Below are positions 1 to 64,000 of a stretch of DNA of 64,000 bases, one piece after another; position 1 is the stretch's first letter, and each line of letters starts with the position of its first letter. The notes beneath the pieces are model-generated. The model saw only the letters and a program-made list of their open reading frames with translations, was not told the origin of the DNA and did not search any database. The position numbers and the translations under genes were made by a program. The stretch is taken from the NCBI RefSeq assembly GCF_003635115.1, contig NZ_RBXJ01000004.1, positions 62,001 to 126,000 on the forward strand, given 5' to 3'. The stretch comes from Microbacterium sp. AG1240. GTDB taxonomy: Bacteria > Actinomycetota > Actinomycetes > Actinomycetales > Microbacteriaceae.

Positions 1-51
1 CCGCCGGGGTTCGTTGCAGGATTGCTGCCGGGGTGAGGTCGCACGAGTGGG

Positions 52-57
52 TAGCTT
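52..57 (+). promoter_or_regulatory. -10 hexamer of leaderless promoter
   Basis: TAGCTT lies exactly six bases before the GTG at 64. This is the leaderless arrangement seen repeatedly in the window. Confidence 0.5.
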
Positions 58-63
58 GTCATC

Positions 64-510
64 GTGGACGAGAACGTAGTTGCATTGCTGGTGGCTGGCA
101 TTCCCGCGGCAGTTGCAGCAGGCACCTTTCTTGGGGCGGAGATCATCCGCGCTCGCAACGCACGAGGCGATCGTGTGTCCGCCGCGGTGCACGAGCTGGT
201 GGACGCTCTAGTCGAGGTGGTCATCGTTGAGGGGCGCCCGCTGCCTATCCGGTGGTTCCGTTTCACTTCAGTGGTCGCCCGTGCGACGGCAGCTTCGACT
301 GCTTTCCTCGCTGCGGTGGAAGAGAAGGACCGGGACTTCGCACTATGGGTCGTACTGCAGTCGCAGACGCTGATCGGTGATCGTGGCGAGCGTGTCGTGT
401 GGTCGTCGAAGCTGCTCGCGTCGGTTCGCCTGTGGCAGATCCGTCCGGCGCAAATGAGGGCACAAGCCACCGCGGAGCTACCCGCGCTGCGCGCGCTCAC
501 TGCTGAATAA
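64..510 (+). CDS. hypothetical single-pass membrane protein
   Basis: The gene encodes 148 residues and I do not recognise a family. The first ~28 residues (VVALLVAGIPAAVAAGTF and on) form one hydrophobic segment that ends in charged residues, so an N-terminal anchor with a cytoplasmic helical tail is likely. There is no ribosome site before the GTG, but TAGCTT sits six bases upstream, supporting a leaderless start. The last 14 bases overlap the end of a broken minus-strand gene. It is one of three open plus-strand genes inside the decayed phage-type module. Function is unknown. Confidence 0.6.
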   Translation: MDENVVALLVAGIPAAVAAGTFLGAEIIRARNARGDRVSAAVHELVDALVEVVIVEGRPLPIRWFRFTSVVARATAASTAFLAAVEEKDRDFALWVVLQSQTLIGDRGERVVWSSKLLASVRLWQIRPAQMRAQATAELPALRALTAE

Positions 511-802
511 CCGGGCCGTCGAAGATGCGCCGGGTAATGCAAGCGAGGACATAGCCGTAAGTGTGCGCACGGTTCGGTGACTCCCACCATGGAAGCTGCT
601 CGCGGATGCGGTCAAACCGTTCGGCGGCGCGGCATCCGTCGTCGGCGTAGAGGCCCGAGGTGACGGCGTCGGCCATGCGTTCGCAGTCGACGCGCTTCTC
701 GTACCCTTGGCCGCCGTCGGTCGCGATGATGGCGCCGTTGTCGGCGCGGAGTCGTCAGGCAAATCGGCCGTCGGCGCGACGATAGGTCTCGGGGTTGGGC
801 AT
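497..802 (-). pseudogene. DUF1508/YegP-like small protein, broken by an in-frame stop
   Basis: Reading from the ATG at 802, with a good GGAGG ribosome site just upstream, gives MPNPETYRRADGRFA, then TGA at 757-755, then a long clean frame RLRADNGAIIATDGGQGYEK and on to a stop at 497. The sequence flanking the stop resembles the WRLRADNG...IIATDGGQGYE pattern I know from small phage and actinobacterial proteins, so the stop most simply replaces a Trp codon (TGG to TGA). Apart from this one codon the 102-codon frame is open. A sequencing error is the alternative. The family assignment is from memory and modest. Confidence 0.6.
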
Positions 803-840
803 CGCGTGACCTCCGGCCGTAGCTGTGGGAGCATCGGGGC

Positions 841-1233
841 ATGCCGCGCTTCGTCGACAACGACCAGTACTCGAACGTGAATGAAATCGCCGACCGCAAC
901 GGGCTGATTTGGGATGGGCAGTACGGGTCGCCGTACGACATCGAGTCCCTCATCGAGAAAGCCCTACGGGACCGCGACGAGATGCAGCGCTACTCGCGCC
1001 TCTTCGACCACACGAAGCGTTTCAAGCCACGCGGGTCGGGGAAGAAGGCGCCTGTCATGGCGATCAGTTCGCCTTACCTAGCTGACAATGATGAACTTCG
1101 ATCGGCTGTCGCTGCCTTCGCGACACGCTTCGGGCTGGACGCGGTAGTCAACGACTCGCAGTACCGCGTCTACGCGGAGAATGGCACTATCCCGATCGTC
1201 TTCTGGCGACCGGACCTGCACACACTCGCTTGA
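841..1233 (+). CDS. hypothetical protein
   Basis: The gene encodes 130 residues, soluble and rich in charged and aromatic residues (MPRFVDNDQYSNVNEIADRN at the start), with no domain I recognise and no membrane segment. It starts 38 bases from, and divergent to, the broken gene at 497-802. Its upstream hexamer GAGCAT at 829-834 occupies the -12 to -7 position used by the leaderless promoters here, but lacks the first T. The stop abuts the 3' end of the HNH pseudogene on the other strand. Codon use looks genuine, and the third positions are less G/C-biased than in the chromosomal genes to the right, which fits a transferred origin. Confidence 0.6.
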   Translation: MPRFVDNDQYSNVNEIADRNGLIWDGQYGSPYDIESLIEKALRDRDEMQRYSRLFDHTKRFKPRGSGKKAPVMAISSPYLADNDELRSAVAAFATRFGLDAVVNDSQYRVYAENGTIPIVFWRPDLHTLA

Positions 1234-1529
1234 TCACGCCCACTGGCGGGACGGAACGCCCAGGTCGGCAATCGGGGCACCGTTGCCGCGCTCCCGATCA
1301 CAGCCCGCGTGGCTGGCCTTCTTGTTCGTCGGGTCTTCCTGCAGTTCGGGGTAGGCGGACACAGGCTAGAAGTGATCCTCTTGGAACCGGTCGTCGTTGC
1401 CCCTGTCGTTCCATCGGCGCCCTAATCGACCGCGAGGCCGCAAATCCAGCACGGCTCGTCGTTCTCCTTGCATTCAGCCCGGAATTTCTGGCGCTGCGTG
1501 TTCTGTCGACGGGTATTGGTACGTGTCAC
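1234..1529 (-). pseudogene. phage-type HNH endonuclease, frameshifted and with a nonsense codon
   Basis: From a GTG at 1529 (GGGAGG upstream) the frame reads MTRTNTRRQNTQRQKFRAEC and on to CWICGLAVD, then meets TAG at 1424-1422. One base appears lost there. In the shifted frame the text continues FQEDHFY, a second stop (TAG, probably from a Tyr codon), then PVSAYPELQEDPTN, SHAGCDRERGNGAPIADLG and PSRQWA to a TGA at 1234. The parts form a complete small HNH nuclease: a CxxC zinc pair, the DH of the HNH motif, and the H..C..N segment. The span of 296 bases is one short of a multiple of three. Such genes usually lie beside the methyltransferase and terminase genes of actinophages. The gene is inactive. 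Confidence 0.75.
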
Positions 1530-1549
1530 GAGCAATCCTCCCGAATCGG

Positions 1550-1555
1550 TAGCCT
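1550..1555 (+). promoter_or_regulatory. -10 hexamer of leaderless promoter
   Basis: TAGCCT ends exactly six bases before the ATG at 1562, and no ribosome site is present. Confidence 0.5.
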
Positions 1556-1561
1556 GCTCGG

Positions 1562-2281
1562 ATGACGAACCCCGCGGCCGAACTCGCTTCGCTCCTGACA
1601 AGCTGGCGGCGAATGCCGAACGCGAAGAGCATCTACGGCGTTCGCGGCATGGACGCTCAGACGAGGGAGGAATGGCGTACCCAGGTGCGAGCTGTGGAAC
1701 TACTCGCCCAGGTGGATCGCGCACTGGATGCCCTTGAGAGTTCCGGCCGCAGCGTCGGCCATTACCGCAGTTACTACGTCGCATGGATGAAAGCGATCAT
1801 TGTTCCCGAGTACAACTGGGCTGCAGGAAACAATGGGACGACGAACCTGTTTGACGAGCACGTCATCGACATGCTCAAGGCGACGGCCGATCTGCTGACA
1901 AGCACCGAAGCCCCAGTGACAGTGACGTCTGAGTCGAAGACCGAAAGTCTTGACGCCCTCGATCAAATCCTCGAGGCCATTCGGGACGCCCCCGTGGCGG
2001 ACCCCGTGCGGCGCTACCTGTTCGAGTTGATCAGCTCGTGCCGAACAGTGCTGAACGAGGCCAGCACCTTGGGCTCTGTGGATTTGTTCGGTCGGATCCA
2101 CGAACTTGTCGGCATGCTGACGTTGATCACCGACTCGATGAACGAAAATCCCGAGGCATCGACGTGGGTGGCGAAGGTCAATGAGCTGGCTCGGCGTTTG
2201 GTGCCGTATTACTACGCCGGCAAGGCGACCTCATTCGCGCTCGACGCGGCGGCCAATTTCAAGGCGCTCGGCGAAGGGTAG
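1562..2281 (+). CDS. hypothetical protein, helical, soluble
   Basis: The gene encodes 239 residues, predicted by eye to be mostly helical, with many Leu/Ala heptad-like stretches and no signal peptide or membrane segment. I do not recognise a family. It starts from a leaderless ATG with TAGCCT six bases upstream, and is divergent from the broken HNH gene with only 32 bases between the starts. Base composition is visibly poorer in G/C than in the housekeeping genes of the window, a sign of foreign origin. It is the largest open gene on the plus strand of the decayed module and shows no lesion, which suggests it may still be under selection. Confidence 0.6.
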   Translation: MTNPAAELASLLTSWRRMPNAKSIYGVRGMDAQTREEWRTQVRAVELLAQVDRALDALESSGRSVGHYRSYYVAWMKAIIVPEYNWAAGNNGTTNLFDEHVIDMLKATADLLTSTEAPVTVTSESKTESLDALDQILEAIRDAPVADPVRRYLFELISSCRTVLNEASTLGSVDLFGRIHELVGMLTLITDSMNENPEASTWVAKVNELARRLVPYYYAGKATSFALDAAANFKALGEG

Positions 2282-2345
2282 GAGCTGGCGCTCCCGCAGT
2301 TGAGGAATCCCGATGAGGGGATGCTCACCCGCCCGCGGGAGTAGC

Positions 2346-2486
2346 TCAGTCGTCGGACCCTGGTCCGGACAGGCGAAAGGCCGGTCTCCACGAGCACGTC
2401 CACGGGAAGAGTTGGGGACGAACGCTCAGGACGGCGCGGCCGATCATGCCGGTCCCGGCGAAGAGCTTGCCCGACAGCGGGGTCAT
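2346..2486 (-). pseudogene. 5' remnant of a cytosine DNA methyltransferase gene
   Basis: The ATG at 2486 overlaps the stop of the ASCH gene as ATGA, the usual tight packing of phage operons. The first residues, MTPLSGKLFAGTGMIGRAV, match the N-terminus of phage C5-methyltransferases, where (L)FAGxG is S-adenosylmethionine motif I. After about 22 residues the similarity fades and the frame ends at 2346. There is no room for the rest of the enzyme before the opposite-strand gene ending at 2281, so only a stub remains. The identification rests on a short motif plus position. Confidence 0.4.
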
Positions 2487-2983
2487 GCTGAGACCATTCG
2501 GAGAGCGGCGTCGACGACGTCCTCCGGGACTCGGCCGAGGCCGAGACCGCCTCGGTGGGCGATCGGCTCAGCGAGCGGTCGCGGGTTCTTGAGCACGAGG
2601 TGGTGCAGCCATCCGGTGTCAGACGGTCCTTTTGCCGACGGTTAGCAGTGGTCGCGGCAGGTGCCGTGCTCGAGGCAGTCGTGACGGATCCGACCGCACC
2701 CGCCGATCACGCTCGTACTGTGCACCTCGACGAGGTCGACGACGCCGAGGATCGCGCCGCGTACGCTCATTGCCTTTCGCGACTCCGGGGGCGCGGTGTG
2801 CATGGCGTCGCGGAAGAGGTCGGCGTTCCAGAGCACGTCTTCGTTGTCGACGGCGGTGAGGCCGGCGTGGATGAGGACGGGCCCGCGGTAGAAGCCGGCG
2901 ATGTTGCGGCTCCGGTTCTCGACGTTTTTGCCCGCGTGGATGATCGCCCACGCCCAGGGCTGCCGCACGGTGAGGATGCGCAT
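2483..2983 (-). pseudogene. ASCH-domain protein, interrupted by an in-frame TAA
   Basis: The start MRILTVRQPWAWAIIHAGKN and the following ENRSRNIAG..YRGPVLIHAG are characteristic of phage ASCH-domain (RNA-binding PUA-like) proteins. GAILGVVDLVEVH follows, and the frame reaches TAA at 2644-2642 directly after CRDHC. In the same frame the expected C-terminus continues (HHLVLKNPRPLAEPIAHRGG, then GLGRVPEDVV) to a TGA at 2483, giving 167 codons in all. The stop most simply replaces a Ser codon (TCA to TAA), since CSPxA is common there. ATG at 2983 overlaps the stop of the upstream gene, with CGGAGG as ribosome site. Confidence 0.75.
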
Positions 2984-3420
2984 CACAGACCTCCGACGAG
3001 GCGGGTTTCGAGCTGCAGGATGACGGTCGCGTACGCCATGAGCGCGCCGACGCAGTCCTGCACTTCACCGCGATCGCGGAGCGCGGCCATCACCCCGGCG
3101 ATGCCGGAGTAGTCGCTGTTCAGGGTCATGCTGACGATCAGCTCGGCGTCGCGTTCGGCCGCAGTGAGACTCTCGTCTCGGGCGGGGGCGAAGATGATGG
3201 ATCCGCCGAGCGCGGCGGTCGCGGTCGTGGGGAGCTGGTGCTGCATGTGGGTCCCGAGGGCGGCGACCGCGACCGCGAACGCGTCCCACGCGAGGTCGGA
3301 TCCGTCGAGGTGGTGGTTCATCCAGGACTGAGCGGCGTCGCGGTCGCCGGTCGTGAGGATGTTGCCGAGGGCGTGCACGCAGTGGGTGGGCCAGGGAACG
3401 GTGGAGCAGTATTCGGTCAT
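2983..3420 (-). CDS. hypothetical phage-type protein
   Basis: The gene encodes 145 residues of unknown function: MTEYCSTVPWPTHCVHALGN at the start, with helices rich in Ala and Leu and no membrane segment or catalytic motif that I recognise. Its ATG overlaps the stop of the redoxin pseudogene by four bases and its stop overlaps the ASCH start, so it belonged to the same operon. The frame is intact, but both neighbours are broken, so it may now be a bystander. It resembles the small alpha-helical early proteins of actinophages only in size and context. Confidence 0.55.
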   Translation of the reverse strand: MTEYCSTVPWPTHCVHALGNILTTGDRDAAQSWMNHHLDGSDLAWDAFAVAVAALGTHMQHQLPTTATAALGGSIIFAPARDESLTAAERDAELIVSMTLNSDYSGIAGVMAALRDRGEVQDCVGALMAYATVILQLETRLVGGL

Positions 3421-3691
3421 GATGCGTTCTTCTGGGGTTCGGGGTGGTCTTCCCGCCAGGCGGTGACGATGCGGTCGATCTCGGACGGCATAAGCCGGGA
3501 ACCGCGATGCCGCCGTGCTCGGTGATGGGCGCGGACGAGTAGCCGAGGCCCTTGAAGTGCCCGAGGTCTTTCTCGCTAGACGGCGCGGTGAGGTCTTCCT
3601 CGATGTACGGCACGCTGGCCGCGTCGAGACGGAACTTGACCATCCGGCACTGCTGGCAGGAGGGCTTCGTCCACACGATGACGTCGCTCAT
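3417..3691 (-). pseudogene. NrdH-like glutaredoxin, frameshifted
   Basis: The frame starts MSDVIVWTKPSCQQCRMVKF, a thioredoxin-fold start with the CxxC redox pair CQQC, followed by YIEEDLTAP and SSAPITEHGGIAVPG, where the cis-Pro region (SAP) belongs. Right after VPG the text only makes sense one base over: MPSEIDRIVTAWREDHPE and on to a TGA that overlaps the next start as ATGA. The span of 275 bases is one short of a multiple of three, so one base was lost near 3490. NrdH redoxins reduce class Ib ribonucleotide reductase, and phages often carry copies. The catalytic half is still readable but the C-terminal helix is out of frame. Confidence 0.7.
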
Positions 3692-3942
3692 GCCTGTAGC
3701 CGATCTGCGATAGGTCGCGTGCCGTTGAGGCAATGAATCACGGCGTTCAGCTCCGCAACCTGCGCCTCTTTGGCAGCGACCTTGTCTCGTGCCACGCGCT
3801 CCAGACCGTCCGCGTCGGCGGCAGCCTTTCGGGCGTCACGCGCTCGGTCTTGGAGACATCGCACGTCCGCTCGGTCGTACTCACCGAGCTCGTGTAGGAG
3901 CTTGTTGCGCTCACGGGTCAGGGCATCGACTGCGACGCTCAC
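3688..3942 (-). CDS. small coiled-coil protein
   Basis: The gene encodes 84 residues from GTG at 3942, which overlaps the stop of the J-domain gene as GTGA. The stop overlaps the redoxin ATG. The sequence (VDALTRERNKLLHELGEYDR, then DRARDARKAAADADGL) is a charged heptad-like helix to near residue 70, so a short coiled coil is likely. No catalytic residues are visible. Proteins of this kind are common between replication and nucleotide-metabolism genes in actinophages. Function is unknown. Confidence 0.5.
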   Translation of the reverse strand: MSVAVDALTRERNKLLHELGEYDRADVRCLQDRARDARKAAADADGLERVARDKVAAKEAQVAELNAVIHCLNGTRPIADRLQA

Positions 3943-4571
3943 AGCAGGCCCCGCTCTCGAAGCGTCGCCTCGGCGAGCGAGACGCGTTGGAAGGTCGCCG
4001 CGTCCCCACCGACATCCGGATGGGAGATTCGCTGCGCCTTGCGGAGCACCATCGCGGGAGCCGGCGTGCCGTGAATCGCCAGGTCGTCGGCGCCGATTAG
4101 TTTGACCAGCCAGCGATATGCCGCGTCCGCGTCGGCGAACCCGGCAGGCGCAGCGGTCGCGTCGAGCGCGAGGAAGCCTCGGTGCTGCTCGCCGTGGGCA
4201 GTGACGCCGTAGCGGTCGACCTTGCGCAGCGCCTCGAGCGCCGGTGCGATCGCGCGGAGGTTGTCCTCCCACCGGTCGAACGTGTCGCACGGGTAGGACA
4301 GCGGGCCATGTTCCGAGCCGAAGCTGAGCACGATGCCCGGGTGAGCCGCGACGCGGCTGGCGCGCGGGAGCCCGTCGAGACGGAAGTCCTCGGGGCGGAG
4401 AGCGATGAGCAGGGTCGGGTTCTTCGCGCCGAGCTCGCGCAGCTCGCGGCTCAGGCGCGCGGGGGTGGCGAAGTGGGTCGACTCGAACTGCGATCGACGA
4501 CGGCGCGCGGTCATGGTGCCGGGCCACTCGCGCATCGGTGCGACGACGAATCCGGAGGGCCAGTAGGTCAT
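3939..4571 (-). CDS. phage-type J-domain protein
   Basis: The gene encodes 210 residues. The N-terminal two thirds (MTYWPSGFVVAPMREWPGTM, then LGAKNPTLLIALRPEDFRLD, then HGPLSYPCDTFDRWEDNLRA) is a domain I know from actinophage genomes next to J-domains. The C-terminus carries the J-domain core with the HPD tripeptide (RKAQRISHPDVGGDAATFQR), the element that stimulates Hsp70 ATPase. The role in phage biology is not established. ATG at 4571 overlaps the stop of the small upstream gene, and the stop overlaps the next GTG, so it is the first complete gene of the minus-strand operon. The frame is intact. Confidence 0.7.
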   Translation of the reverse strand: MTYWPSGFVVAPMREWPGTMTARRRRSQFESTHFATPARLSRELRELGAKNPTLLIALRPEDFRLDGLPRASRVAAHPGIVLSFGSEHGPLSYPCDTFDRWEDNLRAIAPALEALRKVDRYGVTAHGEQHRGFLALDATAAPAGFADADAAYRWLVKLIGADDLAIHGTPAPAMVLRKAQRISHPDVGGDAATFQRVSLAEATLRERGLL

Positions 4572-4684
4572 GGGGCGGCCCCCATCAGGGTGTGCTTCGT
4601 GGCCGCGCATCCGCAGTCCACGATCTTCGACTCGTCGGACTCGGTGATGAGGATGGCCTCCCCGTTGCACGCGCCGTTCGTGCA
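4568..4684 (-). pseudogene. truncated Cys-rich small phage-type protein
   Basis: The 3' part of a gene reads CTNGACNGEAILITESDES, then VDCGCAATKHTLMGAAP and a stop overlapping the J-domain start. The CxxxxC and CxC pairs suggest a zinc-binding fold. Upstream of about 4684 the same strand is simply the antisense of a VOC-family gene, so the 5' end of this gene is missing and the module's boundary lies here. A short start inside the VOC antisense is possible on paper but unconvincing. Confidence 0.5.
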
Positions 4685-4919
4685 GCTGGAGTTCTTCCCG
4701 TTCGCCGGGCTGCTGCCCGAGCAGAGCTCGTTCATGTGCAGCGTGCGCGTCGACGACGTCGACGCGCTGTACCGCGCGATCCGTGCGTCGGGCGTCGCGG
4801 AGGGGAGCATCGGGGCGCCGCGGTTGACACCCGTGCGGATGCAGCCCTGGGGTCTGCGTGCGGGGGCGTTGATCGATCTGGACGGGACGCTGCTGCATCT
4901 CATCGAGAATGCGGTGTGA
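4677..4919 (+). pseudogene. 3' fragment of a VOC (glyoxalase/bleomycin-resistance) family gene
   Basis: From about 4677 the plus strand reads VQLEFFPFAGLLPEQSSFMC, then VRVDDVDALYRAIRASGV, then PWGLRAGALIDLDGT and LIENAV to a TGA at 4917-4919. This is the second half of a typical 115-125 residue VOC protein, including the conserved RVDDVDALYxxIRASGV helix and the D-DGT-L-LIEN strand. The first half, with its metal ligands, is absent. Sequence to the left is antisense to phage-type genes. It was therefore cut by insertion of, or deletion with, the phage-type module. The fragment should be non-functional. Confidence 0.75.
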
Positions 4920-4987
4920 CGCGACCGACTCGCGGTCGGTGTTATCCACAGAACGTGGCTTCCTGGTCGAGTGTCGTACGTTTGTTC

Positions 4988-4993
4988 TAGAAT
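4988..4993 (+). promoter_or_regulatory. -10 hexamer of leaderless promoter
   Basis: TAGAAT ends six bases before the ATG at 5000. GTTATCCACAG lies about 45 bases further upstream. Confidence 0.5.
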
Positions 4994-4999
4994 GTAGGC

Positions 5000-6400
5000 A
5001 TGCTTCAGGACGGCGATACTCCGACAGGCGGTGAGGCGCCGCACGATGGCGATGCGCTCCCGGTGGACGGTGCGGGTGCGTCGTGGGCGGGCGGGTTCGA
5101 CGACGAGTGGTCCGAGGAGCACGAGTGGTTCGACGTCGACGGTGATCCGGTCGCGGCGGGGCGTGATGGGTTGGATGCGGTGGCGGATGTGTCGACGTTG
5201 ATGTCGGTGTTCGCGGCGCAACGGTTCGAGCGGGTCGAGGGCCTGCGGCGTGAGGCGGTGGCGGAGGCGGCGGTGTTCCGGGGGACGACGACGGAGATCG
5301 TGATGCGGTCGCTGCGGCTCGAGCTTGCGACGGTGTTGCAGGTCACGGAGCACATCGCGGAACGGATGCTGGGCACCGCCGATGGTCTCGTGAACCGGTA
5401 CCCGGTGATGCTCGACGCTCTGTCGCATGCGCGGACGACGGAGCGGCACGCGGACGTGTTCGTCGAACTCGTCGACCAGGTCGAACCCGAGTTACGTGAC
5501 CAGGTCGTGCCGCTGGCCGTCGACCTCGCGACGACCCACGCGCTCGGGTCGTTCCGCCGGTTGCTGCGGAAACTGGTCGACACGGTCCGGGCCGCGACGC
5601 TCAGCGACCGGCATGCGGAGGCGGTGCGGGAGCGGCGGGTGGTGGTGCAACCGGCGGAGGACGGGATGAGCTGGGTGATGCTCTACACCTCCGCCGTGAA
5701 AGCACACGCGATCCAGCACCGTGCGACCGCGATCGCACACGCCCTCGCCGACCAGGACGGCGAAGAACGCTCTCTCGACGAACTGCGCGCCGACGTGATG
5801 GTCGATCTTCTCGTCGACGGGGATGTGCCCGCCCACCCCGACGCGGCACGCGGGGTCCGCGCGACGGTCGCGGTGACGGTGCCGGTGTTATCGCTGCTCG
5901 ATGACGACCACGCGCACACGGCCCCGGCGGTGGTGGAGGGGGTCGGGCCGATCCCCATCGACCAGGCCCGGGAACTCTGCGGTGGCGCGGACGGGTGGAT
6001 GCGGGTGCTCACCCACCCCGAGACCGGGATGGTGCTCTCCGTCGGCCGTGACCAGTACCGCACCCCGGCTCCGCTACGACGGCTCGTGGAATGGCGGGCG
6101 GCGACCTGTATGGCCCCCGGATGCGGAACACCCGCCCGAAGGTGCCAGATCGACCACCACCTCGCGTGGGAACACGGCGGCACCACCGAACTCGCCAACC
6201 TCGGCCCACTATGCGTGGGGCATCACACGATCAAGCACCACGGTGGGTGGCGAGTCACACCGATCCCCGACAGCGGGGGTGCACTCGAATGGGCATCCCC
6301 CGGCGGCAGACGATTCGTGGTGCGACCCGAACGGAAAGTCCCCGTCTTCCGACCCGCACCCGACCACGATCACCCAGCCGAGAGCACCGCGCCCTTCTAA
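5000..6400 (+). CDS. DUF222 / HNH endonuclease domain protein (13E12 family)
   Basis: The gene encodes 466 residues. Residues ~60-330 are the helical DUF222 domain of the actinobacterial 13E12 repeat family. The C-terminus holds an HNH fold: CMAPGCGTPARRCQIDHHLA with zinc cysteines and the DHH core, then WEHGGTTELANLGPLCVGHH with the N and the last H. Such genes occur in many near-identical copies per genome and behave like selfish or repeated elements; a nuclease role is inferred from the motif. The first ~45 residues are acidic and disordered. A leaderless ATG is supported by TAGAAT six bases upstream. It sits immediately beyond the broken VOC gene at the module boundary. Confidence 0.85.
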   Translation: MLQDGDTPTGGEAPHDGDALPVDGAGASWAGGFDDEWSEEHEWFDVDGDPVAAGRDGLDAVADVSTLMSVFAAQRFERVEGLRREAVAEAAVFRGTTTEIVMRSLRLELATVLQVTEHIAERMLGTADGLVNRYPVMLDALSHARTTERHADVFVELVDQVEPELRDQVVPLAVDLATTHALGSFRRLLRKLVDTVRAATLSDRHAEAVRERRVVVQPAEDGMSWVMLYTSAVKAHAIQHRATAIAHALADQDGEERSLDELRADVMVDLLVDGDVPAHPDAARGVRATVAVTVPVLSLLDDDHAHTAPAVVEGVGPIPIDQARELCGGADGWMRVLTHPETGMVLSVGRDQYRTPAPLRRLVEWRAATCMAPGCGTPARRCQIDHHLAWEHGGTTELANLGPLCVGHHTIKHHGGWRVTPIPDSGGALEWASPGGRRFVVRPERKVPVFRPAPDHDHPAESTAPF

Positions 6401-6483
6401 CCCGCGCCCTCTGACCCACGCTTCCGACCCGCGCCCCTGACCTGCGCGCGGGCTCACCTCGCCGTGCGTGCGGGCATGAAACA

Positions 6484-6525
6484 CCGCGACGCCGCCCCCG
6501 GCTTCGAATCGGGGCGGCGTCGCGG
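6484..6525. terminator. bidirectional terminator hairpin
   Basis: A perfect 15-bp stem (6484-6498 with 6511-6525) with a 12-base loop lies between the convergent DUF222 and lpdA genes. T-containing tails (TTGTGTT on plus, TGTTTC on minus) follow both arms. Confidence 0.75.
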
Positions 6526-6537
6526 TTGTGTTCAGTG

Positions 6538-7935
6538 TCAGATATTGATCATGTGTCCCGCAAGACCGTGGAACGCTTCCTGCACCGCCTCCGACAGGGT
6601 CGGGTGGGTGTGCACGTTGCGGGCGGCCTCGAGAGCGGTGAGATCCCACTTCTGCGCGAGCGTGAGCTCGGGGAGCAGCTCCGACACGTCGGGTCCGATG
6701 AGGTGGCCTCCGAGCAGCTCGAGGTGCTCGGCGTCGGCGATGAGCTTCACGAACCCGATGGGTTCGCCGAGGCCGTTCGCCTTGCCGTTCGCCGAGAAGG
6801 GGAACTTGGCGACCTTGACGTCGTGACCGGCGTCGCGGGCCTGCTGCTCGGTGAGCCCGAAGCTCGCGACCTGCGGGGAGCAGAACGTGGCGCGCGGCAT
6901 CATGCGGTAGTCGCCGAGCGTCTGGGTCTCGGCCTTTCCGATGGTCTCAGCGGCCACGACACCCTGCGCCTCGGCCACGTGCGCGAGCTGCAGCTTCGCG
7001 GTGACGTCGCCGATCGCGTAGATGTGCGGCACGTTGGTGCGCATGTAGTCGTCGATCGCGATCGCTCCGCGCTCGGTGAGCTCGACACCCGTCTTGTCGA
7101 GACCGAAGCCCTCGACGCGGGGCGCGAAACCGATCGACATGAGCACGCGGTCGGCGTCGATGGAGCCCTGGGCTCCGTCTTTCCCGGTGTAGGTGACGGT
7201 GACCTTGTCGCCGGAGTCGACCACGGTCTCGACCTTGGTGGAGGTGAGGATGTCGACGCCGTACTTCTTGTACTGCTTCTGGATCTCCTTCGAGACCTCG
7301 ACGTCCTCGTTGGGGAGGGCTCGGTCGAGGAACTCGATGATCGTGACCTTGACGCCGTAGTTCGTCAGCACGTAGGCGAATTCCATGCCGATCGCGCCGG
7401 CGCCGACGACGACGATCGATTCGGGCAGATCGCGGTTGAGGATCTGCTCCTCGTACGTGACGACGTTCTTGCTGAGCGTCACACCGGGGAGCAGGCGCAC
7501 GGTCGACCCGGTCGAGATGATGGCGTTGTCGAAGGTGACCTTCTCGGTCGACCCGTCGGCCTTCGCGACCTCGATGCTGTTCGCGTCGAGGAAGGTGCCG
7601 CGGCCCTCGTACTCGGTGACCTTGTTCTTCTTCATCAGGTAATGGATGCCCTTGACGTGGGTATCCGCGACCTTGCGGCTGCGGTCCCAGGCCACGCCGA
7701 AGTCGAAAGAGACATCGCCGGAGATCCCGAACAGATCCGCCTGCGAGTGGAAGGTGTGAGCGAGGTCGGCGTTGCGGATGAGAGCCTTCGAGGGGATGCA
7801 GCCCACGTTGAGGCAGACACCGCCCCAGTACTTCTCTTCGATGATCGCGGTGGACAGTCCGAGCTGGGCGCTTCGCACTGCCGCGACATACCCGCCGGGG
7901 CCCGCGCCGAGGATGACGACGTCGTAATGAGGCAT
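6538..7935 (-). CDS. lpdA: dihydrolipoyl dehydrogenase
   Basis: This is the flavoprotein E3 of 2-oxoacid dehydrogenase complexes. It reoxidises dihydrolipoamide with NAD+ in the cytosol. The 465 residues have the family's normal length. The FAD-binding GAGPGG is at 10-15, the redox disulfide is CLNVGC (Cys41/Cys46), the NAD-binding GAGAIGME is near 180, and the C-terminal [10 protein letters not shown] carries the catalytic His-Glu pair. The gene stands alone, with no E1/E2 nearby, as is common in actinobacteria. GarA/OdhI, which controls 2-oxoglutarate dehydrogenase, is encoded just beyond. A leaderless ATG follows TAGGCT by six bases, and that -10 shares its first three bases with the stop codon of the upstream CopC-like gene. 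Confidence 0.95.
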
Positions 7936-7941
7936 GGTTCC

Positions 7942-7947
7942 AGCCTA
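7942..7947 (-). promoter_or_regulatory. -10 hexamer of leaderless lpdA promoter
   Basis: On the minus strand TAGGCT ends six bases before the lpdA ATG. Its TAG is also the stop codon of the preceding gene. Confidence 0.55.
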
Positions 7948-8607
7948 GTCGTCGGTCGTCGGCCGGTCGCCCGTCGAGCCCCCGTCGTTGCGACCCCGGG
8001 GGCGCAGCACGAGCAGGTACAGCACGACGCCGATCACGGCGAGCACGACGACGACCCCGACGATCCAGGGGAGGGGGCTCGAGTCGGATGCTTCGCTGTC
8101 GGGCGCGGTCGTCGTCGGTTCGTCCGTCTCGGGCGGCGTCATGGTCGTCATGGTCGGCTCGGGAGTCGCGGACGCCGTGGTCTCGGTGGGCGCGGACGTC
8201 GGGGTCGCGGGTGCGTCCACCGTGAACGCGAACTCGCCGGAGATGGGGTGCCCGTCGCTGGAGACGACGCGCCAGATGACCGAGATCGCACCGGACGCCG
8301 TGCCCGTGAGCGCCTGGGTCACGTTGACGCCGTCGACGACCGCCGTGCCGTCGACGAGCGACGTGCCCGCAGCATCCGTCACCTCGACGACGTTCGATGC
8401 GCCGTCGCCGAGCAGTTCGGCGCTGTACGACAGGGTGATCTCCGACGGCAGCGCCGTCAGCACCGCATCAGCCGCCGGGTCGGTCGAAACGAGCTGGTCG
8501 TGAGCGGAAACGGGCGACGCGGGCCCGAAGACCGCGAACAGGGCGAGGAGGGCCGCGGCCACCGCGAACGGTGCGCGGCGACGGGTGCGCATAGGGGAGG
8601 AAGTCAC
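7945..8607 (-). CDS. CopC-domain secreted, membrane-anchored protein
   Basis: The gene encodes 220 residues. A signal peptide (residues ~6-34, ending SPVSAHDQ) exposes the N-terminal His expected of CopC copper-binding proteins (AHDQLVSTDPAADAVL). The CopC beta-barrel follows, with IWRVVSSDGHPISGEFAF as its conserved strand including a second His. A Thr/Pro-rich linker and one C-terminal membrane segment (PWIVGVVVVLAVIGVVLYLL) anchor it to the outer face. Copper binding or delivery is the inferred role. No CopD partner is adjacent. The GTG at 8607 is preferred to the ATG at 8592 because TACGCT lies six bases upstream and no ribosome site precedes the ATG. Confidence 0.8.
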   Translation of the reverse strand: MTSSPMRTRRRAPFAVAAALLALFAVFGPASPVSAHDQLVSTDPAADAVLTALPSEITLSYSAELLGDGASNVVEVTDAAGTSLVDGTAVVDGVNVTQALTGTASGAISVIWRVVSSDGHPISGEFAFTVDAPATPTSAPTETTASATPEPTMTTMTPPETDEPTTTAPDSEASDSSPLPWIVGVVVVLAVIGVVLYLLVLRPRGRNDGGSTGDRPTTDD

Positions 8608-8613
8608 CCGTCC

Positions 8614-8619
8614 AGCGTA
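8614..8619 (-). promoter_or_regulatory. -10 hexamer of leaderless promoter
   Basis: On the minus strand TACGCT ends six bases before the GTG at 8607. It decides the start of the CopC-like gene. Confidence 0.5.
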
Positions 8620-8689
8620 TCCGGGGTGCTCGCGCGGGTCTGTGGACACTACTGTCATCGGATAAGGTTTGGGGAGCGAAGGAGGACCT

Positions 8690-9190
8690 GTGGACGAGAC
8701 CCGTCGACCTGAGCCGGAGGACGTGCGCCGCGGCTCTGACGAGAGCGCTTCCGAGCGACTCCCGCACGACATGACGCAGACGTTCGGACACGATTCCGAC
8801 CTGTCGTTCATCCCCTTCGGCGCCGACCTCAGCGAGGCCGAGCTCGAGGCGATCGGGGCGTTGCCATCGCGAGCCGCCCTGCTGATCGTCCGCTCCGGTC
8901 CGACGGCGGGGGCGCGCTACCTGCTCGACACCGACGTCACGACCGTCGGGCGCCACCCCGAGGCCGACATCTTCTTCGACGACGTCACCGTCTCGCGTCG
9001 GCACTCCGAGATCACCCGGGAGGGCACCCGATTCGACATCGTCGATCAGCGCTCGCTCAACGGCACCTACGTGAACGGCGAACGCGTCGACCGCGCAGCG
9101 CTGGTGAACGGCGCCGAGGTGCGCATCGGAAAGTTCCGTCTCAACTTCTTCGTCTCGCCCGCCGACCTGCAGCAGGCGGCCGACGCCTGA
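8690..9190 (+). CDS. garA: FHA-domain regulator, GarA/OdhI-like
   Basis: The gene encodes 166 residues. The C-terminal ~95 residues are an FHA phosphothreonine-binding domain (TTVGRHPEADIFFDDVTVSR with the GR and SRRH elements, then SLNGTYVNGERV). In mycobacteria and corynebacteria the phosphorylated N-terminus of GarA/OdhI folds onto its own FHA domain and stops inhibition of 2-oxoglutarate dehydrogenase. Here a Thr pair in DMTQTFGHDS precedes the FHA domain, although it is not the classic ETTS motif. The start is GTG after GGAGG. The stop overlaps the next ATG. The neighbours repeat the Rv1827-Rv1828-Rv1830 order. The in-window Ser/Thr kinase and PP2C phosphatase are candidate regulators. 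Confidence 0.85.
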   Translation: MDETRRPEPEDVRRGSDESASERLPHDMTQTFGHDSDLSFIPFGADLSEAELEAIGALPSRAALLIVRSGPTAGARYLLDTDVTTVGRHPEADIFFDDVTVSRRHSEITREGTRFDIVDQRSLNGTYVNGERVDRAALVNGAEVRIGKFRLNFFVSPADLQQAADA

Positions 9191-9879
9191 TGCCCGCCGC
9201 ATCCGCCCGTGGCAGGTCCACGGCGACCGCGGGCCTCCTCAGCATCGGCCAGGTGCTCGCGCGTCTGACTCCCGACTTCCCGGCGCTCACCTCGAGCAAG
9301 CTGCGTTTCCTCGAGGTGCAGGGGATCATCACCCCGACGCGCACCGAATCGGGCTACCGCAAGTTCTCGGCCGCCGACCTCGAGCGGTTGCGCCTCGCTC
9401 TCACCCTGCAGCGCGACCACTACCTGCCGCTGTCGGTGATCCGCGACTATCTCGCCGACGTCGATGCCGGTCGCGAGCCCGCCTCGCCGTCGTCGGTGCC
9501 CTCGATCGTTCCCGCGCCGCGTCGATACCGCCGCGACGAACTGCTCTCCGCGGCAGGAGCCGCCCCCCAGCTGCTCAACGACGCGATCTCGACCGGCGTC
9601 ATCGTGGGTGCCGACTCCTACACCGAGCAGACGGTCACGCTGCTGAGGGCGCTCGTCGCGCTCGACCGCCACGGCATCGAGCCCCGGCACATGCGGTCGC
9701 TGCGCCAGAGCGCGGAGCGCGAGGCGACGCTGATCGAATCGGCCCTGTCCGCGCTCCTGCGCCGCCCCGACACGGCGTCGCGAGCGCGAGCGAACGAGCT
9801 CGCGCCCGAGCTCGCCAAGCGCCTCGACGAGGTGCGTGCGATCTTCGTCCGCGGGGCGATCGATCGCCTGCTGTCGTGA
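9190..9879 (+). CDS. ftsR: MerR-family regulator FtsR-like (Rv1828 family)
   Basis: The gene encodes 229 residues, starting with an atypical MerR helix-turn-helix (LLSIGQVLARLTPDFPALTS, then SKLRFLEVQGIITPTRTESGY), which is characteristic of the Rv1828/FtsR family. In Corynebacterium glutamicum FtsR activates ftsZ transcription. The C-terminal half is a helical effector/dimer region with no metal-binding cysteines. The ATG overlaps the garA stop (TGATG), so the two genes are translationally coupled. ftsZ itself is at 41,067 in this window, with a long leader that could hold a target site, but I could not identify one. Confidence 0.8.
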   Translation: MPAASARGRSTATAGLLSIGQVLARLTPDFPALTSSKLRFLEVQGIITPTRTESGYRKFSAADLERLRLALTLQRDHYLPLSVIRDYLADVDAGREPASPSSVPSIVPAPRRYRRDELLSAAGAAPQLLNDAISTGVIVGADSYTEQTVTLLRALVALDRHGIEPRHMRSLRQSAEREATLIESALSALLRRPDTASRARANELAPELAKRLDEVRAIFVRGAIDRLLS

Positions 9880-9987
9880 TGTTCCCGTGACCTTTGCGAC
9901 ACGCCGGGGCCCGGCGAGCGGATGTCATTGCCGGAGGGTCGGGGCTGTTCTAGCGTGGGGAGAGATCACATGAGGAGGCACGACGGC

Positions 9988-10533
9988 ATGAACGCTGGCG
10001 ACGCTGTCGGAGAACCTGGTTTCTCGGCGGAACTCCTCTTCACCGACGGTCTTCCCGGTCTCGACGACGAGGTGGGGTACCGCGGAGCGGTAGCCGCCCG
10101 CGCCGCGGGCATCACCTACCGTCAGCTCGACTACTGGGCGCGCACCGAACTCGTCGAGCCCACCGTCCGCGGTGCGAGCGGCTCCGGTTCGCAGCGGCTC
10201 TACGGCTTCCGCGACATCCTCGTTCTGAAGCTCGTCAAACGCCTTCTCGACACCGGTATCTCGCTCCAGCAGATCCGCACGGCCGTCGAGCAGCTCCGCG
10301 CATCCGGCATCCGCGATCTCGCGGGCACGACGCTCATGAGCGACGGGGCCTCCGTCTACCTGTGCACCTCCAACGACGAGGTCATCGACCTCGTCAGCCG
10401 AGGCCAGGGCGTCTTCGGCATCGCCGTCGGCAAGGTGCTGCGCGAGGTCGAGACGACGCTCATCGACTTCGATGCCACCGTGATCGACCCCGTCGACGAG
10501 CTCGCCGCCCGCCGCACCAAGCGCACCGCGTAG
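9988..10533 (+). CDS. MerR-family transcriptional regulator (Rv1830 family)
   Basis: The gene encodes 181 residues. Residues ~20-90 form a MerR-type winged helix (VAARAAGITYRQLDYWARTE, then SGSQRLYGFRDILVLKLVKR). A helical linker (TGISLQQIRTAVEQLRASGI) and a C-terminal domain of the Rv1830 type follow. The target is unknown; the mycobacterial relative is linked to cell division and drug response. The start at 9988 is preferred over an ATG at 9970 because AGGAGG lies nine bases upstream. In mycobacteria a DUF151 nuclease gene separates this gene from the FtsR-like one; here none does. Confidence 0.8.
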   Translation: MNAGDAVGEPGFSAELLFTDGLPGLDDEVGYRGAVAARAAGITYRQLDYWARTELVEPTVRGASGSGSQRLYGFRDILVLKLVKRLLDTGISLQQIRTAVEQLRASGIRDLAGTTLMSDGASVYLCTSNDEVIDLVSRGQGVFGIAVGKVLREVETTLIDFDATVIDPVDELAARRTKRTA

Positions 10534-10600
10534 ACCTCCGTCTCGCGCGTCCGCTCCACCGACGACCGGTCGCGGACGTCATCCCGTCGATGCGGGCGTT

Positions 10601-10628
10601 CGCTGAGCGCGCCGTGCGGCGCTCAGCG
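10601..10628. terminator. inverted repeat between convergent genes
   Basis: A perfect 10-bp stem (CGCTGAGCGC with GCGCTCAGCG) with an 8-base loop lies between the MerR gene and the convergent parA-like gene. It has no T-run. Confidence 0.5.
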
Positions 10629-10723
10629 CCCGTCAGGACGTGTCCGCGAGGTCGTGCTCGTCAGGGCATGGGTGCCGAGACGTGTCCGTCGAGAGACGTC
10701 ACCGCCGGGTGAAGCCGTCGCCC

Positions 10724-11533
10724 TCAGGCGCGGGTGTCGCCCGGTACGGGGATGCGGCCGGTGCGCATGATGCGGTCGAGGAGGGCGTCGAAGTCGGCCG
10801 CGAGTTCCTGCGCCGAGTCGCCCGGCCAGACGTGCAACGGCTTCGCCGCGCCCTGAGCCTGCTGCAGCGACGTGCGCTCGGGCAGCTGCGGGTTCAAAAC
10901 GAGGGGGCCGAACATGTCTCGCAGTTCCTTGATGCGGAACTGGTGCTCGATCGACTGGGGGCGCACGCGGTTGACGACGACACCGAGCGGCTGGAGACGG
11001 GGGGAGAGGCCCCGGCGGATCTCTTCGATCGCGCGCAGCGCGCGGTCGGCGGCGGCGACGGAGAAGAGCCCGGGCTCGGTGACCACGATCACGCGGTCGG
11101 ATGCCGCCCACGCGGTGCGGGTCAGGGCATTGAGAGATGGCGCGCAGTCGATGAGCACGAGGTCGTAGTCGGCCTCGATCGTCGCGAGCGCCTCCTCGAG
11201 CTTCCACACGTCGCGCACGCTCGGGTGCGGTCCGTCGAAGTTGATCGCCGAGGGGCTGCCGATGAGAACGTCGATCGTTCCCGGGTGGACCTTCGCCCAC
11301 CCCGACGAGGTGATCGCCTGACGCACGACCTTCTCCCGCGGATTGGCGAGGACGTCGGCGATATTGAGGCGCCCCGCCACCTGGATGTCCATGCCGGTGG
11401 AGACATCCGATTGGGGATCGAGATCCACGACGAGGGTGCGGACACCACGCGCGAACGCTGCTGAGGCGAGCCCGAGCGTCACGGTGGTCTTGCCGACCCC
11501 ACCTTTGAGCGAGCTGACCGAGAGAACGTGCAC
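10724..11533 (-). CDS. ParA-family ATPase
   Basis: The gene encodes 269 residues with a deviant Walker A motif (SSLKGGVGKTTVT, residues ~7-19), switch I DLDPQSD and a Walker B region (YDLVLIDCAPSLN), the hallmarks of ParA/Soj proteins that form ATP-dependent dimers on DNA or membranes. No ParB gene or parS-like site (TGTTTCACGTGAAACA) is beside it, so this is an orphan ParA rather than the chromosomal parAB locus. Such orphans position cargo or polar structures in actinobacteria. It is divergent from pyc, with TAACGT as a candidate -10 eight bases before the GTG. Confidence 0.85.
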   Translation of the reverse strand: MHVLSVSSLKGGVGKTTVTLGLASAAFARGVRTLVVDLDPQSDVSTGMDIQVAGRLNIADVLANPREKVVRQAITSSGWAKVHPGTIDVLIGSPSAINFDGPHPSVRDVWKLEEALATIEADYDLVLIDCAPSLNALTRTAWAASDRVIVVTEPGLFSVAAADRALRAIEEIRRGLSPRLQPLGVVVNRVRPQSIEHQFRIKELRDMFGPLVLNPQLPERTSLQQAQGAAKPLHVWPGDSAQELAADFDALLDRIMRTGRIPVPGDTRA

Positions 11534-11607
11534 GATCCCCTACGTTACCGTCCCCTAGGCTGTGAGCACACTTTGCCCCCTTAGGTCGTCTGCTCAGTGA
11601 GGTGCGA

Positions 11608-14600
11608 ATGTTCCGAAAAATCCTCGTCGCGAACCGTGGGGAGATCGCCATCCGTGCGTTCCGCGCGGCGTATGAAGTGGGCGCCCGCACCGTCGCGGTG
11701 TTCCCCTACGAAGATCGCAGTTCCCTCCATCGGCTCAAGGCCGACGAGGCCTACCTGATCGGCGAACGGGGCCACCCCGTGCGTGCCTACCTCGACGTCG
11801 CGGAGATCATCCGCGTGGCGAAGGAGTCGGGCGCCGACGCGATCTACCCGGGCTACGGCTTCCTCTCCGAGAACCCCGACCTCGCCGAGCAGGCCGCCGC
11901 CAACGGCATCGCCTTCATCGGTCCGCCGGCCGCGGTGCTCGAGATGGCGGGCAACAAGGTCACCGCGAAGCACCACGCCATCTCGGCGGGTGTTCCCGTG
12001 CTGCGATCGACCGAAGCATCCGATGACATCGACGCTCTCGTCGCTCAAGCCGGCGACATCGGATTCCCGCTGTTCGCGAAGGCGGTCGCCGGAGGTGGCG
12101 GTCGAGGGATGCGCCGTGTGGCGGATGCGGCGGAGCTCGCACCGGCGCTGGCGGAGGCCATGCGCGAGGCGCAGAGCGCGTTCGGCGACGCGAGGATGTT
12201 CCTCGAGCAGGCCGTGCAGCGGCCCCGCCACATCGAGGTGCAGATCCTCGCCGATCAGGCGGGCGAGACGGTGCACCTGTTCGAGCGCGACTGCTCGGTG
12301 CAGCGGCGCCACCAGAAGGTCATCGAGATCGCTCCCGCCCCGAACCTCGACGAGGGCGTCCGCGACGATCTGCACCGGTACGCCGTGGCTTTCGCCCGGT
12401 CGATCGGCTACCAGAACGCCGGCACGGTCGAGTTCCTGCTCGAGACGGCCGGCCCCCGCACCGGCGAAGTCGTCTTCATCGAGATGAACCCGCGCATCCA
12501 GGTCGAGCACACCGTGACCGAGGAGGTCACCGACGTCGACCTCGTGCAGTCGCAGATGCGGATCGCCGCCGGCCAGACCCTCGTCGATCTCGGCCTCACG
12601 CAGGGTGAGATCCGCCTGCGCGGCGCCGCTCTCCAGTGCCGCATCACGACGGAAGACCCCACGCAGGGGTTCCGCCCCGACACCGGCAAGATCACGACGT
12701 ACCGCTCGCCCGGTGGCGCCGGCATCCGCCTCGACGGCGGCACCACGGCGGCCGGATCGCAGGTCAGCCCCCACTTCGACTCGATGCTGGCGAAGCTCAC
12801 GTGCCGCGGGCGCGATTTCGGCGCCGCCGTCGCCCGCGCGCGTCGCGCCCTCGCCGAGTTCCGCATCCGCGGCGTCTCCACGAACATCCCCTTCCTCCAG
12901 GCGGTGCTCGATGACCCGGCCTTCGTGGCCGGCGACGTGAGCACGTCCTTCATCGATGAGCGCCCCGAACTGCTGCGCGGCCGCGAGTCGAAAGACCGCG
13001 GCACGAAGATGCTCAACTGGCTCGTCGACGCCACGGTCAACCGGCCGAACGGGCAGAACCCGCTGTCGGTCGACCCCCGCTCCAAGCTCCCTGCCCTCGA
13101 CCTGCTGGCCCCGGCCCCCGTCGGATCGCGCCAGCGTCTGCAGGAGCTCGGCCCCGAAGGATTCGCGCGGGCGCTGCGCGAACAGACCGCCCTCGCCGTC
13201 ACCGACACCACGTTCCGCGACGCCCACCAGTCGCTCCTCGCGACACGGGTGCGCACGAAAGACCTCGTCACCGTCGCGCCCTACGTCGCGCGACTGACCC
13301 CCGAGCTGCTCTCGGTCGAGGCGTGGGGCGGCGCGACCTACGACGTGGCACTGCGCTTCCTCGGCGAAGACCCGTGGGAGCGCCTCGACGCCCTGCGCAC
13401 GGCGCTGCCGAACGTCGCTCTGCAGATGCTGCTGCGCGGCCGCAACACCGTCGGTTACACGCCGTACCCGTCGGAGGTCACCGACGCGTTCGTGGCCGAG
13501 GCCGCAGCATCCGGGGTCGACATCTTCCGCATCTTCGACGCCCTCAACGACGTCTCGCAGATGCGCCCTGCCATCGACGCGGTGCTCGCCACAGGCTCGG
13601 CCGTCGCCGAGGTCGCCGTCTGCTACACCGGCGACCTGCTCGACCCCGCCGAGTCGCTGTACACGCTGGATTACTACCTCGGCCTCGCCGAGCAGATCGT
13701 CGACGCGGGCGCCCATGTGCTCGCGATCAAGGACATGGCGGGGCTCCTGCGACCCGCCGCGGCATCGCGTCTGGTCACCGCGCTGCGCGAGCGCTTCGAC
13801 CTGCCCGTGCACGTGCACACGCACGACACGGCCGGCGGACAGCTCGCGACTCTCCTGGCGGCATCCGCGGCCGGGGCGGATGCTGTCGACGCGGCCGCCG
13901 CGCCCCTGTCGGGAACCACGAGCCAGCCGTCGCTGTCGGCGCTCGTGGCGGCGATGGCCCACACCGAGCGCGACACGGGGTTGAGCCTGGAGGCCGTCTC
14001 CGACCTCGAGCCGTACTGGGAGGCCGTGCGTCACCTGTACGGGCCGTTCGAGTCGGGCCTGCCCGGCCCTACCGGCCGCGTGTACCGCCACGAGATCCCG
14101 GGCGGTCAGCTCTCCAACCTCCGCCAGCAGGCGATCGCGCTCGGCCTGGCCGACGACTTCGAGCTGATCGAGGACATGTACGCGGCCGCGAACGCGATCC
14201 TGGGCCGCGTGCCGAAGGTGACCCCGTCGTCGAAGGTGGTGGGCGATCTCGCTCTGCACCTCGCGGCCGTGCGGGCCGATCCCGCCGACTTCGAGGCGAA
14301 CCCCGAGAAGTACGACGTGCCCGACTCGGTCGTGGGCTTCATGGCCGGCGAACTCGGCGATCTGCCGGGAGGCTGGCCCGAACCGTTCCGCACGAAGGTG
14401 CTCGCCGGACGCGACGTGAAGATCGGCGTCACCCCGTTGACGCCCGAGCAGTCCGCCGATCTGGAAGGCGCGTCCGCCGAGCGGCGCGCGGCGTTGAACA
14501 CGTTGCTCTTCCCCGGTCCGACGAAGATCTTCCGCGAGATGCGCGACGCCTACGGCGACCTGAGCGTTCTGGACACCCCCGACTACCTCTACGGTCTCGT

Positions 14601-15015
14601 ACCCGGGGCGGAGCACGTCGTCGAGATCGAGAAGGGCGTCCAGCTCTTCGTCGGACTCGAAGCCATCGGCGAGGCCGACGACAAGGGCATGCGCACGGTC
14701 ATGACGACCCTCAACGGGCAGCTGCGCCCGGTGTTCGTGCGCGACCGTTCGATCGAGGTCGACGTGAGGCAGGCAGAGAAGGCCGACACGACTCGACCGG
14801 GTCAGGTCGCGGCTCCCTTCTCGGGCGTCGTGACGCTGAAATCCGCGGAGGGCGACAGGGTCGAGGCGGGCCAGGCGGTCGCGTCGATCGAGGCCATGAA
14901 GATGGAGGCCGCGATCACCGCACCGGTCTCGGGAGTGGTCGAACGCCTCGCCGTGGGGTCGCCTCAGCAGGTCGACGCCGGAGACCTTTTGGTCGTGATC
15001 CGTCCCGCGCAGTAA
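11608..15015 (+). CDS. pyc: pyruvate carboxylase
   Basis: This enzyme makes oxaloacetate from pyruvate, bicarbonate and ATP to refill the TCA cycle. The single chain of 1,135 residues has the usual length. The N-terminal biotin carboxylase domain (RKILVANRGEIAIR, with the ATP-grasp stretch FAKAVAGGGGRGMR) extends to ~450. The carboxyltransferase TIM barrel (TDTTFRDAHQSLLATR, ~530-800) has its metal-binding HVHTHDTAGG. The C-terminal biotinyl domain has EAMKMEAA, the target Lys being near 1098. The ATG follows a weak GAGG site. The stop TAA forms the first three bases of the -10 of the next gene. Confidence 0.95.
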   Translation: MFRKILVANRGEIAIRAFRAAYEVGARTVAVFPYEDRSSLHRLKADEAYLIGERGHPVRAYLDVAEIIRVAKESGADAIYPGYGFLSENPDLAEQAAANGIAFIGPPAAVLEMAGNKVTAKHHAISAGVPVLRSTEASDDIDALVAQAGDIGFPLFAKAVAGGGGRGMRRVADAAELAPALAEAMREAQSAFGDARMFLEQAVQRPRHIEVQILADQAGETVHLFERDCSVQRRHQKVIEIAPAPNLDEGVRDDLHRYAVAFARSIGYQNAGTVEFLLETAGPRTGEVVFIEMNPRIQVEHTVTEEVTDVDLVQSQMRIAAGQTLVDLGLTQGEIRLRGAALQCRITTEDPTQGFRPDTGKITTYRSPGGAGIRLDGGTTAAGSQVSPHFDSMLAKLTCRGRDFGAAVARARRALAEFRIRGVSTNIPFLQAVLDDPAFVAGDVSTSFIDERPELLRGRESKDRGTKMLNWLVDATVNRPNGQNPLSVDPRSKLPALDLLAPAPVGSRQRLQELGPEGFARALREQTALAVTDTTFRDAHQSLLATRVRTKDLVTVAPYVARLTPELLSVEAWGGATYDVALRFLGEDPWERLDALRTALPNVALQMLLRGRNTVGYTPYPSEVTDAFVAEAAASGVDIFRIFDALNDVSQMRPAIDAVLATGSAVAEVAVCYTGDLLDPAESLYTLDYYLGLAEQIVDAGAHVLAIKDMAGLLRPAAASRLVTALRERFDLPVHVHTHDTAGGQLATLLAASAAGADAVDAAAAPLSGTTSQPSLSALVAAMAHTERDTGLSLEAVSDLEPYWEAVRHLYGPFESGLPGPTGRVYRHEIPGGQLSNLRQQAIALGLADDFELIEDMYAAANAILGRVPKVTPSSKVVGDLALHLAAVRADPADFEANPEKYDVPDSVVGFMAGELGDLPGGWPEPFRTKVLAGRDVKIGVTPLTPEQSADLEGASAERRAALNTLLFPGPTKIFREMRDAYGDLSVLDTPDYLYGLVPGAEHVVEIEKGVQLFVGLEAIGEADDKGMRTVMTTLNGQLRPVFVRDRSIEVDVRQAEKADTTRPGQVAAPFSGVVTLKSAEGDRVEAGQAVASIEAMKMEAAITAPVSGVVERLAVGSPQQVDAGDLLVVIRPAQ

Positions 15016-15018
15016 CCT
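15013..15018 (+). promoter_or_regulatory. -10 hexamer of leaderless promoter, overlapping the pyc stop
   Basis: TAACCT starts with the pyc stop codon TAA and ends six bases before the ATG at 15025. Confidence 0.5.
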
Positions 15019-15024
15019 GAGGGG

Positions 15025-16908
15025 ATGGGCGCTCGCGCCCGATCCCCGTTTGGAGTACCCGCAGTGACGCTCGATCGACACGACGAGAACCCGCCAGAAG
15101 ACGCCGAACACGGCGTCCTCTCCGATACCGGCAGTCTCGACTCCGCCGGAATCGGCCTTCTCGGAACCCCCACGGCGCAGTTGCGCGTCGTCCTTCCCGT
15201 CGGCTCCGGCGACGACGATCTCGACGACGACGACGTCATCGGCGACGAGATCCGGATCGACGAGATCCCGACCGGCGAGATCGTCGAGGGGGAGCTGCCG
15301 GCCGCCGAGACCGCCGACGACGAGGAGATCCACGACGCGGAGGACACCTCGGACGCCGAGGACATCTACGACGCCGAGGTCATCGACGACGAGGTCATCG
15401 ACGAGCACGGTGCTGTCGAAGCATCCGGTCCCGCCGACGTCGCCGACGCCGAGAACCGGTCCGAGGTGCCCGAGCCGGAGACCGGGGAGTCCGAAGCGGC
15501 GGGCGAGTCCGACGAGGTCTACGTCGATGTCGAGCTCGACGACGTCTCCGACACCGCCGACGGCGACGACGGTGCCGACGTCGTCGCCGAGACGGAGGGG
15601 TCGGAAGCGGATGCTGCCGAGGCGCCCGTCGAGCGGGAGCCCGAGGTCATCGATCCCGCCGACGATGCCGAGGAGCGCGCGAAGCCGAACGCCGGAGCCG
15701 ACGAGTCCGCCACGAGCGCGGCATCCGCCGCTGCCGCCGCGGCGGGTGCGCCCGTCACGACGGCGACGTCCGTCGCCGCCGTCGCGGTCTCGGCCGCGCC
15801 GCTCGCCCCGCGTACCGGGAGCGTACCGACGACCCGCCGCGAGGCGAACAACACCGGTGCCCACCAGCGCATCGACCGGGATCGCGCATCGGAGCGCGTC
15901 GTCACGCGTGACCCCGAGGTGACGATGGCCTCGAAGCGGCTGGGCGAGTTCGACGGCAGTCGCGAGAGCTCCGACCTGCTGACGCCCGACCGTCTGCTCG
16001 ACCGCTCCCAGCTCTCGCGGCCCGAGCCCGAGGGCCTCTGGCAGCAGCTCGTCTACTCGATCTCGGGCCACCGCATCAACCTGGGCGACGGGCAGAAGGC
16101 CCGCGCTCGCAAAGAGCTGGACCGCCTGATCTCCGCGCCGCTGTCGGGTGGGGCCCGCTTCGTCCCCGTGCTCTCGCGCAAGGGCGGAGTCGGTAAGACG
16201 ACCATCACGGCGCTCCTGGGAATGGCCCTCGCCGACGCCCGCGACGACCGTGTCATCGCCGTCGACGCGAACCCCGACCGCGGGACGCTCGCCGACCGCA
16301 TCTCGCGCACCAGTTCGCGCACGGTGCGAGACCTCGTGCGCGGCCGGGCCGATGTCACCGGCTACGCAGACATCTCGGCCCTCGTCGCCCGCGACGAGAC
16401 GCGGCTCGACGTGCTGTCGTCCGACGCCGACCCGCGTGTCTCCGAGGCGTTCAACGACCGCGACTATCGCGATGTCGCGGAGCTGGCCGCCCACTACTAC
16501 TCGCTCGTCCTGACCGACACGGGTACGGGCATCGTGCACTCCGTCATGGGGGCGACCCTCGATCTGTCCGACCAGCTCGTGATCGTGGCCGGTCTCAGCG
16601 TCGACGAGGCGCGCCTGGCATCGGAGACGCTCACCTGGCTCGAGACGAACGGCTACGCGCGTCAGGCGCGCGAGGCGGTCGTCGTGCTGAACAACGCCCG
16701 CCCCGGTGCGCCGCTGGTGCGCGAGAGCGAGCTCGAGGGGCACTTCCGCACCCGCGTACGTTCGGTGGTGCGCGTTCCGTACGACACCGCCATCGGCACG
16801 GGCAGCGCCATCGTGTTCCGCGACCTGCAGCCCGCTACCCGCAAGGCGGCCCGCGAGCTCGCAGCCGCCGTCATCGGCGGCCTCCGCGCCGCCCCCGAGG
16901 CCGCCTGA
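15025..16908 (+). CDS. EspI/MinD-like ATPase with acidic disordered N-terminus
   Basis: The gene encodes 627 residues. The first ~270 are an Asp/Glu-rich, low-complexity region, followed by an Ala/Pro stretch. From ~375 on it is a MinD/ParA-type P-loop ATPase: Walker A SRKGGVGKTTITALL near 385, then VIAVDANPDRGTLADRI and YSLVLTDTGTGI. The order of elements (disordered arm, SISGHRINLG linker, ATPase) resembles EspI and related ATPases linked to type VII secretion, but no ESX gene is present in the window. The start is the ATG at 15025, supported by a leaderless -10; the alternative is a GTG at 15064 behind GGAG. def follows two bases later, so they are probably co-transcribed. Confidence 0.75.
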   Translation: MGARARSPFGVPAVTLDRHDENPPEDAEHGVLSDTGSLDSAGIGLLGTPTAQLRVVLPVGSGDDDLDDDDVIGDEIRIDEIPTGEIVEGELPAAETADDEEIHDAEDTSDAEDIYDAEVIDDEVIDEHGAVEASGPADVADAENRSEVPEPETGESEAAGESDEVYVDVELDDVSDTADGDDGADVVAETEGSEADAAEAPVEREPEVIDPADDAEERAKPNAGADESATSAASAAAAAAGAPVTTATSVAAVAVSAAPLAPRTGSVPTTRREANNTGAHQRIDRDRASERVVTRDPEVTMASKRLGEFDGSRESSDLLTPDRLLDRSQLSRPEPEGLWQQLVYSISGHRINLGDGQKARARKELDRLISAPLSGGARFVPVLSRKGGVGKTTITALLGMALADARDDRVIAVDANPDRGTLADRISRTSSRTVRDLVRGRADVTGYADISALVARDETRLDVLSSDADPRVSEAFNDRDYRDVAELAAHYYSLVLTDTGTGIVHSVMGATLDLSDQLVIVAGLSVDEARLASETLTWLETNGYARQAREAVVVLNNARPGAPLVRESELEGHFRTRVRSVVRVPYDTAIGTGSAIVFRDLQPATRKAARELAAAVIGGLRAAPEAA

Positions 16909-16910
16909 CG

Positions 16911-17402
16911 ATGCCCATCCGCACGATCCGCCTCTTCGGCGACCCCGTTCTGCGCGCCCCGAGCGCACCCATCGACGAGATCGACGACGGCATACGCGCC
17001 CTCGTCGACGACCTGGTCGAGGGGGTGGCCCTGCCGAACCGTGCGGGTCTCGCCGCCCCGCAGATCGGAGTCGGCCTTCGCGCGTTCAGCTACAACGTCG
17101 ACGGCGAGATCGGCTACATCCTCAACCCGGTGCTCGTCGAGACGCGCGGCGAGCCCGATCTCGTCGGCGAAGGGTGCCTGTCGATCCCGAACGTCTGGCA
17201 CGAAGCACTCCGCCACCCGTACGCCCGTGTCGTCGGCATGGATGTCAACGGCGACGAGCTCGTCCTGGAGGGCGAGGGGCTCATGGCCCAGGCGCTCCAG
17301 CACGAGACCGACCACCTCGCGGGCATGCTCTTCATCTCCCGGCTGCCCCCCGAGACGCGCCGTCAGGCGATGCGCGAGATCCGCGAATCCGACTGGTTCT
17401 GA
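16911..17402 (+). CDS. def: peptide deformylase
   Basis: This metalloenzyme removes the formyl group from nascent protein N-termini. The 163 residues carry all three family motifs: GLAAPQIG (motif 1), EGCLSIP with the metal-binding Cys (motif 2) and HETDH, an HExxH variant with two His ligands and the catalytic Glu (motif 3). It lies two bases after the EspI-like gene, probably in one transcript. No fmt gene is adjacent. The HETDH reading follows the usual H-E-x-D-H form of deformylases, so nothing is missing. Confidence 0.95.
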   Translation: MPIRTIRLFGDPVLRAPSAPIDEIDDGIRALVDDLVEGVALPNRAGLAAPQIGVGLRAFSYNVDGEIGYILNPVLVETRGEPDLVGEGCLSIPNVWHEALRHPYARVVGMDVNGDELVLEGEGLMAQALQHETDHLAGMLFISRLPPETRRQAMREIRESDWF

Positions 17403-17417
17403 CCCGCCGCGCGCGAG

Positions 17418-17474
17418 ACACCAATTCCGGCCGAGACACCCCGCCTGGCGGTGGGTCTCGGCCGGAATTGGTGT
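17418..17474. terminator. 20-bp perfect palindrome between convergent genes
   Basis: Arms 17418-17437 and 17455-17474 pair over all 20 bases around a 17-base loop. It lies between def and the convergent fadD15. GAGACACC occurs twice in the left half (17415 and 17433). It probably acts as a terminator in both directions, though T-runs are lacking. Confidence 0.6.
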
Positions 17475-17492
17475 GTCAGCGGGTGCGGACGC

Positions 17493-19319
17493 TCACGCCA
17501 GCGAGATGTTCGTGGTGTTGACGGGCGTGGCGTAGAGGTCTTCGATCTCGTCGGCGAAGTCCGCGACGATGACGTTGCGCTTGATGCTCATCTTGGGCGT
17601 GAGGTGCCCGCTCGCCTCGGTCCACTCGATGGGCAGGATCGTGAACTTGCGGATCGACTCGGCGCGCGACACGTGCGCGTTTGCCGCGTCGATCGCCCGC
17701 TGCACCTCGGCGCGGACGGCCTCGTGCCGCGCCGCATCCGTCAGAGCCATGTCGGCGGGCAGCCCGTTGTTGCCGAGCCAGGTGGGCAGCATCTCGGGGT
17801 CGAGGGTGATGAGGGCGGAGATGAACGGCTTCTGATCGCCGACGACGACGACCTGGCCCACGATCGGGTTGGCTCGGATGGGATCTTCGAGAACGGCCGG
17901 TGCGACGTTCTTTCCGCCGGCGGTGACGATGATCTCCTTCTTGCGGCCGGTGATGGTGAGGAATCCGTCGTCATCGAAGGCGCCGATGTCGCCGGTGCGG
18001 AACCAGTCGCCGTCGAACGCCTCGGCGGTCGCCTGCGGGTTGCGCCAGTACTCCTTGAACACGTTGATGCCGCGCACCTGGATCTCACCCTCGTCGGTGA
18101 GGCGCACGCCGACGCCCGGAAGCGCGGGGCCGACGGTGCCGATCTTCGAGCGGGTGGCGAGGTTCACCGTCGCGGGCGCGGTGGTCTCGGTGAGGCCGTA
18201 GCCCTCGAGGATGACGACGCCCAGGCTGTGGAAGAAGTGCCCGAGGCGCGGTCCGAGCGGGGCAGACCCGCTCACCGCATAGACGACGCGGCCGCCCATG
18301 GCCTCGCGCAGCTTGCTGTACACGAGCTTGTCGAAGAGGGCGAAGGTGATCTTCAGTCCGAGCGGGATGCGCTTGCCGTCCTGCAGCAGCTGCGAGTGCT
18401 GCACGGCGGCCGCCGCGGCGGCGCGGAAGATCTTGCCCTTGCCTCCGGCCTCGGCCTTCTGCTCGGCGGAGTTGTAGACCTTCTCGAAGACGCGGGGGAC
18501 GGCGAGGAGGTAGGTCGGCTTGAACGACCCGAGCGCGGGAAGCAGCTGCTTGGTGTCGGGCTGGTGGCCGGTCTTCACGCCGGCGTGCACGTTGAGGATC
18601 GAGATGAAGCGCGCGAAGACGTGCGCCGTGGTGATGAACAGCAGCGTCGACGCTCCGGGGACGTCGACGACCTCGCGAAGCGCCTTGCCCGAGTTGCGCG
18701 ACAGCTCGACGAAATTGCTGTGGGTGAGCACGCAGCCCTTCGGGCGGCCGGTCGATCCCGACGTATAGATGAGGGTCGCGATGTCGCTGCCGATCGCGAG
18801 GTTGCGGCGGCGCTCGATCTCGTCGTCCTCGACGGTCGCGCCCTGTGAGACGAGGCGGTCGAGGTCGCCGCCCTGCATGGACCACACGTTGCGCAGGAGC
18901 GGGAGCTCGCCGCGAACCTCCTCGAGACGTGCCGAGTGGTCGGGCGACTCCACGATGATCGCGATCGCGCCGGAGTCGGACAGGATCCACTGGATCTGCG
19001 CCGGCGAGCTCGTCTCGTAGACGGGCACCATGACCGCCCCGGCGAAGAAGAGCGCGAAGTCGACGAGGGTCCAGTCGTACGTCGTGCGTGCGAGGAAGGC
19101 GACCTTGTCGCCGGGCTGGATACCGACCGCCGCGAATCCCTTCGCCAGCGACACGACCTGGCGGTGGAACTCCTTGGCCGAGATGTCGCGCCACCCCGTG
19201 CCGTCGGGCACGGCGAACAGGGCACGGTCGGGGCTGGCGGCCACACGGTCGACGAGCAGGTCGCTCACGTTCGCTTGCGGGTCTGCAGGGACGACGGGGG
19301 GTGCGTCGAACTGGATCAC
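17493..19319 (-). CDS. fadD15: long-chain fatty-acid-CoA ligase (FadD15-like)
   Basis: This AMP-forming enzyme activates fatty acids to acyl-CoA. The 608 residues have the normal length. The P-loop-like motif is LIYTSGSTGRPKGCVLTH, the adenylate-binding part is VILEGYGLTETT, and the C-terminal hinge and Lys region is WFRTGDIGAFDDDGFLTITG, followed by RKKEI. The start GTG follows AAAGGAG. It is encoded next to plsC-like and aroG genes, in the same relative order as Rv2187-Rv2182-Rv2178 of mycobacteria, which supports the FadD15 assignment. The likely role is supplying acyl-CoA for membrane lipids. Confidence 0.9.
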   Translation of the reverse strand: MIQFDAPPVVPADPQANVSDLLVDRVAASPDRALFAVPDGTGWRDISAKEFHRQVVSLAKGFAAVGIQPGDKVAFLARTTYDWTLVDFALFFAGAVMVPVYETSSPAQIQWILSDSGAIAIIVESPDHSARLEEVRGELPLLRNVWSMQGGDLDRLVSQGATVEDDEIERRRNLAIGSDIATLIYTSGSTGRPKGCVLTHSNFVELSRNSGKALREVVDVPGASTLLFITTAHVFARFISILNVHAGVKTGHQPDTKQLLPALGSFKPTYLLAVPRVFEKVYNSAEQKAEAGGKGKIFRAAAAAAVQHSQLLQDGKRIPLGLKITFALFDKLVYSKLREAMGGRVVYAVSGSAPLGPRLGHFFHSLGVVILEGYGLTETTAPATVNLATRSKIGTVGPALPGVGVRLTDEGEIQVRGINVFKEYWRNPQATAEAFDGDWFRTGDIGAFDDDGFLTITGRKKEIIVTAGGKNVAPAVLEDPIRANPIVGQVVVVGDQKPFISALITLDPEMLPTWLGNNGLPADMALTDAARHEAVRAEVQRAIDAANAHVSRAESIRKFTILPIEWTEASGHLTPKMSIKRNVIVADFADEIEDLYATPVNTTNISLA

Positions 19320-19409
19320 GGCAACTCCTTTGGTACCGGGCGGGTTTCGCTGGACGTTTCGAGTCTATCCGGAGGGTCTCGGGCATCATCCGGGGCCGCG
19401 CGCCTTGGC

Positions 19410-19415
19410 TAGACT
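19410..19415 (+). promoter_or_regulatory. candidate -10 of the ROK kinase / plsC transcript
   Basis: TAGACT lies 42 bases before the GTG at 19458. Unlike most promoters here it leaves a short leader with a ribosome site (GGAAGGGA). Confidence 0.4.
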
Positions 19416-19457
19416 TCACACGCCGTCGCGAGGGCGTCGGCCGGAAGGGACAACGAG

Positions 19458-20393
19458 GTGCTGAACGTCGGAATCGATATCGGCGGGACGAAGATCGCCG
19501 GAGGCGTCGTGGACGCCGAAGGCCGGATCGTTGAAAAACTCCGCGTCGACACCCCGATCGACGGCGAGGCTCTGCTGGATGCCGTCGTCGACATGGCCTC
19601 CCACTTCCGCCGTTCCCACCGCGTCGCCGGCATCGGCGTCGCCGCGGCGGGTTTCATCGACCGCGCGCGCCGCACCGTGATCTACGCGCCCAACATCGAT
19701 TGGCGCAACGAGCCGCTGCGCGCCCGCCTCGAGGCCCGCCTCGAAGCGCCCGTCACGATCGAGAACGACGCGAATGCCGCCGGCTGGGGCGAGTTCCGCT
19801 TCGGAGCCGGGCGGGGCGTCTCCGACATGGTCATGCTCACGATGGGCACGGGCGTCGGGGGAGCGATCGTTGCCGAGGGCAGCCTGTACCGGGGCGGCAA
19901 CGGCATCGCCGCCGAACTCGGGCACATGAGATTCATCCGCGGCGGTCACCCGTGCGGTTGCGGGCAGAGCGGATGCTTGGAGCAGTACGCGTCCGGCAGG
20001 GCACTGCAGCGCGAGGCACTCGAGATCGCCGACGACCCCGTGATCGGAGCCGGTCTCGCCGCCCTCCGCGACGAGCAGGGAACGATCGAGGGTCCGTCGA
20101 TCTCGCGGCTGGTGCTCGCGGGCGACCCCGGTGCCGTCGAAGCGCTTCGCCGCGTGGCGACGGCGCTCGGCGAGGCCTGCGGCGGTTTCCAGGCGGTGCT
20201 GGATCCCGAGCTGTTCGTCATCGGCGGGGGAGTGGCCCAGCTCGGCGACGACCTTCTCGAACCGGTGCGTCTGGCCTACGAGACGTCACTGCCGGGATTC
20301 GGCGACCGGCCCGTCGCCGACTTCGTCATCGCCCGACTCGGCAACGACGCGGGGCTGATCGGCGTGGCCGACCTCGCGGGACGGGATCGCTGA
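19458..20393 (+). CDS. ROK-family glucokinase-like sugar kinase
   Basis: The gene encodes 311 residues. The N-terminal phosphate loop DIGGTKIAGGVVD, the sugar-binding ENDANAAGWGE with the catalytic Asp, and the ROK zinc signature (HPCGCGQSGCLEQYASG: three Cys plus His) are all present. ROK members are ATP- or polyphosphate-dependent glucose kinases; there is no N-terminal DNA-binding domain, so it is an enzyme rather than a repressor. Glucose is the likeliest substrate but not certain. plsC follows after two bases, suggesting one transcript. Confidence 0.85.
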   Translation: MLNVGIDIGGTKIAGGVVDAEGRIVEKLRVDTPIDGEALLDAVVDMASHFRRSHRVAGIGVAAAGFIDRARRTVIYAPNIDWRNEPLRARLEARLEAPVTIENDANAAGWGEFRFGAGRGVSDMVMLTMGTGVGGAIVAEGSLYRGGNGIAAELGHMRFIRGGHPCGCGQSGCLEQYASGRALQREALEIADDPVIGAGLAALRDEQGTIEGPSISRLVLAGDPGAVEALRRVATALGEACGGFQAVLDPELFVIGGGVAQLGDDLLEPVRLAYETSLPGFGDRPVADFVIARLGNDAGLIGVADLAGRDR

Positions 20394-20395
20394 CG

Positions 20396-21109
20396 ATGTT
20401 CTATTGGCTCATGAAGTACATCGTCATCGGACCGGTTCTGAAGGCGATCTTCCGGCCCTGGATCATCGGACGCCGCAACATCCCGGCCGAGGGCGCGGCG
20501 ATCCTGGCAAGCAACCATCTCTCCTTCGCCGACTCGATCTTCCTCCCGCTCATGATCGACCGGCCGATGGCCTTCCTCGCCAAGAGCGACTACTTCACCG
20601 GCAAGGGGCTCAAGGGCTGGGCGACGCGCATCTTCTTCAAGGCCACCGGGCAGATCCCCATCGACCGGTCCGGGGGCAAGGCGTCCGAGGCCTCGCTCAA
20701 CACCGGGCTGGCCGTCCTCGGCCGCGAAGATCTGCTGGGCATCTACCCCGAGGGCACCCGCAGCCCCGACGGCAAGCTCTACCGCGGCCGGACGGGTCTT
20801 GCCCGCATGGCGCTGGAGGCGCGCGTGCCGGTCGTGCCCGTCGTCATGGTCGACACCGACACGATCCAGCCGATCGGACAGCGCATCCCGCGCATCGGTC
20901 GCGTGGGGATCGTCATCGGCGAGCCGCTGGACTTCTCCCGCTTCGCGGGCATGGAGGGCGACCGCTACATCCTGCGCTCGGTGACGGACGAGATCATGGT
21001 CGCTCTCCAACGACTGGGCGAGCAGGAGTACGAAGACGTCTACGCCTCGACGGTGAAGGACAGACTCGCCGCCGCCCAGGCCGCAACGACCGCCCTCTCG
21101 TCTCGCTAG
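20396..21109 (+). CDS. plsC: 1-acyl-sn-glycerol-3-phosphate acyltransferase
   Basis: This membrane-associated enzyme adds the second acyl chain during phosphatidic acid synthesis. In 237 residues it shows NHLSFADS (the HX4D catalytic motif, here H-LSFA-D), GQIPIDRSGG, and YPEGTRSPDG (the glycerophosphate-binding EGTR block). The N-terminal hydrophobic stretch gives peripheral membrane attachment. The start at 20396 is set by its spacing after the kinase stop. The stop TAG is also the first three bases of the aroG -10. The mycobacterial counterpart by position is Rv2182c. Confidence 0.9.
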   Translation: MFYWLMKYIVIGPVLKAIFRPWIIGRRNIPAEGAAILASNHLSFADSIFLPLMIDRPMAFLAKSDYFTGKGLKGWATRIFFKATGQIPIDRSGGKASEASLNTGLAVLGREDLLGIYPEGTRSPDGKLYRGRTGLARMALEARVPVVPVVMVDTDTIQPIGQRIPRIGRVGIVIGEPLDFSRFAGMEGDRYILRSVTDEIMVALQRLGEQEYEDVYASTVKDRLAAAQAATTALSSR

Positions 21110-21112
21110 ACT
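21107..21112 (+). promoter_or_regulatory. -10 hexamer of leaderless aroG promoter, overlapping the plsC stop
   Basis: TAGACT begins with the plsC stop codon TAG and ends six bases before the aroG ATG. Confidence 0.55.
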
Positions 21113-21118
21113 TCAGGG

Positions 21119-22456
21119 ATGCTCCCTCAGCTCGACGCACTCGATCACTGGCGTTCTCTGCCGATCAAGCAGCAGCCGCAGTGGTATGACGCCGACGCCG
21201 CCGCCGCAGCATCCGAAGAACTCGCCATCCTCCCTCCCCTCGTCTTCGCGGGCGAGGTCGACCAGCTCCGCGAGCGCCTCGCGCGCGCGGCGTCGGGCAA
21301 GGCGTTCCTCCTTCAGGGCGGCGACTGCGCCGAGACCTTCGCCGGCGCGACCGCCGAGCAGATCCGCAACCGCATCAAGACGGTGCTGCAGATGGCCGTG
21401 GTGCTCACCTACGGCGCCTCGATGCCGGTCGTGAAGATGGGGCGCATGGCAGGTCAGTTCGCCAAGCCCCGCTCGAGCGACACCGAGACGCGCGGCGAGG
21501 TCACCCTGCCCGCGTACCGCGGCGATATCGTCAACGGGTACGACTTCACCGAGGCGTCGCGCCGGGCCGATCCCGCGCGACTGCTGAAGGGGTACCACAC
21601 GGCCGCGTCGACGATCAATCTAATCCGCGCGTTCACCCAGGGCGGCTTCGCCGACCTGCGCGAGGTGCACAGCTGGAACCAGGGCTTCGCGAAGAACCCC
21701 GCCAACCAGCAATACGAGCGCCTCGCGGGCGAGATCGACCGTGCCATCAAGTTCATGGAGGCGGCGGGTGCCGACTTCGACGAGCTCAAGCGCGTGGAGT
21801 TCTACACGGGCCACGAGGGTCTGCTGATGGACTACGAGCGCCCCATGACGCGTATCGACTCGCGCACCGGGACGCCGTACAACACCTCGGCGCACTTCGT
21901 GTGGATCGGTGAGCGCACGCGCGACCTCGATGGCGCGCACATCGACTACTTCTCCAAGATCCGCAACCCCATCGGTGTGAAGCTCGGTCCGTCGACGACG
22001 CCCGAGACCGCACTCGCTCTGATCGACAAGCTCGACCCCGAGCGCGAGCCCGGGCGTCTGACGTTCATCACGCGCATGGGTGCCGGCAAGATCCGCGACG
22101 CCCTGCCGCCGCTGCTCGAGGCCGTCCGCGACTCCGGCGCGACGCCGCTGTGGGTCACCGACCCGATGCACGGCAACGGCATCACCACGCCCACCGGCTA
22201 CAAAACGCGTCGCTTCGACGACGTCGTCGACGAGGTGCGGGGATTCTTCGAGGCGCACCGCGCGGCGGGCACGTTCCCGGGCGGAATCCACGTCGAGCTC
22301 ACCGGCGACGACGTCACCGAGTGCCTCGGAGGTTCGGAGCACATCGACGAGGCGACCCTCGCGACGCGCTACGAGAGCCTCTGCGACCCGCGCCTGAACC
22401 ACATGCAGAGCCTCGAGCTCGCGTTCCTCGTGGCCGAGGAGCTCGCGAAGATCTGA
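21119..22456 (+). CDS. aroG: class II 3-deoxy-7-phosphoheptulonate (DAHP) synthase
   Basis: This is the first enzyme of the shikimate pathway (phosphoenolpyruvate + erythrose 4-phosphate). The 445 residues are typical of the plant-like class II enzymes of actinobacteria. Conserved stretches include FLLQGGDCAETF, MPVVKMGRMAGQFAKPRS, RMGAGKIRDALPPLLEAV and WVTDPMHGNG. In mycobacteria the orthologue (Rv2178c) is feedback-regulated and bound by chorismate mutase. It starts without a leader from the ATG six bases after TAGACT. It converges on pknL, and a long hairpin separates the two. Confidence 0.95.
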   Translation: MLPQLDALDHWRSLPIKQQPQWYDADAAAAASEELAILPPLVFAGEVDQLRERLARAASGKAFLLQGGDCAETFAGATAEQIRNRIKTVLQMAVVLTYGASMPVVKMGRMAGQFAKPRSSDTETRGEVTLPAYRGDIVNGYDFTEASRRADPARLLKGYHTAASTINLIRAFTQGGFADLREVHSWNQGFAKNPANQQYERLAGEIDRAIKFMEAAGADFDELKRVEFYTGHEGLLMDYERPMTRIDSRTGTPYNTSAHFVWIGERTRDLDGAHIDYFSKIRNPIGVKLGPSTTPETALALIDKLDPEREPGRLTFITRMGAGKIRDALPPLLEAVRDSGATPLWVTDPMHGNGITTPTGYKTRRFDDVVDEVRGFFEAHRAAGTFPGGIHVELTGDDVTECLGGSEHIDEATLATRYESLCDPRLNHMQSLELAFLVAEELAKI

Positions 22457-22468
22457 CGCACACGCCGA

Positions 22469-22533
22469 GCAGGAAACGGCACGGAGGTAGGACGATACCG
22501 CGAGGATCGTCCTACCTCCGTCACATTTCCTGC
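22469..22533. terminator. long nested hairpin between aroG and pknL
   Basis: A perfect 16-bp stem (22481-22496 with 22506-22521, 9-base loop) is wrapped by a second paired block, GCAGGAAA (22469-22476) with TTTCCTGC (22526-22533). It sits between convergent genes and is probably a bidirectional terminator. Confidence 0.65.
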
Positions 22534-22579
22534 ACCGGGAACGGCGAAAGGATGCTTCGCGCTCGGCGTGCGCCGTCGC

Positions 22580-24532
22580 TCAGAGCGAGGCGGCGATCCG
22601 GATCGACACCTCGGTGCCCTTGACCCGCTGCGCCTCGGCGGCGGGCGTCTGCGACTCGACCTTGGTGAACGGGTCGGGGAAGGCATCCCAGCGGGTGTCG
22701 TACTCGAGGGTGAAGCCCGCGTTGGTCAGCGCGGCCTTGGCCTGATCACGGGTCATGCCGACGACGTTCGGGACCGGGAAGAGGGGCGGCCCCTTCGACA
22801 CGATGAGCGTGACCGTCTCGCCCGGGCGCCAGTTGCCGCCGTCGGTGCGCCCCGCCATGTCGATGACACGACCCTCGTCGACCGAGGTGCTGAAGTCTTC
22901 GCGAGTGTCGCCGGAGACGACGAGACCGGCCTGCGTCAGCGCCGAGGTGGCGTCTCCGATGCTGAGGCCGCGGACGTTGGGAACGGGGCCCTTCGAGACG
23001 AGGAGCGACACGGTGTCGCCCTCGAGCGCGGAGCATCCGTCGGTGCACGGCACGGCCTCCCCGCCCGCGCGCGGAATGAGGGTGGCGCTGAGCACCGTGC
23101 CCGCGTCGGCGTCGGTGAATTCCTCCGCCCGGTCGCCGACGGAGAGGTTCAGGGCGGTGATGATGCCGCTCGCTTCGTCGGCGGTGCGTCCGTTCAGCGG
23201 CTCGACCTGCTGAGGCCGAGGCCCCTGCGAGACCTGCACCGACACCGTCGACTCCTTGTCGACGCGCGCGCCCGCACCGGGGTCGCTGCCGACCACGACG
23301 CCGGCGGGGATGTCGAGGTCGTAGACGTCTTGCTGCACGGCCACGAGCGATTGCGCGGCGATCGCCGCCTCGGCGTCGGCGAACGATCCGCCCTCCACGA
23401 AGGGCACGGCCACGAGAGAGCCCGGCCCGGAACCGAACCACCACCCCGTGCCGGCGGCGAGCCCCGCGAGCAGGATCACGAGGGTGAAGAGCCAGGCGCC
23501 GCGCGCCGTGCGCCGTCGCGTCTTGCCGCGCAGGCGAGCCGCGTTGTCGATCTCGTCCACCGTGGCGGTCGGTCCGGTGGGCGTGGCGGCGTTCGCCGGC
23601 AGCACCTTCGTGTACCCGCCGGAGTCGAAGGCCTCGTCGTCGACGGCGGTGCCCACGGAGACGGCTCGGGCGACCTGCGGGGCGACCCCGAGCTCGCGCT
23701 CGATGTCGCGGAGCCGCTGCAGCATGACGGCGGCGTCGGTCGGACGATCGTCGGGAACCTTCTCGGTCGACCACAGCACGAGCTCGTCGAGCTGCTCGGG
23801 AACGCTGGGGTTCTTCGCGCTCGGGCGGGGGACCGAGTCGGTCGCGTGCTGGAAGGCGATCTGCATGGGCTGCTCGCCCTTGTAGGGCTGCTCGCCGACG
23901 AGCATCTCGTACAGGAGGATGCCGAGGGAGTAGATGTCGCTGCGCGCATCGGCGGTGCCGCGGGTGACGAGCTCGGGTGCGAGGTAGGCGATGGTGCCCA
24001 TGAGCATGGCGCCGCTGGCGGTGTTCGCTGTCGTGGCACGAGCGAGTCCGAAGTCGCCGATCTTGATGCGGCCGTCTTCGGCGAGCAGCACGTTCTCGGG
24101 CTTCACGTCGCGGTGGACGATTCCGGCCCGGTGGGCAGCAGCCAGACCCGAGAGCACGGCGTCCATGATCGTGATGGTCTGCGGAACCGTCAGGCGTCTC
24201 TGCTCGCGCATGAGCTCGCGCAGCGTGATGCCGGGGAGGTACTCCATGACCAGGTAGGCCATCTCGCCGTCCTGGCCCTGGTCGAAGACGTTCACCACGT
24301 GCGGGTCGGCCAGCCGCGCGGCCGAGCGCGCCTCCTGGATGAACCGGCTCTGGAACACGGTGTCATCGCTCAGGTGGCCGTGCATCACCTTCAGCGCGAC
24401 CCTGCGCTCGAGCCGCATGTCGGTGGCCACGTACACGGTAGCCATACCGCCGCGCGCAATACGCGCGCGCACCCGGTATCGGCCGTCGACGAGACGGCCG
24501 ATCAGCGGGTCGGTCTGCTGACTCGTGCTCAC
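22580..24532 (-). CDS. pknL: PASTA-domain Ser/Thr protein kinase PknL
   Basis: The gene encodes 650 residues. The cytosolic kinase domain (~15-280) has the Gly loop ARGGMATVYVA, ALKV lysine, catalytic HRDVKPEN and DFGLA. A basic linker leads to one membrane segment (WLFTLVILLAGLAAGTGWWF, ~345-365). Outside are about four PASTA repeats (e.g. PVPNVRGLSIGDATSALTQA and PVPNVVGMTRDQAKAALTNA), which sense muropeptides or lipid II in related kinases. The position between aroG and an Rv2175c-like gene matches mycobacterial PknL, whose known substrate is Rv2175c. The start is GTG, six bases after TAGACT. Confidence 0.9.
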   Translation of the reverse strand: MSTSQQTDPLIGRLVDGRYRVRARIARGGMATVYVATDMRLERRVALKVMHGHLSDDTVFQSRFIQEARSAARLADPHVVNVFDQGQDGEMAYLVMEYLPGITLRELMREQRRLTVPQTITIMDAVLSGLAAAHRAGIVHRDVKPENVLLAEDGRIKIGDFGLARATTANTASGAMLMGTIAYLAPELVTRGTADARSDIYSLGILLYEMLVGEQPYKGEQPMQIAFQHATDSVPRPSAKNPSVPEQLDELVLWSTEKVPDDRPTDAAVMLQRLRDIERELGVAPQVARAVSVGTAVDDEAFDSGGYTKVLPANAATPTGPTATVDEIDNAARLRGKTRRRTARGAWLFTLVILLAGLAAGTGWWFGSGPGSLVAVPFVEGGSFADAEAAIAAQSLVAVQQDVYDLDIPAGVVVGSDPGAGARVDKESTVSVQVSQGPRPQQVEPLNGRTADEASGIITALNLSVGDRAEEFTDADAGTVLSATLIPRAGGEAVPCTDGCSALEGDTVSLLVSKGPVPNVRGLSIGDATSALTQAGLVVSGDTREDFSTSVDEGRVIDMAGRTDGGNWRPGETVTLIVSKGPPLFPVPNVVGMTRDQAKAALTNAGFTLEYDTRWDAFPDPFTKVESQTPAAEAQRVKGTEVSIRIAASL

Positions 24533-24538
24533 GCTCAG

Positions 24539-24544
24539 AGTCTA
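24539..24544 (-). promoter_or_regulatory. -10 hexamer of leaderless pknL promoter
   Basis: On the minus strand TAGACT ends six bases before the pknL GTG at 24532. Confidence 0.55.
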
Positions 24545-24617
24545 CGGAGCGGCTCCTGTGAGCCGGGGGAGCGGCTCACCTCCGTTATCCACCTGTGCCC
24601 GAAGCGGATGCTGCGCA

Positions 24618-25520
24618 TCACCGCAGCGCGGCGAGCCACAGGGCGGCGGGTGCCTCCCACTGCGCATACCGCTCGGGGTAGGCCGAGATCTGCACGGCCT
24701 GCGCCGCGTCGGCGTAGCTCATGGCCTCCCACCCGGGGATATCGAGCAGTCCTCGCGTGCGCGTTCCGTTCGGATCGGAGGAGCCGCCGTAGAACACGCG
24801 CACCGAGCGCGTCGGGTCGCTGACCTCGGCGGCCGACCCCCAGCCCATGCTCGGTCGCTGCTGGAACAGGCCGAGCGAGTCGCGGTCGCCCCAGTCGAGG
24901 TTGCGCAACCACGACTCCTGCATCGCCGTGCCCAGCGCGATGGCGATCCCGCGGTCGGGGACGCCGAGCTCATGTCCCACCCGCACGATGACCTGCGCGT
25001 TGGCGACCTGCTCGGCGTCGAGTCCGTCGACGACCGGTGCCGCGGATACGGACGACACCGTTCCCGCGGGTACGGCGATGACCTGCCCGGGGTAGATGAT
25101 CGACGAGCGGTCCAACCCGTTCGCGGCGAGGACCGCGTCGATGGTGGTGCCGTGCGTGCGGGCGATCCCGCTGATCGTGTCGCCCGCGCGGATCGTGTAG
25201 CCCGTCGCAGCGGGCGGCGCGGGAGCAGGGGACTCGGGCGCGGGGGCGGGCGCAGCATCCGTGGCGCCGAGCTGGATCTTCTGGCCGGGGCGGATGATCG
25301 ACGACCACCCGAGCCCGTTGGTGCGAAGCACGTCGGCCGTGGACAGGCCGTGGCGTGCGGCGATACCGCTGACGGTGTCGCCGGGGGCGACGGTGTACTC
25401 GGCGGCGTGGGCCGCCTCGGGCGCGCCGGCGAGGGCCAGGGCACCGACGAGGGCGACGGGCAGGCCCGCGAGGGTGCCCTTCGATCCGCGAAGGGCAGGG
25501 GGAGCGACAGGTCGACGCAT
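24618..25520 (-). CDS. secreted LysM / lysozyme-like cell-wall enzyme
   Basis: The gene encodes 300 residues. A signal peptide (~residues 15-40, ending AAHAAEYT) is followed by two LysM domains (YTVAPGDTVSGIAARHGLST and YTIRAGDTISGIARTHGTTI) joined by a Pro/Ala linker, then a C-terminal lysozyme-like domain (GTAMQESWLRNLDWGDRDSL, then LFQQRPSMGWGSA) whose Glu in MQES is the expected acid. The protein should bind peptidoglycan outside the cell and cut or remodel glycan strands. It lies directly upstream of pknL on the same strand. No good ribosome site precedes the ATG at 25520, so the start is uncertain. Confidence 0.8.
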   Translation of the reverse strand: MRRPVAPPALRGSKGTLAGLPVALVGALALAGAPEAAHAAEYTVAPGDTVSGIAARHGLSTADVLRTNGLGWSSIIRPGQKIQLGATDAAPAPAPESPAPAPPAATGYTIRAGDTISGIARTHGTTIDAVLAANGLDRSSIIYPGQVIAVPAGTVSSVSAAPVVDGLDAEQVANAQVIVRVGHELGVPDRGIAIALGTAMQESWLRNLDWGDRDSLGLFQQRPSMGWGSAAEVSDPTRSVRVFYGGSSDPNGTRTRGLLDIPGWEAMSYADAAQAVQISAYPERYAQWEAPAALWLAALR

Positions 25521-25554
25521 GGGGGGGACATCCGTTCTTCCGACTCCGGGTACC

Positions 25555-25580
25555 GTGTCACGGATGTGTACAGGTGTCAA
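25555..25580 (-). promoter_or_regulatory. candidate promoter/operator of the LysM gene
   Basis: On the minus strand TTGACA (25580-25575) could be a -35 box. Two GTGTCA direct repeats on plus (25555 and 25574), spaced 19 bases, overlap it. The role is inferred. Confidence 0.3.
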
Positions 25581-25662
25581 CGGAAGTGACGGATGGGGCT
25601 GATGTGAAAACCGGGCCTCATGCGCGGCCGAAGACTCGGCGTACGGATGAGATAGTGGCATC

Positions 25663-26004
25663 GTGAGCGGTGCGACCTACGAGACGACCTGGCTGTCCCT
25701 TCCCGAGCTGGTGGAGGCGACGGGCGAGACGCTCAGCCGCGTCCGTCGGATGCTCGACGAGCGTCAGCTCGTCGGCACGCGGCGTGACGGCAAGCTGCTC
25801 GTCCCCTCGGTGTTCCTCGTCGACGGCGAGCCGCTCGGATCGCTGCGCGGCACGCTGATCGTGCTGCACGACCGCGGATTCACCGACGACGAGGCGATCG
25901 AGTGGTTGCTCTCCCCGGAGGAGTCCATCGGCGTCCCGCCGATCGAGTCGCTGCTCGCGGGGCGCAAGAGCGAAGTGCGACGCGTCGCGCAGTCGCTCGG
26001 CTGA
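25663..26004 (+). CDS. Rv2175c-family DNA-binding protein
   Basis: The gene encodes 113 residues. The N-terminal half is a winged helix-turn-helix (LSLPELVEATGETLSRVRRM, then LDERQLVGTRRDGKL) and the C-terminal half is the compact helical domain typical of this family (VLHDRGFTDDEAIEWLLSPE). In M. tuberculosis Rv2175c is phosphorylated by PknL on an N-terminal Thr, which lowers its DNA binding; here Thr residues (GATYETTW) are present at the same end. The target genes are unknown. The GTG is preceded by GATAGT in the leaderless position. It converges with the polyprenyl synthase gene, 13 bases apart. Confidence 0.85.
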   Translation: MSGATYETTWLSLPELVEATGETLSRVRRMLDERQLVGTRRDGKLLVPSVFLVDGEPLGSLRGTLIVLHDRGFTDDEAIEWLLSPEESIGVPPIESLLAGRKSEVRRVAQSLG

Positions 26005-26017
26005 TCCCGGCGGCGGT

Positions 26018-27115
26018 TCAGGCGGACCGGGTCGTGGCCGCGCGGGCGAGATCGCGCAGCTCGCCGACGGCGGCGTTGCCCAGGCGCGCACCCGACAGTG
26101 CGCGGTCGGCCGTGCGGGCGTAGTCGGCGATCAGTTCTTCGACGCGGTCGAGCGCCCCGGTTTCGACGATCGTCTGCTGCAGCGAGGCGATCTGCCCCTC
26201 GTCGAGCGTCGGGTCGCCGATGAGCTCGTCGAACACCCGACGCGAACCCGCGGAAAGGCCTTCGCGGGCGTAGGCCACGAGCACGGTGCGCTTGCCCTCG
26301 CGCAGGTCGTCTCCCGACGGCTTGCCGGTCACGGCCGCATCGCCGAAGACGCCGAGCACGTCGTCGCGCAGCTGGAACGCCATCCCCACCGGGTGGCCGA
26401 ACGCCGAGAGCGCGTCGTGCTGCGCCTCGTCGGCTTCACCCAGTGCGGCGCCGATGAGCAGCGGCTGCTGGATGCTGTACCGCGCCGACTTGAACGATGC
26501 GACGCGCAGTGCGCGCTCCGCGTGGTGCTCGTCGGGCTGGCGCACGAATGCCGATTCCTCCGCGATGTCGAGGAACTGCCCGATCGTGACGTCGCGGCGC
26601 ATGCGCGCGTACTCGGCGCGGGCCGATGCCGCGGCGACGGGGGGCCGCGTGGCGAGGCCCTCCTCGAGCAGGTCGTCGCTCCACGCCACGAGCAGGTCGC
26701 CGAGCAGGATCGCACCGGAGCGGCCGAAGGCTGCGGCGTCGCCGTGCCAGCTCGATTCGCGGTGCACGGCTTCGAGGGCGCGATGGGTCGCGGGGCGTCC
26801 GCGACGGGTATCGGAGTTGTCGATGATGTCGTCGTGCACTAGGGCGGCCGCGTGGAAGATCTCCAGCGATGCGGCGGCGGCGATGATGCCGTCGGGGGCG
26901 GATGCGGCGGGGCGCCCGCCGGCCTCGACGACGGCCCGCCAGCCGGTCAGGCAGAAACGGGCGCGGAGGCGCTTGCCGCCGCGGAGCGCGTCGGCGGCGA
27001 CGGCGACGAAGCGGCCCGCTTCGTCGCCCATCTCGTCGGAAGAGCGGGTCTGCGAACCCACGAAGTTGTCGAGTCGCTGGGAAACAGCCTCGATGGGATC
27101 CGGGGAGGGCAGCAC
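26018..27115 (-). CDS. polyprenyl (geranylgeranyl-type) diphosphate synthase
   Basis: This trans-prenyltransferase chains isopentenyl units onto an allylic diphosphate. The 365 residues contain the first Asp-rich motif as DDIIDNSDTRRG and the second as FQLRDDVLGVFGD, plus GGKRLRARF near the N-terminus. The chain length of the product cannot be told from this. The position corresponds to idsA2 (Rv2173) beside the Rv2175c-like gene. The product probably feeds carotenoid, quinone or lipid-carrier synthesis. GTG at 27115 is leaderless, with TAGGCT six bases upstream. Confidence 0.9.
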   Translation of the reverse strand: MLPSPDPIEAVSQRLDNFVGSQTRSSDEMGDEAGRFVAVAADALRGGKRLRARFCLTGWRAVVEAGGRPAASAPDGIIAAAASLEIFHAAALVHDDIIDNSDTRRGRPATHRALEAVHRESSWHGDAAAFGRSGAILLGDLLVAWSDDLLEEGLATRPPVAAASARAEYARMRRDVTIGQFLDIAEESAFVRQPDEHHAERALRVASFKSARYSIQQPLLIGAALGEADEAQHDALSAFGHPVGMAFQLRDDVLGVFGDAAVTGKPSGDDLREGKRTVLVAYAREGLSAGSRRVFDELIGDPTLDEGQIASLQQTIVETGALDRVEELIADYARTADRALSGARLGNAAVGELRDLARAATTRSA

Positions 27116-27121
27116 GGGCCT

Positions 27122-27127
27122 AGCCTA
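27122..27127 (-). promoter_or_regulatory. -10 hexamer of leaderless polyprenyl synthase promoter
   Basis: On the minus strand TAGGCT ends six bases before the GTG at 27115. Confidence 0.55.
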
Positions 27128-27178
27128 GTGATCAGCGGCACGCGTACAATCGATGCCACGAGGACAAGAGGGGGATGC

Positions 27179-27565
27179 ATGCCACTGTCAGAGCAGGAGC
27201 AGCGTCTGCTGGACGAGATGGAACGCCATCTCATGCGAAACGACGCCGATGTCGTCACTGCCCCCGGGCGTGCCCTCAGTTATCGGAACATCGTCTACGG
27301 CACGATCCTCGTGCTCGTCGGGATCGGCGCCCTCATCGCGGGGGTCGCGATCAACGTGCAGGCCGCGAGCATCGCGGTGGGCGTGATCGGCTTCGCCGTC
27401 ATGCTCGGCGGCGTAATCCTCGCCTTGACGCCGCTTCGTGGATCGGCCCCGTCGCCGACGTCTCCGACGACCGCCCCGTCGGCGGGCGCGTCGAAATCCC
27501 GCGCCGGCTCCTCCTTCATGGACCGGATGAACGACCGCTGGGACCGCCGCAACGATCCCTCCTAA
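27179..27565 (+). CDS. DUF3040 membrane protein
   Basis: The gene encodes 128 residues. It opens with the family signature [18 protein letters not shown], followed by two membrane segments ([20 protein letters not shown] and [20 protein letters not shown]) and a Ser/Pro-rich, basic tail. Function is unknown. The gene is conserved just ahead of mraZ in actinobacteria (Rv2169c position), so a link to envelope growth is plausible. ATG at 27179 is chosen because it gives the conserved start and follows AGAGGGGG. TACAAT at 27145 is a likely -10. Confidence 0.85.
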
Positions 27566-27576
27566 TCCACCCTGAG

Positions 27577-27608
27577 AAACCCCGACTCCGCGGAGTCGGG
27601 GTTTTTTC
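27577..27608 (+). terminator. intrinsic terminator after the DUF3040 gene
   Basis: A perfect 28-base palindrome (27577-27590 with 27591-27604) runs straight into TTTTTT. It isolates the dcw cluster from upstream transcription. Confidence 0.9.
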
Positions 27609-27651
27609 TTTGCCCGGATCTCCCTCCACAATCCTCCCCGGGCCTCCCGCC

Positions 27652-27684
27652 ACGAACCCCCGCCCCGGAACGGCGGGGGTTCGT
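27652..27684 (+). terminator. second hairpin upstream of mraZ
   Basis: A 13-bp stem (27652-27664 with 27672-27684) with a 7-base loop and no T-run follows. It could be a back-up terminator. Confidence 0.45.
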
Positions 27685-27760
27685 CGCGTTCACGCGTGCG
27701 CGGCATCCGCCTACCACATGGTCGAACTTCCCCGGAATATCGCTGTACATGATGGTGAAG

Positions 27761-27785
27761 TGGAGGAGAGTGGAGTAAAGTGGGG
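27761..27785 (+). promoter_or_regulatory. MraZ operator repeats
   Basis: TGGAG at 27761, TGGAG at 27771 and TGGGG at 27781 are spaced exactly ten bases apart, 40-60 bases before mraZ. MraZ binds TGGGA-like direct repeats on one face of the helix and represses its own operon, so this is the expected autoregulatory site. Confidence 0.8.
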
Positions 27786-27820
27786 AACACTTCGCAGGCC
27801 GGACGAAGGGGGGGAAGCGG

Positions 27821-28252
27821 ATGCTGCTCGGCACGCACACCCCCAAGCTCGACGACAAAGGGCGCGTCATCCTTCCGGCGAAGTTCCGCGACGACCTCAG
27901 CGGCGGCGTGGTGGTGACGCGGGGGCAGGAGCGCTGCCTCTACGTGTTCAGCGAGGCGGAGTTCGAACGGGTGCACGAGCGCATCCGCGAGGCACCCCTC
28001 AGCAACAAGCAGGCTCGCGACTTCCTGCGCATGTTCCTCTCGGGGGCGAGCGCCGAGAAGCCCGACAGCCAGAACCGGATCACGGTGCCGCCGGCACTGC
28101 GCACCTACGCCGGGCTCGAGCGCGAGCTCGTCGTGACCGGAGTCGGCGCGCACGCCGAGATCTGGAACGCCGACGCGTGGAACGCCTACGCCGAAGCCAA
28201 CGAAGACACGTATTCCGAGATGGAGCAGGAGGTGATTCCGGGCTTGTTCTGA
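27821..28252 (+). CDS. mraZ: transcriptional regulator MraZ
   Basis: This AbrB-fold DNA-binding protein is the first gene of the division and cell-wall cluster. The 143 residues show the two repeated SpoVT/AbrB halves ([15 protein letters not shown] near the start and [17 protein letters not shown] after the middle). MraZ proteins form ring-like oligomers that bind tandem promoter repeats; three such repeats lie just upstream. GGGGGGAAG precedes the ATG. The gene is followed by about 100 bases without a feature and then rsmH, as in other genomes. Confidence 0.95.
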
Positions 28253-28353
28253 TCCTCGGCCGTGATTCCCAGCCGCTCGCCCTGACGCACTTCCCCCGCG
28301 CCAGGTCGATGCGGAGGGGGATCAGGGTCCGGGATCACGAAGCCCCTCCTGTC

Positions 28354-29307
28354 ATGGAAGCTCGCGATCTCCACACCCCCGTCCTCCTCGACCGCTGCGT
28401 CGAGCTCCTCGCCCCCGCCCTCGAGCGCGACGGAGCCGTCTTCGTCGACGCCACCCTCGGCATGGGAGGGCACTCCGAGGCGTTCCTCGAGCGTTTCCCG
28501 GGTGTTCGGCTCATCGGCCTCGACCGCGACACCGACGCCCTGCGCATCGCCGGTGACCGCCTCGCGCCCTTCGGCGACCGTGTGACCCTCGTGCACACGG
28601 TCTACGACGGCATCGCAGAGGCGATCGCCTCGGCGGGCGTCGACCGCGTGGACGGGATCCTCTTCGACCTCGGCGTCTCGTCCCTGCAGCTCGACCTGGC
28701 CGACCGCGGTTTCGCCTACGCGCAGGACGCCCCGCTCGATATGCGGATGGACCAGAGCGGGGGAGTGACGGCGGCCGAGATCCTCGCGACCTACGGCGAG
28801 GGCGCGCTCCGACGCATCTTCGAGCGCTACGGCGAGGAGAAGCTCGCCGCGCGCTACGCCCGGGCGATCATCGCAGCGCGTCAGCAGGAGCCCATCCTCC
28901 GCTCGGGGCGCCTCGTCTCGATCCTCCACGACGCGACCCCCGCGGCCGTCCAGCGCGCGGGACACCCCGCCAAGCGCGTCTTCCAGGCGCTGCGCATCGA
29001 GGTCAACCAGGAGCTCTCCGTGCTCGAGCGGGCGATGCCCGCCGCGCTCGACTCGCTCGCGGTGGGCGGGCGCATCGTCGTCATGGCCTACCAGTCGCTC
29101 GAAGACCGGCTGGTCAAGCACGTGCTGGCGGATGCTGCGGCCTCGACCGCCCCGCGCGGACTCCCCGTCGAGCTCCCCGAGCACACCCCCCGTTTCCGCG
29201 TGCTGGTCAAAGGTGCGGAGATCGCGAGCGACGAGGAACGCGCACGAAATCCCCGAGCCACACCGGTGCGTCTACGCGCCGCCGAACGATTGAAGGAGGC
29301 CGCATGA
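28354..29307 (+). CDS. rsmH: 16S rRNA (cytosine-1402-N4)-methyltransferase
   Basis: This S-adenosylmethionine-dependent enzyme modifies C1402 in the decoding centre of the ribosome. The 317 residues start [20 protein letters not shown] and include [15 protein letters not shown] (SAM motif I), [13 protein letters not shown] and MRMDQSGG, all diagnostic. Ribosome sites are poor near the ATG at 28354; an ATG at 28309 ([14 protein letters not shown]) is possible. The last four bases overlap the ftsL start, so translation is coupled. Confidence 0.93.
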
Positions 29308-29876
29308 GCGATCTCGCCTACGAGCTCTTCCCGGCCTCACCGCGCCGCGTCGAGAACCCCGAACGACGTCTCCGCCCGCTCGATGCGCCGCAGCGTCGCC
29401 GTCGGCCCAAGCTCGCGTACGGCATCATCGCCGTCGCCGGCGCCGTGGCGATCGCACTGGCGCAGATGACCTTCTCGATCCTCACCACCCAGGGCACGTT
29501 CGAGGTCGCCGCGCTCAACCAGCAGCAGCGCGACCTGAACTACGAGAAGCAGATGCTCTACGACGAGGTCGCCGGCCTCGGCTCGCCCCAGTACCTCGCC
29601 GCGAACGCGTCGGCGCTGGGCATGGTCGTCGCCGACACCCCCTCCTACCTCCGACTCAGCGACGGTGCACTAATCGGGGCGGGTCAGCCCGCGTCGGGCA
29701 CCTCGTCCGTCGACGCGATCGGTCGCGGGGCGGTGCAGAACGCCCTCATCGCCGACACCCCGCTCGTCACCGCGCCCGACGCCACGATCCAGGGAGCGCC
29801 CATGGCCGAATCGACGGGCGATTCCGCGACACCCCCGCCCATCGCCGACGGTCTGCCGACTCCGGCGACACGCTAG
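29304..29876 (+). CDS. ftsL: FtsL-like septum protein
   Basis: The gene encodes 190 residues. A basic cytosolic arm ([12 protein letters not shown]) precedes one membrane segment ([20 protein letters not shown], ~46-65), then a short coiled coil ([20 protein letters not shown]) and a long low-complexity tail. This bitopic layout, plus position between rsmH and ftsI, is that of actinobacterial FtsL/Rv2164c proteins, which bridge FtsQ and the septal synthases. Sequence conservation is low in the family, so the call leans on topology and context. The tail is longer than in E. coli FtsL. Confidence 0.75.
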
Positions 29877-29880
29877 CTCC

Positions 29881-31665
29881 ATGACGACGCGCAGCACTCG
29901 CAGTTCCCGCCGTCGCACGGTGGTCGCCCTCTCGGTCGTCCTCGCCGTGCTCATCGTCTTCGTCGTGCGACTCGTCGACATCCAGGTCGTCAACGCGCGC
30001 GAGCACATCGACGACTCGCTCGCCCTCGGTTTCGGCGCCTCGCAGACCCTCTACGGCGCCCGGGGCGAGATCGTCGACGAGAACGGCGACACGCTCGCCG
30101 GCAGCATCCTGCTGTACGACGCCCAGCTCGACCCGATGCTCGCGCAGGACGGCATCAAGCGGAAGGACGAGAACGGGAAGAGCGTCACGGTCTCCTGGCG
30201 CGACCTGGCCGCGCAGATGGCTCAGATCACCGGGCAGACGGGCGAGGAGGTCGAGAAGATCGTCACCGACGCCCTCGCCGTGAACGAGGAGTCTCGCTGG
30301 GCCTACCTCAAGCAGGGCATCACGACCGAGCAGCGCCTCGCGCTGGCCGACCTCGGTGCCCCGTTCCTCACCTTCGTCACCCACCCCGCGCGGACGTACC
30401 CCGACGGTGCGGTCGGCGGCAACCTCGTCGGCTTCGTCGGCCGCGACGGTGAAGCTCTCGCCGGCCTCGAACTGGCGCAGAACGACTGCCTCAGCTCGAC
30501 CGACGGCACGCGCAAGTACCAGCGCGGCAAGGACGGCGTCATCCTCCCGGGCACCCAGGTGGACGACCCCGCGGTGGACGGGGGCACCCTCCAGCTCACG
30601 ATCAACCGCGACCTGCAGTGGTACCTGACGCAGCTGATCGCCGAGCAGGCGCAGAACGTCGGAGCGAAGTCGGGAACCATCACCGTCGTCGACGCGAAGA
30701 CCGGCAAGGTGCGTGCCGCCGCCGAGTGGCCGACCGTCGATCCGAACGCCTACGACGCCTCCGCCCCCGAGGACCGCTACAGCCGCATCTTCTCGGGAAC
30801 GTTCGAACCCGGCTCGACGTTCAAGGCGCTCACCGCCGCGATCGCCATCGACGCGGGGGGACAGAACCCCGGCTCGACGGTGACGGCCGCCAATCGCGAG
30901 ACGTTCCCGAACGGCGCGACCGTGCGCGACCCCACGGCCCACCCGGTGAACAACTACACCCTGACCGGGGTCCTCATCGACTCGTCCAACGTCGGCATCT
31001 CGAAGTTCGGCGACACCGTGTCGGCGCAGACGCGCTACGACTACCTCAAGAACTTCGGCATCGGCGGGAGCGAGAACTTCGGGCTCGGCCAGGGCGTCGG
31101 CGAGCTGCGGACGCCTGACACCTGGGACAACCAGACCTTCTACAACACGAACTTCGGTCAGGGCCTCACCACGACCGTCCCCGAGCTCGTCGGCGCATAC
31201 CAGACCCTCGCGAACGGCGGGATGCGCATGCCCCTGTCGATCGTCGAGGGGTGCACCGCCTCGGACGGCACTGTCACCGACGTGCCGGATGCGACCGGTC
31301 AGCAGGTCGTCTCCCCGACGGCCGCGGACGACGTCTCGCTGATGCTGGAGAACGTCGCCACCCAGGGCTCGCTCGCCAAGCAGGTGGCCGTACCCGGATA
31401 CCGACTCGCGGTGAAGACCGGAACCGGCGAGAAGAGCGATGGCATGGGCGGCTACAAGGCCGGCGCATACTTCACGACGATGATCGGATTCGCCCCCGCG
31501 GAGGACCCGCAGTACGTCGTCGCCGTCACCCTCGACGAGCCCGTGACGGTAAAGTCGTCTGCGGCCAACGCGCCCGCATTCCAGAAGGCCATGACGCAGG
31601 TCCTCAAGACCTACCGCGTCATGCCGTCGGAATCGGAGACCCCCGAACTGCCCAAGTTCGGCTGA
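29881..31665 (+). CDS. ftsI: septal transpeptidase FtsI (class B PBP)
   Basis: This D,D-transpeptidase cross-links septal peptidoglycan. The 594 residues include one N-terminal membrane segment (VVALSVVLAVLIVFVVRLVD), the dimerisation domain, and a penicillin-binding domain with SxxK in EPGSTFKALT, SxN in IDSSNVGI and KTG in AVKTGTGEK. No PASTA repeats follow, unlike some Gram-positive homologues. The gene begins five bases after ftsL. The next gene is murF, not murE as in many actinobacteria. Confidence 0.93.
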   Translation: MTTRSTRSSRRRTVVALSVVLAVLIVFVVRLVDIQVVNAREHIDDSLALGFGASQTLYGARGEIVDENGDTLAGSILLYDAQLDPMLAQDGIKRKDENGKSVTVSWRDLAAQMAQITGQTGEEVEKIVTDALAVNEESRWAYLKQGITTEQRLALADLGAPFLTFVTHPARTYPDGAVGGNLVGFVGRDGEALAGLELAQNDCLSSTDGTRKYQRGKDGVILPGTQVDDPAVDGGTLQLTINRDLQWYLTQLIAEQAQNVGAKSGTITVVDAKTGKVRAAAEWPTVDPNAYDASAPEDRYSRIFSGTFEPGSTFKALTAAIAIDAGGQNPGSTVTAANRETFPNGATVRDPTAHPVNNYTLTGVLIDSSNVGISKFGDTVSAQTRYDYLKNFGIGGSENFGLGQGVGELRTPDTWDNQTFYNTNFGQGLTTTVPELVGAYQTLANGGMRMPLSIVEGCTASDGTVTDVPDATGQQVVSPTAADDVSLMLENVATQGSLAKQVAVPGYRLAVKTGTGEKSDGMGGYKAGAYFTTMIGFAPAEDPQYVVAVTLDEPVTVKSSAANAPAFQKAMTQVLKTYRVMPSESETPELPKFG

Positions 31666-31685
31666 CCGCTGCGGACCGCGCACCT

Positions 31686-33098
31686 ATGATCTCCCTCACT
31701 CTCTCCCAGCTCGCCGACGCCGTCGCGGGCGACCTCCACCTCTTCGGCGACGACACGCCCGAGACGCTCGTCTCCGGCCCCGTCGACACCGACTCCCGAG
31801 CCATCGTGAGCGGCGGTGTCTTCGTCGCCAAGCCGGGCGAGCACACCGACGGCCATCACTTCGTCGACGCCGCCGTGGCCTCCGGTGCGGCGCTCGCGAT
31901 CGTCGAGCGCACGGTCGACGCGGCCGTGTCGCAGATCGTCGTGGCCGACGCGGTCGCCTCTCTCGCCGACCTCGCACGGTTCGTCGTCGCGCGCGTGCGC
32001 GAGCGCGGCAACCTCCGCATCGTCGGGATCACCGGCTCCAACGGCAAGACGACCACGAAGAACCTCCTCGCGCGCATCCTCGAGGACGACGGCGAGACGG
32101 TGTCGCCGCACGCCTCGTTCAACAACGAGGTCGGCGCTCCGCTGACCATGCTGCGGGTGACCGAGGACACCAGATACCTCGTGAGCGAGTTCGGCGCGAG
32201 CGGCCCCGGTGAGATCGCGCGGCTCGCCGGTCTCGTCACCCCCGACATCGGGGTCGTCCTGATGGTCGGCATGGCCCACGCGGGCGGCTTCGGCGGGATC
32301 GAGGCCACCTTCCAGGCGAAGTCCGAGCTCGTGCGGGCCGTGCGCGCCGGCGGCCTGGCGATCTTGAACGCCGACGATCCCCGGGTCGCCGCCATGGCCC
32401 CGATCGCCGCCGAGAGGGGCATCGACGTCCGCTGGTTCGGACGAGGCGAGACCGCCGAGGTGCGGGCCGTCGACGTCGAGGTCACCGCCACCGGCACGCG
32501 CGCCGAACTCGTCGTCGACGCAGAGCCGCTGACCCTGCACCTGCGCGTGCTCGGCGAGCATCACGTCATGAACGCCCTCGCCGCGCTGGCAGCGGCGACG
32601 GCGCTCGGCATCGACGCGGCGACCGCGGTCGCGCGCCTCGAGACGGTCGAGCTGGCCGAGCGGTGGCGCATGCAGCCTCTCGGCTCCGAGCGCGTGCGCA
32701 TCATCAACGACGCCTACAACGCCAGCCCCGACTCGATGGCGGCAGCCCTGCGCACCCTCGCGCAGATCACGGGTGCGCAGGAGCGCACCGTCGCCGTCCT
32801 CGGCGCGATGAGCGAGCTCGGCGAATACGCCGAGGAGGAGCACGACCGTGTCGGACTCCTCGCGGTGCGTCTCGGCATCCAGCGCATCGTCGTGATCGGC
32901 GCCGACGCGCGGCGGATGTTCCTCGAAGCCGTCGCCCAGGGCTCCTGGGACAGTGAGGCGGTGTTCTTCGCGACCGCCGATGAGGCCTACGACTACCTGG
33001 TGACCGAGCTGCGCGACGGAGACCGCGTGCTGGTGAAGTCCTCCAACTCCGCGGGGCTGCGCTTCCTCGGTGACCGGCTCGGGGAGTTCTTCGCATGA
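31686..33098 (+). CDS. murF: UDP-MurNAc-tripeptide:D-Ala-D-Ala ligase
   Basis: This ligase adds D-Ala-D-Ala to the UDP-MurNAc peptide in the cytosol. The 470 residues have a MurF-type N-domain (PVDTDSRAIVSGGVFVAKPG), the ATP loop GITGSNGKTTTKNLL, and the MurF hallmark IINDAYNASPDSM near the C-domain. That block, rather than the MurE DNPR motif, separates it from murE. The start is ATG, 20 bases after the ftsI stop, with no obvious ribosome site. No murE is found between ftsI and this gene. Confidence 0.93.
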   Translation: MISLTLSQLADAVAGDLHLFGDDTPETLVSGPVDTDSRAIVSGGVFVAKPGEHTDGHHFVDAAVASGAALAIVERTVDAAVSQIVVADAVASLADLARFVVARVRERGNLRIVGITGSNGKTTTKNLLARILEDDGETVSPHASFNNEVGAPLTMLRVTEDTRYLVSEFGASGPGEIARLAGLVTPDIGVVLMVGMAHAGGFGGIEATFQAKSELVRAVRAGGLAILNADDPRVAAMAPIAAERGIDVRWFGRGETAEVRAVDVEVTATGTRAELVVDAEPLTLHLRVLGEHHVMNALAALAAATALGIDAATAVARLETVELAERWRMQPLGSERVRIINDAYNASPDSMAAALRTLAQITGAQERTVAVLGAMSELGEYAEEEHDRVGLLAVRLGIQRIVVIGADARRMFLEAVAQGSWDSEAVFFATADEAYDYLVTELRDGDRVLVKSSNSAGLRFLGDRLGEFFA

Positions 33099-33162
33099 TC
33101 TCGTCATCCATGAAGACCGCGCACCTCGGGGCGCTCGGCGATCGTCTGGGAGAATCGTCCTC

Positions 33163-34266
33163 GTGAGATCACTCCTGACTGCAGCGGCGATCTCGCTGGC
33201 GTTCACTCTCTTCCTGACCCCGGCGTTCCTGCGCCTGTTCCGCGCGTGGGGATGGGGCCAGGTCATCCGCACCCCCGAGAACATCCACAACCCCTCGCAC
33301 GGGGCCAAGCGCGGCACCCCCACCATGGGCGGCACGATCTTCATCGCCGGCACGATCGTGGGGTACCTGGTCGGATCGTTCACCGGGAACAACCCGCCCA
33401 CGATCTCGGGCATCCTCGTGCTCTGGATGATGGTCGGTTTCGGAGCCGTCGGCTTCATCGACGACTACATGAAGCTGCGCCGACAGCGCAGCCTCGGTCT
33501 CGAGGGCTGGCCGAAGGTCATCGGCCAGGTGCTGGTCACCGTTCCGTTCGCGATCGTCGCGCTGAACCTCCCCAACTCCGTGGGGCAGACCCCCGCCTCG
33601 GCGTACATCTCCGTCTTCCGAGACGTTCCCGGCCTGTGGTTCATGGCGCTCGGCCCGATCATCGGCTGGCTGCTGTACCTCGCCTGGATCTCGCTCATCG
33701 GCGTCGCGTCGTCGAACTCGGTCAACGTCACCGACGGTCTCGACGGTCTCGCCGCGGGCTCGGGCATCTTCGTCGTCGGCGCCTACAGCCTCATCGCCTT
33801 CTGGCAGGTGCAGCAGGTCTGCACCAACGTGGCATCGGCGGTGCAGTCGGCCTGTTACGGAACGCGGGATCCGTTCGACCTCGCGATCATCTCGGCGTCG
33901 TTCGTCGGCGCCCTCGTCGGGTTCCTCTGGTGGAACGCGCCCAAGGCGAAGGTATTCATGGGCGACGTCGGGTCGATGGCCATCGGCGGCGTCGTCGCGG
34001 CCATGGCGATCCTGACCCGCACCGAACTGCTCCTGGTGCTCGTCGCGGGCGTCTACGTGATCGCCTCCGGCTCGGTCATCCTCCAGCGCGTCTACTTCAA
34101 GCTCACCCGCGGCAAGCGGTTGTTCCTCATGAGCCCGCTGCACCACCATCTCGAGATGCGCGGGTGGTCGGAGATCACGATCGTCGTGCGCATGTGGATC
34201 ATCGCGGGGCTCCTCGCCGTATCGGGCGTCGGCTTCTTCTACGTCGAATGGCTCACGCGCGCATGA
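33163..34266 (+). CDS. mraY: phospho-MurNAc-pentapeptide translocase
   Basis: This membrane enzyme transfers phospho-MurNAc-pentapeptide to undecaprenyl phosphate, making lipid I. The 367 residues form about ten membrane segments. Diagnostic stretches are GFIDDYMKLRRQRSLGL with the Asp pair, NSVNVTDGLDGLAAG, and SPLHHHLEMRGW with the His cluster. The start GTG (MRSLLTAAAISLAFTLF) is chosen over upstream possibilities because GGGAG lies about ten bases before it. The stop overlaps the murD ATG (ATGA). Confidence 0.95.
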   Translation: MRSLLTAAAISLAFTLFLTPAFLRLFRAWGWGQVIRTPENIHNPSHGAKRGTPTMGGTIFIAGTIVGYLVGSFTGNNPPTISGILVLWMMVGFGAVGFIDDYMKLRRQRSLGLEGWPKVIGQVLVTVPFAIVALNLPNSVGQTPASAYISVFRDVPGLWFMALGPIIGWLLYLAWISLIGVASSNSVNVTDGLDGLAAGSGIFVVGAYSLIAFWQVQQVCTNVASAVQSACYGTRDPFDLAIISASFVGALVGFLWWNAPKAKVFMGDVGSMAIGGVVAAMAILTRTELLLVLVAGVYVIASGSVILQRVYFKLTRGKRLFLMSPLHHHLEMRGWSEITIVVRMWIIAGLLAVSGVGFFYVEWLTRA

Positions 34267-35819
34267 ATTCGGCCCGACTCGATCCGCTCACCAGCTGGCA
34301 CGCCGACTGGCGGGGGCTCCGCGTCGCCGTGCTGGGCCTGTCGGTCACCGGCTTCTCGGTCGCCGACACCCTCGCCGAGCTCGGCGCCGACGTCCTCGTC
34401 GTGACCGAGTCGGCCGACGGCGAGTACGCGCGACTGCTCCCGGTGATCGGGGCGGGCCTGCACGTCGGTCCTCTCGACGCCGTACCCACCGAGCTCGTCG
34501 ACTTCGCTCCCGAGGTGGTCATCGCCTCACCCGGGTTCTCGCCGCAGCATCCGCTCGTCCTCTGGGCGCAGGAGTCGGGCGTGGCCCTCTGGGGCGACGT
34601 CGAGCTCGCGTGGCGCGTGCGTGACAAGGTCGTGCGCGCAGACGGCACGCCCGCTGACTGGGTGCTCGTCACCGGCACGAACGGCAAGACCACGACCACC
34701 CGACTCGCCGCGACCATGATGGTGCACGGCGGCCTGCGCGCGGCGCCGTGCGGCAACATCGGCGTACCGGTGCTCGACGCGGTGCGCGATCCGGCGGGCT
34801 TCGACGTGCTGGTGGTCGAGCTCTCCAGCCACCAGCTCTGGTACCTCGGTCTGCAGACGGGGCCCGAGCCCCTCTCCCCGCACGCCGCCGTCTGCCTGAA
34901 CCTCGCCGACGACCACCTCGAGTGGCACGGGTCGTTCGAGGCCTACCGCGACGCGAAGGCCGTCGTCTACGCGAACACGCGCGTCGCGTGCGTCTACAAC
35001 AAGGCGGATGCGGCGACGCGGGCGATGGTCGAAGACGCCGAGGTGGTCGAAGGCGCCCGAGCGATCGGTTTCGACCTGGGCGTGCCCGGACCGAGCGATC
35101 TCGGGCTGGTGGACGGGATCCTCGTCGATCGCGCCTTCCTGGAGGAGCGCGGGACGTCGGCGCTCGAGCTGACGACGGTCGCCGATCTCGCGGCGCGCGG
35201 CCTCGCCGCCCCCCACGTCGTCGCGAACATCCTGGCGGCATCGGCGCTGGCGCGTTCCGTCGGAGTGGAGCCTTCCTCGATCCGCGAGGCGCTCGAGGAG
35301 TTCGCCCTCGACCCGCACCGCATCCAGGTCGTGGCCGTCTCCGGCGGCATCACCTGGGTCGACGATTCCAAAGCCACCAACCCGCACGCGGCGGCCTCCT
35401 CGCTCGCGGCGTACCCCGGCGCCGTGTGGGTCGTGGGGGGCCTGCTCAAGGGCGTCGACATCGGCGGGCTGATCGCCTCTCGAGGATCCATCGCGAAGGC
35501 GGCGATCGTCATCGGGGTCGACCGCGGCGAGATCGTCGCGGCGTTCGCGCGACACGCCCCCGGGGTGCCGCTGTTCGAGGTCGACCACGCCGAGACTGAA
35601 GACGTCATGGCACGGGTCGTCGAACTGGCGGCGGGTGTCGCCGCGGACGGAGACGTCGTTCTCCTGGCTCCCGCGTCGGCATCGTTCGATCAATTCGACT
35701 CCTACGCAGACCGCGGCCGGCGCTTCGCCCGGGCCGTGAACGATCGGATCGACAACGGGAAGGCACCGCGTGACAGCGATCATCCCGCCGAGGACGCCCC
35801 CGAGCAGTCCGGCTCCTGA
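34263..35819 (+). CDS. murD: UDP-MurNAc-L-Ala:D-Glu ligase
   Basis: This ligase adds D-glutamate to UDP-MurNAc-L-Ala. The 518 residues carry the Rossmann N-domain (VAVLGLSVTGFSVADTL), the ATP loop VLVTGTNGKTTTTRLAA and the C-domain WVDDSKATNPHAA, the MurD form of the DSKATN motif. A C-terminal extension of a few dozen residues makes it slightly long. Its last 50 bases overlap the start of ftsW in another frame, an unusually deep overlap that couples the two. Confidence 0.95.
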   Translation: MNSARLDPLTSWHADWRGLRVAVLGLSVTGFSVADTLAELGADVLVVTESADGEYARLLPVIGAGLHVGPLDAVPTELVDFAPEVVIASPGFSPQHPLVLWAQESGVALWGDVELAWRVRDKVVRADGTPADWVLVTGTNGKTTTTRLAATMMVHGGLRAAPCGNIGVPVLDAVRDPAGFDVLVVELSSHQLWYLGLQTGPEPLSPHAAVCLNLADDHLEWHGSFEAYRDAKAVVYANTRVACVYNKADAATRAMVEDAEVVEGARAIGFDLGVPGPSDLGLVDGILVDRAFLEERGTSALELTTVADLAARGLAAPHVVANILAASALARSVGVEPSSIREALEEFALDPHRIQVVAVSGGITWVDDSKATNPHAAASSLAAYPGAVWVVGGLLKGVDIGGLIASRGSIAKAAIVIGVDRGEIVAAFARHAPGVPLFEVDHAETEDVMARVVELAAGVAADGDVVLLAPASASFDQFDSYADRGRRFARAVNDRIDNGKAPRDSDHPAEDAPEQSGS

Positions 35820-36975
35820 TCCGGCCGGACGACGCGGACTCTCCGCCCGGGTCTCGCTCGGCAAGGTGTTCGCCCCCGTCCCGAGCGAGTTCCTCCTCAT
35901 CGCCTCCACGGCGCTCCTGCTCACCGGCTTCGGGCTGGTCATGGTGCTGTCGGCGACATCCGCGCTCAACGGCGGCACCGACCCCTACGACCACGTCATC
36001 AAGCAGGGCATCTTCGCGGTGCTGGGCATCCCGCTCATGTTCGTCGCGAGCCGCATGCCGGTGAGCTTCTGGCGCAAGATCGCGTGGGTCGCTCTGATCG
36101 GTGCGACCGCCTTCCAACTCCTGGTCTTCGTGCCCGGTCTCGGCGTCAACGCCAACGGAAACCGCAACTGGGTGCAGATCCTCGGTTTCCAGTTCCAGCC
36201 CGCGGAGTTCCTGAAGCTCGCCCTCGCCCTCTGGATGGGCGCCGTTCTGTACCGCAAGCGCACGCTGCTCACGTCGTGGGGTCACGTCTTCATCCCCGTC
36301 GTCCCGGTCGCGATGATGGTCATCGCCACCGTGCTCGCGGGGCAGGACCTCGGCACCGCGATGATCCTGGTGCTGCTCGCCCTGGCCGCGCTCTTCTTCG
36401 CGGGGGTGCGCCTGCGCATCTTCATCCTCCCGGCGATCGCGGCGGTGGTCGTGGTCGGTGCGATGGCGGTGACCAACCCGAACCGTCTCGCCCGCATCAT
36501 GAGCTTCCTCAACGCCGGCACGCTCGACTGCTACTACGACGACTGCTACCAGGCGCTCCACGGCGTCTGGGGTCTCGCGGGCGGCGGAGTGTTCGGTCTC
36601 GGGCTCGGCAATTCGCGGGAGAAGTACGACTGGCTCCCCGCGGCGGCGAACGACTACATCTTCGCGATCGTGGGGGAGGAGCTCGGCCTCATCGGCTGCG
36701 CTGTCGTCCTCGCCCTGTTCGCCCTCTTCGCCGTGGGCGCCTTCCACATCATCCGCAAGACCGACGACCCCTTCGTGCGCATCGTCGCGGGCGCCATCAC
36801 GATCTGGGTCGTCGGCCAGGCACTGATCAACATCGGCGTCGTTCTGCGGGTGTTCCCCGTCCTCGGTGTGCCGTTGCCCTTCATGTCGCAGGGAGGCACC
36901 TCGCTGCTGTCGGTGCTGCTCGCGTGCGGTGTGCTGCTGTCGTTCGCGCGCTCGCTCCCGGTGAGGGCCCGCTGA
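35770..36975 (+). CDS. ftsW: SEDS glycosyltransferase FtsW
   Basis: This polymerises lipid II at the septum together with FtsI. The 401 residues have ten membrane segments after a ~45-residue cytosolic arm. SEDS signatures include NRNWVQILGFQFQPAEFLKL (with the key acidic residue of the fourth loop region) and the C-terminal PFMSQGGTSLLSVLLACGVL. GTG at 35770 lies inside murD. The product works with FtsI, encoded upstream. Confidence 0.93.
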   Translation: MTAIIPPRTPPSSPAPDPAGRRGLSARVSLGKVFAPVPSEFLLIASTALLLTGFGLVMVLSATSALNGGTDPYDHVIKQGIFAVLGIPLMFVASRMPVSFWRKIAWVALIGATAFQLLVFVPGLGVNANGNRNWVQILGFQFQPAEFLKLALALWMGAVLYRKRTLLTSWGHVFIPVVPVAMMVIATVLAGQDLGTAMILVLLALAALFFAGVRLRIFILPAIAAVVVVGAMAVTNPNRLARIMSFLNAGTLDCYYDDCYQALHGVWGLAGGGVFGLGLGNSREKYDWLPAAANDYIFAIVGEELGLIGCAVVLALFALFAVGAFHIIRKTDDPFVRIVAGAITIWVVGQALINIGVVLRVFPVLGVPLPFMSQGGTSLLSVLLACGVLLSFARSLPVRAR

Positions 36976-37003
36976 CGCACCCGTCGGTTCCGGCCGCGCC
37001 CGT

Positions 37004-37009
37004 TAGGGT
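37004..37009 (+). promoter_or_regulatory. -10 hexamer of leaderless murG promoter
   Basis: TAGGGT ends six bases before the murG GTG. It is an internal promoter within the cell-wall cluster. Confidence 0.5.
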
Positions 37010-37015
37010 CGATAG

Positions 37016-38089
37016 GTGACGACGTACCTTCTCGCCGGCGGTGGCACCGCCGGTCATGTCAACCCGCTGCTCGCCGTCGCCGACGGGCTCCGCGCGCGTG
37101 ATCCCGAGGCTGTCGTGCGGGTGCTCGGCACGAAGGAGGGGCTGGAGGCGCGTCTCGTCCCCCAGCGCGGCTACGAGCTGCTGGTCGTCGACAAGGTCCC
37201 CTTCCCGAGGCGAGTGGATGCTGCGGCCGCGGCCTTCCCGAATCGGTTCCGGCGAGCGATCGCCCAGGTGCGTCGACACATCGTCGACCACGGCGTCGAC
37301 GTCGTCGTCGGGTTCGGCGGCTATGCCTCGGCACCGGCCTACATCGCCGCCCGCCGCGCAGGGATCCCGTTCGTCGTGCACGAGGCCAACGCCAAGCCCG
37401 GTCTGGCGAACGTGCTCGGAGCCCGCGCGGCCGCCGAAGTGGGCGTCGCCTTCGACGGAACGCCGCTGCGCCGATCCACGGTGGTCGGCATGCCGTTGCG
37501 CCGCGAGATCGTGGACCTCGACCGCGCGGCCCTGCGCGCGGAGGCCGCCGCTCATTTCGGGCTCGATCCCGAACGTCCCACGCTGCTGGTCTTCGGAGGG
37601 TCGCTCGGCGCCCTGCGGCTGAACGAGGCGTTCGGCGGTGCGTGGCGCGACGTGCTCGACGCCGGATGGCAGCTCCTGCACGTCACGGGCGAACGGTCCG
37701 AGCTGCCCGATCCGGGTGTCGACGGATACGCGTTGCGTCGCTACATCGACCGGATGGACCTGGCCTTCGCGATCGCCGATCTGATCGTCTCGCGCTCGGG
37801 CGCGGCGACGGTCAGCGAGATCAGCGCTCTGGCAATCCCCGCCGTCTACGTGCCGTACGCGGTCGGCAACGGCGAGCAGAGCCTGAACGCCGCCTCCGCC
37901 GTCCGAGCCGGCGCCGCCTTCGTCATCCCCGACGTCGAATTCACCCCCGAGCGCGTGCGCGCCGAGGTCGTGCCGCTCCTGGCCGACAGCGCCCGCATCG
38001 CCGCGATGCGGGACGCCGCCGCATCCGTCGGCACGCGCACCGGAACCGAGAACGTCATCGCCCTGATCGACCGCGCGCTCGCGCGCTGA
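37016..38089 (+). CDS. murG: lipid II synthase (GlcNAc transferase)
   Basis: This peripheral membrane glycosyltransferase adds GlcNAc to lipid I. In 357 residues it shows the N-terminal GGGTAGHVNPLLAVAD loop, VVGFGGYASAPAYIAA, VVHEANAKPGLANV and the C-terminal donor-binding region ISRSGAATVSEI-like segment (VSRSGAATVSEISAL). The GTG is six bases after TAGGGT, so murG and later genes may be transcribed independently of ftsW. The next gene, seven bases on, runs in the opposite direction. Confidence 0.95.
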   Translation: MTTYLLAGGGTAGHVNPLLAVADGLRARDPEAVVRVLGTKEGLEARLVPQRGYELLVVDKVPFPRRVDAAAAAFPNRFRRAIAQVRRHIVDHGVDVVVGFGGYASAPAYIAARRAGIPFVVHEANAKPGLANVLGARAAAEVGVAFDGTPLRRSTVVGMPLRREIVDLDRAALRAEAAAHFGLDPERPTLLVFGGSLGALRLNEAFGGAWRDVLDAGWQLLHVTGERSELPDPGVDGYALRRYIDRMDLAFAIADLIVSRSGAATVSEISALAIPAVYVPYAVGNGEQSLNAASAVRAGAAFVIPDVEFTPERVRAEVVPLLADSARIAAMRDAAASVGTRTGTENVIALIDRALAR

Positions 38090-38096
38090 CGCGGGG

Positions 38097-38450
38097 TCAC
38101 GCCTTCAGCGCCGAGGCCGCCAGGGCGAGGGCATCGGCGGTGTCGATCCGCAGGGTGCGCATCTGGTCGGCGAACACGGCTGCGGCCCGCTGAGCCTGCT
38201 CGCGGGCCGGATCGTCGGAGAACGACACGTAGGTGCCGTTTCGTCCTCGGGTCTCGACGATTCCGGATGCCTCGAGTTCGCGATACGCGCGGGCGACCGT
38301 GCCGGGGGCGACCCCGATGTCTTCCGCGAGGCGACGCACGGTGGGCAGTCGGTGCCCCGCAGCGAGGACACCCGTCGACACGGCCGCGACGATCCCGGCG
38401 CGCAGCTGCTCGTACGGAGGGACGGAGGAGGCGGGGTCGATGTCGATCAC
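38097..38450 (-). CDS. GntR-family regulator (YtrA-like)
   Basis: The gene encodes 117 residues. A standard GntR winged helix (PPYEQLRAGIVAAVSTGVLA, LPTVRRLAEDIGVAPGTVAR, AYRELEASGIVETRGRNGTY) is followed by a short ~40-residue helical dimer domain, as in the YtrA subfamily. Members usually control an adjacent ABC transporter, but none is here. Instead it stands alone on the minus strand between murG and murC, dividing the dcw cluster; its promoter region is shared with murC, so it may regulate murC, but this is inference. Confidence 0.85.
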   Translation of the reverse strand: MIDIDPASSVPPYEQLRAGIVAAVSTGVLAAGHRLPTVRRLAEDIGVAPGTVARAYRELEASGIVETRGRNGTYVSFSDDPAREQAQRAAAVFADQMRTLRIDTADALALAASALKA

Positions 38451-38535
38451 GCCTTCGATTGTGCGGTGTTCTCGCCCGATGCGCGACGCGCCCGTCGTCC
38501 CGCGTGCCGCCGGTCCCCTCCCAGGAGCCCCGACT

Positions 38536-38541
38536 TAGGAT
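38536..38541 (+). promoter_or_regulatory. candidate murC -10
   Basis: TAGGAT lies nine bases before the murC ATG, allowing a leader of only about three bases. It is needed because the GntR gene interrupts the operon. Confidence 0.45.
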
Positions 38542-38550
38542 TGACGCGCC

Positions 38551-39963
38551 ATGATCAGACCCGACCTCAGCCTGCCCATCCCCGAGAACATCGAGGCGGC
38601 CCACTTCATCGGGATCGGTGGTTCCGGCATGTCGGGTCTCGCCCGGATGTTCCTCGCCCGCGGCATCCGCGTCTCGGGATCCGATCGCGCCGACAGCCCG
38701 GGCCTGCGCGAACTCGCCGCCCTCGGCGCCACGGTCTTCGTCGGCCATGATGCGGCGCACCTGGGCGATGCCGACACCGTCGTCCACACCGGCGCGATCT
38801 GGCCGGAGAACCCCGAGTTCGTCACCGCCAAGGCACGCGGCCTCGCCGTGATCCATCGCTCCCAGGCGCTGCACTGGCTGATCGGGGGCCGCCGACTCGT
38901 CTCGGTCGCCGGCGCTCACGGCAAGACCACCTCGACGGGGATGCTCGTCACCGCTCTGCGCTCTCTCGACGCCGACCCGACGTTCGTGAACGGCGGCGTC
39001 ATTGCCGACCTGGGCGTCTCCAGCGGCACCGGCTCGGACGAGCTCTTCGTCATCGAGGCCGACGAGTCCGACGGCACGTTCGAGCTGTACGGCACATCCA
39101 TCGCGCTCATCACGAACGTCGATCCCGACCACCTCGACCACTACGGCTCCGACGACGCGTTCTACGCCGCGTTCGCGCGGTTCGCCGACGGTGCCAGCGA
39201 GGGCGTCGTGATCTCCGCCGACGACACCGGTGCGCGTCGGGTGCGCGAGGCGATGCGGCATCCGCGCGTGCTGACCTTCGGCGAATCGGATGCGGCCGAC
39301 CTCCGCGTGGCCGACATCCGCACCGTCGGACCGGTGCGCTTCACCGTGACCCACGAGGGCCGTACCGTCGACGCGTCGCTGCGCGTCCCGGGTGCGCACA
39401 ACGCCATCAACGCCGCCGGTGCGGTCGGCGTGCTGCTGCAGCTGGGGTTCGAGCTCGAGCCCGCCGTCCGGGCGGTCGAAGGGTTCGGCGGCACCGCGCG
39501 GCGTTTCGAACTGCACGGCGTCGAACGCGGGGTAAGCGTCTACGACGACTACGCCCACCACCCGACCGAAGTGGCCGCCGCACTGTCGGCTGCGCGCACG
39601 GTCGTCGGCGAGGGGCGCATCATCGCCCTCCACCAGCCGCACACCTACTCGCGCACGGCGGCCATGTACCGCGAATTCGCGAGGGTGCTCGAGTCGCACG
39701 CCGACCACACCGTCGTGCTCGACGTCTACGGCGCGCGCGAAGATCCGATCCCCGGGGTGACCGGCGAACTCGTCAGCGACGCGTTCGCCGATCCGTCGCA
39801 CGTGCACTTCGTGGCCGACTGGCAGGACGCCGCCGACTACGCCGCCGCGACGGCGCGTGCGGGCGACTACATCGTGACGCTGGGATGCGGCGACGTGAAC
39901 CTCATCATTCCGCAGGTGGTGGAGGCGCTCGGCCGGATCGAGCCCGCTGACGGCGGGAGCTGA
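38551..39963 (+). CDS. murC: UDP-MurNAc:L-alanine ligase
   Basis: This ligase adds the first stem amino acid (Ala, or Gly in cell walls of the B type) to UDP-MurNAc. The 470 residues include the N-domain [20 protein letters not shown], the ATP loop [23 protein letters not shown] and [15 protein letters not shown], which is diagnostic for MurC. The amino acid it uses cannot be read from these motifs. It is the first gene of the second half of the cluster and ends six bases before ftsQ. Confidence 0.95.
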
Positions 39964-39969
39964 CCCAGG

Positions 39970-40908
39970 GTGCGCCGGCCGACCCCGCTGCCCCCACCGC
40001 CCGAGCCGCGCCCGCCCGCGCCGCGCGAGCCGTCCGTCGTCGACCCCGAGGACGACACCACCCCGGTGCTCCCGTTCGAGGCCGAGCGCCGACGCCCGGC
40101 ACCGATCGGGGACTTGGCCGCCGCGCCCTCGGCCGAGGCGGCCGACCTCGGTGTGCGCGACGTGTGGCGCGCCGCTCGCGCCCGCCGTCGCGCGCTGCGT
40201 GCCGAGGTGCGGCGATTCACCGTGCGCCAGCGCCGTCGACGCATGGTCTGGCTGGGCGTGCTCGGAGCGTTCGTGGTGCTCGTGGCGGGCAGCTTCGGCG
40301 TCGCGTACAGCCCCCTGTTCGCCGTGCAGCGGATCGAGGTCATCGGCACCGCGCAGCTCGACCCCGCGGCCGTCGCCGCCGCCCTCGACGATCAGGTCGG
40401 CACGCCGCTCCCGCTGATCGACGACAGCGAGATCAAGGCCGCCCTGGTGACGTTCCCGCTCGTCGAGTCGTACAGCCTCGAGGCCCGCCCGCCGAACGAC
40501 CTGGTGGTGCGCATCGTCGAGCGTCAGCCTGTCGGCGTGGTGCAGTCGAGCGCGGGCTTCACGGTCGTCGACGCGGCCGGCGTCGCGCTCTCGACGAGCC
40601 CTGAGGCGCCCGTGGGGCTCCCGGCGTTCGACATCACCGGTGGCACGGGCTCCGACGCGTTCCGTGCCGCGGGCCAGGTGATCCGTACGCTGCCCGACAG
40701 CATCCGCGCGCAGGTGACCGCCGTGACCGCCTCGACGCCCGACGACGTCTCGTTCGTGCTCGGTGCGACGAACACCCGGGTGGTGTGGGGGAGTGCGGAG
40801 CAGTCGGCTCTCAAAGCCGAGACGCTCCTGAAGGTCATGATCAACCGACCGCCCGACGGCGTGCGCAGCTACGACGTGTCGTCGCCCGAGGCCGTCGTCG
40901 TCAGCTGA
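39970..40908 (+). CDS. ftsQ: division protein FtsQ
   Basis: The gene encodes 312 residues. A long Pro- and Arg-rich cytosolic arm (~95 residues) leads to one membrane segment (MVWLGVLGAFVVLVAGSFGV). A POTRA domain follows (FAVQRIEVIGTAQLDPAAVA), then the beta domain (SYSLEARPPNDLVVRIVERQ, and on to the C-terminus). This is the normal FtsQ plan: it recruits FtsB/FtsL and FtsI to the septum. It starts with GTG close behind murC. The long disordered arm is typical of actinobacteria. Confidence 0.9.
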   Translation: MRRPTPLPPPPEPRPPAPREPSVVDPEDDTTPVLPFEAERRRPAPIGDLAAAPSAEAADLGVRDVWRAARARRRALRAEVRRFTVRQRRRRMVWLGVLGAFVVLVAGSFGVAYSPLFAVQRIEVIGTAQLDPAAVAAALDDQVGTPLPLIDDSEIKAALVTFPLVESYSLEARPPNDLVVRIVERQPVGVVQSSAGFTVVDAAGVALSTSPEAPVGLPAFDITGGTGSDAFRAAGQVIRTLPDSIRAQVTAVTASTPDDVSFVLGATNTRVVWGSAEQSALKAETLLKVMINRPPDGVRSYDVSSPEAVVVS

Positions 40909-40940
40909 TCGATCCGTTCGACGGAATTTGTCGCGACACG

Positions 40941-40964
40941 CCCGCCGCCTGGCGGCACGGCGGG
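40941..40964 (+). terminator. hairpin between ftsQ and ftsZ
   Basis: A 7-bp stem (40941-40947 with 40958-40964) with a 10-base loop has no T-run. It could attenuate read-through into ftsZ. Confidence 0.35.
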
Positions 40965-41014
40965 GAGGCGCGGCTTACCTTCGGAATCAGGAATTGCATA
41001 CCGGGCAATTCTTT

Positions 41015-41039
41015 AACCCTTTAGCTGAGGTTGAGGGTT
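41015..41039 (+). promoter_or_regulatory. ftsZ leader inverted repeat
   Basis: AACCCT (41015-41020) pairs with AGGGTT (41034-41039) about 30 bases before the ftsZ ATG. The block is AT-richer than its surroundings and is probably a regulatory site or leader hairpin. Confidence 0.4.
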
Positions 41040-41066
41040 TCGGGGTTCGATACAACGGAGGCCGGC

Positions 41067-42230
41067 ATGAGCCAGAACCAGAACTACCTCGCCGTGATCA
41101 AGGTCGTCGGCGTGGGCGGCGGCGGCGTCAACGCGGTCAACCGCATGATCGAGCTCGGACTGCGCGGGGTCGAGTTCATCGCGATCAACACCGACGCGCA
41201 GGCGCTGCTCATGAGCGACGCCGACGTGAAGCTCGACGTGGGCCGAGAGCTCACTCGCGGACTCGGCGCGGGCGCCGACCCCGAGGTGGGCCGCCGTGCT
41301 GCCGAAGACCACGCCGAGGAGATCGAAGAGGCCCTCTCGGGCGCCGACATGGTCTTCGTGACCGCCGGAGAAGGCGGCGGCACCGGCACGGGCGGCGCGC
41401 CGGTCGTGGCCCGCATCGCGAAGTCGATCGGTGCGCTCACCATCGGTGTCGTCACCAAGCCCTTCTCGTTCGAGGGACGTCGTCGCCAGAGCCAGGCCGA
41501 GGCGGGTGTCACGAAGCTCAAGGAAGAGGTCGACACCCTCATCGTGGTCCCCAACGACCGACTCCTCGAGATCAGCGACCGCGGCATCTCGATGATCGAG
41601 GCGTTCGCCACCGCCGACCAGGTGCTCCTGGCCGGTGTGCAGGGCATCACCGACCTCATCACGACCCCCGGTCTCATCAACCTCGACTTCGCCGACGTCA
41701 AGTCGGTCATGCAGGGGGCGGGGTCGGCCCTGATGGGCATCGGCTCGGCCCGGGGCGCCGACAGGGCGATCAAGGCCGCCGAGCTCGCCGTCGAATCGCC
41801 TCTGCTCGAAGCGTCGATCGAGGGTGCGCACGGCGTGCTGCTGTCGATCCAGGGCGGTTCGAACCTCGGCATCTTCGAGATCAACGACGCCGCGCAGCTC
41901 GTCAAGGAGGCCGCGCACCCCGAGGCCAACATCATCTTCGGAACGGTCATCGACGACACCCTCGGCGACGAGGTGCGTGTGACCGTGATCGCCGCCGGTT
42001 TCGACGGGGGAGAGCCGTCGTTGCGGATCGACCCGGTCGTCGCGCAGCGCACCCCGGTGCCGCCGGCGCTGCCCAGCGTCCCCGCCGCCGACGAGGCGTC
42101 GCGCGAGCGCGACACCGTCGTGGAGGAGAAGAAGAAGGAGACGGTCCCGGTCACCGCCAACGTTCCCGAGCCGGCGTACGACTCGGCGTTCGGCGACGAC
42201 GACCTCGACATCCCCGACTTCCTGAAATGA
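41067..42230 (+). CDS. ftsZ: tubulin-like division GTPase FtsZ
   Basis: FtsZ forms the Z-ring. The 387 residues contain the tubulin signature [13 protein letters not shown], preceded by FVTAGEG, and the T7 loop [11 protein letters not shown] with the catalytic acids. A variable linker rich in Glu/Lys ends in the conserved peptide [10 protein letters not shown], which binds SepF and FtsW in actinobacteria; sepF is encoded two genes on. Start is ATG after GGAGG at 41057. A 158-base leader separates it from ftsQ, with the hairpin and inverted repeat noted, implying its own control. Confidence 0.97.
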
Positions 42231-42237
42231 CCCCGGC

Positions 42238-42260
42238 GCCGCGGGTGCGAAGCCCGCGGC
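42238..42260 (+). terminator. hairpin after ftsZ
   Basis: A perfect 8-bp stem (42238-42245 with 42253-42260) with a 7-base loop lies where pgeF (yfiH) is found in many relatives. No T-run follows, so it may be a weak terminator or processing site. Confidence 0.45.
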
Positions 42261-42277
42261 GATCGAGAAGGAGTGAC

Positions 42278-42967
42278 GTGGACGATCAGCTCGCCGAGCG
42301 GCTCGCCGCCGTCGACGCGCGAATCGCCGACGCCGCGCGCGCGGCGCATCGTGATCCGGCGGGGATCACCCGCATCGTCGTGACGAAGTTCCACCCGGCG
42401 AGCCTCGTCGAGGAGCTCCATGCCCTCGGGGTGCGCGACGTCGGAGAGAACCGCCAGCAGGAGCTCACGTCGAAGCGGGGCGAGGTCGGTCCGCTCGACG
42501 GGCTCTCCTGGCACTTCATCGGACAGGCTCAGACGAACAAGGCGCGAGCCGTGCGCGAAGCGGCCTCCGTCGTCCACTCGGTCGATCGCGCGCGGATCGC
42601 CGACGCCTTGAATGCTGCGGGCACCCCGGGGCGCGAGGTGCTCGACGTCCTCGTGCAGGTCAACCTCACCGACGACGTCGGCCGGGGCGGAGTGTCTCCC
42701 GATGGCGTCGTCGAGCTGGCCGACTACGTCGCCGGTCTCGCCGGGCTCCGCCTCAGGGGAGTGATGGCCGTCGCCCCGCTCGACGAGGAGCCCGCTCGTG
42801 CGTTCGAGCGTCTCGCCGAGGCCAGTGCGAGGCTGCGCTCGATCGTTCCCGACTCCGACTGGATCTCAGCCGGAATGACCGCAGATTTTCCCGAGGCGAT
42901 CTCGATGGGTGCGACACACCTACGGATCGGCTCGGCAATAACGGGTCCGCGCCCTACTCGCGGATAG
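42278..42967 (+). CDS. YggS-family pyridoxal-phosphate homeostasis protein
   Basis: The gene encodes 229 residues as a single-domain PLP-binding TIM barrel. The PLP Lys is in [30 protein letters not shown] follows, then [13 protein letters not shown] and [14 protein letters not shown] at the phosphate-binding end. YggS/YlmE proteins balance cytosolic PLP and amino-acid pools and have no known catalysis. The start is GTG after GAAGGAG. It sits between ftsZ and sepF, as in Rv2148c; the pgeF gene that usually separates it from ftsZ is absent. Confidence 0.9.
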
Positions 42968-42998
42968 CCTCAAACCACACGAGCGAACGGAGGATGCG

Positions 42999-43475
42999 AT
43001 GTCGAACCCGCTCAAGAAAACCATGGTGTACCTGGGCCTCGCCGACGAGGAGGAGACGTTCGATGAGCCGGCACCGCAGCCCACGAGCCGCAAGCAGCAG
43101 CCCGCAGCCGTCGAGAAGACGGCGACGGTGACCCCGTTGCACCGGCCGACCGTCGTGCGCCAGCCCACCGCCGGACCAATCAGCGAGATCCTGACGGTGC
43201 ACCCCAAGCAGTACCGGGATGCCCAGACGATCGCCGAGAACTTCCGCGACGGCATCCCCGTGATCATCAACCTCTCGCAGATGTCGGACGCCGATGCGCG
43301 TCGTCTCATCGACTTCGCGAGCGGTCTGTCCCTGGGCCTCTACGGTCGCATCGAGCGCGTCACGAGCAAGGTGTTCCTGCTGTCTCCCGAGAACGTCGCC
43401 GTCTCCGGCGAAGGTGCGGTCGCGCAGGCCGACCCCGAGGCGACGCCGTTCGCCCCGGCGTCGTTCACCCCGTAA
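42999..43475 (+). CDS. sepF: cell division protein SepF
   Basis: SepF anchors FtsZ to the membrane in actinobacteria, which lack FtsA. The 158 residues begin with the membrane-binding helix ([19 protein letters not shown]), continue with a Gln/Pro linker, and end in the conserved core ([20 protein letters not shown], then [20 protein letters not shown]), the FtsZ-binding dimer domain. GGAGG precedes the ATG. It is probably in one transcript with the yggS-like gene and yggT. Confidence 0.95.
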
Positions 43476-43481
43476 TCCACG

Positions 43482-43781
43482 GTGAACGTCGTCGGCCTCG
43501 TCGCCTCGATCCTCAACGTCCTGCTGTTCCTCTACGTGCTCGTGCTTCTTGCACGACTCGTGCTGGAGTACATCCCGATGTTCAACAGATCGTGGCGGCC
43601 GACCGGAGCCGGTCTGGTGGCGGCGGAGCTCGTGTACACCGTCACCGACCCGCCCATCAAGCTGTTCCGCCGGTTCATCCCGCCCCTGCGGGTGGGGCCG
43701 GTGGCCATCGATTTCGCCTTCATGCTGACGATGCTGCTCTGCTTCATCCTGCTCAGCGTCACCCGCGCGCTCGCGTCGTGA
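43482..43781 (+). CDS. YggT-family membrane protein
   Basis: The gene encodes 99 residues with two membrane spans (VASILNVLLFLYVLVLLARL and VAIDFAFMLTMLLCFILLSV) joined by the conserved YggT loop (VYTVTDPPIKLFRRFIPP). The family is linked to division, osmotic tolerance and envelope integrity, but its molecular role is not settled. It lies between sepF and divIVA as in Rv2146c. Confidence 0.9.
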   Translation: MNVVGLVASILNVLLFLYVLVLLARLVLEYIPMFNRSWRPTGAGLVAAELVYTVTDPPIKLFRRFIPPLRVGPVAIDFAFMLTMLLCFILLSVTRALAS

Positions 43782-43845
43782 ACTGACGCGTCGCCGACGC
43801 GCCGCAACCCGGATCGGCACTTCGACATGCCGTTGAGGCTGAGAC

Positions 43846-43851
43846 TATGCT
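43846..43851 (+). promoter_or_regulatory. candidate divIVA -10
   Basis: TATGCT lies 77 bases before the divIVA ATG, leaving a leader with GAAGAGG as ribosome site. No convincing -35 is seen. Confidence 0.4.
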
Positions 43852-43927
43852 GGTCCGAAGCGGCACGCGGCGGTGTGCCACCCCCGACATCGGCCCCGCG
43901 ACCAGATCTCTCGGAAGAGGAACCACC

Positions 43928-44551
43928 ATGGCATTGACACCCGATGACGTCGTCACGAAGCAGTTTCAGCACGTCCGCTTCAAAGAGGGTTTCGACCCCG
44001 ACGAGGTCGACGACTTCCTCGACGAGATCGTCGTCGAGTGGCGCAAGACGATCGCCGAGAACGAAGAACTGAAGGCGAAGCTCGCCGCGTTCGAGTCCGG
44101 CGAGTCGGCCCCCGCTGCCGCCCCCGAGGCCGTCGAGGAGCCCGCCGCGGCGGAGCCCGTCGCCGAGGCGGAGGTCATCGAAGAGGTTCCCGCACCGGCG
44201 CCCGCAGTCTCGAACGAAGGCCCCGCCGCAGCATCCGCCGGAATCATCGAGCTGGCCCAGCGCCTGCACGACGAGCACGTCGCCGAGGGCAAGGCTCAGC
44301 GCGACCAGCTCATCTCCGACGCGCAGTCGCAGGCCGCGAGCATCGTGAACGAGGCCGAGGCGAAGGGCCGCGAAGAGATGGCACGCCTCGACCGCGAGCG
44401 CGCCACCCTCGAGACCCGCATCACCGAGCTGCGCACGTTCGAGCGCGACTACCGCACGCAGCTGCGCAGCTACATCGAGGGCAAGCTCCGCGACCTCGAC
44501 ACCACCGCCACGCCGTCGGGTTCCACCCCGGTTTCGGCGATCGGTCTCTAG
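43928..44551 (+). CDS. divIVA: polar growth protein DivIVA / Wag31
   Basis: This coiled-coil protein gathers at curved membrane of poles and septa and directs tip growth. The 207 residues start MALTPDDVVTKQFQHVRFKE, the membrane-binding DivIVA domain (~1-60), and pass through an Ala/Pro/Glu-rich insert (60-120) to a C-terminal coiled coil (~120-195). In mycobacteria Wag31 is phosphorylated by Ser/Thr kinases. A clear ribosome site GAAGAGG and a separate candidate promoter suggest expression partly independent of sepF/yggT. Confidence 0.95.
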   Translation: MALTPDDVVTKQFQHVRFKEGFDPDEVDDFLDEIVVEWRKTIAENEELKAKLAAFESGESAPAAAPEAVEEPAAAEPVAEAEVIEEVPAPAPAVSNEGPAAASAGIIELAQRLHDEHVAEGKAQRDQLISDAQSQAASIVNEAEAKGREEMARLDRERATLETRITELRTFERDYRTQLRSYIEGKLRDLDTTATPSGSTPVSAIGL

Positions 44552-44560
44552 GCCGGCTCG

Positions 44561-45193
44561 GTGCCACGCCGAGACCCCCTGCGTAAGGCGGCGGCCGGCG
44601 CCATCATCGCGATCCTCGCGGTGGTGGTGCTGGCCGCCGACCAGTTCGCGAAGTACCTCGCGATCGAGAACCTCCCGCCCGAACGGGTGGTTCCGGTACT
44701 GGGCGACTTCCTGCAGCTCTACCTGATCCGAAACCCCGGAGCGGCGTTCTCGCTGGGCGAGGGCGTCACCTGGATCTTCACCATCGCCCTCGCGGCCGTC
44801 GCCGTGGCGATCGTCTGGATCGCGGTCACCCGCCTGCGTTCGCGGGCATGGGCGATCGTGCTCGGTCTGCTGCTCGGCGGTGTGCTGGGCAATCTGACGG
44901 ATCGGCTCTTCCGCGAACCCGGATTCGCGGTCGGTCACGTCGTCGACTACATCTCCACCCCGTGGATGATGCCGGCGATCTACAACATCGCCGACATGTT
45001 CATCGTCACGATGATGATCGGCGTCGCCATCATCGTTCTCGTCGGTCTGCGCTTCGACGGCACCCGTGAGCCGCGTCGCGGGTCGGACGACGCCGAGGCC
45101 GACGCATCCGACCCCGCCTCCGACACTACGGCGGCCGGAACCGGCGCACCGGCGCCCGGCGCCGTCGAACCCGGCGACCCGGCCGGGCGCTGA
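44561..45193 (+). CDS. lspA: signal peptidase II
   Basis: This membrane aspartyl protease cuts signal peptides of lipoproteins before the modified Cys. The 210 residues hold four membrane segments, [10 protein letters not shown], and the catalytic Asp blocks GNLTDRLFR and YNIADMFI. The second block usually reads FNxADxxI, so the fold is standard. A ~50-residue disordered C-terminal tail is extra relative to E. coli LspA. CtaC, encoded at 57,162, is a likely substrate. The start is GTG nine bases after divIVA; rluD begins two bases after its stop. Confidence 0.93.
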
Positions 45194-45195
45194 CC

Positions 45196-46116
45196 GTGGA
45201 GTCGCGCTCGCTCCCGGTTCCCGACGGGCTCGACGGCACGCGCGTCGACGCGGCCCTGGCAAAGATGCTCGGCTTCTCGCGCACGTTCGCCGCGGAGGTC
45301 GCCGACGCCGGCGGGGTGACCCAGGACGGCCGGGCGGTCGAGAAGTCGGACCGCCTCCGCGCGGGCGCCTGGCTGAGCGTCGAGTGGACGCCCCGGCGCG
45401 AACCCGAGATCGTCCCCACCGCCGTCCCCGACCTCGGCATCGTGTACGACGACGACGACATGGTCGTGGTGGACAAACCGGCCGGCGTCGCGGCGCACCC
45501 GTCGGTCGGCTGGGAGGGGCCGACGGTGCTGGGCGCCCTCGCGGCGGCGGGCTTCCGCATCGCCACGACCGGTGCCGCCGAGCGGCAGGGCGTCGTGCAC
45601 CGCCTGGACGTCGGCACGAGCGGGCTCATGGTGGTCGCGAAGAGCGAGAACGCCTACACCGCTCTGAAGCGTGCCTTCAAAGAGCGTGAGGTGGAGAAGA
45701 TCTATCACGCGATCGTTCAGGGGCACCCCGACCCGCTCTCGGGCACGATCGACGCGCCCATCGGCCGTCACCCCACGCACTCCTGGAAGTTCGCGGTCAC
45801 CCCGTCGGGCAAGGACTCCGTCACGCACTACGAGACGATCGAGGCGTTCCCGGGGGCCTCGTTGCTCGAGATCCACCTCGAGACCGGTCGCACCCACCAG
45901 ATCCGCGTGCACATGGCGGCCCACCGGCATCCGTGCGTCGGCGACCCGTTGTACGGCGCCGACCCCACGATCTCCGCCCGCCTCGGGCTCACCCGGCAGT
46001 GGTTGCACGCCCATCGTCTCGCCTTCGCGCACCCCGCGACCGGCGAGTGGTCGACCTTCTCCTCCGACTACCCCGCGGATCTTGCCCGCGCGCTCGAGAT
46101 CCTCCGCGCCGACTGA
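45196..46116 (+). CDS. rluD: 23S rRNA pseudouridine synthase, RluD family
   Basis: The gene encodes 306 residues. An N-terminal S4 RNA-binding domain ([20 protein letters not shown]) is followed by the catalytic domain. The active-site Asp is in [13 protein letters not shown] (usual form HRLDxxTSG), and the uracil-binding end is [16 protein letters not shown]. RluD modifies helix 69 of 23S rRNA; related RluA/RluC enzymes act elsewhere, so the exact site is inferred. It is coupled to lspA, as in mycobacteria (Rv1539-Rv1540). Confidence 0.9.
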
Positions 46117-46135
46117 CCCGCCCTCTCGCAGGAAT

Positions 46136-46196
46136 GTGGCGCATTCCGGCGAATGACCGCAGCGGACGCTGGGGTCATACGCCGGAAAGTGGCGCA
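46136..46196. terminator. imperfect hairpin flanked by direct repeats
   Basis: The arms are TTCCGGC plus TGACC (46144-46158) pairing with GGTCA plus GCCGGAA (46173-46187). GTGGCGCA occurs as a direct repeat on both sides (46136 and 46189). It lies between convergent rluD and Nudix genes; the likely role is termination. Confidence 0.5.
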
Positions 46197-46268
46197 GTCG
46201 CTCGTCGAAGGGCCGGACGGATGCTGCGCACGGCGACGACGTCGTCGGATCGAGGTCGTCGGAGGCGC

Positions 46269-46742
46269 TCAGGCGCCCTGCTCGAACCGCGCCTCGGGGC
46301 GGTCGTCGAGGGCCGACGCGATCCGGGCGCGCATCTCGTCGCCGACGTCGGTGGGGTCGTCGAGGCGGTACCAGCCGACCTCGGTCATCTCGCCGTCCGC
46401 CGGGTACGGATCACCCGAGACCCAGCTGCAGCGGAAGGTCAGATCGAGGTAGTCGCTCTGGTCGCCGTTGTCGTAGGTGACCCGAGGGATCTGGTGCACC
46501 CAGCTCAGGCGATCGGCGCGGATCACGACGCCCGCCTCCTCCAGAGCCTCCCGGCACGCGGCATCGGCGGGTTCCTCTCCCGGGTCCACGATGCCGGTGA
46601 CGGGCGTCAGTGCGCCGTTGTCGGACCGGCGGCCGAGGAGCACCTCGTCGGCGCGGACGATCACGGCGGTGACGCCGACGAGGGGGAGCGGGCGCGTGCC
46701 GACCAGCTCACGCAGTTCGAGCACGAAATCGGGGGTGGGCAT
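46269..46742 (-). CDS. Nudix hydrolase
   Basis: The gene encodes 157 residues with a complete Nudix box, GIVDPGEEPADAACREALEE then AGV, matching GX5EX7REUXEEXGU; the REUxEE glutamates bind the catalytic metal. It cleaves a nucleoside-diphosphate-linked substrate, unknown here. There is no added domain. The ATG at 46742 is leaderless, with TACCGT six bases upstream, back to back with the dnaE promoter. Confidence 0.9.
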   Translation of the reverse strand: MPTPDFVLELRELVGTRPLPLVGVTAVIVRADEVLLGRRSDNGALTPVTGIVDPGEEPADAACREALEEAGVVIRADRLSWVHQIPRVTYDNGDQSDYLDLTFRCSWVSGDPYPADGEMTEVGWYRLDDPTDVGDEMRARIASALDDRPEARFEQGA

Positions 46743-46748
46743 GCCACA

Positions 46749-46754
46749 ACGGTA
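46749..46754 (-). promoter_or_regulatory. -10 hexamer of leaderless Nudix promoter
   Basis: On the minus strand TACCGT ends six bases before the ATG at 46742. Confidence 0.5.
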
Positions 46755-46786
46755 GCGGGGAGGGCGACCGTGTCTGAGCCCGAACG

Positions 46787-46792
46787 TAGACT
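46787..46792 (+). promoter_or_regulatory. -10 hexamer of leaderless dnaE promoter
   Basis: TAGACT ends six bases before the dnaE GTG. Only 32 bases separate it from the divergent Nudix -10. Confidence 0.55.
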
Positions 46793-46798
46793 CGGGAC

Positions 46799-49700
46799 GT
46801 GGCAGCAGACTCCTTCGTTCACCTCCATGTGCACAGCGAGTACTCGATGCTCGACGGCGCGGCCCGGATCGGGCCCATGGTCCAGGAGGCGGCCCGGCTC
46901 GAGATGCCGGCGATCGCCGTCACCGACCACGGCAACACCTTCGCGGCCTACGAGTTCTACAAGACCGCGAAAGACGCCGGCATCAAGCCGATCATCGGCA
47001 TCGAGGCCTACGTCACCCCGGGCACGCACCGCTCCGACAAGGCCCGCGTGCGGTGGGGCAGCCCCGAGCAGCAGAGCGACGACGTCTCGGGTTCGGGTGC
47101 GTACACCCACATGACCCTGCTCTCCGAGACCACCCAGGGCATGCACAACCTGTTCCGGTTGTCGTCGAAGGCGAGCATGGAGGGGTACTACTTCAAGCCC
47201 CGCATGGACCGCGAACTGCTCCAGACCTACTCCAAGGGGCTCATCGCCACCACCGGCTGCCCCTCGGGCGAGGTGCAGACCCGCCTGCGCCTCGGCCAGT
47301 ACGACGCCGCGAAGGCCGCCGCCGCCGAGTTCCAAGACATCTTCGGCCGCGACAACTACTTCGTCGAGATGATGGACCACGGCCTCTCGATCGAGCGGCG
47401 CGTCATGGGCGATCTGCTGAAGATCGCGAAGGAACTCAACATCCCGCTCGTCGGCACGAACGACCTGCACTACACGCACCAGCACGACGCGACGAGTCAC
47501 GCCGCGCTTCTCTGCGTGCAGTCCGGATCCACCCTCGACGACCCGAAACGCTTCAAGTTCGACGGCGACGGCTACTACGTCAAGACCGCCGCCGAGATGC
47601 GGCAGGTCTTCCGCGACCACCCCGAGGCCTGCGACAACACGCTCCTCATCGCCGAGCGCTGCGACGTCGAGTTCGACACCTCGGCCAACTACATGCCGCG
47701 TTTCCCCGTGCCCGCGGGCGAGACCGAAGAGTCGTGGTTCGTCAAAGAGGTCGAGAAGGGCCTCGAATACCGCTACCCCGAGGGCATCTCCGACGAGGTG
47801 CGCAAGCAGGCCGAGTACGAGACCGGCGTCATCGTGCAGATGGGCTTCCCCGGTTACTTCCTCGTCGTCGCCGACTTCATCAACTGGGCGAAGGAGAACG
47901 GCATCCGCGTCGGGCCCGGGCGAGGCTCCGGTGCGGGATCGATGGCGGCGTACGCGATGCGCATCACCGACCTCGACCCGTTGCAGCACGGTCTGATCTT
48001 CGAGCGCTTCCTCAACCCCGACCGCGTCTCGATGCCCGACTTCGATGTCGACTTCGACGACCGCCGCCGCGGCGAGGTCATCCAGTACGTCACCGAGAAG
48101 TACGGCAGCGAGCGGGTCGCCCAGATCGTGACTTACGGCACCATCAAGGCGAAGCAGGCGCTGAAAGACGCCGGGCGCGTGCTCGGCTTCCCGTTCAGCA
48201 TGGGGGAGCGGCTCACCAAGGCCATGCCGCCGGCGGTGATGGGCAAAGACATGCCCCTCGGCGGCATGTTCGACAAGAACCACCCCCGGTACAAGGAGGC
48301 GTCGGAGTTCCGCACCGTCATCGAGACCGATGCCGAGGCCAAGACGGTCTTCGACACGGCGGTCGGCCTCGAGAACCTGAAGCGCCAGTGGGGCGTGCAC
48401 GCGGCCGGTGTCATCATGTCGAGCGAGCCGCTGATCGACATCATCCCGATCATGCGCCGCGAGCAGGACGGTCAGATCGTCACGCAGTTCGACTACCCCG
48501 CGTGCGAGTCGCTCGGCCTGATCAAGATGGACTTCCTGGGGTTGCGCAACCTCACGATCATCAACGACGCGCTCGACAACATCGAGGCGAACCGGGGTCA
48601 CCCGCTCGTTCTCGAAGACCTGCCCCTCGATGATCGCGGCGCCTACGACCTGCTCACGCGCGGTGATTCGCTCGGCGTGTTCCAGCTCGACGGCGGCCCC
48701 CTGCGGAGCCTCATGCGGCTCATGCGGCCCGACAACTTCGAAGACATTTCAGCCCTCATCGCGCTGTACCGTCCCGGTCCCATGGGCGCGAACTCGCACA
48801 TCAACTACGCGCTCCGTAAAACGGGCCAGCAAGAGATCACGCCGATCCACCCCGAGCTCGAAGAGGCGCTGTCCGACATCCTCGACACGAGCTACGGCCT
48901 GATCATCTACCAGGAGCAGGTGATGGCGATCGCGCAGCGCGTGGCCGGCTTCACCCTCGGCGAGGCCGACATCCTCCGCCGGGCGATGGGCAAGAAGAAG
49001 AAGTCCGAGCTCGACAAGCAGTACGCGGGCTTCGAGGGCGGCATGAAGAAAAACGGCTTCAGCGAAGCGGCCGTCAAGACCCTGTGGGACATCCTGCTGC
49101 CGTTCTCCGACTACGCCTTCAACAAGGCGCACTCGGCCGCCTACGGCATGATCTCGTACTGGACCGCCTACCTGAAGGCGCACTATCCGGCCGAGTACAT
49201 GGCAGCGCTGCTCACGAGCGTCGGCGACTCGAAAGACAAGATGGCCGTCTACCTCAACGAGTGCCGTCGCATGGGCATCAAGGTGCTGCCGCCCGACGTC
49301 GGTCAGTCGATCCGCTACTTCGCGGCCGTCGGCGAAGACATCCGCTTCGGACTCGGCGCGGTGCGCAACGTCGGCGCGAACGTGGTCGACGGAATCGTCG
49401 CGGCCCGCGCCGACGGACCCTTCACGTCGTTCCACGACTACCTCGCCCGCGTACCCGGGCCTGCAGCGAACAAGCGCACGGTCGAGTCGCTCATCAAGGC
49501 GGGTGCGTTCGACTCGATGGGTGCGACGCGCCGTGCGCTCCACGAGATCCACGAGGATGCTGCAGAAGCGGCGGTCGACGTGAAGCGGAAGGAAGCGACG
49601 GGGGCCATCGGCTTCGACTTCGACAGCCTGTACGACGAGGCCGAGGAGGCCGTCCCGGCCAAGGTTCCCGACCGTCCGGAGTGGACGAAGAAGGACAAGC

Positions 49701-50317
49701 TGGCCTTCGAGCGCGAGATGCTCGGCCTCTACGTGTCCGACCACCCGCTGGCCGGCCTCGAGGTGCCGCTCGCCAAGCACGCGTCGACCAGCATCCACGA
49801 CCTTCTGGCGTCGGAGAGCATCGAGGACGGCGATCAGGTGACCGTCGCGGGCCTGGTGACGAGCGTGCAGCACCGCGTGGCGAAGGCCAGCGGCAATCCC
49901 TACGGCATGATCACGGTCGAGGACTTCGACGGCGAGGTCACCGTCATGTTCATGGGCAAGACCTACCAGGAGTTCTCGCCCGTCCTCCAGCAGGACTCGA
50001 TCCTCGTGGTGCGGGGGCGCGTGTCCCGGCGCGACGACGGGCTGAACCTGCACGCGCAGTCGGCGCTGTCGCCCGACCTGGGCGCCGTGGATGCCGCCGG
50101 GCCGCTCGTGCTGCTGATGCCCGAGCAGCGTGCCACCGAGGTGCTCGTGAAAGACCTCGCGGAGGTGCTGGAGCGCCATCGCGGCGAGACCGAGGTGTCT
50201 CTCCGACTGCACCGGGGAGGCATGGCCAAGGTCTTCGAGGTGCCCCTGCCCGTGCGAGTCACCGCCGATCTGTACGGCGAGCTGAAGGGACTGCTGGGTC
50301 CGAACTGCCTCGGCTGA
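46799..50317 (+). CDS. dnaE: DNA polymerase III alpha subunit
   Basis: This is the replicative polymerase. The 1,172 residues have the family's length. The N-terminal PHP domain keeps its metal-binding motifs (VHLHVHSEYSMLDG, TDHGNTFAAY, ATTGCPSGEV, TNDLHYTHQHD), which in mycobacterial DnaE1 give the proofreading exonuclease. The palm follows (GPGRGSGAGSMAAYAM; PDFDVDFDDRRRGEV with the catalytic Asp triad), then the finger domain, a tandem helix-hairpin-helix, and an OB fold near 1,000 (VTVAGLVTSVQHR). It starts without a leader from GTG. Confidence 0.97.
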   Translation: MAADSFVHLHVHSEYSMLDGAARIGPMVQEAARLEMPAIAVTDHGNTFAAYEFYKTAKDAGIKPIIGIEAYVTPGTHRSDKARVRWGSPEQQSDDVSGSGAYTHMTLLSETTQGMHNLFRLSSKASMEGYYFKPRMDRELLQTYSKGLIATTGCPSGEVQTRLRLGQYDAAKAAAAEFQDIFGRDNYFVEMMDHGLSIERRVMGDLLKIAKELNIPLVGTNDLHYTHQHDATSHAALLCVQSGSTLDDPKRFKFDGDGYYVKTAAEMRQVFRDHPEACDNTLLIAERCDVEFDTSANYMPRFPVPAGETEESWFVKEVEKGLEYRYPEGISDEVRKQAEYETGVIVQMGFPGYFLVVADFINWAKENGIRVGPGRGSGAGSMAAYAMRITDLDPLQHGLIFERFLNPDRVSMPDFDVDFDDRRRGEVIQYVTEKYGSERVAQIVTYGTIKAKQALKDAGRVLGFPFSMGERLTKAMPPAVMGKDMPLGGMFDKNHPRYKEASEFRTVIETDAEAKTVFDTAVGLENLKRQWGVHAAGVIMSSEPLIDIIPIMRREQDGQIVTQFDYPACESLGLIKMDFLGLRNLTIINDALDNIEANRGHPLVLEDLPLDDRGAYDLLTRGDSLGVFQLDGGPLRSLMRLMRPDNFEDISALIALYRPGPMGANSHINYALRKTGQQEITPIHPELEEALSDILDTSYGLIIYQEQVMAIAQRVAGFTLGEADILRRAMGKKKKSELDKQYAGFEGGMKKNGFSEAAVKTLWDILLPFSDYAFNKAHSAAYGMISYWTAYLKAHYPAEYMAALLTSVGDSKDKMAVYLNECRRMGIKVLPPDVGQSIRYFAAVGEDIRFGLGAVRNVGANVVDGIVAARADGPFTSFHDYLARVPGPAANKRTVESLIKAGAFDSMGATRRALHEIHEDAAEAAVDVKRKEATGAIGFDFDSLYDEAEEAVPAKVPDRPEWTKKDKLAFEREMLGLYVSDHPLAGLEVPLAKHASTSIHDLLASESIEDGDQVTVAGLVTSVQHRVAKASGNPYGMITVEDFDGEVTVMFMGKTYQEFSPVLQQDSILVVRGRVSRRDDGLNLHAQSALSPDLGAVDAAGPLVLLMPEQRATEVLVKDLAEVLERHRGETEVSLRLHRGGMAKVFEVPLPVRVTADLYGELKGLLGPNCLG

Positions 50318-50413
50318 CATCCCGCCCGCGCGCAGCCCGTGAGCGTCTCGATCGTCGTCGCCGAGAGTGACGCCGAACGTCGCGCCGCGCAGGGATTCGA
50401 CACGACGCGCGAC

Positions 50414-50419
50414 TAAGAT
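50414..50419 (+). promoter_or_regulatory. candidate -10 of the membrane-protein gene
   Basis: TAAGAT lies 42 bases before the GTG at 50462, leaving a leader with GAGAGGA as ribosome site. Confidence 0.4.
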
Positions 50420-50461
50420 CGGACGGCGCGCACCCCCGGCGCAACAGCGGAGAGGACCATC

Positions 50462-51622
50462 GTGACCGACGAGAATCTGAACGACAAGAACCTGGGCGCC
50501 ACCTCCGTGGACGAACCCACGGCGCAGTCGGACGACCAGGTCGTGGCGACCGAGAGCGCCAGCGGCGAGCCCGAGGCCTCGTCGTCGACGGATGCGGATG
50601 ACGCGAAGGCCGCGGGTGCTCCGCCGCAGTACGGCGTCGGACCCTTCTCGGTCCGCGAGGTCGCCCTGGGCGGAGTGTGGCTCGTCGCGTTCGTCGTGTC
50701 GTTCTTCCCCGTGAACCTCCTCGTCGGGGCGCCGGCCGCGCTCGTCGGCGGACTGAACGTGTGGGTGTCGGGCCTGGCCTGGATCCTCTCGATCGGCGTG
50801 CCGACGGTCGCCGTCTTCCTCGTCTTCCTCCGCCGGCTCTCGCCGCAGGGGATCCCGCGTGTCGGGTCGCTCGGCATCGATCAGTTCGCCTCGGTGGCCT
50901 TCTCCGTCGCCGCGATCTACTGGCTCCAGTCGGTGTGGGAGACCGTCGCGATCTCGATCGAGACGGGCGCCTGGGTGCGTTCGTGGGTGATCTGGGTCGA
51001 GCTCGTCCTGATGCTCGCCGGCGTCGTGCTCACCGTCTTCGCCCCCTTCATCCCTTCCCTCGAGCAGGACTTCCAGGACCGCCGCGAGGTGCCCGCGCAC
51101 CGCAATGCCCGTCCGATCCGCGGAGTCGTCGCCCGGCCGAAGACCCCGCGCCCGGAGCGCCCCGCACCGGCACCCGCCGAGCAGCACGCGGCTCCGGCCT
51201 ACGTTCCGCCGGTAGCGCACGACACCGGTTCGTATGACTCCGGCTCCCAGCCGGCCGCTGCCGATCAGTCCGACACCGGCGCTTTCAGCAGCCCGACCGC
51301 CGACACCGGCGCCTACGGCACCGACGTCTTCGCCCCGCTGCACACCGGTGAGACCACGCAGACCTCCGACGACGACTGGGCACCCGCGAACGACGACACC
51401 GTCCGCACCACCCAGATCCCCGCACAGGCGCAGACGCAGGCCTTCTGGGCGCTCGTGCCGGTCGAGCGCGACGTCGTCGACGACTACGGCAACCCGCTCT
51501 TCCGCATCGGCCCGACAGCCTGGGCGCTCGTCATCGAAGACCGGGGCGAAGCCTTCGTCGTCCGGCACGAAGACGGTCGCGTGGGCTATCTCCACGACGT
51601 CACCGGCGTCACGCGCGGCTGA
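50462..51622 (+). CDS. hypothetical multi-pass membrane protein
   Basis: The gene encodes 386 residues of unknown function. A ~60-residue acidic arm is followed by about four membrane segments between ~65 and 205 (VALGGVWLVAFVVSFFPVNL, then LAWILSIGVPTVAVFLVFLR and two more). A long Ala/Pro/Thr-rich cytosolic or external region comes next. A small C-terminal fold (ALVPVERDVVDDYGNPLFRI, then WALVIEDRGEAFVVRHEDGR) may be a separate domain. It seems to be monocistronic between dnaE and hisD. I do not recognise the family and infer no function. Confidence 0.7.
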   Translation: MTDENLNDKNLGATSVDEPTAQSDDQVVATESASGEPEASSSTDADDAKAAGAPPQYGVGPFSVREVALGGVWLVAFVVSFFPVNLLVGAPAALVGGLNVWVSGLAWILSIGVPTVAVFLVFLRRLSPQGIPRVGSLGIDQFASVAFSVAAIYWLQSVWETVAISIETGAWVRSWVIWVELVLMLAGVVLTVFAPFIPSLEQDFQDRREVPAHRNARPIRGVVARPKTPRPERPAPAPAEQHAAPAYVPPVAHDTGSYDSGSQPAAADQSDTGAFSSPTADTGAYGTDVFAPLHTGETTQTSDDDWAPANDDTVRTTQIPAQAQTQAFWALVPVERDVVDDYGNPLFRIGPTAWALVIEDRGEAFVVRHEDGRVGYLHDVTGVTRG

Positions 51623-51642
51623 GGGTCACCGGCTCCAGCCGG

Positions 51643-51648
51643 TAGCCT
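51643..51648 (+). promoter_or_regulatory. -10 hexamer of leaderless hisD promoter
   Basis: TAGCCT ends six bases before the hisD ATG. Confidence 0.55.
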
Positions 51649-51654
51649 GGACGG

Positions 51655-52956
51655 ATGCTTCGAACCATCGATCTGCGCGGTCGCGTCCTGTCACCGGCCG
51701 AGTTCCTCGCCGCCGTTCCGCGTGCCGAAGGAGCCCGCGACGAGGCGTTGAGCGTCGCCTCGGAGATCGTCGCCGACGTCGCGGAGCGCGGTGAGGCCGC
51801 GCTCCGCGAACAGGCCACCGCGTTCGACGGGGTCAGCGACCACGACCTCCGGGTTCCGGCATCCCACCTCGTCGAGGCACTCGGCCAGCTCGCCCCCGAT
51901 GTGCGAGCCGCTCTCGAGGAGGCCGTCGCGCGGGTGCGCCGGGCGTCCGCTGCGCAGGTGCCCGCACCGGTCGTGACCGAGCTCGCGCCGGGCGCGCGGG
52001 TGGCGCAGCGCTGGCAGCCCGTGCGCCGCGTGGGCGTCTACGTTCCGGGCGGCAAGGCCGTATACCCGTCGAGCGTCGTGATGAACGTGGTTCCGGCGCA
52101 GGTCGCGGGCGTTTCCCAGGTCGCCCTCACGTCGCCGCCCCAGCGCGAGTTCGGCGGGCGGGTGCACCCCACGATCCTCGCGGCCGCCCACCTCCTCGGC
52201 GTCACCGAGGTCTACGCGCTGGGCGGCGCCGGCGCGATCGGTGCGCTCGCCCATGGCGTATCGGCCATCGGCCTCGAGCCGGTCGACGTCGTGACAGGCC
52301 CGGGCAACAACTTCGTCGCCGCCGCCAAGCGCGTTGTCGCCGGGCGGGTCGGCACCGACTCGGAGGCCGGTGCCACCGAGATCCTCGTCGTCGCCGATGC
52401 CTCGGCCGACGCCCGGTTGGTCGCCGCCGATCTCGTCAGTCAGGCCGAGCACGACGAACAGGCCTCCGCGGTGCTCGTGACCGATTCGCCCGAGCTCGCC
52501 CTCGCCGTCTCGGCCGCCGTCGACGTCCGCGCCGCCGCGACCCGCCACAGCGAACGGGTAGCGGCGGCCCTCACCGGGCCGCAGTCGGCGATCGTCCTCG
52601 TCGACGACATCGCTGCGGCGACCGCGTTCAGCAACGCCTACGCACCCGAGCACCTCGAGCTGCAGCTGGAGAACGCCCGCCCGGAGGAGTTCGTGCACGC
52701 CGGAGCGATCTTCGTCGGCCCGCACACCCCGGTCAGCCTGGGGGATTACCTGGCGGGCAGCAATCACGTGCTCCCGACGGGCGGTCAGGCGCGCTTCCAG
52801 CCGGGTCTGTCGGCCGCCACCTTCCTGCGTCCGCAGCAGGTCATCGAGTACGACCGCGCCGCTCTCGCGACCGTGCGCGACGGAATCGTCGCCCTCGCCG
52901 AGGCCGAGGCCCTGCCGGCGCACGGCGAGGCCGTCGTGGCCCGGTTCGAGGCGTAG
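51655..52956 (+). CDS. hisD: histidinol dehydrogenase
   Basis: This zinc enzyme oxidises L-histidinol to histidine, the last two steps of the pathway. The 433 residues contain GVYVPGGKAVYPSSVVMN, the signature VSQAEHDEQASAVLVTDS, and DYLAGSNHVLPTGGQARF with catalytic and zinc-binding His residues. The rest of the his operon is not adjacent to the right, since nrdR follows. The ATG is leaderless. Its stop TAG also begins the TAGTCT hexamer upstream of nrdR. Confidence 0.95.
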   Translation: MLRTIDLRGRVLSPAEFLAAVPRAEGARDEALSVASEIVADVAERGEAALREQATAFDGVSDHDLRVPASHLVEALGQLAPDVRAALEEAVARVRRASAAQVPAPVVTELAPGARVAQRWQPVRRVGVYVPGGKAVYPSSVVMNVVPAQVAGVSQVALTSPPQREFGGRVHPTILAAAHLLGVTEVYALGGAGAIGALAHGVSAIGLEPVDVVTGPGNNFVAAAKRVVAGRVGTDSEAGATEILVVADASADARLVAADLVSQAEHDEQASAVLVTDSPELALAVSAAVDVRAAATRHSERVAAALTGPQSAIVLVDDIAAATAFSNAYAPEHLELQLENARPEEFVHAGAIFVGPHTPVSLGDYLAGSNHVLPTGGQARFQPGLSAATFLRPQQVIEYDRAALATVRDGIVALAEAEALPAHGEAVVARFEA

Positions 52957-52959
52957 TCT
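52954..52959 (+). promoter_or_regulatory. candidate nrdR -10 overlapping the hisD stop
   Basis: TAGTCT starts with the hisD stop codon and ends nine bases before the nrdR ATG. Confidence 0.4.
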
Positions 52960-52968
52960 TTCGGTGCC

Positions 52969-53454
52969 ATGCACTGCCCCTTCTGCCGCCACCCCGATTC
53001 CCGTGTCATCGACTCCCGAACGAGCGATGACGGCCTCAGCATCCGTCGTCGACGCCAGTGCCCCCAGTGCGGCGGCCGGTTCTCCACGGTCGAGACCGCG
53101 AGCCTGAACGTGATCAAGCGCTCCGGCGTGATCGAACCGTTCAGTCGGGAGAAGGTCATGTCGGGCGTTCGCAAAGCCTGCCAGGGCCGCCCCGTGACCG
53201 ACGCCGATCTCGCGATGCTGGCGCAGTCGGTCGAAGAAGCCGTTCGTCAGACCGGATCGTCGCAGATCGACGCAAACGAGATCGGTCTCGCCATCCTCGG
53301 CCCCCTGCGTGAGCTCGACGAGGTGGCGTTCCTGCGCTTCGCCAGCGTCTACCAGGCGTTCGAGTCGCTGGAGGACTTCGAGACGGCCATCGAGCAGCTG
53401 CGCGTGGATCACCGCGATCGTCGCCGCGTGCGCGACGCGGCGCAGGTCGACTGA
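52969..53454 (+). CDS. nrdR: ribonucleotide reductase repressor NrdR
   Basis: NrdR senses ATP/dATP and represses ribonucleotide reductase operons at NrdR boxes. The 161 residues hold the zinc ribbon ([17 protein letters not shown], then [16 protein letters not shown]) and the ATP-cone domain ([20 protein letters not shown] onwards). No nrd operon or NrdR-box pair is recognised in this window. A broken NrdH-like gene occurs in the phage module far upstream, but it is unrelated by position. Confidence 0.95.
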
Positions 53455-53464
53455 CACGGTCCAG

Positions 53465-53470
53465 TAATCT
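53465..53470 (+). promoter_or_regulatory. candidate pyrD -10
   Basis: TAATCT ends seven bases before the pyrD ATG, consistent with a leaderless or one-base leader transcript. Confidence 0.45.
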
Positions 53471-53477
53471 GGCGGGG

Positions 53478-54500
53478 ATGTATCCCCTTCTCTTCCGGCA
53501 CGTGCTGTCGCGCATCGACCCCGAGCGCGCCCACCACCTCGCCGTGCCGGTGATCCGGCTGTTCGGTGTCCGCCCGTTCTCCCGGGTCGTCCGCGCCATG
53601 ACCGCGCCCGCTCCCGAACTGCGCACGCGGGCCCTCGGCCTCGAGTTCGACTCGCCGTTCGGTGTGGCCGCCGGGTTCGACAAAGACGTGCGCATGGTTC
53701 GCGGTCTCGAAGCGCTCGGTTTCGGACACGTCGAGGTCGGCACGCTCACGGCTCTCGCGCAGCCCGGCAACCCCCGTCCGCGCCTGTTCCGGCTCGTGGC
53801 AGACCGAGCGGTCATCAACCGGATGGGGTTCAACAACTCGGGTGCCGCCGCGGCCGCGGAACGCCTGCGGCGCCTGCGACGGCGCGACGGGCGCACCGTC
53901 GTCGGTGTGAACATCGGCAAGAGCCGCGCGGTCGACGTCGAGGTCGCGACCGCCGATTACGTGCGCAGTACCGAACTCCTCGCGCCGTTGGCCGACTACC
54001 TGGTCGTCAACGTGTCGTCACCGAACACCCCCGGCCTGCGCGGTCTGCAGGCCGTCGAGACGCTGCGTCCTCTGCTGGAGGCGGTGAGGGATGCTGCGGG
54101 CGGCACGCCACTGCTGGTCAAGATCGCCCCCGATCTCCCCGACGACGAGGTGCACGCGGTCTCGCGTCTGGCGGTGGACCTGGGCCTCGCCGGCCTGATC
54201 GCCACGAACACGACGATCTCGCGAGAAGGCCTCGCCACGCCCGCGGGTGTCGTCGAGGCGGCGGGAGCGGGCGGGCTCTCGGGGGCGCCGCTGAAGGAAC
54301 GAGCCCTCGCGGTGCTGCGTCTCGTGCGCGAGGTCGTTCCGGCGGAGTTCGCCGTGATCTCGGCCGGAGGGGTCGAGACGGCCGACGACGTGCGAGAGCG
54401 CCTCGCCGCGGGCGCGACCCTGGTTCAGGGGTACACGGCGTTCCTGTACCGCGGACCCTTCTGGGCCCGCCAGATCAACCGCGGACTGCGCCGCGGGTGA
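53478..54500 (+). CDS. pyrD: dihydroorotate dehydrogenase (quinone), class 2
   Basis: This FMN enzyme oxidises dihydroorotate to orotate, passing electrons to menaquinone at the membrane. The 340 residues include the N-terminal amphipathic extension (MYPLLFRHVLSRIDPERAHH) typical of class 2, GVAAGFDKDVRMVRGL, INRMGFNNSG, VNVSSPNTPGLRGLQ with the catalytic Ser, and ISAGGVETADDVRERLAAGA. The substrate-derived electrons would enter the quinone pool used by the bc1 complex encoded at the right end of the window. Confidence 0.95.
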   Translation: MYPLLFRHVLSRIDPERAHHLAVPVIRLFGVRPFSRVVRAMTAPAPELRTRALGLEFDSPFGVAAGFDKDVRMVRGLEALGFGHVEVGTLTALAQPGNPRPRLFRLVADRAVINRMGFNNSGAAAAAERLRRLRRRDGRTVVGVNIGKSRAVDVEVATADYVRSTELLAPLADYLVVNVSSPNTPGLRGLQAVETLRPLLEAVRDAAGGTPLLVKIAPDLPDDEVHAVSRLAVDLGLAGLIATNTTISREGLATPAGVVEAAGAGGLSGAPLKERALAVLRLVREVVPAEFAVISAGGVETADDVRERLAAGATLVQGYTAFLYRGPFWARQINRGLRRG

Positions 54501-54506
54501 GTCGGA

Positions 54507-55079
54507 TCAGACCGGGTAGCCGCCGCGCTTGACCTGCGGCTTCGGCAGACGCATGAAGCGCATCTGCACGGTGCGCATCGCCGCGTACCAGCCCAGGCCC
54601 TTCTCCATGCGGGCCTCGCCGAACTTGGCGCGGGCTTCCTTCTTCACGCGGCGCCCGGTGAGCACCATGTCACCGATCGTCAGCAGGACGAAGACCATCA
54701 GCACCGGGTAGGCGAACAGCTGGATGTAGACGTTCGGGATCAGGGTGAACAGGATCACGAGGATCGCCATCGGCATGAGTGCCTCGCCGAGGTGCCAACC
54801 GGCGTCGACCCAGTCGCGGGCGAACCGGCGCTGCGGACCCTTGTCGCGCAGCGGGAGGTACTTGTCCTCACCGGCGGCCATACCGGCCCGAGCGCGGTCG
54901 CGGGCGACGGCCAGTTCGGCGCGGGCGCGAGCGCGGGCTTCCTTCGTGTCGGCCACCAGCGGGCGCTTGCGCGCGGCCTCCTGCTCGGCGCGCGTGGGCG
55001 TTGCGCGGCCCTTGCCGCTGCCGGGAGCGAACTCCTCTTCGGGAGCTTCGTTCGATGCGGGGGCGGGGGACTTGGCCAC
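54507..55079 (-). CDS. DUF3043 membrane protein
   Basis: The gene encodes 190 residues. A long charged N-terminal arm (RPLVADTKEARARARAELAV; helical, Arg/Ala-rich) leads to RRFARDWVDAGWHLGEALMP and two membrane segments (MAILVILFTLIPNVYIQLFA, then LMVFVLLTIGDMVL). The basic tail ends in KRGGYPV. The family is found widely in actinobacteria and has no known function. The start is the GTG at 55079 with GAGG seven bases upstream. It is transcribed divergently from the M20 peptidase through an overlapping -10 region. Confidence 0.8.
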   Translation of the reverse strand: MAKSPAPASNEAPEEEFAPGSGKGRATPTRAEQEAARKRPLVADTKEARARARAELAVARDRARAGMAAGEDKYLPLRDKGPQRRFARDWVDAGWHLGEALMPMAILVILFTLIPNVYIQLFAYPVLMVFVLLTIGDMVLTGRRVKKEARAKFGEARMEKGLGWYAAMRTVQMRFMRLPKPQVKRGGYPV

Positions 55080-55111
55080 GGTGAACCTCGAAAACGTCGT
55101 TGCGGGAGCCT

Positions 55112-55119
55112 TAAGATTA
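55112..55119. promoter_or_regulatory. shared bidirectional -10 element
   Basis: TAAGATTA reads TAAGAT on plus (seven bases before the M20 ATG) and TAATCT on minus, towards the DUF3043 gene. One near-symmetric sequence thus offers a -10 hexamer to both divergent genes. Confidence 0.5.
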
Positions 55120-55124
55120 CCCGC

Positions 55125-56519
55125 ATGACCCCCGAAACTTCCCGACAGGACGCTGTGCGCTCCGCCGCGACCGAAGGTATCCCGACCGCTCTCGCCGATC
55201 TCGGCGCCCTGGTGCGGATCCCGTCCATCGCCTGGCCGGCTTTCGACCAGACGCAGCTGGAGCGCAGCGCCGAGGCCGTGGCGGATCTCGCCCGTGAGAT
55301 CGGGGTGTTCGATTCCGTGGAGGTCGCCCGCGCGGCGATCCCCGGAACCGACGAACTCGGCCAGCCCGCCGTCCTTGCGGTCCGTCGCGCGCGCAACGGG
55401 CGCCCGACCGTCCTGCTCTACGCCCACCACGACGTGCAGCCCCCCGGAGACGAGTCGCTCTGGGAGTCGCCGCCGTTCGAGCCGACGGTGCGCGGCGGCC
55501 GCCTCTACGGTCGCGGCGCCGCCGACGACAAGGCGGGCGTCATGGCGCACCTGGCCTCCCTCCGCGCACTCACCGCCGCCCTCGGCGACGACTTCGACCT
55601 CGGCGTCGCACTCTTCATCGAGGGGGAGGAGGAGTACGGCTCGCGCTCGTTCGCGACGTTCCTCTCCGACCACGCCGACGTGCTGCGCTCCGACGTGATC
55701 GTCGTCGCCGATTCGGGAAACTGGGACGAGAAGACGCCGGCTCTCACGGTCTCCCTCCGCGGCAACGCGCGGTTCACGCTGCGCGTGCGCACGCTCGACC
55801 ACGCCTCGCACTCGGGCATGTTCGGCGGGGCCGTCCCCGACGCGATGCTCGCCACGGTCAAGCTCCTGTCAACCCTGTGGGATGACGACGGCGCGGTCGC
55901 GGTCGAGGGATTGCAGGAAAGGGATGCTGCCACGCCCGACTACACGGAGCAGACCCTCCGCTCGGAGACGGGGCTCCTCGACGGCGTCTCGCCCATCGGC
56001 ACGGGCTCGTTCCTCGGACGCATCTGGAACAAGCCGTCCGTGACGATCACCGGCATCGACGCCACGAGCGTGGAGGCGGCGTCCAACACCCTCGCGCCCG
56101 AGACCTCGGTCGTCATCAGCGCGCGCGTCGCCCCCGGGCAGCGCGCCGAGGACGCCTATGCCGCGATCGAGGCGCACCTGCGCGCGCACGCCCCTTTCGG
56201 AGCGCAGCTGGAGTTCACCGACGTCGACTGCGGTGACGCGTTCCTCGTCGACACGAGCGGGTGGGCCGTCGACGACGTGCGCGACGCCTTCCGGGAGGGC
56301 TACGGCGTCGAGCCGGTCGACGTGGGCGTGGGCGGTTCCATCCCGTTCATCGCCGACCTGGTCCGCGAGAACCCCGGCGCGCAGATCCTCGTCACCGGGG
56401 TGGAGGACCCGCACTCCCGGGCGCACAGTCCGAACGAGTCGCTGCACCTCGACACCTTCCGCAAAGCCGTGGTGTCGGAGGCCCTCCTGCTCGAGAAGCT
56501 CGACGCGCGCACGATCTGA
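55125..56519 (+). CDS. M20-family metallopeptidase (dipeptidase)
   Basis: The gene encodes 464 residues. The metal-binding blocks are YAHHDVQPPGDESLWES (first ligand His and Asp), GRGAADDKAGVMAHL (bridging Asp), EGEEEYGS (general-base Glu and ligand Glu) and, at the C-terminus, PHSRAHSPNESLHL (ligand His). The dimerisation domain lies between ~190 and 330. The layout is that of ArgE/DapE/CPG2-type carboxypeptidases and dipeptidases acting in the cytosol; the substrate is not predictable. The ATG at 55125 has TAAGAT seven bases upstream. Confidence 0.9.
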   Translation: MTPETSRQDAVRSAATEGIPTALADLGALVRIPSIAWPAFDQTQLERSAEAVADLAREIGVFDSVEVARAAIPGTDELGQPAVLAVRRARNGRPTVLLYAHHDVQPPGDESLWESPPFEPTVRGGRLYGRGAADDKAGVMAHLASLRALTAALGDDFDLGVALFIEGEEEYGSRSFATFLSDHADVLRSDVIVVADSGNWDEKTPALTVSLRGNARFTLRVRTLDHASHSGMFGGAVPDAMLATVKLLSTLWDDDGAVAVEGLQERDAATPDYTEQTLRSETGLLDGVSPIGTGSFLGRIWNKPSVTITGIDATSVEAASNTLAPETSVVISARVAPGQRAEDAYAAIEAHLRAHAPFGAQLEFTDVDCGDAFLVDTSGWAVDDVRDAFREGYGVEPVDVGVGGSIPFIADLVRENPGAQILVTGVEDPHSRAHSPNESLHLDTFRKAVVSEALLLEKLDARTI

Positions 56520-56545
56520 TCGAGCCCGCTCCGCCGGGGGCGGCG

Positions 56546-56551
56546 TACAAT
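56546..56551 (+). promoter_or_regulatory. candidate erpA -10
   Basis: TACAAT lies 37 bases before the erpA ATG, which has GAGGAGAG as ribosome site. Confidence 0.5.
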
Positions 56552-56588
56552 TGCAGCATCCGTTCGCCCCACACGCCCGAGGAGAGTC

Positions 56589-56954
56589 ATGACCGACACT
56601 GCCCTGTCGACCGAGCCGACCGTCCGTGACCACGGTGTGTCGCTGACCGATACCGCCGCCGAGAAGGTCAAGAGCCTGCTCAGCCAGGAGGGTCGCGACG
56701 ACCTCCGTCTGCGCGTGGCGGTCCAGCCCGGCGGCTGCTCCGGACTCATCTACCAGCTCTACTTCGACGAGCGCTTCCTCGACGGCGACAAGGCCGTGGA
56801 CTTCGACGGCGTCGAGGTCATCGTCGACGACATGAGCGTCCCGTACCTCGACGGCGCGAAGATCGATTTCAAAGACACGATCTCCGAGCAGGGCTTCACC
56901 ATCGACAACCCGAACGCTGCCGGCAGCTGCGCCTGCGGCGACTCGTTCCACTGA
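56589..56954 (+). CDS. erpA: A-type iron-sulfur carrier, ErpA-like
   Basis: This carrier delivers Fe-S clusters to target proteins. The 121 residues have the three ligand Cys: one in QPGGCSGLIYQL and the CxC pair in GSCACGDSFH at the C-terminus. The last lacks the bulky hydrophobic tail of some homologues but has the normal spacing. The gene lies just before the cytochrome oxidase genes. The Rieske protein QcrA encoded at the right edge is a plausible Fe-S client, though by inference only. Confidence 0.92.
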   Translation: MTDTALSTEPTVRDHGVSLTDTAAEKVKSLLSQEGRDDLRLRVAVQPGGCSGLIYQLYFDERFLDGDKAVDFDGVEVIVDDMSVPYLDGAKIDFKDTISEQGFTIDNPNAAGSCACGDSFH

Positions 56955-57029
56955 GACGAGCCCGCGGCCGTCAGGCCGTTCGACGTCGAGAGATCTCGAC
57001 GGCCCGTCGATCGCAGACGACACGCGCAG

Positions 57030-57069
57030 ACCCGCGGAAGTGACCGGAAATCCGGTGGCTTCCGCGGGT
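57030..57069 (+). terminator. terminator after erpA
   Basis: ACCCGCGGAAG (57030-57040) pairs with CTTCCGCGGGT (57059-57069), and an inner ACCGGA/TCCGGT stem lengthens it. T-rich TTCGTCGTTT follows. Confidence 0.75.
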
Positions 57070-57120
57070 TTCGTCGTTTCGTACCTGAATGCTTGGCCCG
57101 AGAACCATAAGAGGTTGCTC

Positions 57121-57126
57121 TAGACT
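57121..57126 (+). promoter_or_regulatory. candidate ctaC -10
   Basis: TAGACT lies 41 bases before the ctaC GTG. GGAAAGG is the ribosome site. Confidence 0.5.
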
Positions 57127-57161
57127 GAGACAGCAATATTCTCGACCCGGAAAGGTGCACT

Positions 57162-58064
57162 GTGCCCTTGAAGACAGCGCCCTCCAGACGACGCCTCCGC
57201 CTGGCCGCACTTCCCGTCGGGATCGCCACGGCGCTCGTCCTGGCCGGCTGCACGACGACCGAGCTCAACGGGTTCCTCCCCGGCTTCACCGACGACGGTG
57301 TGCAGGCGACGAACCACACCGAGATGATCTCGGGCCTGTGGGTGAACTCCTGGCTCGTCCTCCTCGCGGTGGGCATCGTGACCTGGGCGCTCATGCTCTG
57401 GTCGGTCATCGTCTACCGCCGCCGCAAGGGCCAGACCGGCCTTCCCGTGCAGTTGCGCTACAACATGCCGATCGAGATCTTCTACACCGTCGTGCCCCTG
57501 ATCCTCGTCGTCGGCTTCTTCGCGTTCACCGCGCGTGACCAGACCATCCTCGAGACGCAGTACGACGACCCCGACGTCTCGATCACCGCGTTCGGCAAGC
57601 AGTGGGCATGGGACTTCCAGTACAACGGCGACCGCGAGGACAACTCCGACGCCGTGTGGACCATGGGCGTCCAGGCCGAGCCCGCCTCGAACGGCGACGT
57701 CGACCAGGATGCACTGCCGACGCTGTACCTCCCGGTGAACAAGACCGTGAAGATCGAGCTGCAGTCGCGCGACGTGATCCACTCCTTCTGGATCATCGAC
57801 TTCCTGTACAAGAAAGACATGTACATCGGTCGCGACAACTACATGTCGTTCACGCCGACGCGTGAGGGAACCTACGCCGGCAAGTGCGCCGAGCTCTGCG
57901 GCGAGTACCACTCGGCGATGCTTTTCAACGTCAAGGTCGTCAGCGAGACGGAGTACGAGAGCTACCTCTCGACCCTCCGTTCGGACGGACAGACCGGCGA
58001 CATCGATGACGCCTACGACCGGTTGCAGAACAACACCGGCTTCGGCACTGCTGTGGAAGGTTAA
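57162..58064 (+). CDS. ctaC: cytochrome c oxidase subunit II
   Basis: This is the CuA-bearing subunit of the aa3 oxidase. The 300 residues begin with a lipoprotein signal (LVLAGC, Cys30), so LspA should process it. Two membrane segments follow ([20 protein letters not shown] and [20 protein letters not shown]), then the external cupredoxin domain. CuA ligands are visible as [12 protein letters not shown] (C-x3-C-x3-H-x2-M), with an earlier His in [10 protein letters not shown]. It starts with GTG after GGAAAGG and is followed five bases on by ctaD. Confidence 0.95.
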
Positions 58065-58069
58065 GGCTG

Positions 58070-59836
58070 ATGACGACCACACTTCCCCCGGAAGAGGCGA
58101 CGGGCGCCTCGCGTCCGACGACCCTTCCTCCTCGGCAGGCGGCGCTGCTCACCTCCTCGCGCATCGAGCAGAAGGGCAACGTCTTCGTCAAGTGGATCAC
58201 CTCCACCGACCACAAGACCATCGGGTACATGTACCTGATCGCCTCGGTGATCTTCTTCTGCCTCGGCGGCGTCATGGCGCTGATCATCCGTGCCGAGCTC
58301 TTCGAGCCCGGCATGCAGATCGTGCCCACGAAAGAGCAGTACAACCAGCTCTTCACCATGCACGGCACGATCATGCTCCTCATGTTCGCGACACCGCTGT
58401 TCGCGGGCTTCGCGAACGCGATCCTGCCGCTGCAGATCGGTGCACCCGACGTGGCGTTCCCGCGTCTGAACTCCTTCGCGTTCTGGCTCTTCCTCTTCGG
58501 CTCGACCATCGCGGTCGCCGGCTTCCTCACCCCGGCCGGTGCCGCAGGCTTCGGATGGTTCGCGTATCAACCGCTCGCGAACGCCAGCTTCTCGCCGGGC
58601 GTCGGGGGAAACCTCTGGATGCTCGGCCTCGGCATGAGCGGCTTCGGAACCATCCTCGGTGCGGTGAACTTCATCACCACGATCCTGACGATGCGCGCCC
58701 CCGGTATGACGATGTGGCGCATGCCGATCTTCACGTGGAACACGCTGATCACCAGCATCCTGATCCTGCTCGCGTTCCCCGTGCTGGCCGCCGCGATCTT
58801 CGCCGCCGCCGCCGACCGCGTTCTGGGTGCGCACATCTACGATCCGCAGAACGGCGGTGTTCTGCTCTGGCAGCACCTCTTCTGGTTCTTCGGGCACCCC
58901 GAGGTCTACATCATCGCTCTGCCGTTCTTCGGCATCGTGTCGGAGATCTTCCCGGTCTTCAGCCGTAAGCCGATCTTCGGATACAAGACGCTCGTCTACG
59001 CGACGATCGCGATCGCCGCCCTCTCGGTCGCCGTCTGGGCCCACCACATGTACGTGACGGGTGCGGTGCTGCTGCCGTTCTTCGCGCTGATGACGATGCT
59101 GATCGCGGTGCCGACGGGTGTGAAGATCTTCAACTGGATCGGCACGATGTGGCGGGGCTCGGTGACCTTCGAGACGCCGATGGTCTTCGCGCTCGGCTTC
59201 CTCCTGACCTTCGTCTTCGGTGGTCTGACCGGCGTCATCCTCGCGTCGCCGCCGCTCGACTTCCACCTGTCCGACTCGTACTTCGTCGTCGCGCACTTCC
59301 ACTACGTGGTGTTCGGCACGGTGGTGTTCGCGATGTTCGCCGGCTTCTACTTCTGGTGGCCGAAGTGGACGGGTCGCATGCTGAACGAGCGCCTCGGCTT
59401 CGTGCACTTCTGGATGCTGTTCATCGGCTTCCACATGACGTTCCTCATCCAGCACTGGCTGGGCGTCGACGGCATGGTGCGTCGTTACGCCGACTACTCG
59501 GCAGCCGACGGCTGGACCTGGCAGAACCAGGTCTCGACCGTGGGCGCGATGATCCTCGGTGCCTCGATGATCCCGTTCTTCCTCAACGTGTGGATCACCT
59601 CCCGGAAGGCTGCCCGCATCACGGTCAACGATCCGTGGGGTTACGGCGCGTCGCTCGAGTGGGCGACGTCGTGCCCGCCGCCGCGTCACAACTTCACGTC
59701 CATCCCGCGCATCCGCAGCGAGCGGCCCGCGTTCGACCTGAACCACCCCGAAGCCGGCATCCCGGTCGGTGTGGGTCCGGCGAAGGACGCACCCGAAGCG
59801 CCGGTCGTCGATGCGGACCAGGGAAAGGTCAAGTAA
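58070..59836 (+). CDS. ctaD: cytochrome c oxidase subunit I
   Basis: This is the catalytic subunit, holding haem a, haem a3 and CuB and pumping protons. The 588 residues have twelve membrane segments. Visible ligand motifs are [15 protein letters not shown] (haem a His), [16 protein letters not shown] (CuB His and the linked Tyr), [12 protein letters not shown] (CuB His pair) and [13 protein letters not shown] (haem a3 and haem a His). The N- and C-terminal extensions are typical for actinobacteria. It is co-transcribed with ctaC and ctaF. Confidence 0.97.
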
Positions 59837-60268
59837 GTGCGTACCAACGTCGGTCTCTGGTGGATGCTGTCCGCCTTCTTCCTCCTTCTCGCGGTCGTCT
59901 ACACGGTCTGGTCACTGCTCTACTACCAGGGTGACTTCGTCAACCGCATCGAGTGGGTCGGTTCGACGGCGCTGCTGTTCACGTCGATCATGTCGGCGCT
60001 CATCGCGTACTACGTCCAGCACGTGCACCGCGCGCAGGGTGGCGAGCTGCCCGAAGACGTCCTCACCGCTGACATCGACGACGGCGACCCCGAGCTCGGC
60101 GAGTTCAGCCCGTGGTCGTGGTGGCCGCTCGTGCTGGCCGGATCGGCCGCGGTCGCGATCCTCGGTCTGGCCGTCGGCACGTTCCTGATGCCCATCGGGC
60201 TTGCTCTGTTCGCTGTCGCCATCGTCGGCTGGGTGTTCGAGTACTACCGCGGGTACTTCGCGCGCTGA
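59837..60268 (+). CDS. ctaF: cytochrome c oxidase subunit IV (actinobacterial)
   Basis: This is a small structural subunit of the aa3 oxidase specific to actinobacteria. The 143 residues have four membrane segments in two pairs (VGLWWMLSAFFLLLAVVYTV and LLFTSIMSALIAYYVQH, then two after the loop). The hydrophilic loop DIDDGDPELGEFSPWSWWPL is characteristic. The GTG abuts the ctaD stop with no spacer. No catalytic residues are expected. Confidence 0.92.
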   Translation: MRTNVGLWWMLSAFFLLLAVVYTVWSLLYYQGDFVNRIEWVGSTALLFTSIMSALIAYYVQHVHRAQGGELPEDVLTADIDDGDPELGEFSPWSWWPLVLAGSAAVAILGLAVGTFLMPIGLALFAVAIVGWVFEYYRGYFAR

Positions 60269-60272
60269 CCTC

Positions 60273-61061
60273 GTGCCCATCCGGCTGAGAGCGGCCGCCG
60301 TCTCCGATGTCGGCATCCACCGCGAGACGAATCAGGATGCGGCTTTCACCGCACCCTGGGGAGCAGCGGTCGCCGACGGCGTCGGTGGTGGCCCGTCGGG
60401 CGATCTCGCCTCGGCTGCCCTCATTCACCGGTTGGTGGCCGAAGGTGCGATGATCCCCGATCCCGAGACGCTCGTCGTACGGATCCGCGAGGCGAACTGG
60501 GACATCCGCGCGCACGTCGAGCGTGACCCCGCTCTGCGGGGTATGGCGACCACGTTCACCGGTCTGTTCCTGGGAGCGGCGGGTGACCTGTTGGTGGCTC
60601 ACACCGGCGATTCGCGTGCGTACCTCCTGCGAGACGGCTGGTTCACGCGCGAGACCCGCGATGACTCGTACGTGCAGGCGCTCGTGGATCACGGGCTTCT
60701 CGCCCCCGAGGCCGCGGCATCGCACCCGCGACGCAACATCATCACGGCATCGCTCGGGGGCGGTGAGGACGACACGATCTCGGTGCTCGAACGTCAGCCG
60801 GTCGTCGGCGACCGGTGGCTGCTGTGCAGCGACGGCCTGACCGACTACGTACCCGAGCTCGACATCGTCGAGCTGCTGCGTTCAGCCGGCACCGCGGTCG
60901 ATGCCGCGGCCGACATCGTCGCTCTCGCCCTCGAAGCCGGCACGCGCGACAACGTGACCGCCGTCGTCTGCGATGTCGTCGACACCGAGGCGGGGGCGGA
61001 GCATCCGGTCTTCTACGGCTCCGCCGGCCGCTACTTCACCGAGGACGTCGAAACGGCCTGA
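60273..61061 (+). CDS. PP2C-family Ser/Thr protein phosphatase
   Basis: The gene encodes 262 residues as a single PPM/PP2C domain without a membrane segment. The metal-binding motifs are DVGIHRETNQDAAF, VADGVGGGPSGD, AHTGDSRAYLL, LLCSDGLTDYV and GTRDNVTAVV, all complete. It should dephosphorylate Ser/Thr residues set by kinases such as PknL, but partners are not shown by the sequence. It starts GTG five bases after ctaF, so it may share the oxidase transcript. Its last 31 bases overlap the 3' end of the convergent rhodanese gene. Confidence 0.9.
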   Translation: MPIRLRAAAVSDVGIHRETNQDAAFTAPWGAAVADGVGGGPSGDLASAALIHRLVAEGAMIPDPETLVVRIREANWDIRAHVERDPALRGMATTFTGLFLGAAGDLLVAHTGDSRAYLLRDGWFTRETRDDSYVQALVDHGLLAPEAAASHPRRNIITASLGGGEDDTISVLERQPVVGDRWLLCSDGLTDYVPELDIVELLRSAGTAVDAAADIVALALEAGTRDNVTAVVCDVVDTEAGAEHPVFYGSAGRYFTEDVETA

Positions 61062-61480
61062 GCGCGGTCTTGGCGCGTGTTCCTCACGATGGTGACGAGC
61101 GGGTCGAAGATGCGGGGGAGCGGCCCGTCGTCGTCTTCAGTGGGGTATCCCTCGCGAACCCAGTACTCGTATCCGCCGATCATCTCTTTCACGGTGAATC
61201 CGAGTAGAGCGAACGCGAGCGCCCCGCGCACGCCGCCGTTGCAGCCGGGGCTCCAGCAGTACACGACGACGGGGACCGCCGGGTCGAGCTCGTCGAGCGC
61301 GCGCGACGCGATCTCGGCGTGGGGGAGGTGCACGGCCCCGCTGATGCGTCCCTGGCGCCACGCCTCTGCGTTGCGGACATCGACGAGGACGAACCCACGG
61401 GCGGCGCGCTGGTCGGTGTAGACGTCGGCGGGATCGGTTTCGTGCGCGAGCCGGGTGGCGAAGAAGGCGGGGTCGGTCAT
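61031..61480 (-). CDS. rhodanese-domain protein
   Basis: The gene encodes 149 residues with a single rhodanese fold. The active-site loop is YCWSPGCNGG, with the catalytic Cys first (the second Cys of the loop is also available). Earlier blocks are FVLVDVRNAEAWRQGRI and GAVHLPHAEI. It would transfer sulfur or act as a redox sensor; the substrate is unknown. The start is leaderless with TAGCGT six bases upstream. It overlaps the convergent phosphatase gene by 31 bases. Confidence 0.88.
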   Translation of the reverse strand: MTDPAFFATRLAHETDPADVYTDQRAARGFVLVDVRNAEAWRQGRISGAVHLPHAEIASRALDELDPAVPVVVYCWSPGCNGGVRGALAFALLGFTVKEMIGGYEYWVREGYPTEDDDGPLPRIFDPLVTIVRNTRQDRAQAVSTSSVK

Positions 61481-61486
61481 GGTTCG

Positions 61487-61492
61487 ACGCTA
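61487..61492 (-). promoter_or_regulatory. -10 hexamer of leaderless rhodanese promoter
   Basis: On the minus strand TAGCGT ends six bases before the ATG at 61480. Confidence 0.55.
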
Positions 61493-61573
61493 GGGCCCGG
61501 GCGAGAGCGGCGCGAGCGGTCGAGGCGTCACGCGACGAAGGATTCCTGACACGGAGGAGGGGCCAAAACGGTT

Positions 61574-61615
61574 GATGCCCCGGCCCGCACCTCGCAAGAG
61601 GCGGGCCGGGGCATC
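61574..61615 (-). terminator. terminator after qcrB
   Basis: A perfect 15-bp stem (61574-61588 with 61601-61615) and a 12-base loop are followed on the minus strand by a GTTTTGG tail, 14 bases after the qcrB stop. Confidence 0.8.
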
Positions 61616-61628
61616 CGGATCGGGAGGA

Positions 61629-63488
61629 CTACTTCTCGTCGTCCTTCTGAGGGTCGTTCCGCTCGGACGAGTTGGTCTCGTCGAGGATCTTCGGGGCGCG
61701 CATCTCCACGTCGGCACGCTCGTCGTGCGGCGCCATGACGGGACGACCGTCTTCAGCCGCCCGCTCGCGAGCGCCCTCGATCTCGAGAGCCTCTTCCTCG
61801 GCGAGGTGCTCGATCTCGTGGTGCTGGTGCGCGGCCGCGGCATCGAGTTCCGCCTGCGAGAGCGGAGCGAGACGGTCTTCGAAGAACCAGCGCGAGACGC
61901 CGGCGCGAAGGTTCTCGTGCCACGGGATCTGGCCCTTGGCGTTCGGCCGCACGACGAGCGGCTCGTACCCATCGTTCGAGACGAGCTTCCAGCGGTCGAA
62001 CTCGTCGACCGGCTGGTGCACCTCGATGTACTCGCCACCGGGGAGGCGCACGATGCGGCCCGACTCGTAGCCGTGGAGAACGATCTCGCGGTCCTTCTTC
62101 TGCAGCGCGATGCAGATGCGCTTGGTGACGAAGTAGGCGATGATCGGCCCGAGGATCAGCAGGGCCTGCAGGGTGTGGATGACGCCCTCCATCGTGACCC
62201 AGAAGTGCGTCGCGATGATGTCGGACGATGCCGCCGCCCACAGCACGGCGTAGAAGGTGACGCCGGCGGCACCGATGGCGGTGCGGGTCGCGGCGTTGCG
62301 CGGACGCTGAGCGATGTGGTGCTCGCGCTTGTCGCCCGTGACCCACGCCTCGATGAAGGGGTAGATCATGACGAGCACGATGAACAGACCCAGGATGGCG
62401 AGCGGCAGGATGATGTTCCACGAGAAGGTGTGGTCGAACAGCACCGTCTCGAGGTGCGGCGGCACCAGACGCAGCGCGCCGTCGGCGAAACCGATGTACC
62501 AGTCGGGCTGCGTACCCGCCGACACCGGCGACGGGTCGTAGGGGCCGTAGTTCCAGATCGGGTTGATCGTGAACATCGCGGCGATCGTGACGATCACACC
62601 GAAGACGATGAAGAAGAATCCGCCCATCTTCGACGCGTACACCGGGAGGATCGGGTAGCCCACGACATTGCTGTTCGTGCGGGCGGGGCCGGCGAACTGC
62701 GTGTGCTTGTTGACGATCATCAGCATGAGGTGCACCGCGAGCAGCGCCACGAGGATCGCGGGGAGCAGCAGGATGTGCAGCGTGTAGAGGCGACCGACGA
62801 TCGCCGTTCCCGGGAACTCGCCACCGAACAGGAGGAACGAGATCCAGGTGCCGATGAGCGGGATGCCCTTGACCATGCCGTCGATGATGCGCAGACCGTT
62901 GCCGGAGAGCAGGTCGTCGGGGAGCGAGTAGCCTGTGAAGCCCTCGGCCATGGCCAGGATGAAGAGGATGAAGCCGATGACCCAGTTGAGCTCGCGGGGC
63001 TTGCGGAACGCGCCCGTGAAGAACACGCGGAGCATGTGCACGCCGATGCCGGCGATGAACGTGAGGGCCGCCCAGTGGTGGATCTGCCGGACGAGCAGAC
63101 CACCGCGCATGTCGAACGAGATGCGCAGGGTCGAATCCATCGCGGCCGACATGGCGATTCCGCGCATCGGCTCGTACGCGCCGTCGTAGTGCGTCTCGAC
63201 CATCGAGGCCTGGAAGAAGAACGTCAGGAACGTTCCCGACAGCAGCACGACGACGAAGCTCCACAGAGCGACCTCACCGAGCATGAACGACCAGTGGTCG
63301 GGGAAGATCTTGCGTCCGAGCTCCTTGACGAGGCCCGAGATGCTCGTGCGCTCGTCGAGATAGTTGGCTGCGGCGCCGACGAAGCGGCCGCCCAGCGGCT
63401 TGCCGTCGCGCCCGGCCTCGGGCTTCGGCGTTTCGGTCACCGCCGGCTCGAGGGTGACGTTATCGGTGGGGTGAGATCCGGTACTCAA
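61629..63488 (-). CDS. qcrB: cytochrome bc1 complex cytochrome b subunit
   Basis: This subunit of menaquinol-cytochrome c reductase carries two b haems. In 619 residues it shows RQIHHWAALTFIAGIGVHML (haem His pair of helix B), the second His pair in helix D (LYTLHILLLPAILVALLAVH) and PDWYIGFADG near the quinol site (PDWY replaces the PEWY of many bc1 complexes). The C-terminal ~110 residues are an acidic cytosolic tail (EIEHLAEEEALEIEGARERA), longer than in proteobacteria but usual in actinobacteria. Its ATG overlaps the end of qcrA. Confidence 0.95.
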   Translation of the reverse strand: MSTGSHPTDNVTLEPAVTETPKPEAGRDGKPLGGRFVGAAANYLDERTSISGLVKELGRKIFPDHWSFMLGEVALWSFVVVLLSGTFLTFFFQASMVETHYDGAYEPMRGIAMSAAMDSTLRISFDMRGGLLVRQIHHWAALTFIAGIGVHMLRVFFTGAFRKPRELNWVIGFILFILAMAEGFTGYSLPDDLLSGNGLRIIDGMVKGIPLIGTWISFLLFGGEFPGTAIVGRLYTLHILLLPAILVALLAVHLMLMIVNKHTQFAGPARTNSNVVGYPILPVYASKMGGFFFIVFGVIVTIAAMFTINPIWNYGPYDPSPVSAGTQPDWYIGFADGALRLVPPHLETVLFDHTFSWNIILPLAILGLFIVLVMIYPFIEAWVTGDKREHHIAQRPRNAATRTAIGAAGVTFYAVLWAAASSDIIATHFWVTMEGVIHTLQALLILGPIIAYFVTKRICIALQKKDREIVLHGYESGRIVRLPGGEYIEVHQPVDEFDRWKLVSNDGYEPLVVRPNAKGQIPWHENLRAGVSRWFFEDRLAPLSQAELDAAAAHQHHEIEHLAEEEALEIEGARERAAEDGRPVMAPHDERADVEMRAPKILDETNSSERNDPQKDDEK

Positions 63489-64000
63489 TGACGCTCCCAG
63501 AAGCTCGGTCCGACGGGTTCGGTGAAGTCGCTACGAGCGACGAGGTAGCCCTCGTCGTCGACGGTGATGGGCAGCTGCGGCAGCGGACGCGCGGCGGGCC
63601 CGAAGATGACCTTCGCGCCGTCGGCCACGTCGAACTGCGACTGGTGGCAGGGGCACAGCAGGTGGTGGGTCTGCTGCTCGTAGAGGGCGACGGGGCAGCC
63701 GACGTGCGTGCAGACCTTGGAGTACGCGACGATGCCGTCGTACGACCAGTCCTTCTTGTCATCGGCCTCGGTGAGCTGCTCGGGGAGCATGCGCATGAGC
63801 AGCACGATCGCCTTGGCCTTCTCCTCGAGGTACCCCTCGTCGTGGCCGAGGTCGGCGAGCTCTTCGGGGATGACGTGGAACGCGGAACCGAGGGTGACGT
63901 CCGCAGCGCGGATGCGACGACCCGACGGGTCGTGGGCGAGGTGCGAGCCCTCCTTCCACATGGTGTGGCTGAGGAGCGCCACCGGGTTTCCGGCGATGGG
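63485..64000 (-). CDS. qcrA: Rieske iron-sulfur subunit of the bc1 complex (5' end outside the window)
   Basis: The partial gene shows only the C-terminal ~170 residues. The Rieske cluster motifs are CTHVGCP and CPCHQSQFD (two Cys and two His ligands), followed by FGPAARPLPQLP of the Pro loop. The three N-terminal membrane segments expected in actinobacterial QcrA lie beyond 64,000. The open frame continues to the last base (reading GNPVALLSHTMWK), so the ATG at 63982 is internal. qcrC and ctaE are expected next. The stop overlaps the qcrB start by four bases. Confidence 0.95.
   Translation of the reverse strand, partial: PIAGNPVALLSHTMWKEGSHLAHDPSGRRIRAADVTLGSAFHVIPEELADLGHDEGYLEEKAKAIVLLMRMLPEQLTEADDKKDWSYDGIVAYSKVCTHVGCPVALYEQQTHHLLCPCHQSQFDVADGAKVIFGPAARPLPQLPITVDDEGYLVARSDFTEPVGPSFWERH

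Follow-up and report, generated by a model that had tools for sequence, protein, structure and literature searches.

Closest Described Systems

Cryptic prophages are described, in one published account (PMC7744054), as a spectrum reaching highly degraded cryptic sequences. Our literature search found nothing on a Microbacterium prophage with a DnaJ-like pseudogene or with a glyoxalase gene as attB. The locus described here lies in a stretch of 64,000 nt of Microbacterium sp. AG1240 (contig NZ_RBXJ01000004.1), hereafter called the window. We assign a probability of about 0.92 to the reading that positions 20–4685 of the window represent a 4.67 kb piece of early-region DNA from a very probably temperate actinophage, within a Microbacterium gene of the VOC/glyoxalase superfamily.

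Gene content and gene order of the fragment recur in a prophage of genome G018, in a phage-like region of genome G074 (L101) and on the IMG/VR contig L033 (IMGVR_UViG_3300042922_000744). The G018 prophage (contig C6, from ~350.8 kb to past 390 kb) has the J-domain, NrdH, ASCH, HNH, and DUF1508 genes in the same order, with amino acid identities to the fragment of 60% (J-domain; 60–61% across comparisons), 72% (NrdH), and 57% (ASCH). It differs in possessing an integrase and a terminase and in that those five genes are open. In the G074 region, which includes a DnaB-like helicase gene, the J-domain (55% amino acid identity), ASCH, HNH, and DUF1508 genes follow the same order on one strand, but there is no NrdH among the matches listed, and an 860-aa gene and others separate the J-domain gene from the HNH gene. 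The closest J-domain genes were found on the IMG/VR contigs L032 (IMGVR_UViG_2844649581_000001; 53 kb, 77% amino acid identity) and L033 (47 kb, 76%). The latter also carries NrdH, ASCH, HNH, and DUF1508 genes; there, an 869-aa gene with no counterpart in the fragment separates NrdH from ASCH. The strand of the DUF1508 gene agrees with the fragment in G074 and is opposite in G018 and L033, which was counted against the reading as an actinophage early fragment.

At the DNA level, the fragment matched Microbacterium and Gordonia phages. Microbacterium phage Casend (Squashvirus, MT657333.1) has a DnaJ-like gene with 73.2% DNA identity in two pieces, whereas the neighbours of that gene, compared by annotation alone, carry other names. 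Together with the protein identities of the J-domain gene, these matches establish the phage origin that the initial annotation had inferred.

Insertion Site and Boundaries

The features of the locus, in window coordinates, are as follows:

1–19, plus strand: end of the VOC/glyoxalase-superfamily gene's 5' half, final 19 bases (this half begins at position -111, L013:9889)
20–4685, no strand: inserted phage-derived fragment, delimited by comparison with uninterrupted VOC orthologues
64–510, plus strand: open ORF of 148 aa
500–802, minus strand: DUF1508 gene remnant, nonsense codon at 757–755 where the homologue has W
841–1233, plus strand: open ORF of 130 aa
1234–1523, minus strand: HNH endonuclease remnant, frameshift and nonsense codon at 1368–1366
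1562–2281, plus strand: open ORF of 239 aa
2346–2486, minus strand: possible 5' stub of a methyltransferase gene (weak tblastn match, E 0.046, 44% over 32 aa)
2483–2986, minus strand: ASCH-type gene, nonsense codon at 2644–2642, homology continuing to ~2513
2983–3420, minus strand: open ORF of 145 aa
3417–3691, minus strand: NrdH/glutaredoxin-like gene, frameshift, homology switching frame at ~3494–3488
3688–3942, minus strand: open ORF of 84 aa, labelled a coiled coil in the initial annotation
3939–4571, minus strand: phage gene for a J-domain (DnaJ-like) protein of 210 aa, open (phrog_9210, E 4.4e-38)
4568–4685, minus strand: remnant of a Cys-rich phage protein truncated at the junction, its 38 C-terminal residues
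4681–4919, plus strand: 3' half of the VOC gene, matching uninterrupted orthologues

The boundaries were set against the empty site, represented by uninterrupted VOC orthologues of other species, and this comparison located both ends. The 5' half of the VOC gene starts 111 bases ahead of the window and ends at position 19; the 3' half picks up at 4681–4686. Aligned to the uninterrupted orthologues, which read ..RRRSLQLEFF.. across the insertion point, the two halves have lost zero codons. The orthologue in G034 matched the Pfam family Glyoxalase (E 2.1e-7), and the split gene is presumably inactive. The sequence TGCAG stands at both edges (15–19 and 4681–4685), and the fragment measures 4,666 bp with a single terminal copy counted. 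Its two ends, within one host gene, are thereby placed with nearly single-base precision. The right edge given in the initial annotation, 4684, was off by no more than one or two bases; the left edge lies at 19/20.

Inspection of the junction by eye placed the right edge inside the phage Cys-rich gene, whose full-length products have 118, 120, and 125 aa in G018, G028, and G074, respectively. Because a phage gene is cut there, the right edge is not a natural phage end. TGCAG alone is common to both edges as a candidate attachment core. No long direct repeat marked both edges among the 20 listed of 29 direct families, nor did a terminal inverted repeat among the 25 listed of 40 inverted pairs. 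Explanations by a transposon or a long attachment site were rejected, as no listed repeat marks both edges.

Early Genes and Their Lesions

The minus-strand genes from position 4685 down to 500 resemble early genes of actinophages and prophages. We examined them in all frames and compared them with the intact homologues of the G018 prophage. Point lesions were found in four early genes: nonsense codons in the ASCH-type and DUF1508 genes, a frameshift in the NrdH-like gene, and a frameshift plus a nonsense codon in the HNH gene. Two further genes, those for the Cys-rich protein and the weakly identified methyltransferase-like product, are cut short. This tally agrees with the claim of the initial annotation that at least five genes are broken, and the lesion types are those it had named. 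The lesions fall within stretches that are homologous on either side. Single lesions may be due to sequencing error.

Individual assignments varied in strength. With the stop replaced by X, the DUF1508 remnant matched Pfam DUF1508 (E 1.8e-5) and the ASCH-type gene matched phrog_3193 (E 1.1e-30); the latter gave no match in Pfam, and its DNA matched a gene of Malachai annotated as 'ASC-1 transcription coactivator'. In the HNH gene, the frame changes between ~1440 and ~1405, the second-frame piece matched phrog_338 (E 5.3e-10), and the L021 homologue has W at the position of the stop. The first-frame piece of the NrdH-like gene matched Glutaredoxin (E 2.1e-5) and phrog_22 (E 8.6e-10). The J-domain gene had no match in Pfam. 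The methyltransferase stub named in the initial annotation is weakly supported by its tblastn hit and had no match in Pfam or PHROGs. We found no relative of the 145-aa ORF, including in the phage records and viral contigs scanned, and none of the 84-aa ORF within the fetched loci.

Integrase, structural, and immunity genes were not recognised between the junctions. Scans of eight ORFs against Pfam and PHROGs, of seven island ORFs against NCBIfam, and of gene pieces yielded no integrase, and the only structural-gene hint in the fragment was a PHROG match of the 148-aa ORF to a head-tail connector (E 0.02). The J-domain, 84-aa, and 145-aa ORFs of the minus strand are open. Decay is thus incomplete, since six ORFs of the fragment are still open.

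Plus-Strand ORFs

Relatives of the 239-aa, 148-aa, and 130-aa ORFs were detected in 11, two (weak), and two other genomes, respectively, among 299 genomes of the family. The G421 relative of the 239-aa ORF has a portal gene on one side and a major head gene on the other and is antisense to them, and the G089 relative of the 148-aa ORF is close to a phage tape-measure gene. For the 130-aa ORF, the G307 relative (57% identical) is close to an integrase gene, while the G382 relative is weak. Two of the three ORF families have members antisense to phage structural genes in Microbacteriaceae genomes. None of the three matched the phage records, and the 130-aa and 239-aa ORFs had no match in the viral contigs, which weighs against the main reading. 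At E 1e-3, Pfam, PHROGs, PADLOC, and NCBIfam gave no model match for any of them. A search of seven proteins against PADLOC for defence proteins gave none at 1e-3 (best E 0.043).

The AlphaFold model of the 239-aa ORF is all-helical (mean pLDDT 73) and had no PDB match at E 1e-3; its best viral structural match was an uncharacterized siphovirus protein (E 1.5e-3). The model of the 130-aa ORF was too poor for use (pLDDT 54). Length was discarded as support for genes on this strand by Markov simulation of the fragment, in which the longest ORF reached at least 239 aa in 349 of 500 runs. Codon scores of the three ORFs were low, and that of the 148-aa ORF was negative. We infer that they are opposite-strand phage cargo, so far unhit or still used. 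It is quite unlikely that they form a retained cargo module of undescribed opposite-strand Microbacteriaceae families with the early genes rotting around it; if true, the role of such a module might be superinfection exclusion, for instance, or abortive infection.

Distribution among Genomes

Matches to the J-domain gene were present in eight of the 227 genomes of the genus, its own included, and five were strong. Among the matches listed, comparison of the J-domain protein with genome contigs gave at least three relatives, all distant. In a comparison of 58 genomes (own included; at most five candidates scored per genome), G018 matched three separate pieces of the island and G028 one, and the island as a unit was found in no other genome. 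Besides these and the VOC gene, the other matches in this comparison were mostly short. Relatives with the same genes fixed, broken, and devoid of phage hits were looked for and not seen.

Judging from DNA matches and gene lists, the two flanking genes are separated by a short gap or by other genes, with neither VOC gene nor island, in the seven relatives fetched from 18 genomes with matches. The VOC protein search gave a match in 90 of the 227 genus genomes, many of them weak paralogues, and the halves lay kilobases apart in the genome of AG1240 only. Of the other partial matches, four (G107, G127, G134, and G015) were fetched, and none of these represented the same event. This search lent no support to the idea that phages commonly use the VOC gene for attachment.

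Origin of the Fragment

The piece stems either from the collapse of a prophage or from a fragment captured at microhomology. Slightly less than an even chance goes to a complete prophage that integrated at TGCAG in the VOC gene. Deletions would later have removed its genes for integrase, replication, and structural proteins, and one of these deletions, at a short repeat, would have fused the Cys-rich gene with the right attachment site. The intact target, the short sequence common to both edges, and the integrases of the related prophages in G018 and G536 favour this course. As the edges read GGTTCGTTGCAG and CCGTTCGTGCAG, which likewise speaks for it, a deletion at microhomology is conceivable. 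A right edge within a phage gene and the need for at least two deletions count against it, however, as do the separation of the VOC halves in a single genome, the four partial VOC matches from other events, and the list of repeats, which shows no long direct one at the edges. It is quite possible, though not probable, that the VOC gene instead broke and took up a linear phage fragment through end joining, with TGCAG as the microhomology. The mid-gene right edge, an edge identity of just 5 bp with no long repeats among those listed, and the absence of a recognised integrase all fit such a capture, but every target base is retained, which is less usual in end joining.

Delivery by a transposon or insertion sequence with a 5-bp target duplication would explain TGCAG at each edge, yet it is highly improbable: no transposase was present among the scanned ORFs, no terminal inverted repeat among the pairs listed, and the recognisable content consists of phage genes. 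Domestication, in which the plus-strand ORFs are kept open for the protection they give the cell and the early genes erode, is improbable as well. In its favour, each of the three ORFs is open and has relatives, and two of the families include members antisense to structural genes; against this, open length is uninformative by the simulations, PADLOC gave no hit at 1e-3, no fold match at E 1e-3 was present in the PDB or the viral library, and the codon scores are low or negative.

Comparison with Known Prophage Remnants

The element is a short prophage piece in decay whose insertion divided a VOC gene, a kind of element already known. It has phage-like genes in phage-like order, has lost recognisable genes for excision and virions, and carries inactivating lesions. 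This early-region piece of an actinophage lies in the VOC gene and splits it; it would be unable to excise or replicate, and its early genes would be eroding without selection. The initial annotation, which read the locus as an eroding prophage remnant or phage island, was largely right but incomplete: the VOC-gene insertion and the plus-strand ORFs were missed, six ORFs remain open, and the edges delimit a fragment inside the VOC gene, not a complete prophage.

The locus offers a cleanly bounded case of prophage decay, with a host gene split at the loss of no codon and early genes caught at one or two lesions each. It also draws attention to three families of small ORFs, of which two have relatives antisense to phage structural genes. 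Otherwise, it represents ordinary genome erosion and a common sort of genomic fossil. Degraded prophages in general display decay of phage genes, as this fragment does; it stands apart from them in its length of just 4.7 kb and in having both junctions legible inside one host gene.

An insert of phage origin splits a VOC/glyoxalase gene

The initial annotation had placed a decaying phage early-gene module at 1–4684, which is almost the extent of a single inserted element, lying at 20–4685 inside a gene of the VOC/glyoxalase superfamily. Uninterrupted orthologues of this gene span the junction, reading ..RRRSLQLEFFAF.. in genome G034 and ..GELQLEFF.. at loci L026 and L028, and the host gene has therefore lost no codon. 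The motif TGCAG stands at both insert edges (15–19 and 4681–4685); with one copy counted, the insert measures 4,666 bp. The repeats listed include no long direct repeat and no terminal inverted repeat that marks both edges.

Features of the split gene and of the minus-strand phage genes (window positions)
Start at L013:9889 (−111, left of the window), end at 19: VOC gene, 5′ half, frame reading ..RRGSLQ
Resuming at 4681–4686 as LEFFPF.., end at 4919: VOC gene, 3′ half
Cut by the right junction, minus: Cys-rich protein, last 38 residues (homologues of 118–125 aa in G018, G028 and G074)
4571–3939, minus: J-domain gene, open
3942–3688, minus: 84-aa ORF, open
Frameshift near 3494–3488, minus: NrdH-like gene
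3420–2983, minus: 145-aa ORF, open
Nonsense codon at 2644–2642, minus: ASCH-type gene
2486–2346, minus: short, possible methyltransferase stub, weakly supported
Frameshift and nonsense codon at 1368–1366, minus: HNH gene
Nonsense codon at 757–755, minus: DUF1508 gene

The lesions that the initial annotation reported in the early genes were borne out: four of the nine minus-strand genes carry point lesions, beyond which tblastn homology to intact homologues goes on, and two are truncated. The present analysis adds exactly how far the element extends, that it splits a host gene, that open ORFs lie on its plus strand and that several early genes remain open.

Most likely, phage DNA, whether a whole phage or a fragment, inserted into the VOC gene at TGCAG. 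The insert's right edge falls inside a phage gene and therefore does not represent a natural phage terminus. The present piece would be either what deletion left of an integrated prophage or a linear phage fragment caught at microhomology in the VOC gene; under both, the VOC gene would presumably be inactive. Judged by its anatomy, the insert appears to lack any recognisable means of excising itself, and decay of its early genes appears to be under way.

The flanking locus

The gene left of the insert, which we take by eye to be CYTH-like, and the gene at 6538–7935, presumably for dihydrolipoyl dehydrogenase (also named by eye), are near neighbours in relatives, 60 bp to about 3 kb apart in the seven regions retrieved, out of 18 genomes that gave matches. 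The space between them holds other genes or none in those regions, with no VOC, DUF222 or island gene; in the source genome it is occupied by the two VOC halves, the insert between them and a DUF222-HNH gene. The gap is a variable locus: L083, L085 and L086 have three genes there (about 380, 220–240 and 375 aa), L084 two of those three, L082 one other gene, and L080 and L081 none.

The DUF222-HNH gene beside the insert (5000–6400; Pfam DUF222, E 2.8e-15) has partial copies, 90–94% identical, at C1:1–908, C4:237678–238591, C3:1–269 and C1:1796485–1796695 of the source genome (3.35 Mb, five contigs), in which the window spans C4:62001–126000. This repeat probably breaks the assembly, because three of the four copies elsewhere lie at a contig end.

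Plus-strand ORFs

Three open ORFs absent from the initial annotation lie on the plus strand of the insert.

64–510, plus: 148-aa ORF
841–1233, plus: 130-aa ORF
1562–2281, plus: 239-aa ORF

The longest ORF reached at least 239 aa in 349 of 500 Markov simulations of the insert, so the case for genes here rests on relatives and not on open length. Among 299 family genomes, 11 besides the source genome carry a relative of the 239-aa ORF. The surroundings of the one in G256 do not look phage-like; the one in G421 (L061:6387–7121, minus strand) lies antisense in a prophage, flanked by the portal and the major head gene, where cargo genes are typically found. For the 130-aa ORF, G307 has a relative at 57% identity close to an integrase gene, and G382 a weak one. 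Weak relatives of the 148-aa ORF occur in G501 and in G089, the latter opposite to a tape-measure gene a few kb away. None of the three matched phage records by tblastn or a defence family at 1e-3, and the modelled structure of the 239-aa ORF, which is helical, resembles no known fold convincingly.

Phage relatives

The proposed phage origin was upheld by J-domain relatives on IMG/VR contigs (the best, at 77% and 76% aa identity) and in a G018 prophage, and by DNA matches to phages. A DNA search with 1–7000 matched 122 phage records; among the 20 listed, the hit falls in the J-domain/ASCH part for 17 Microbacterium and two Gordonia phages, and in the chromosomal gene at 6538–6999 for the remaining record. 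Within the genus, the J-domain gene has strong relatives in four other of 227 genomes (any match in eight, its own included). No island match was found elsewhere in its own genome among the at most five candidates scored per genome. In two other genomes of the genus the J-domain phage gene lies in pieces, at G204:C7:81661–82307 and G207:C1:3023750–3024040, perhaps further eroding prophages.

The insert is an element of an ordinary kind. Integrase genes occur in the G536 region and in the G018 prophage; the latter also carries terminase, and its J-domain, NrdH, ASCH, HNH and DUF1508 genes follow the order of the insert, although DUF1508 is on the opposite strand. In the G074 region, near a DnaB-like helicase gene, J-domain, ASCH, HNH and DUF1508 agree with the insert in both order and strands.
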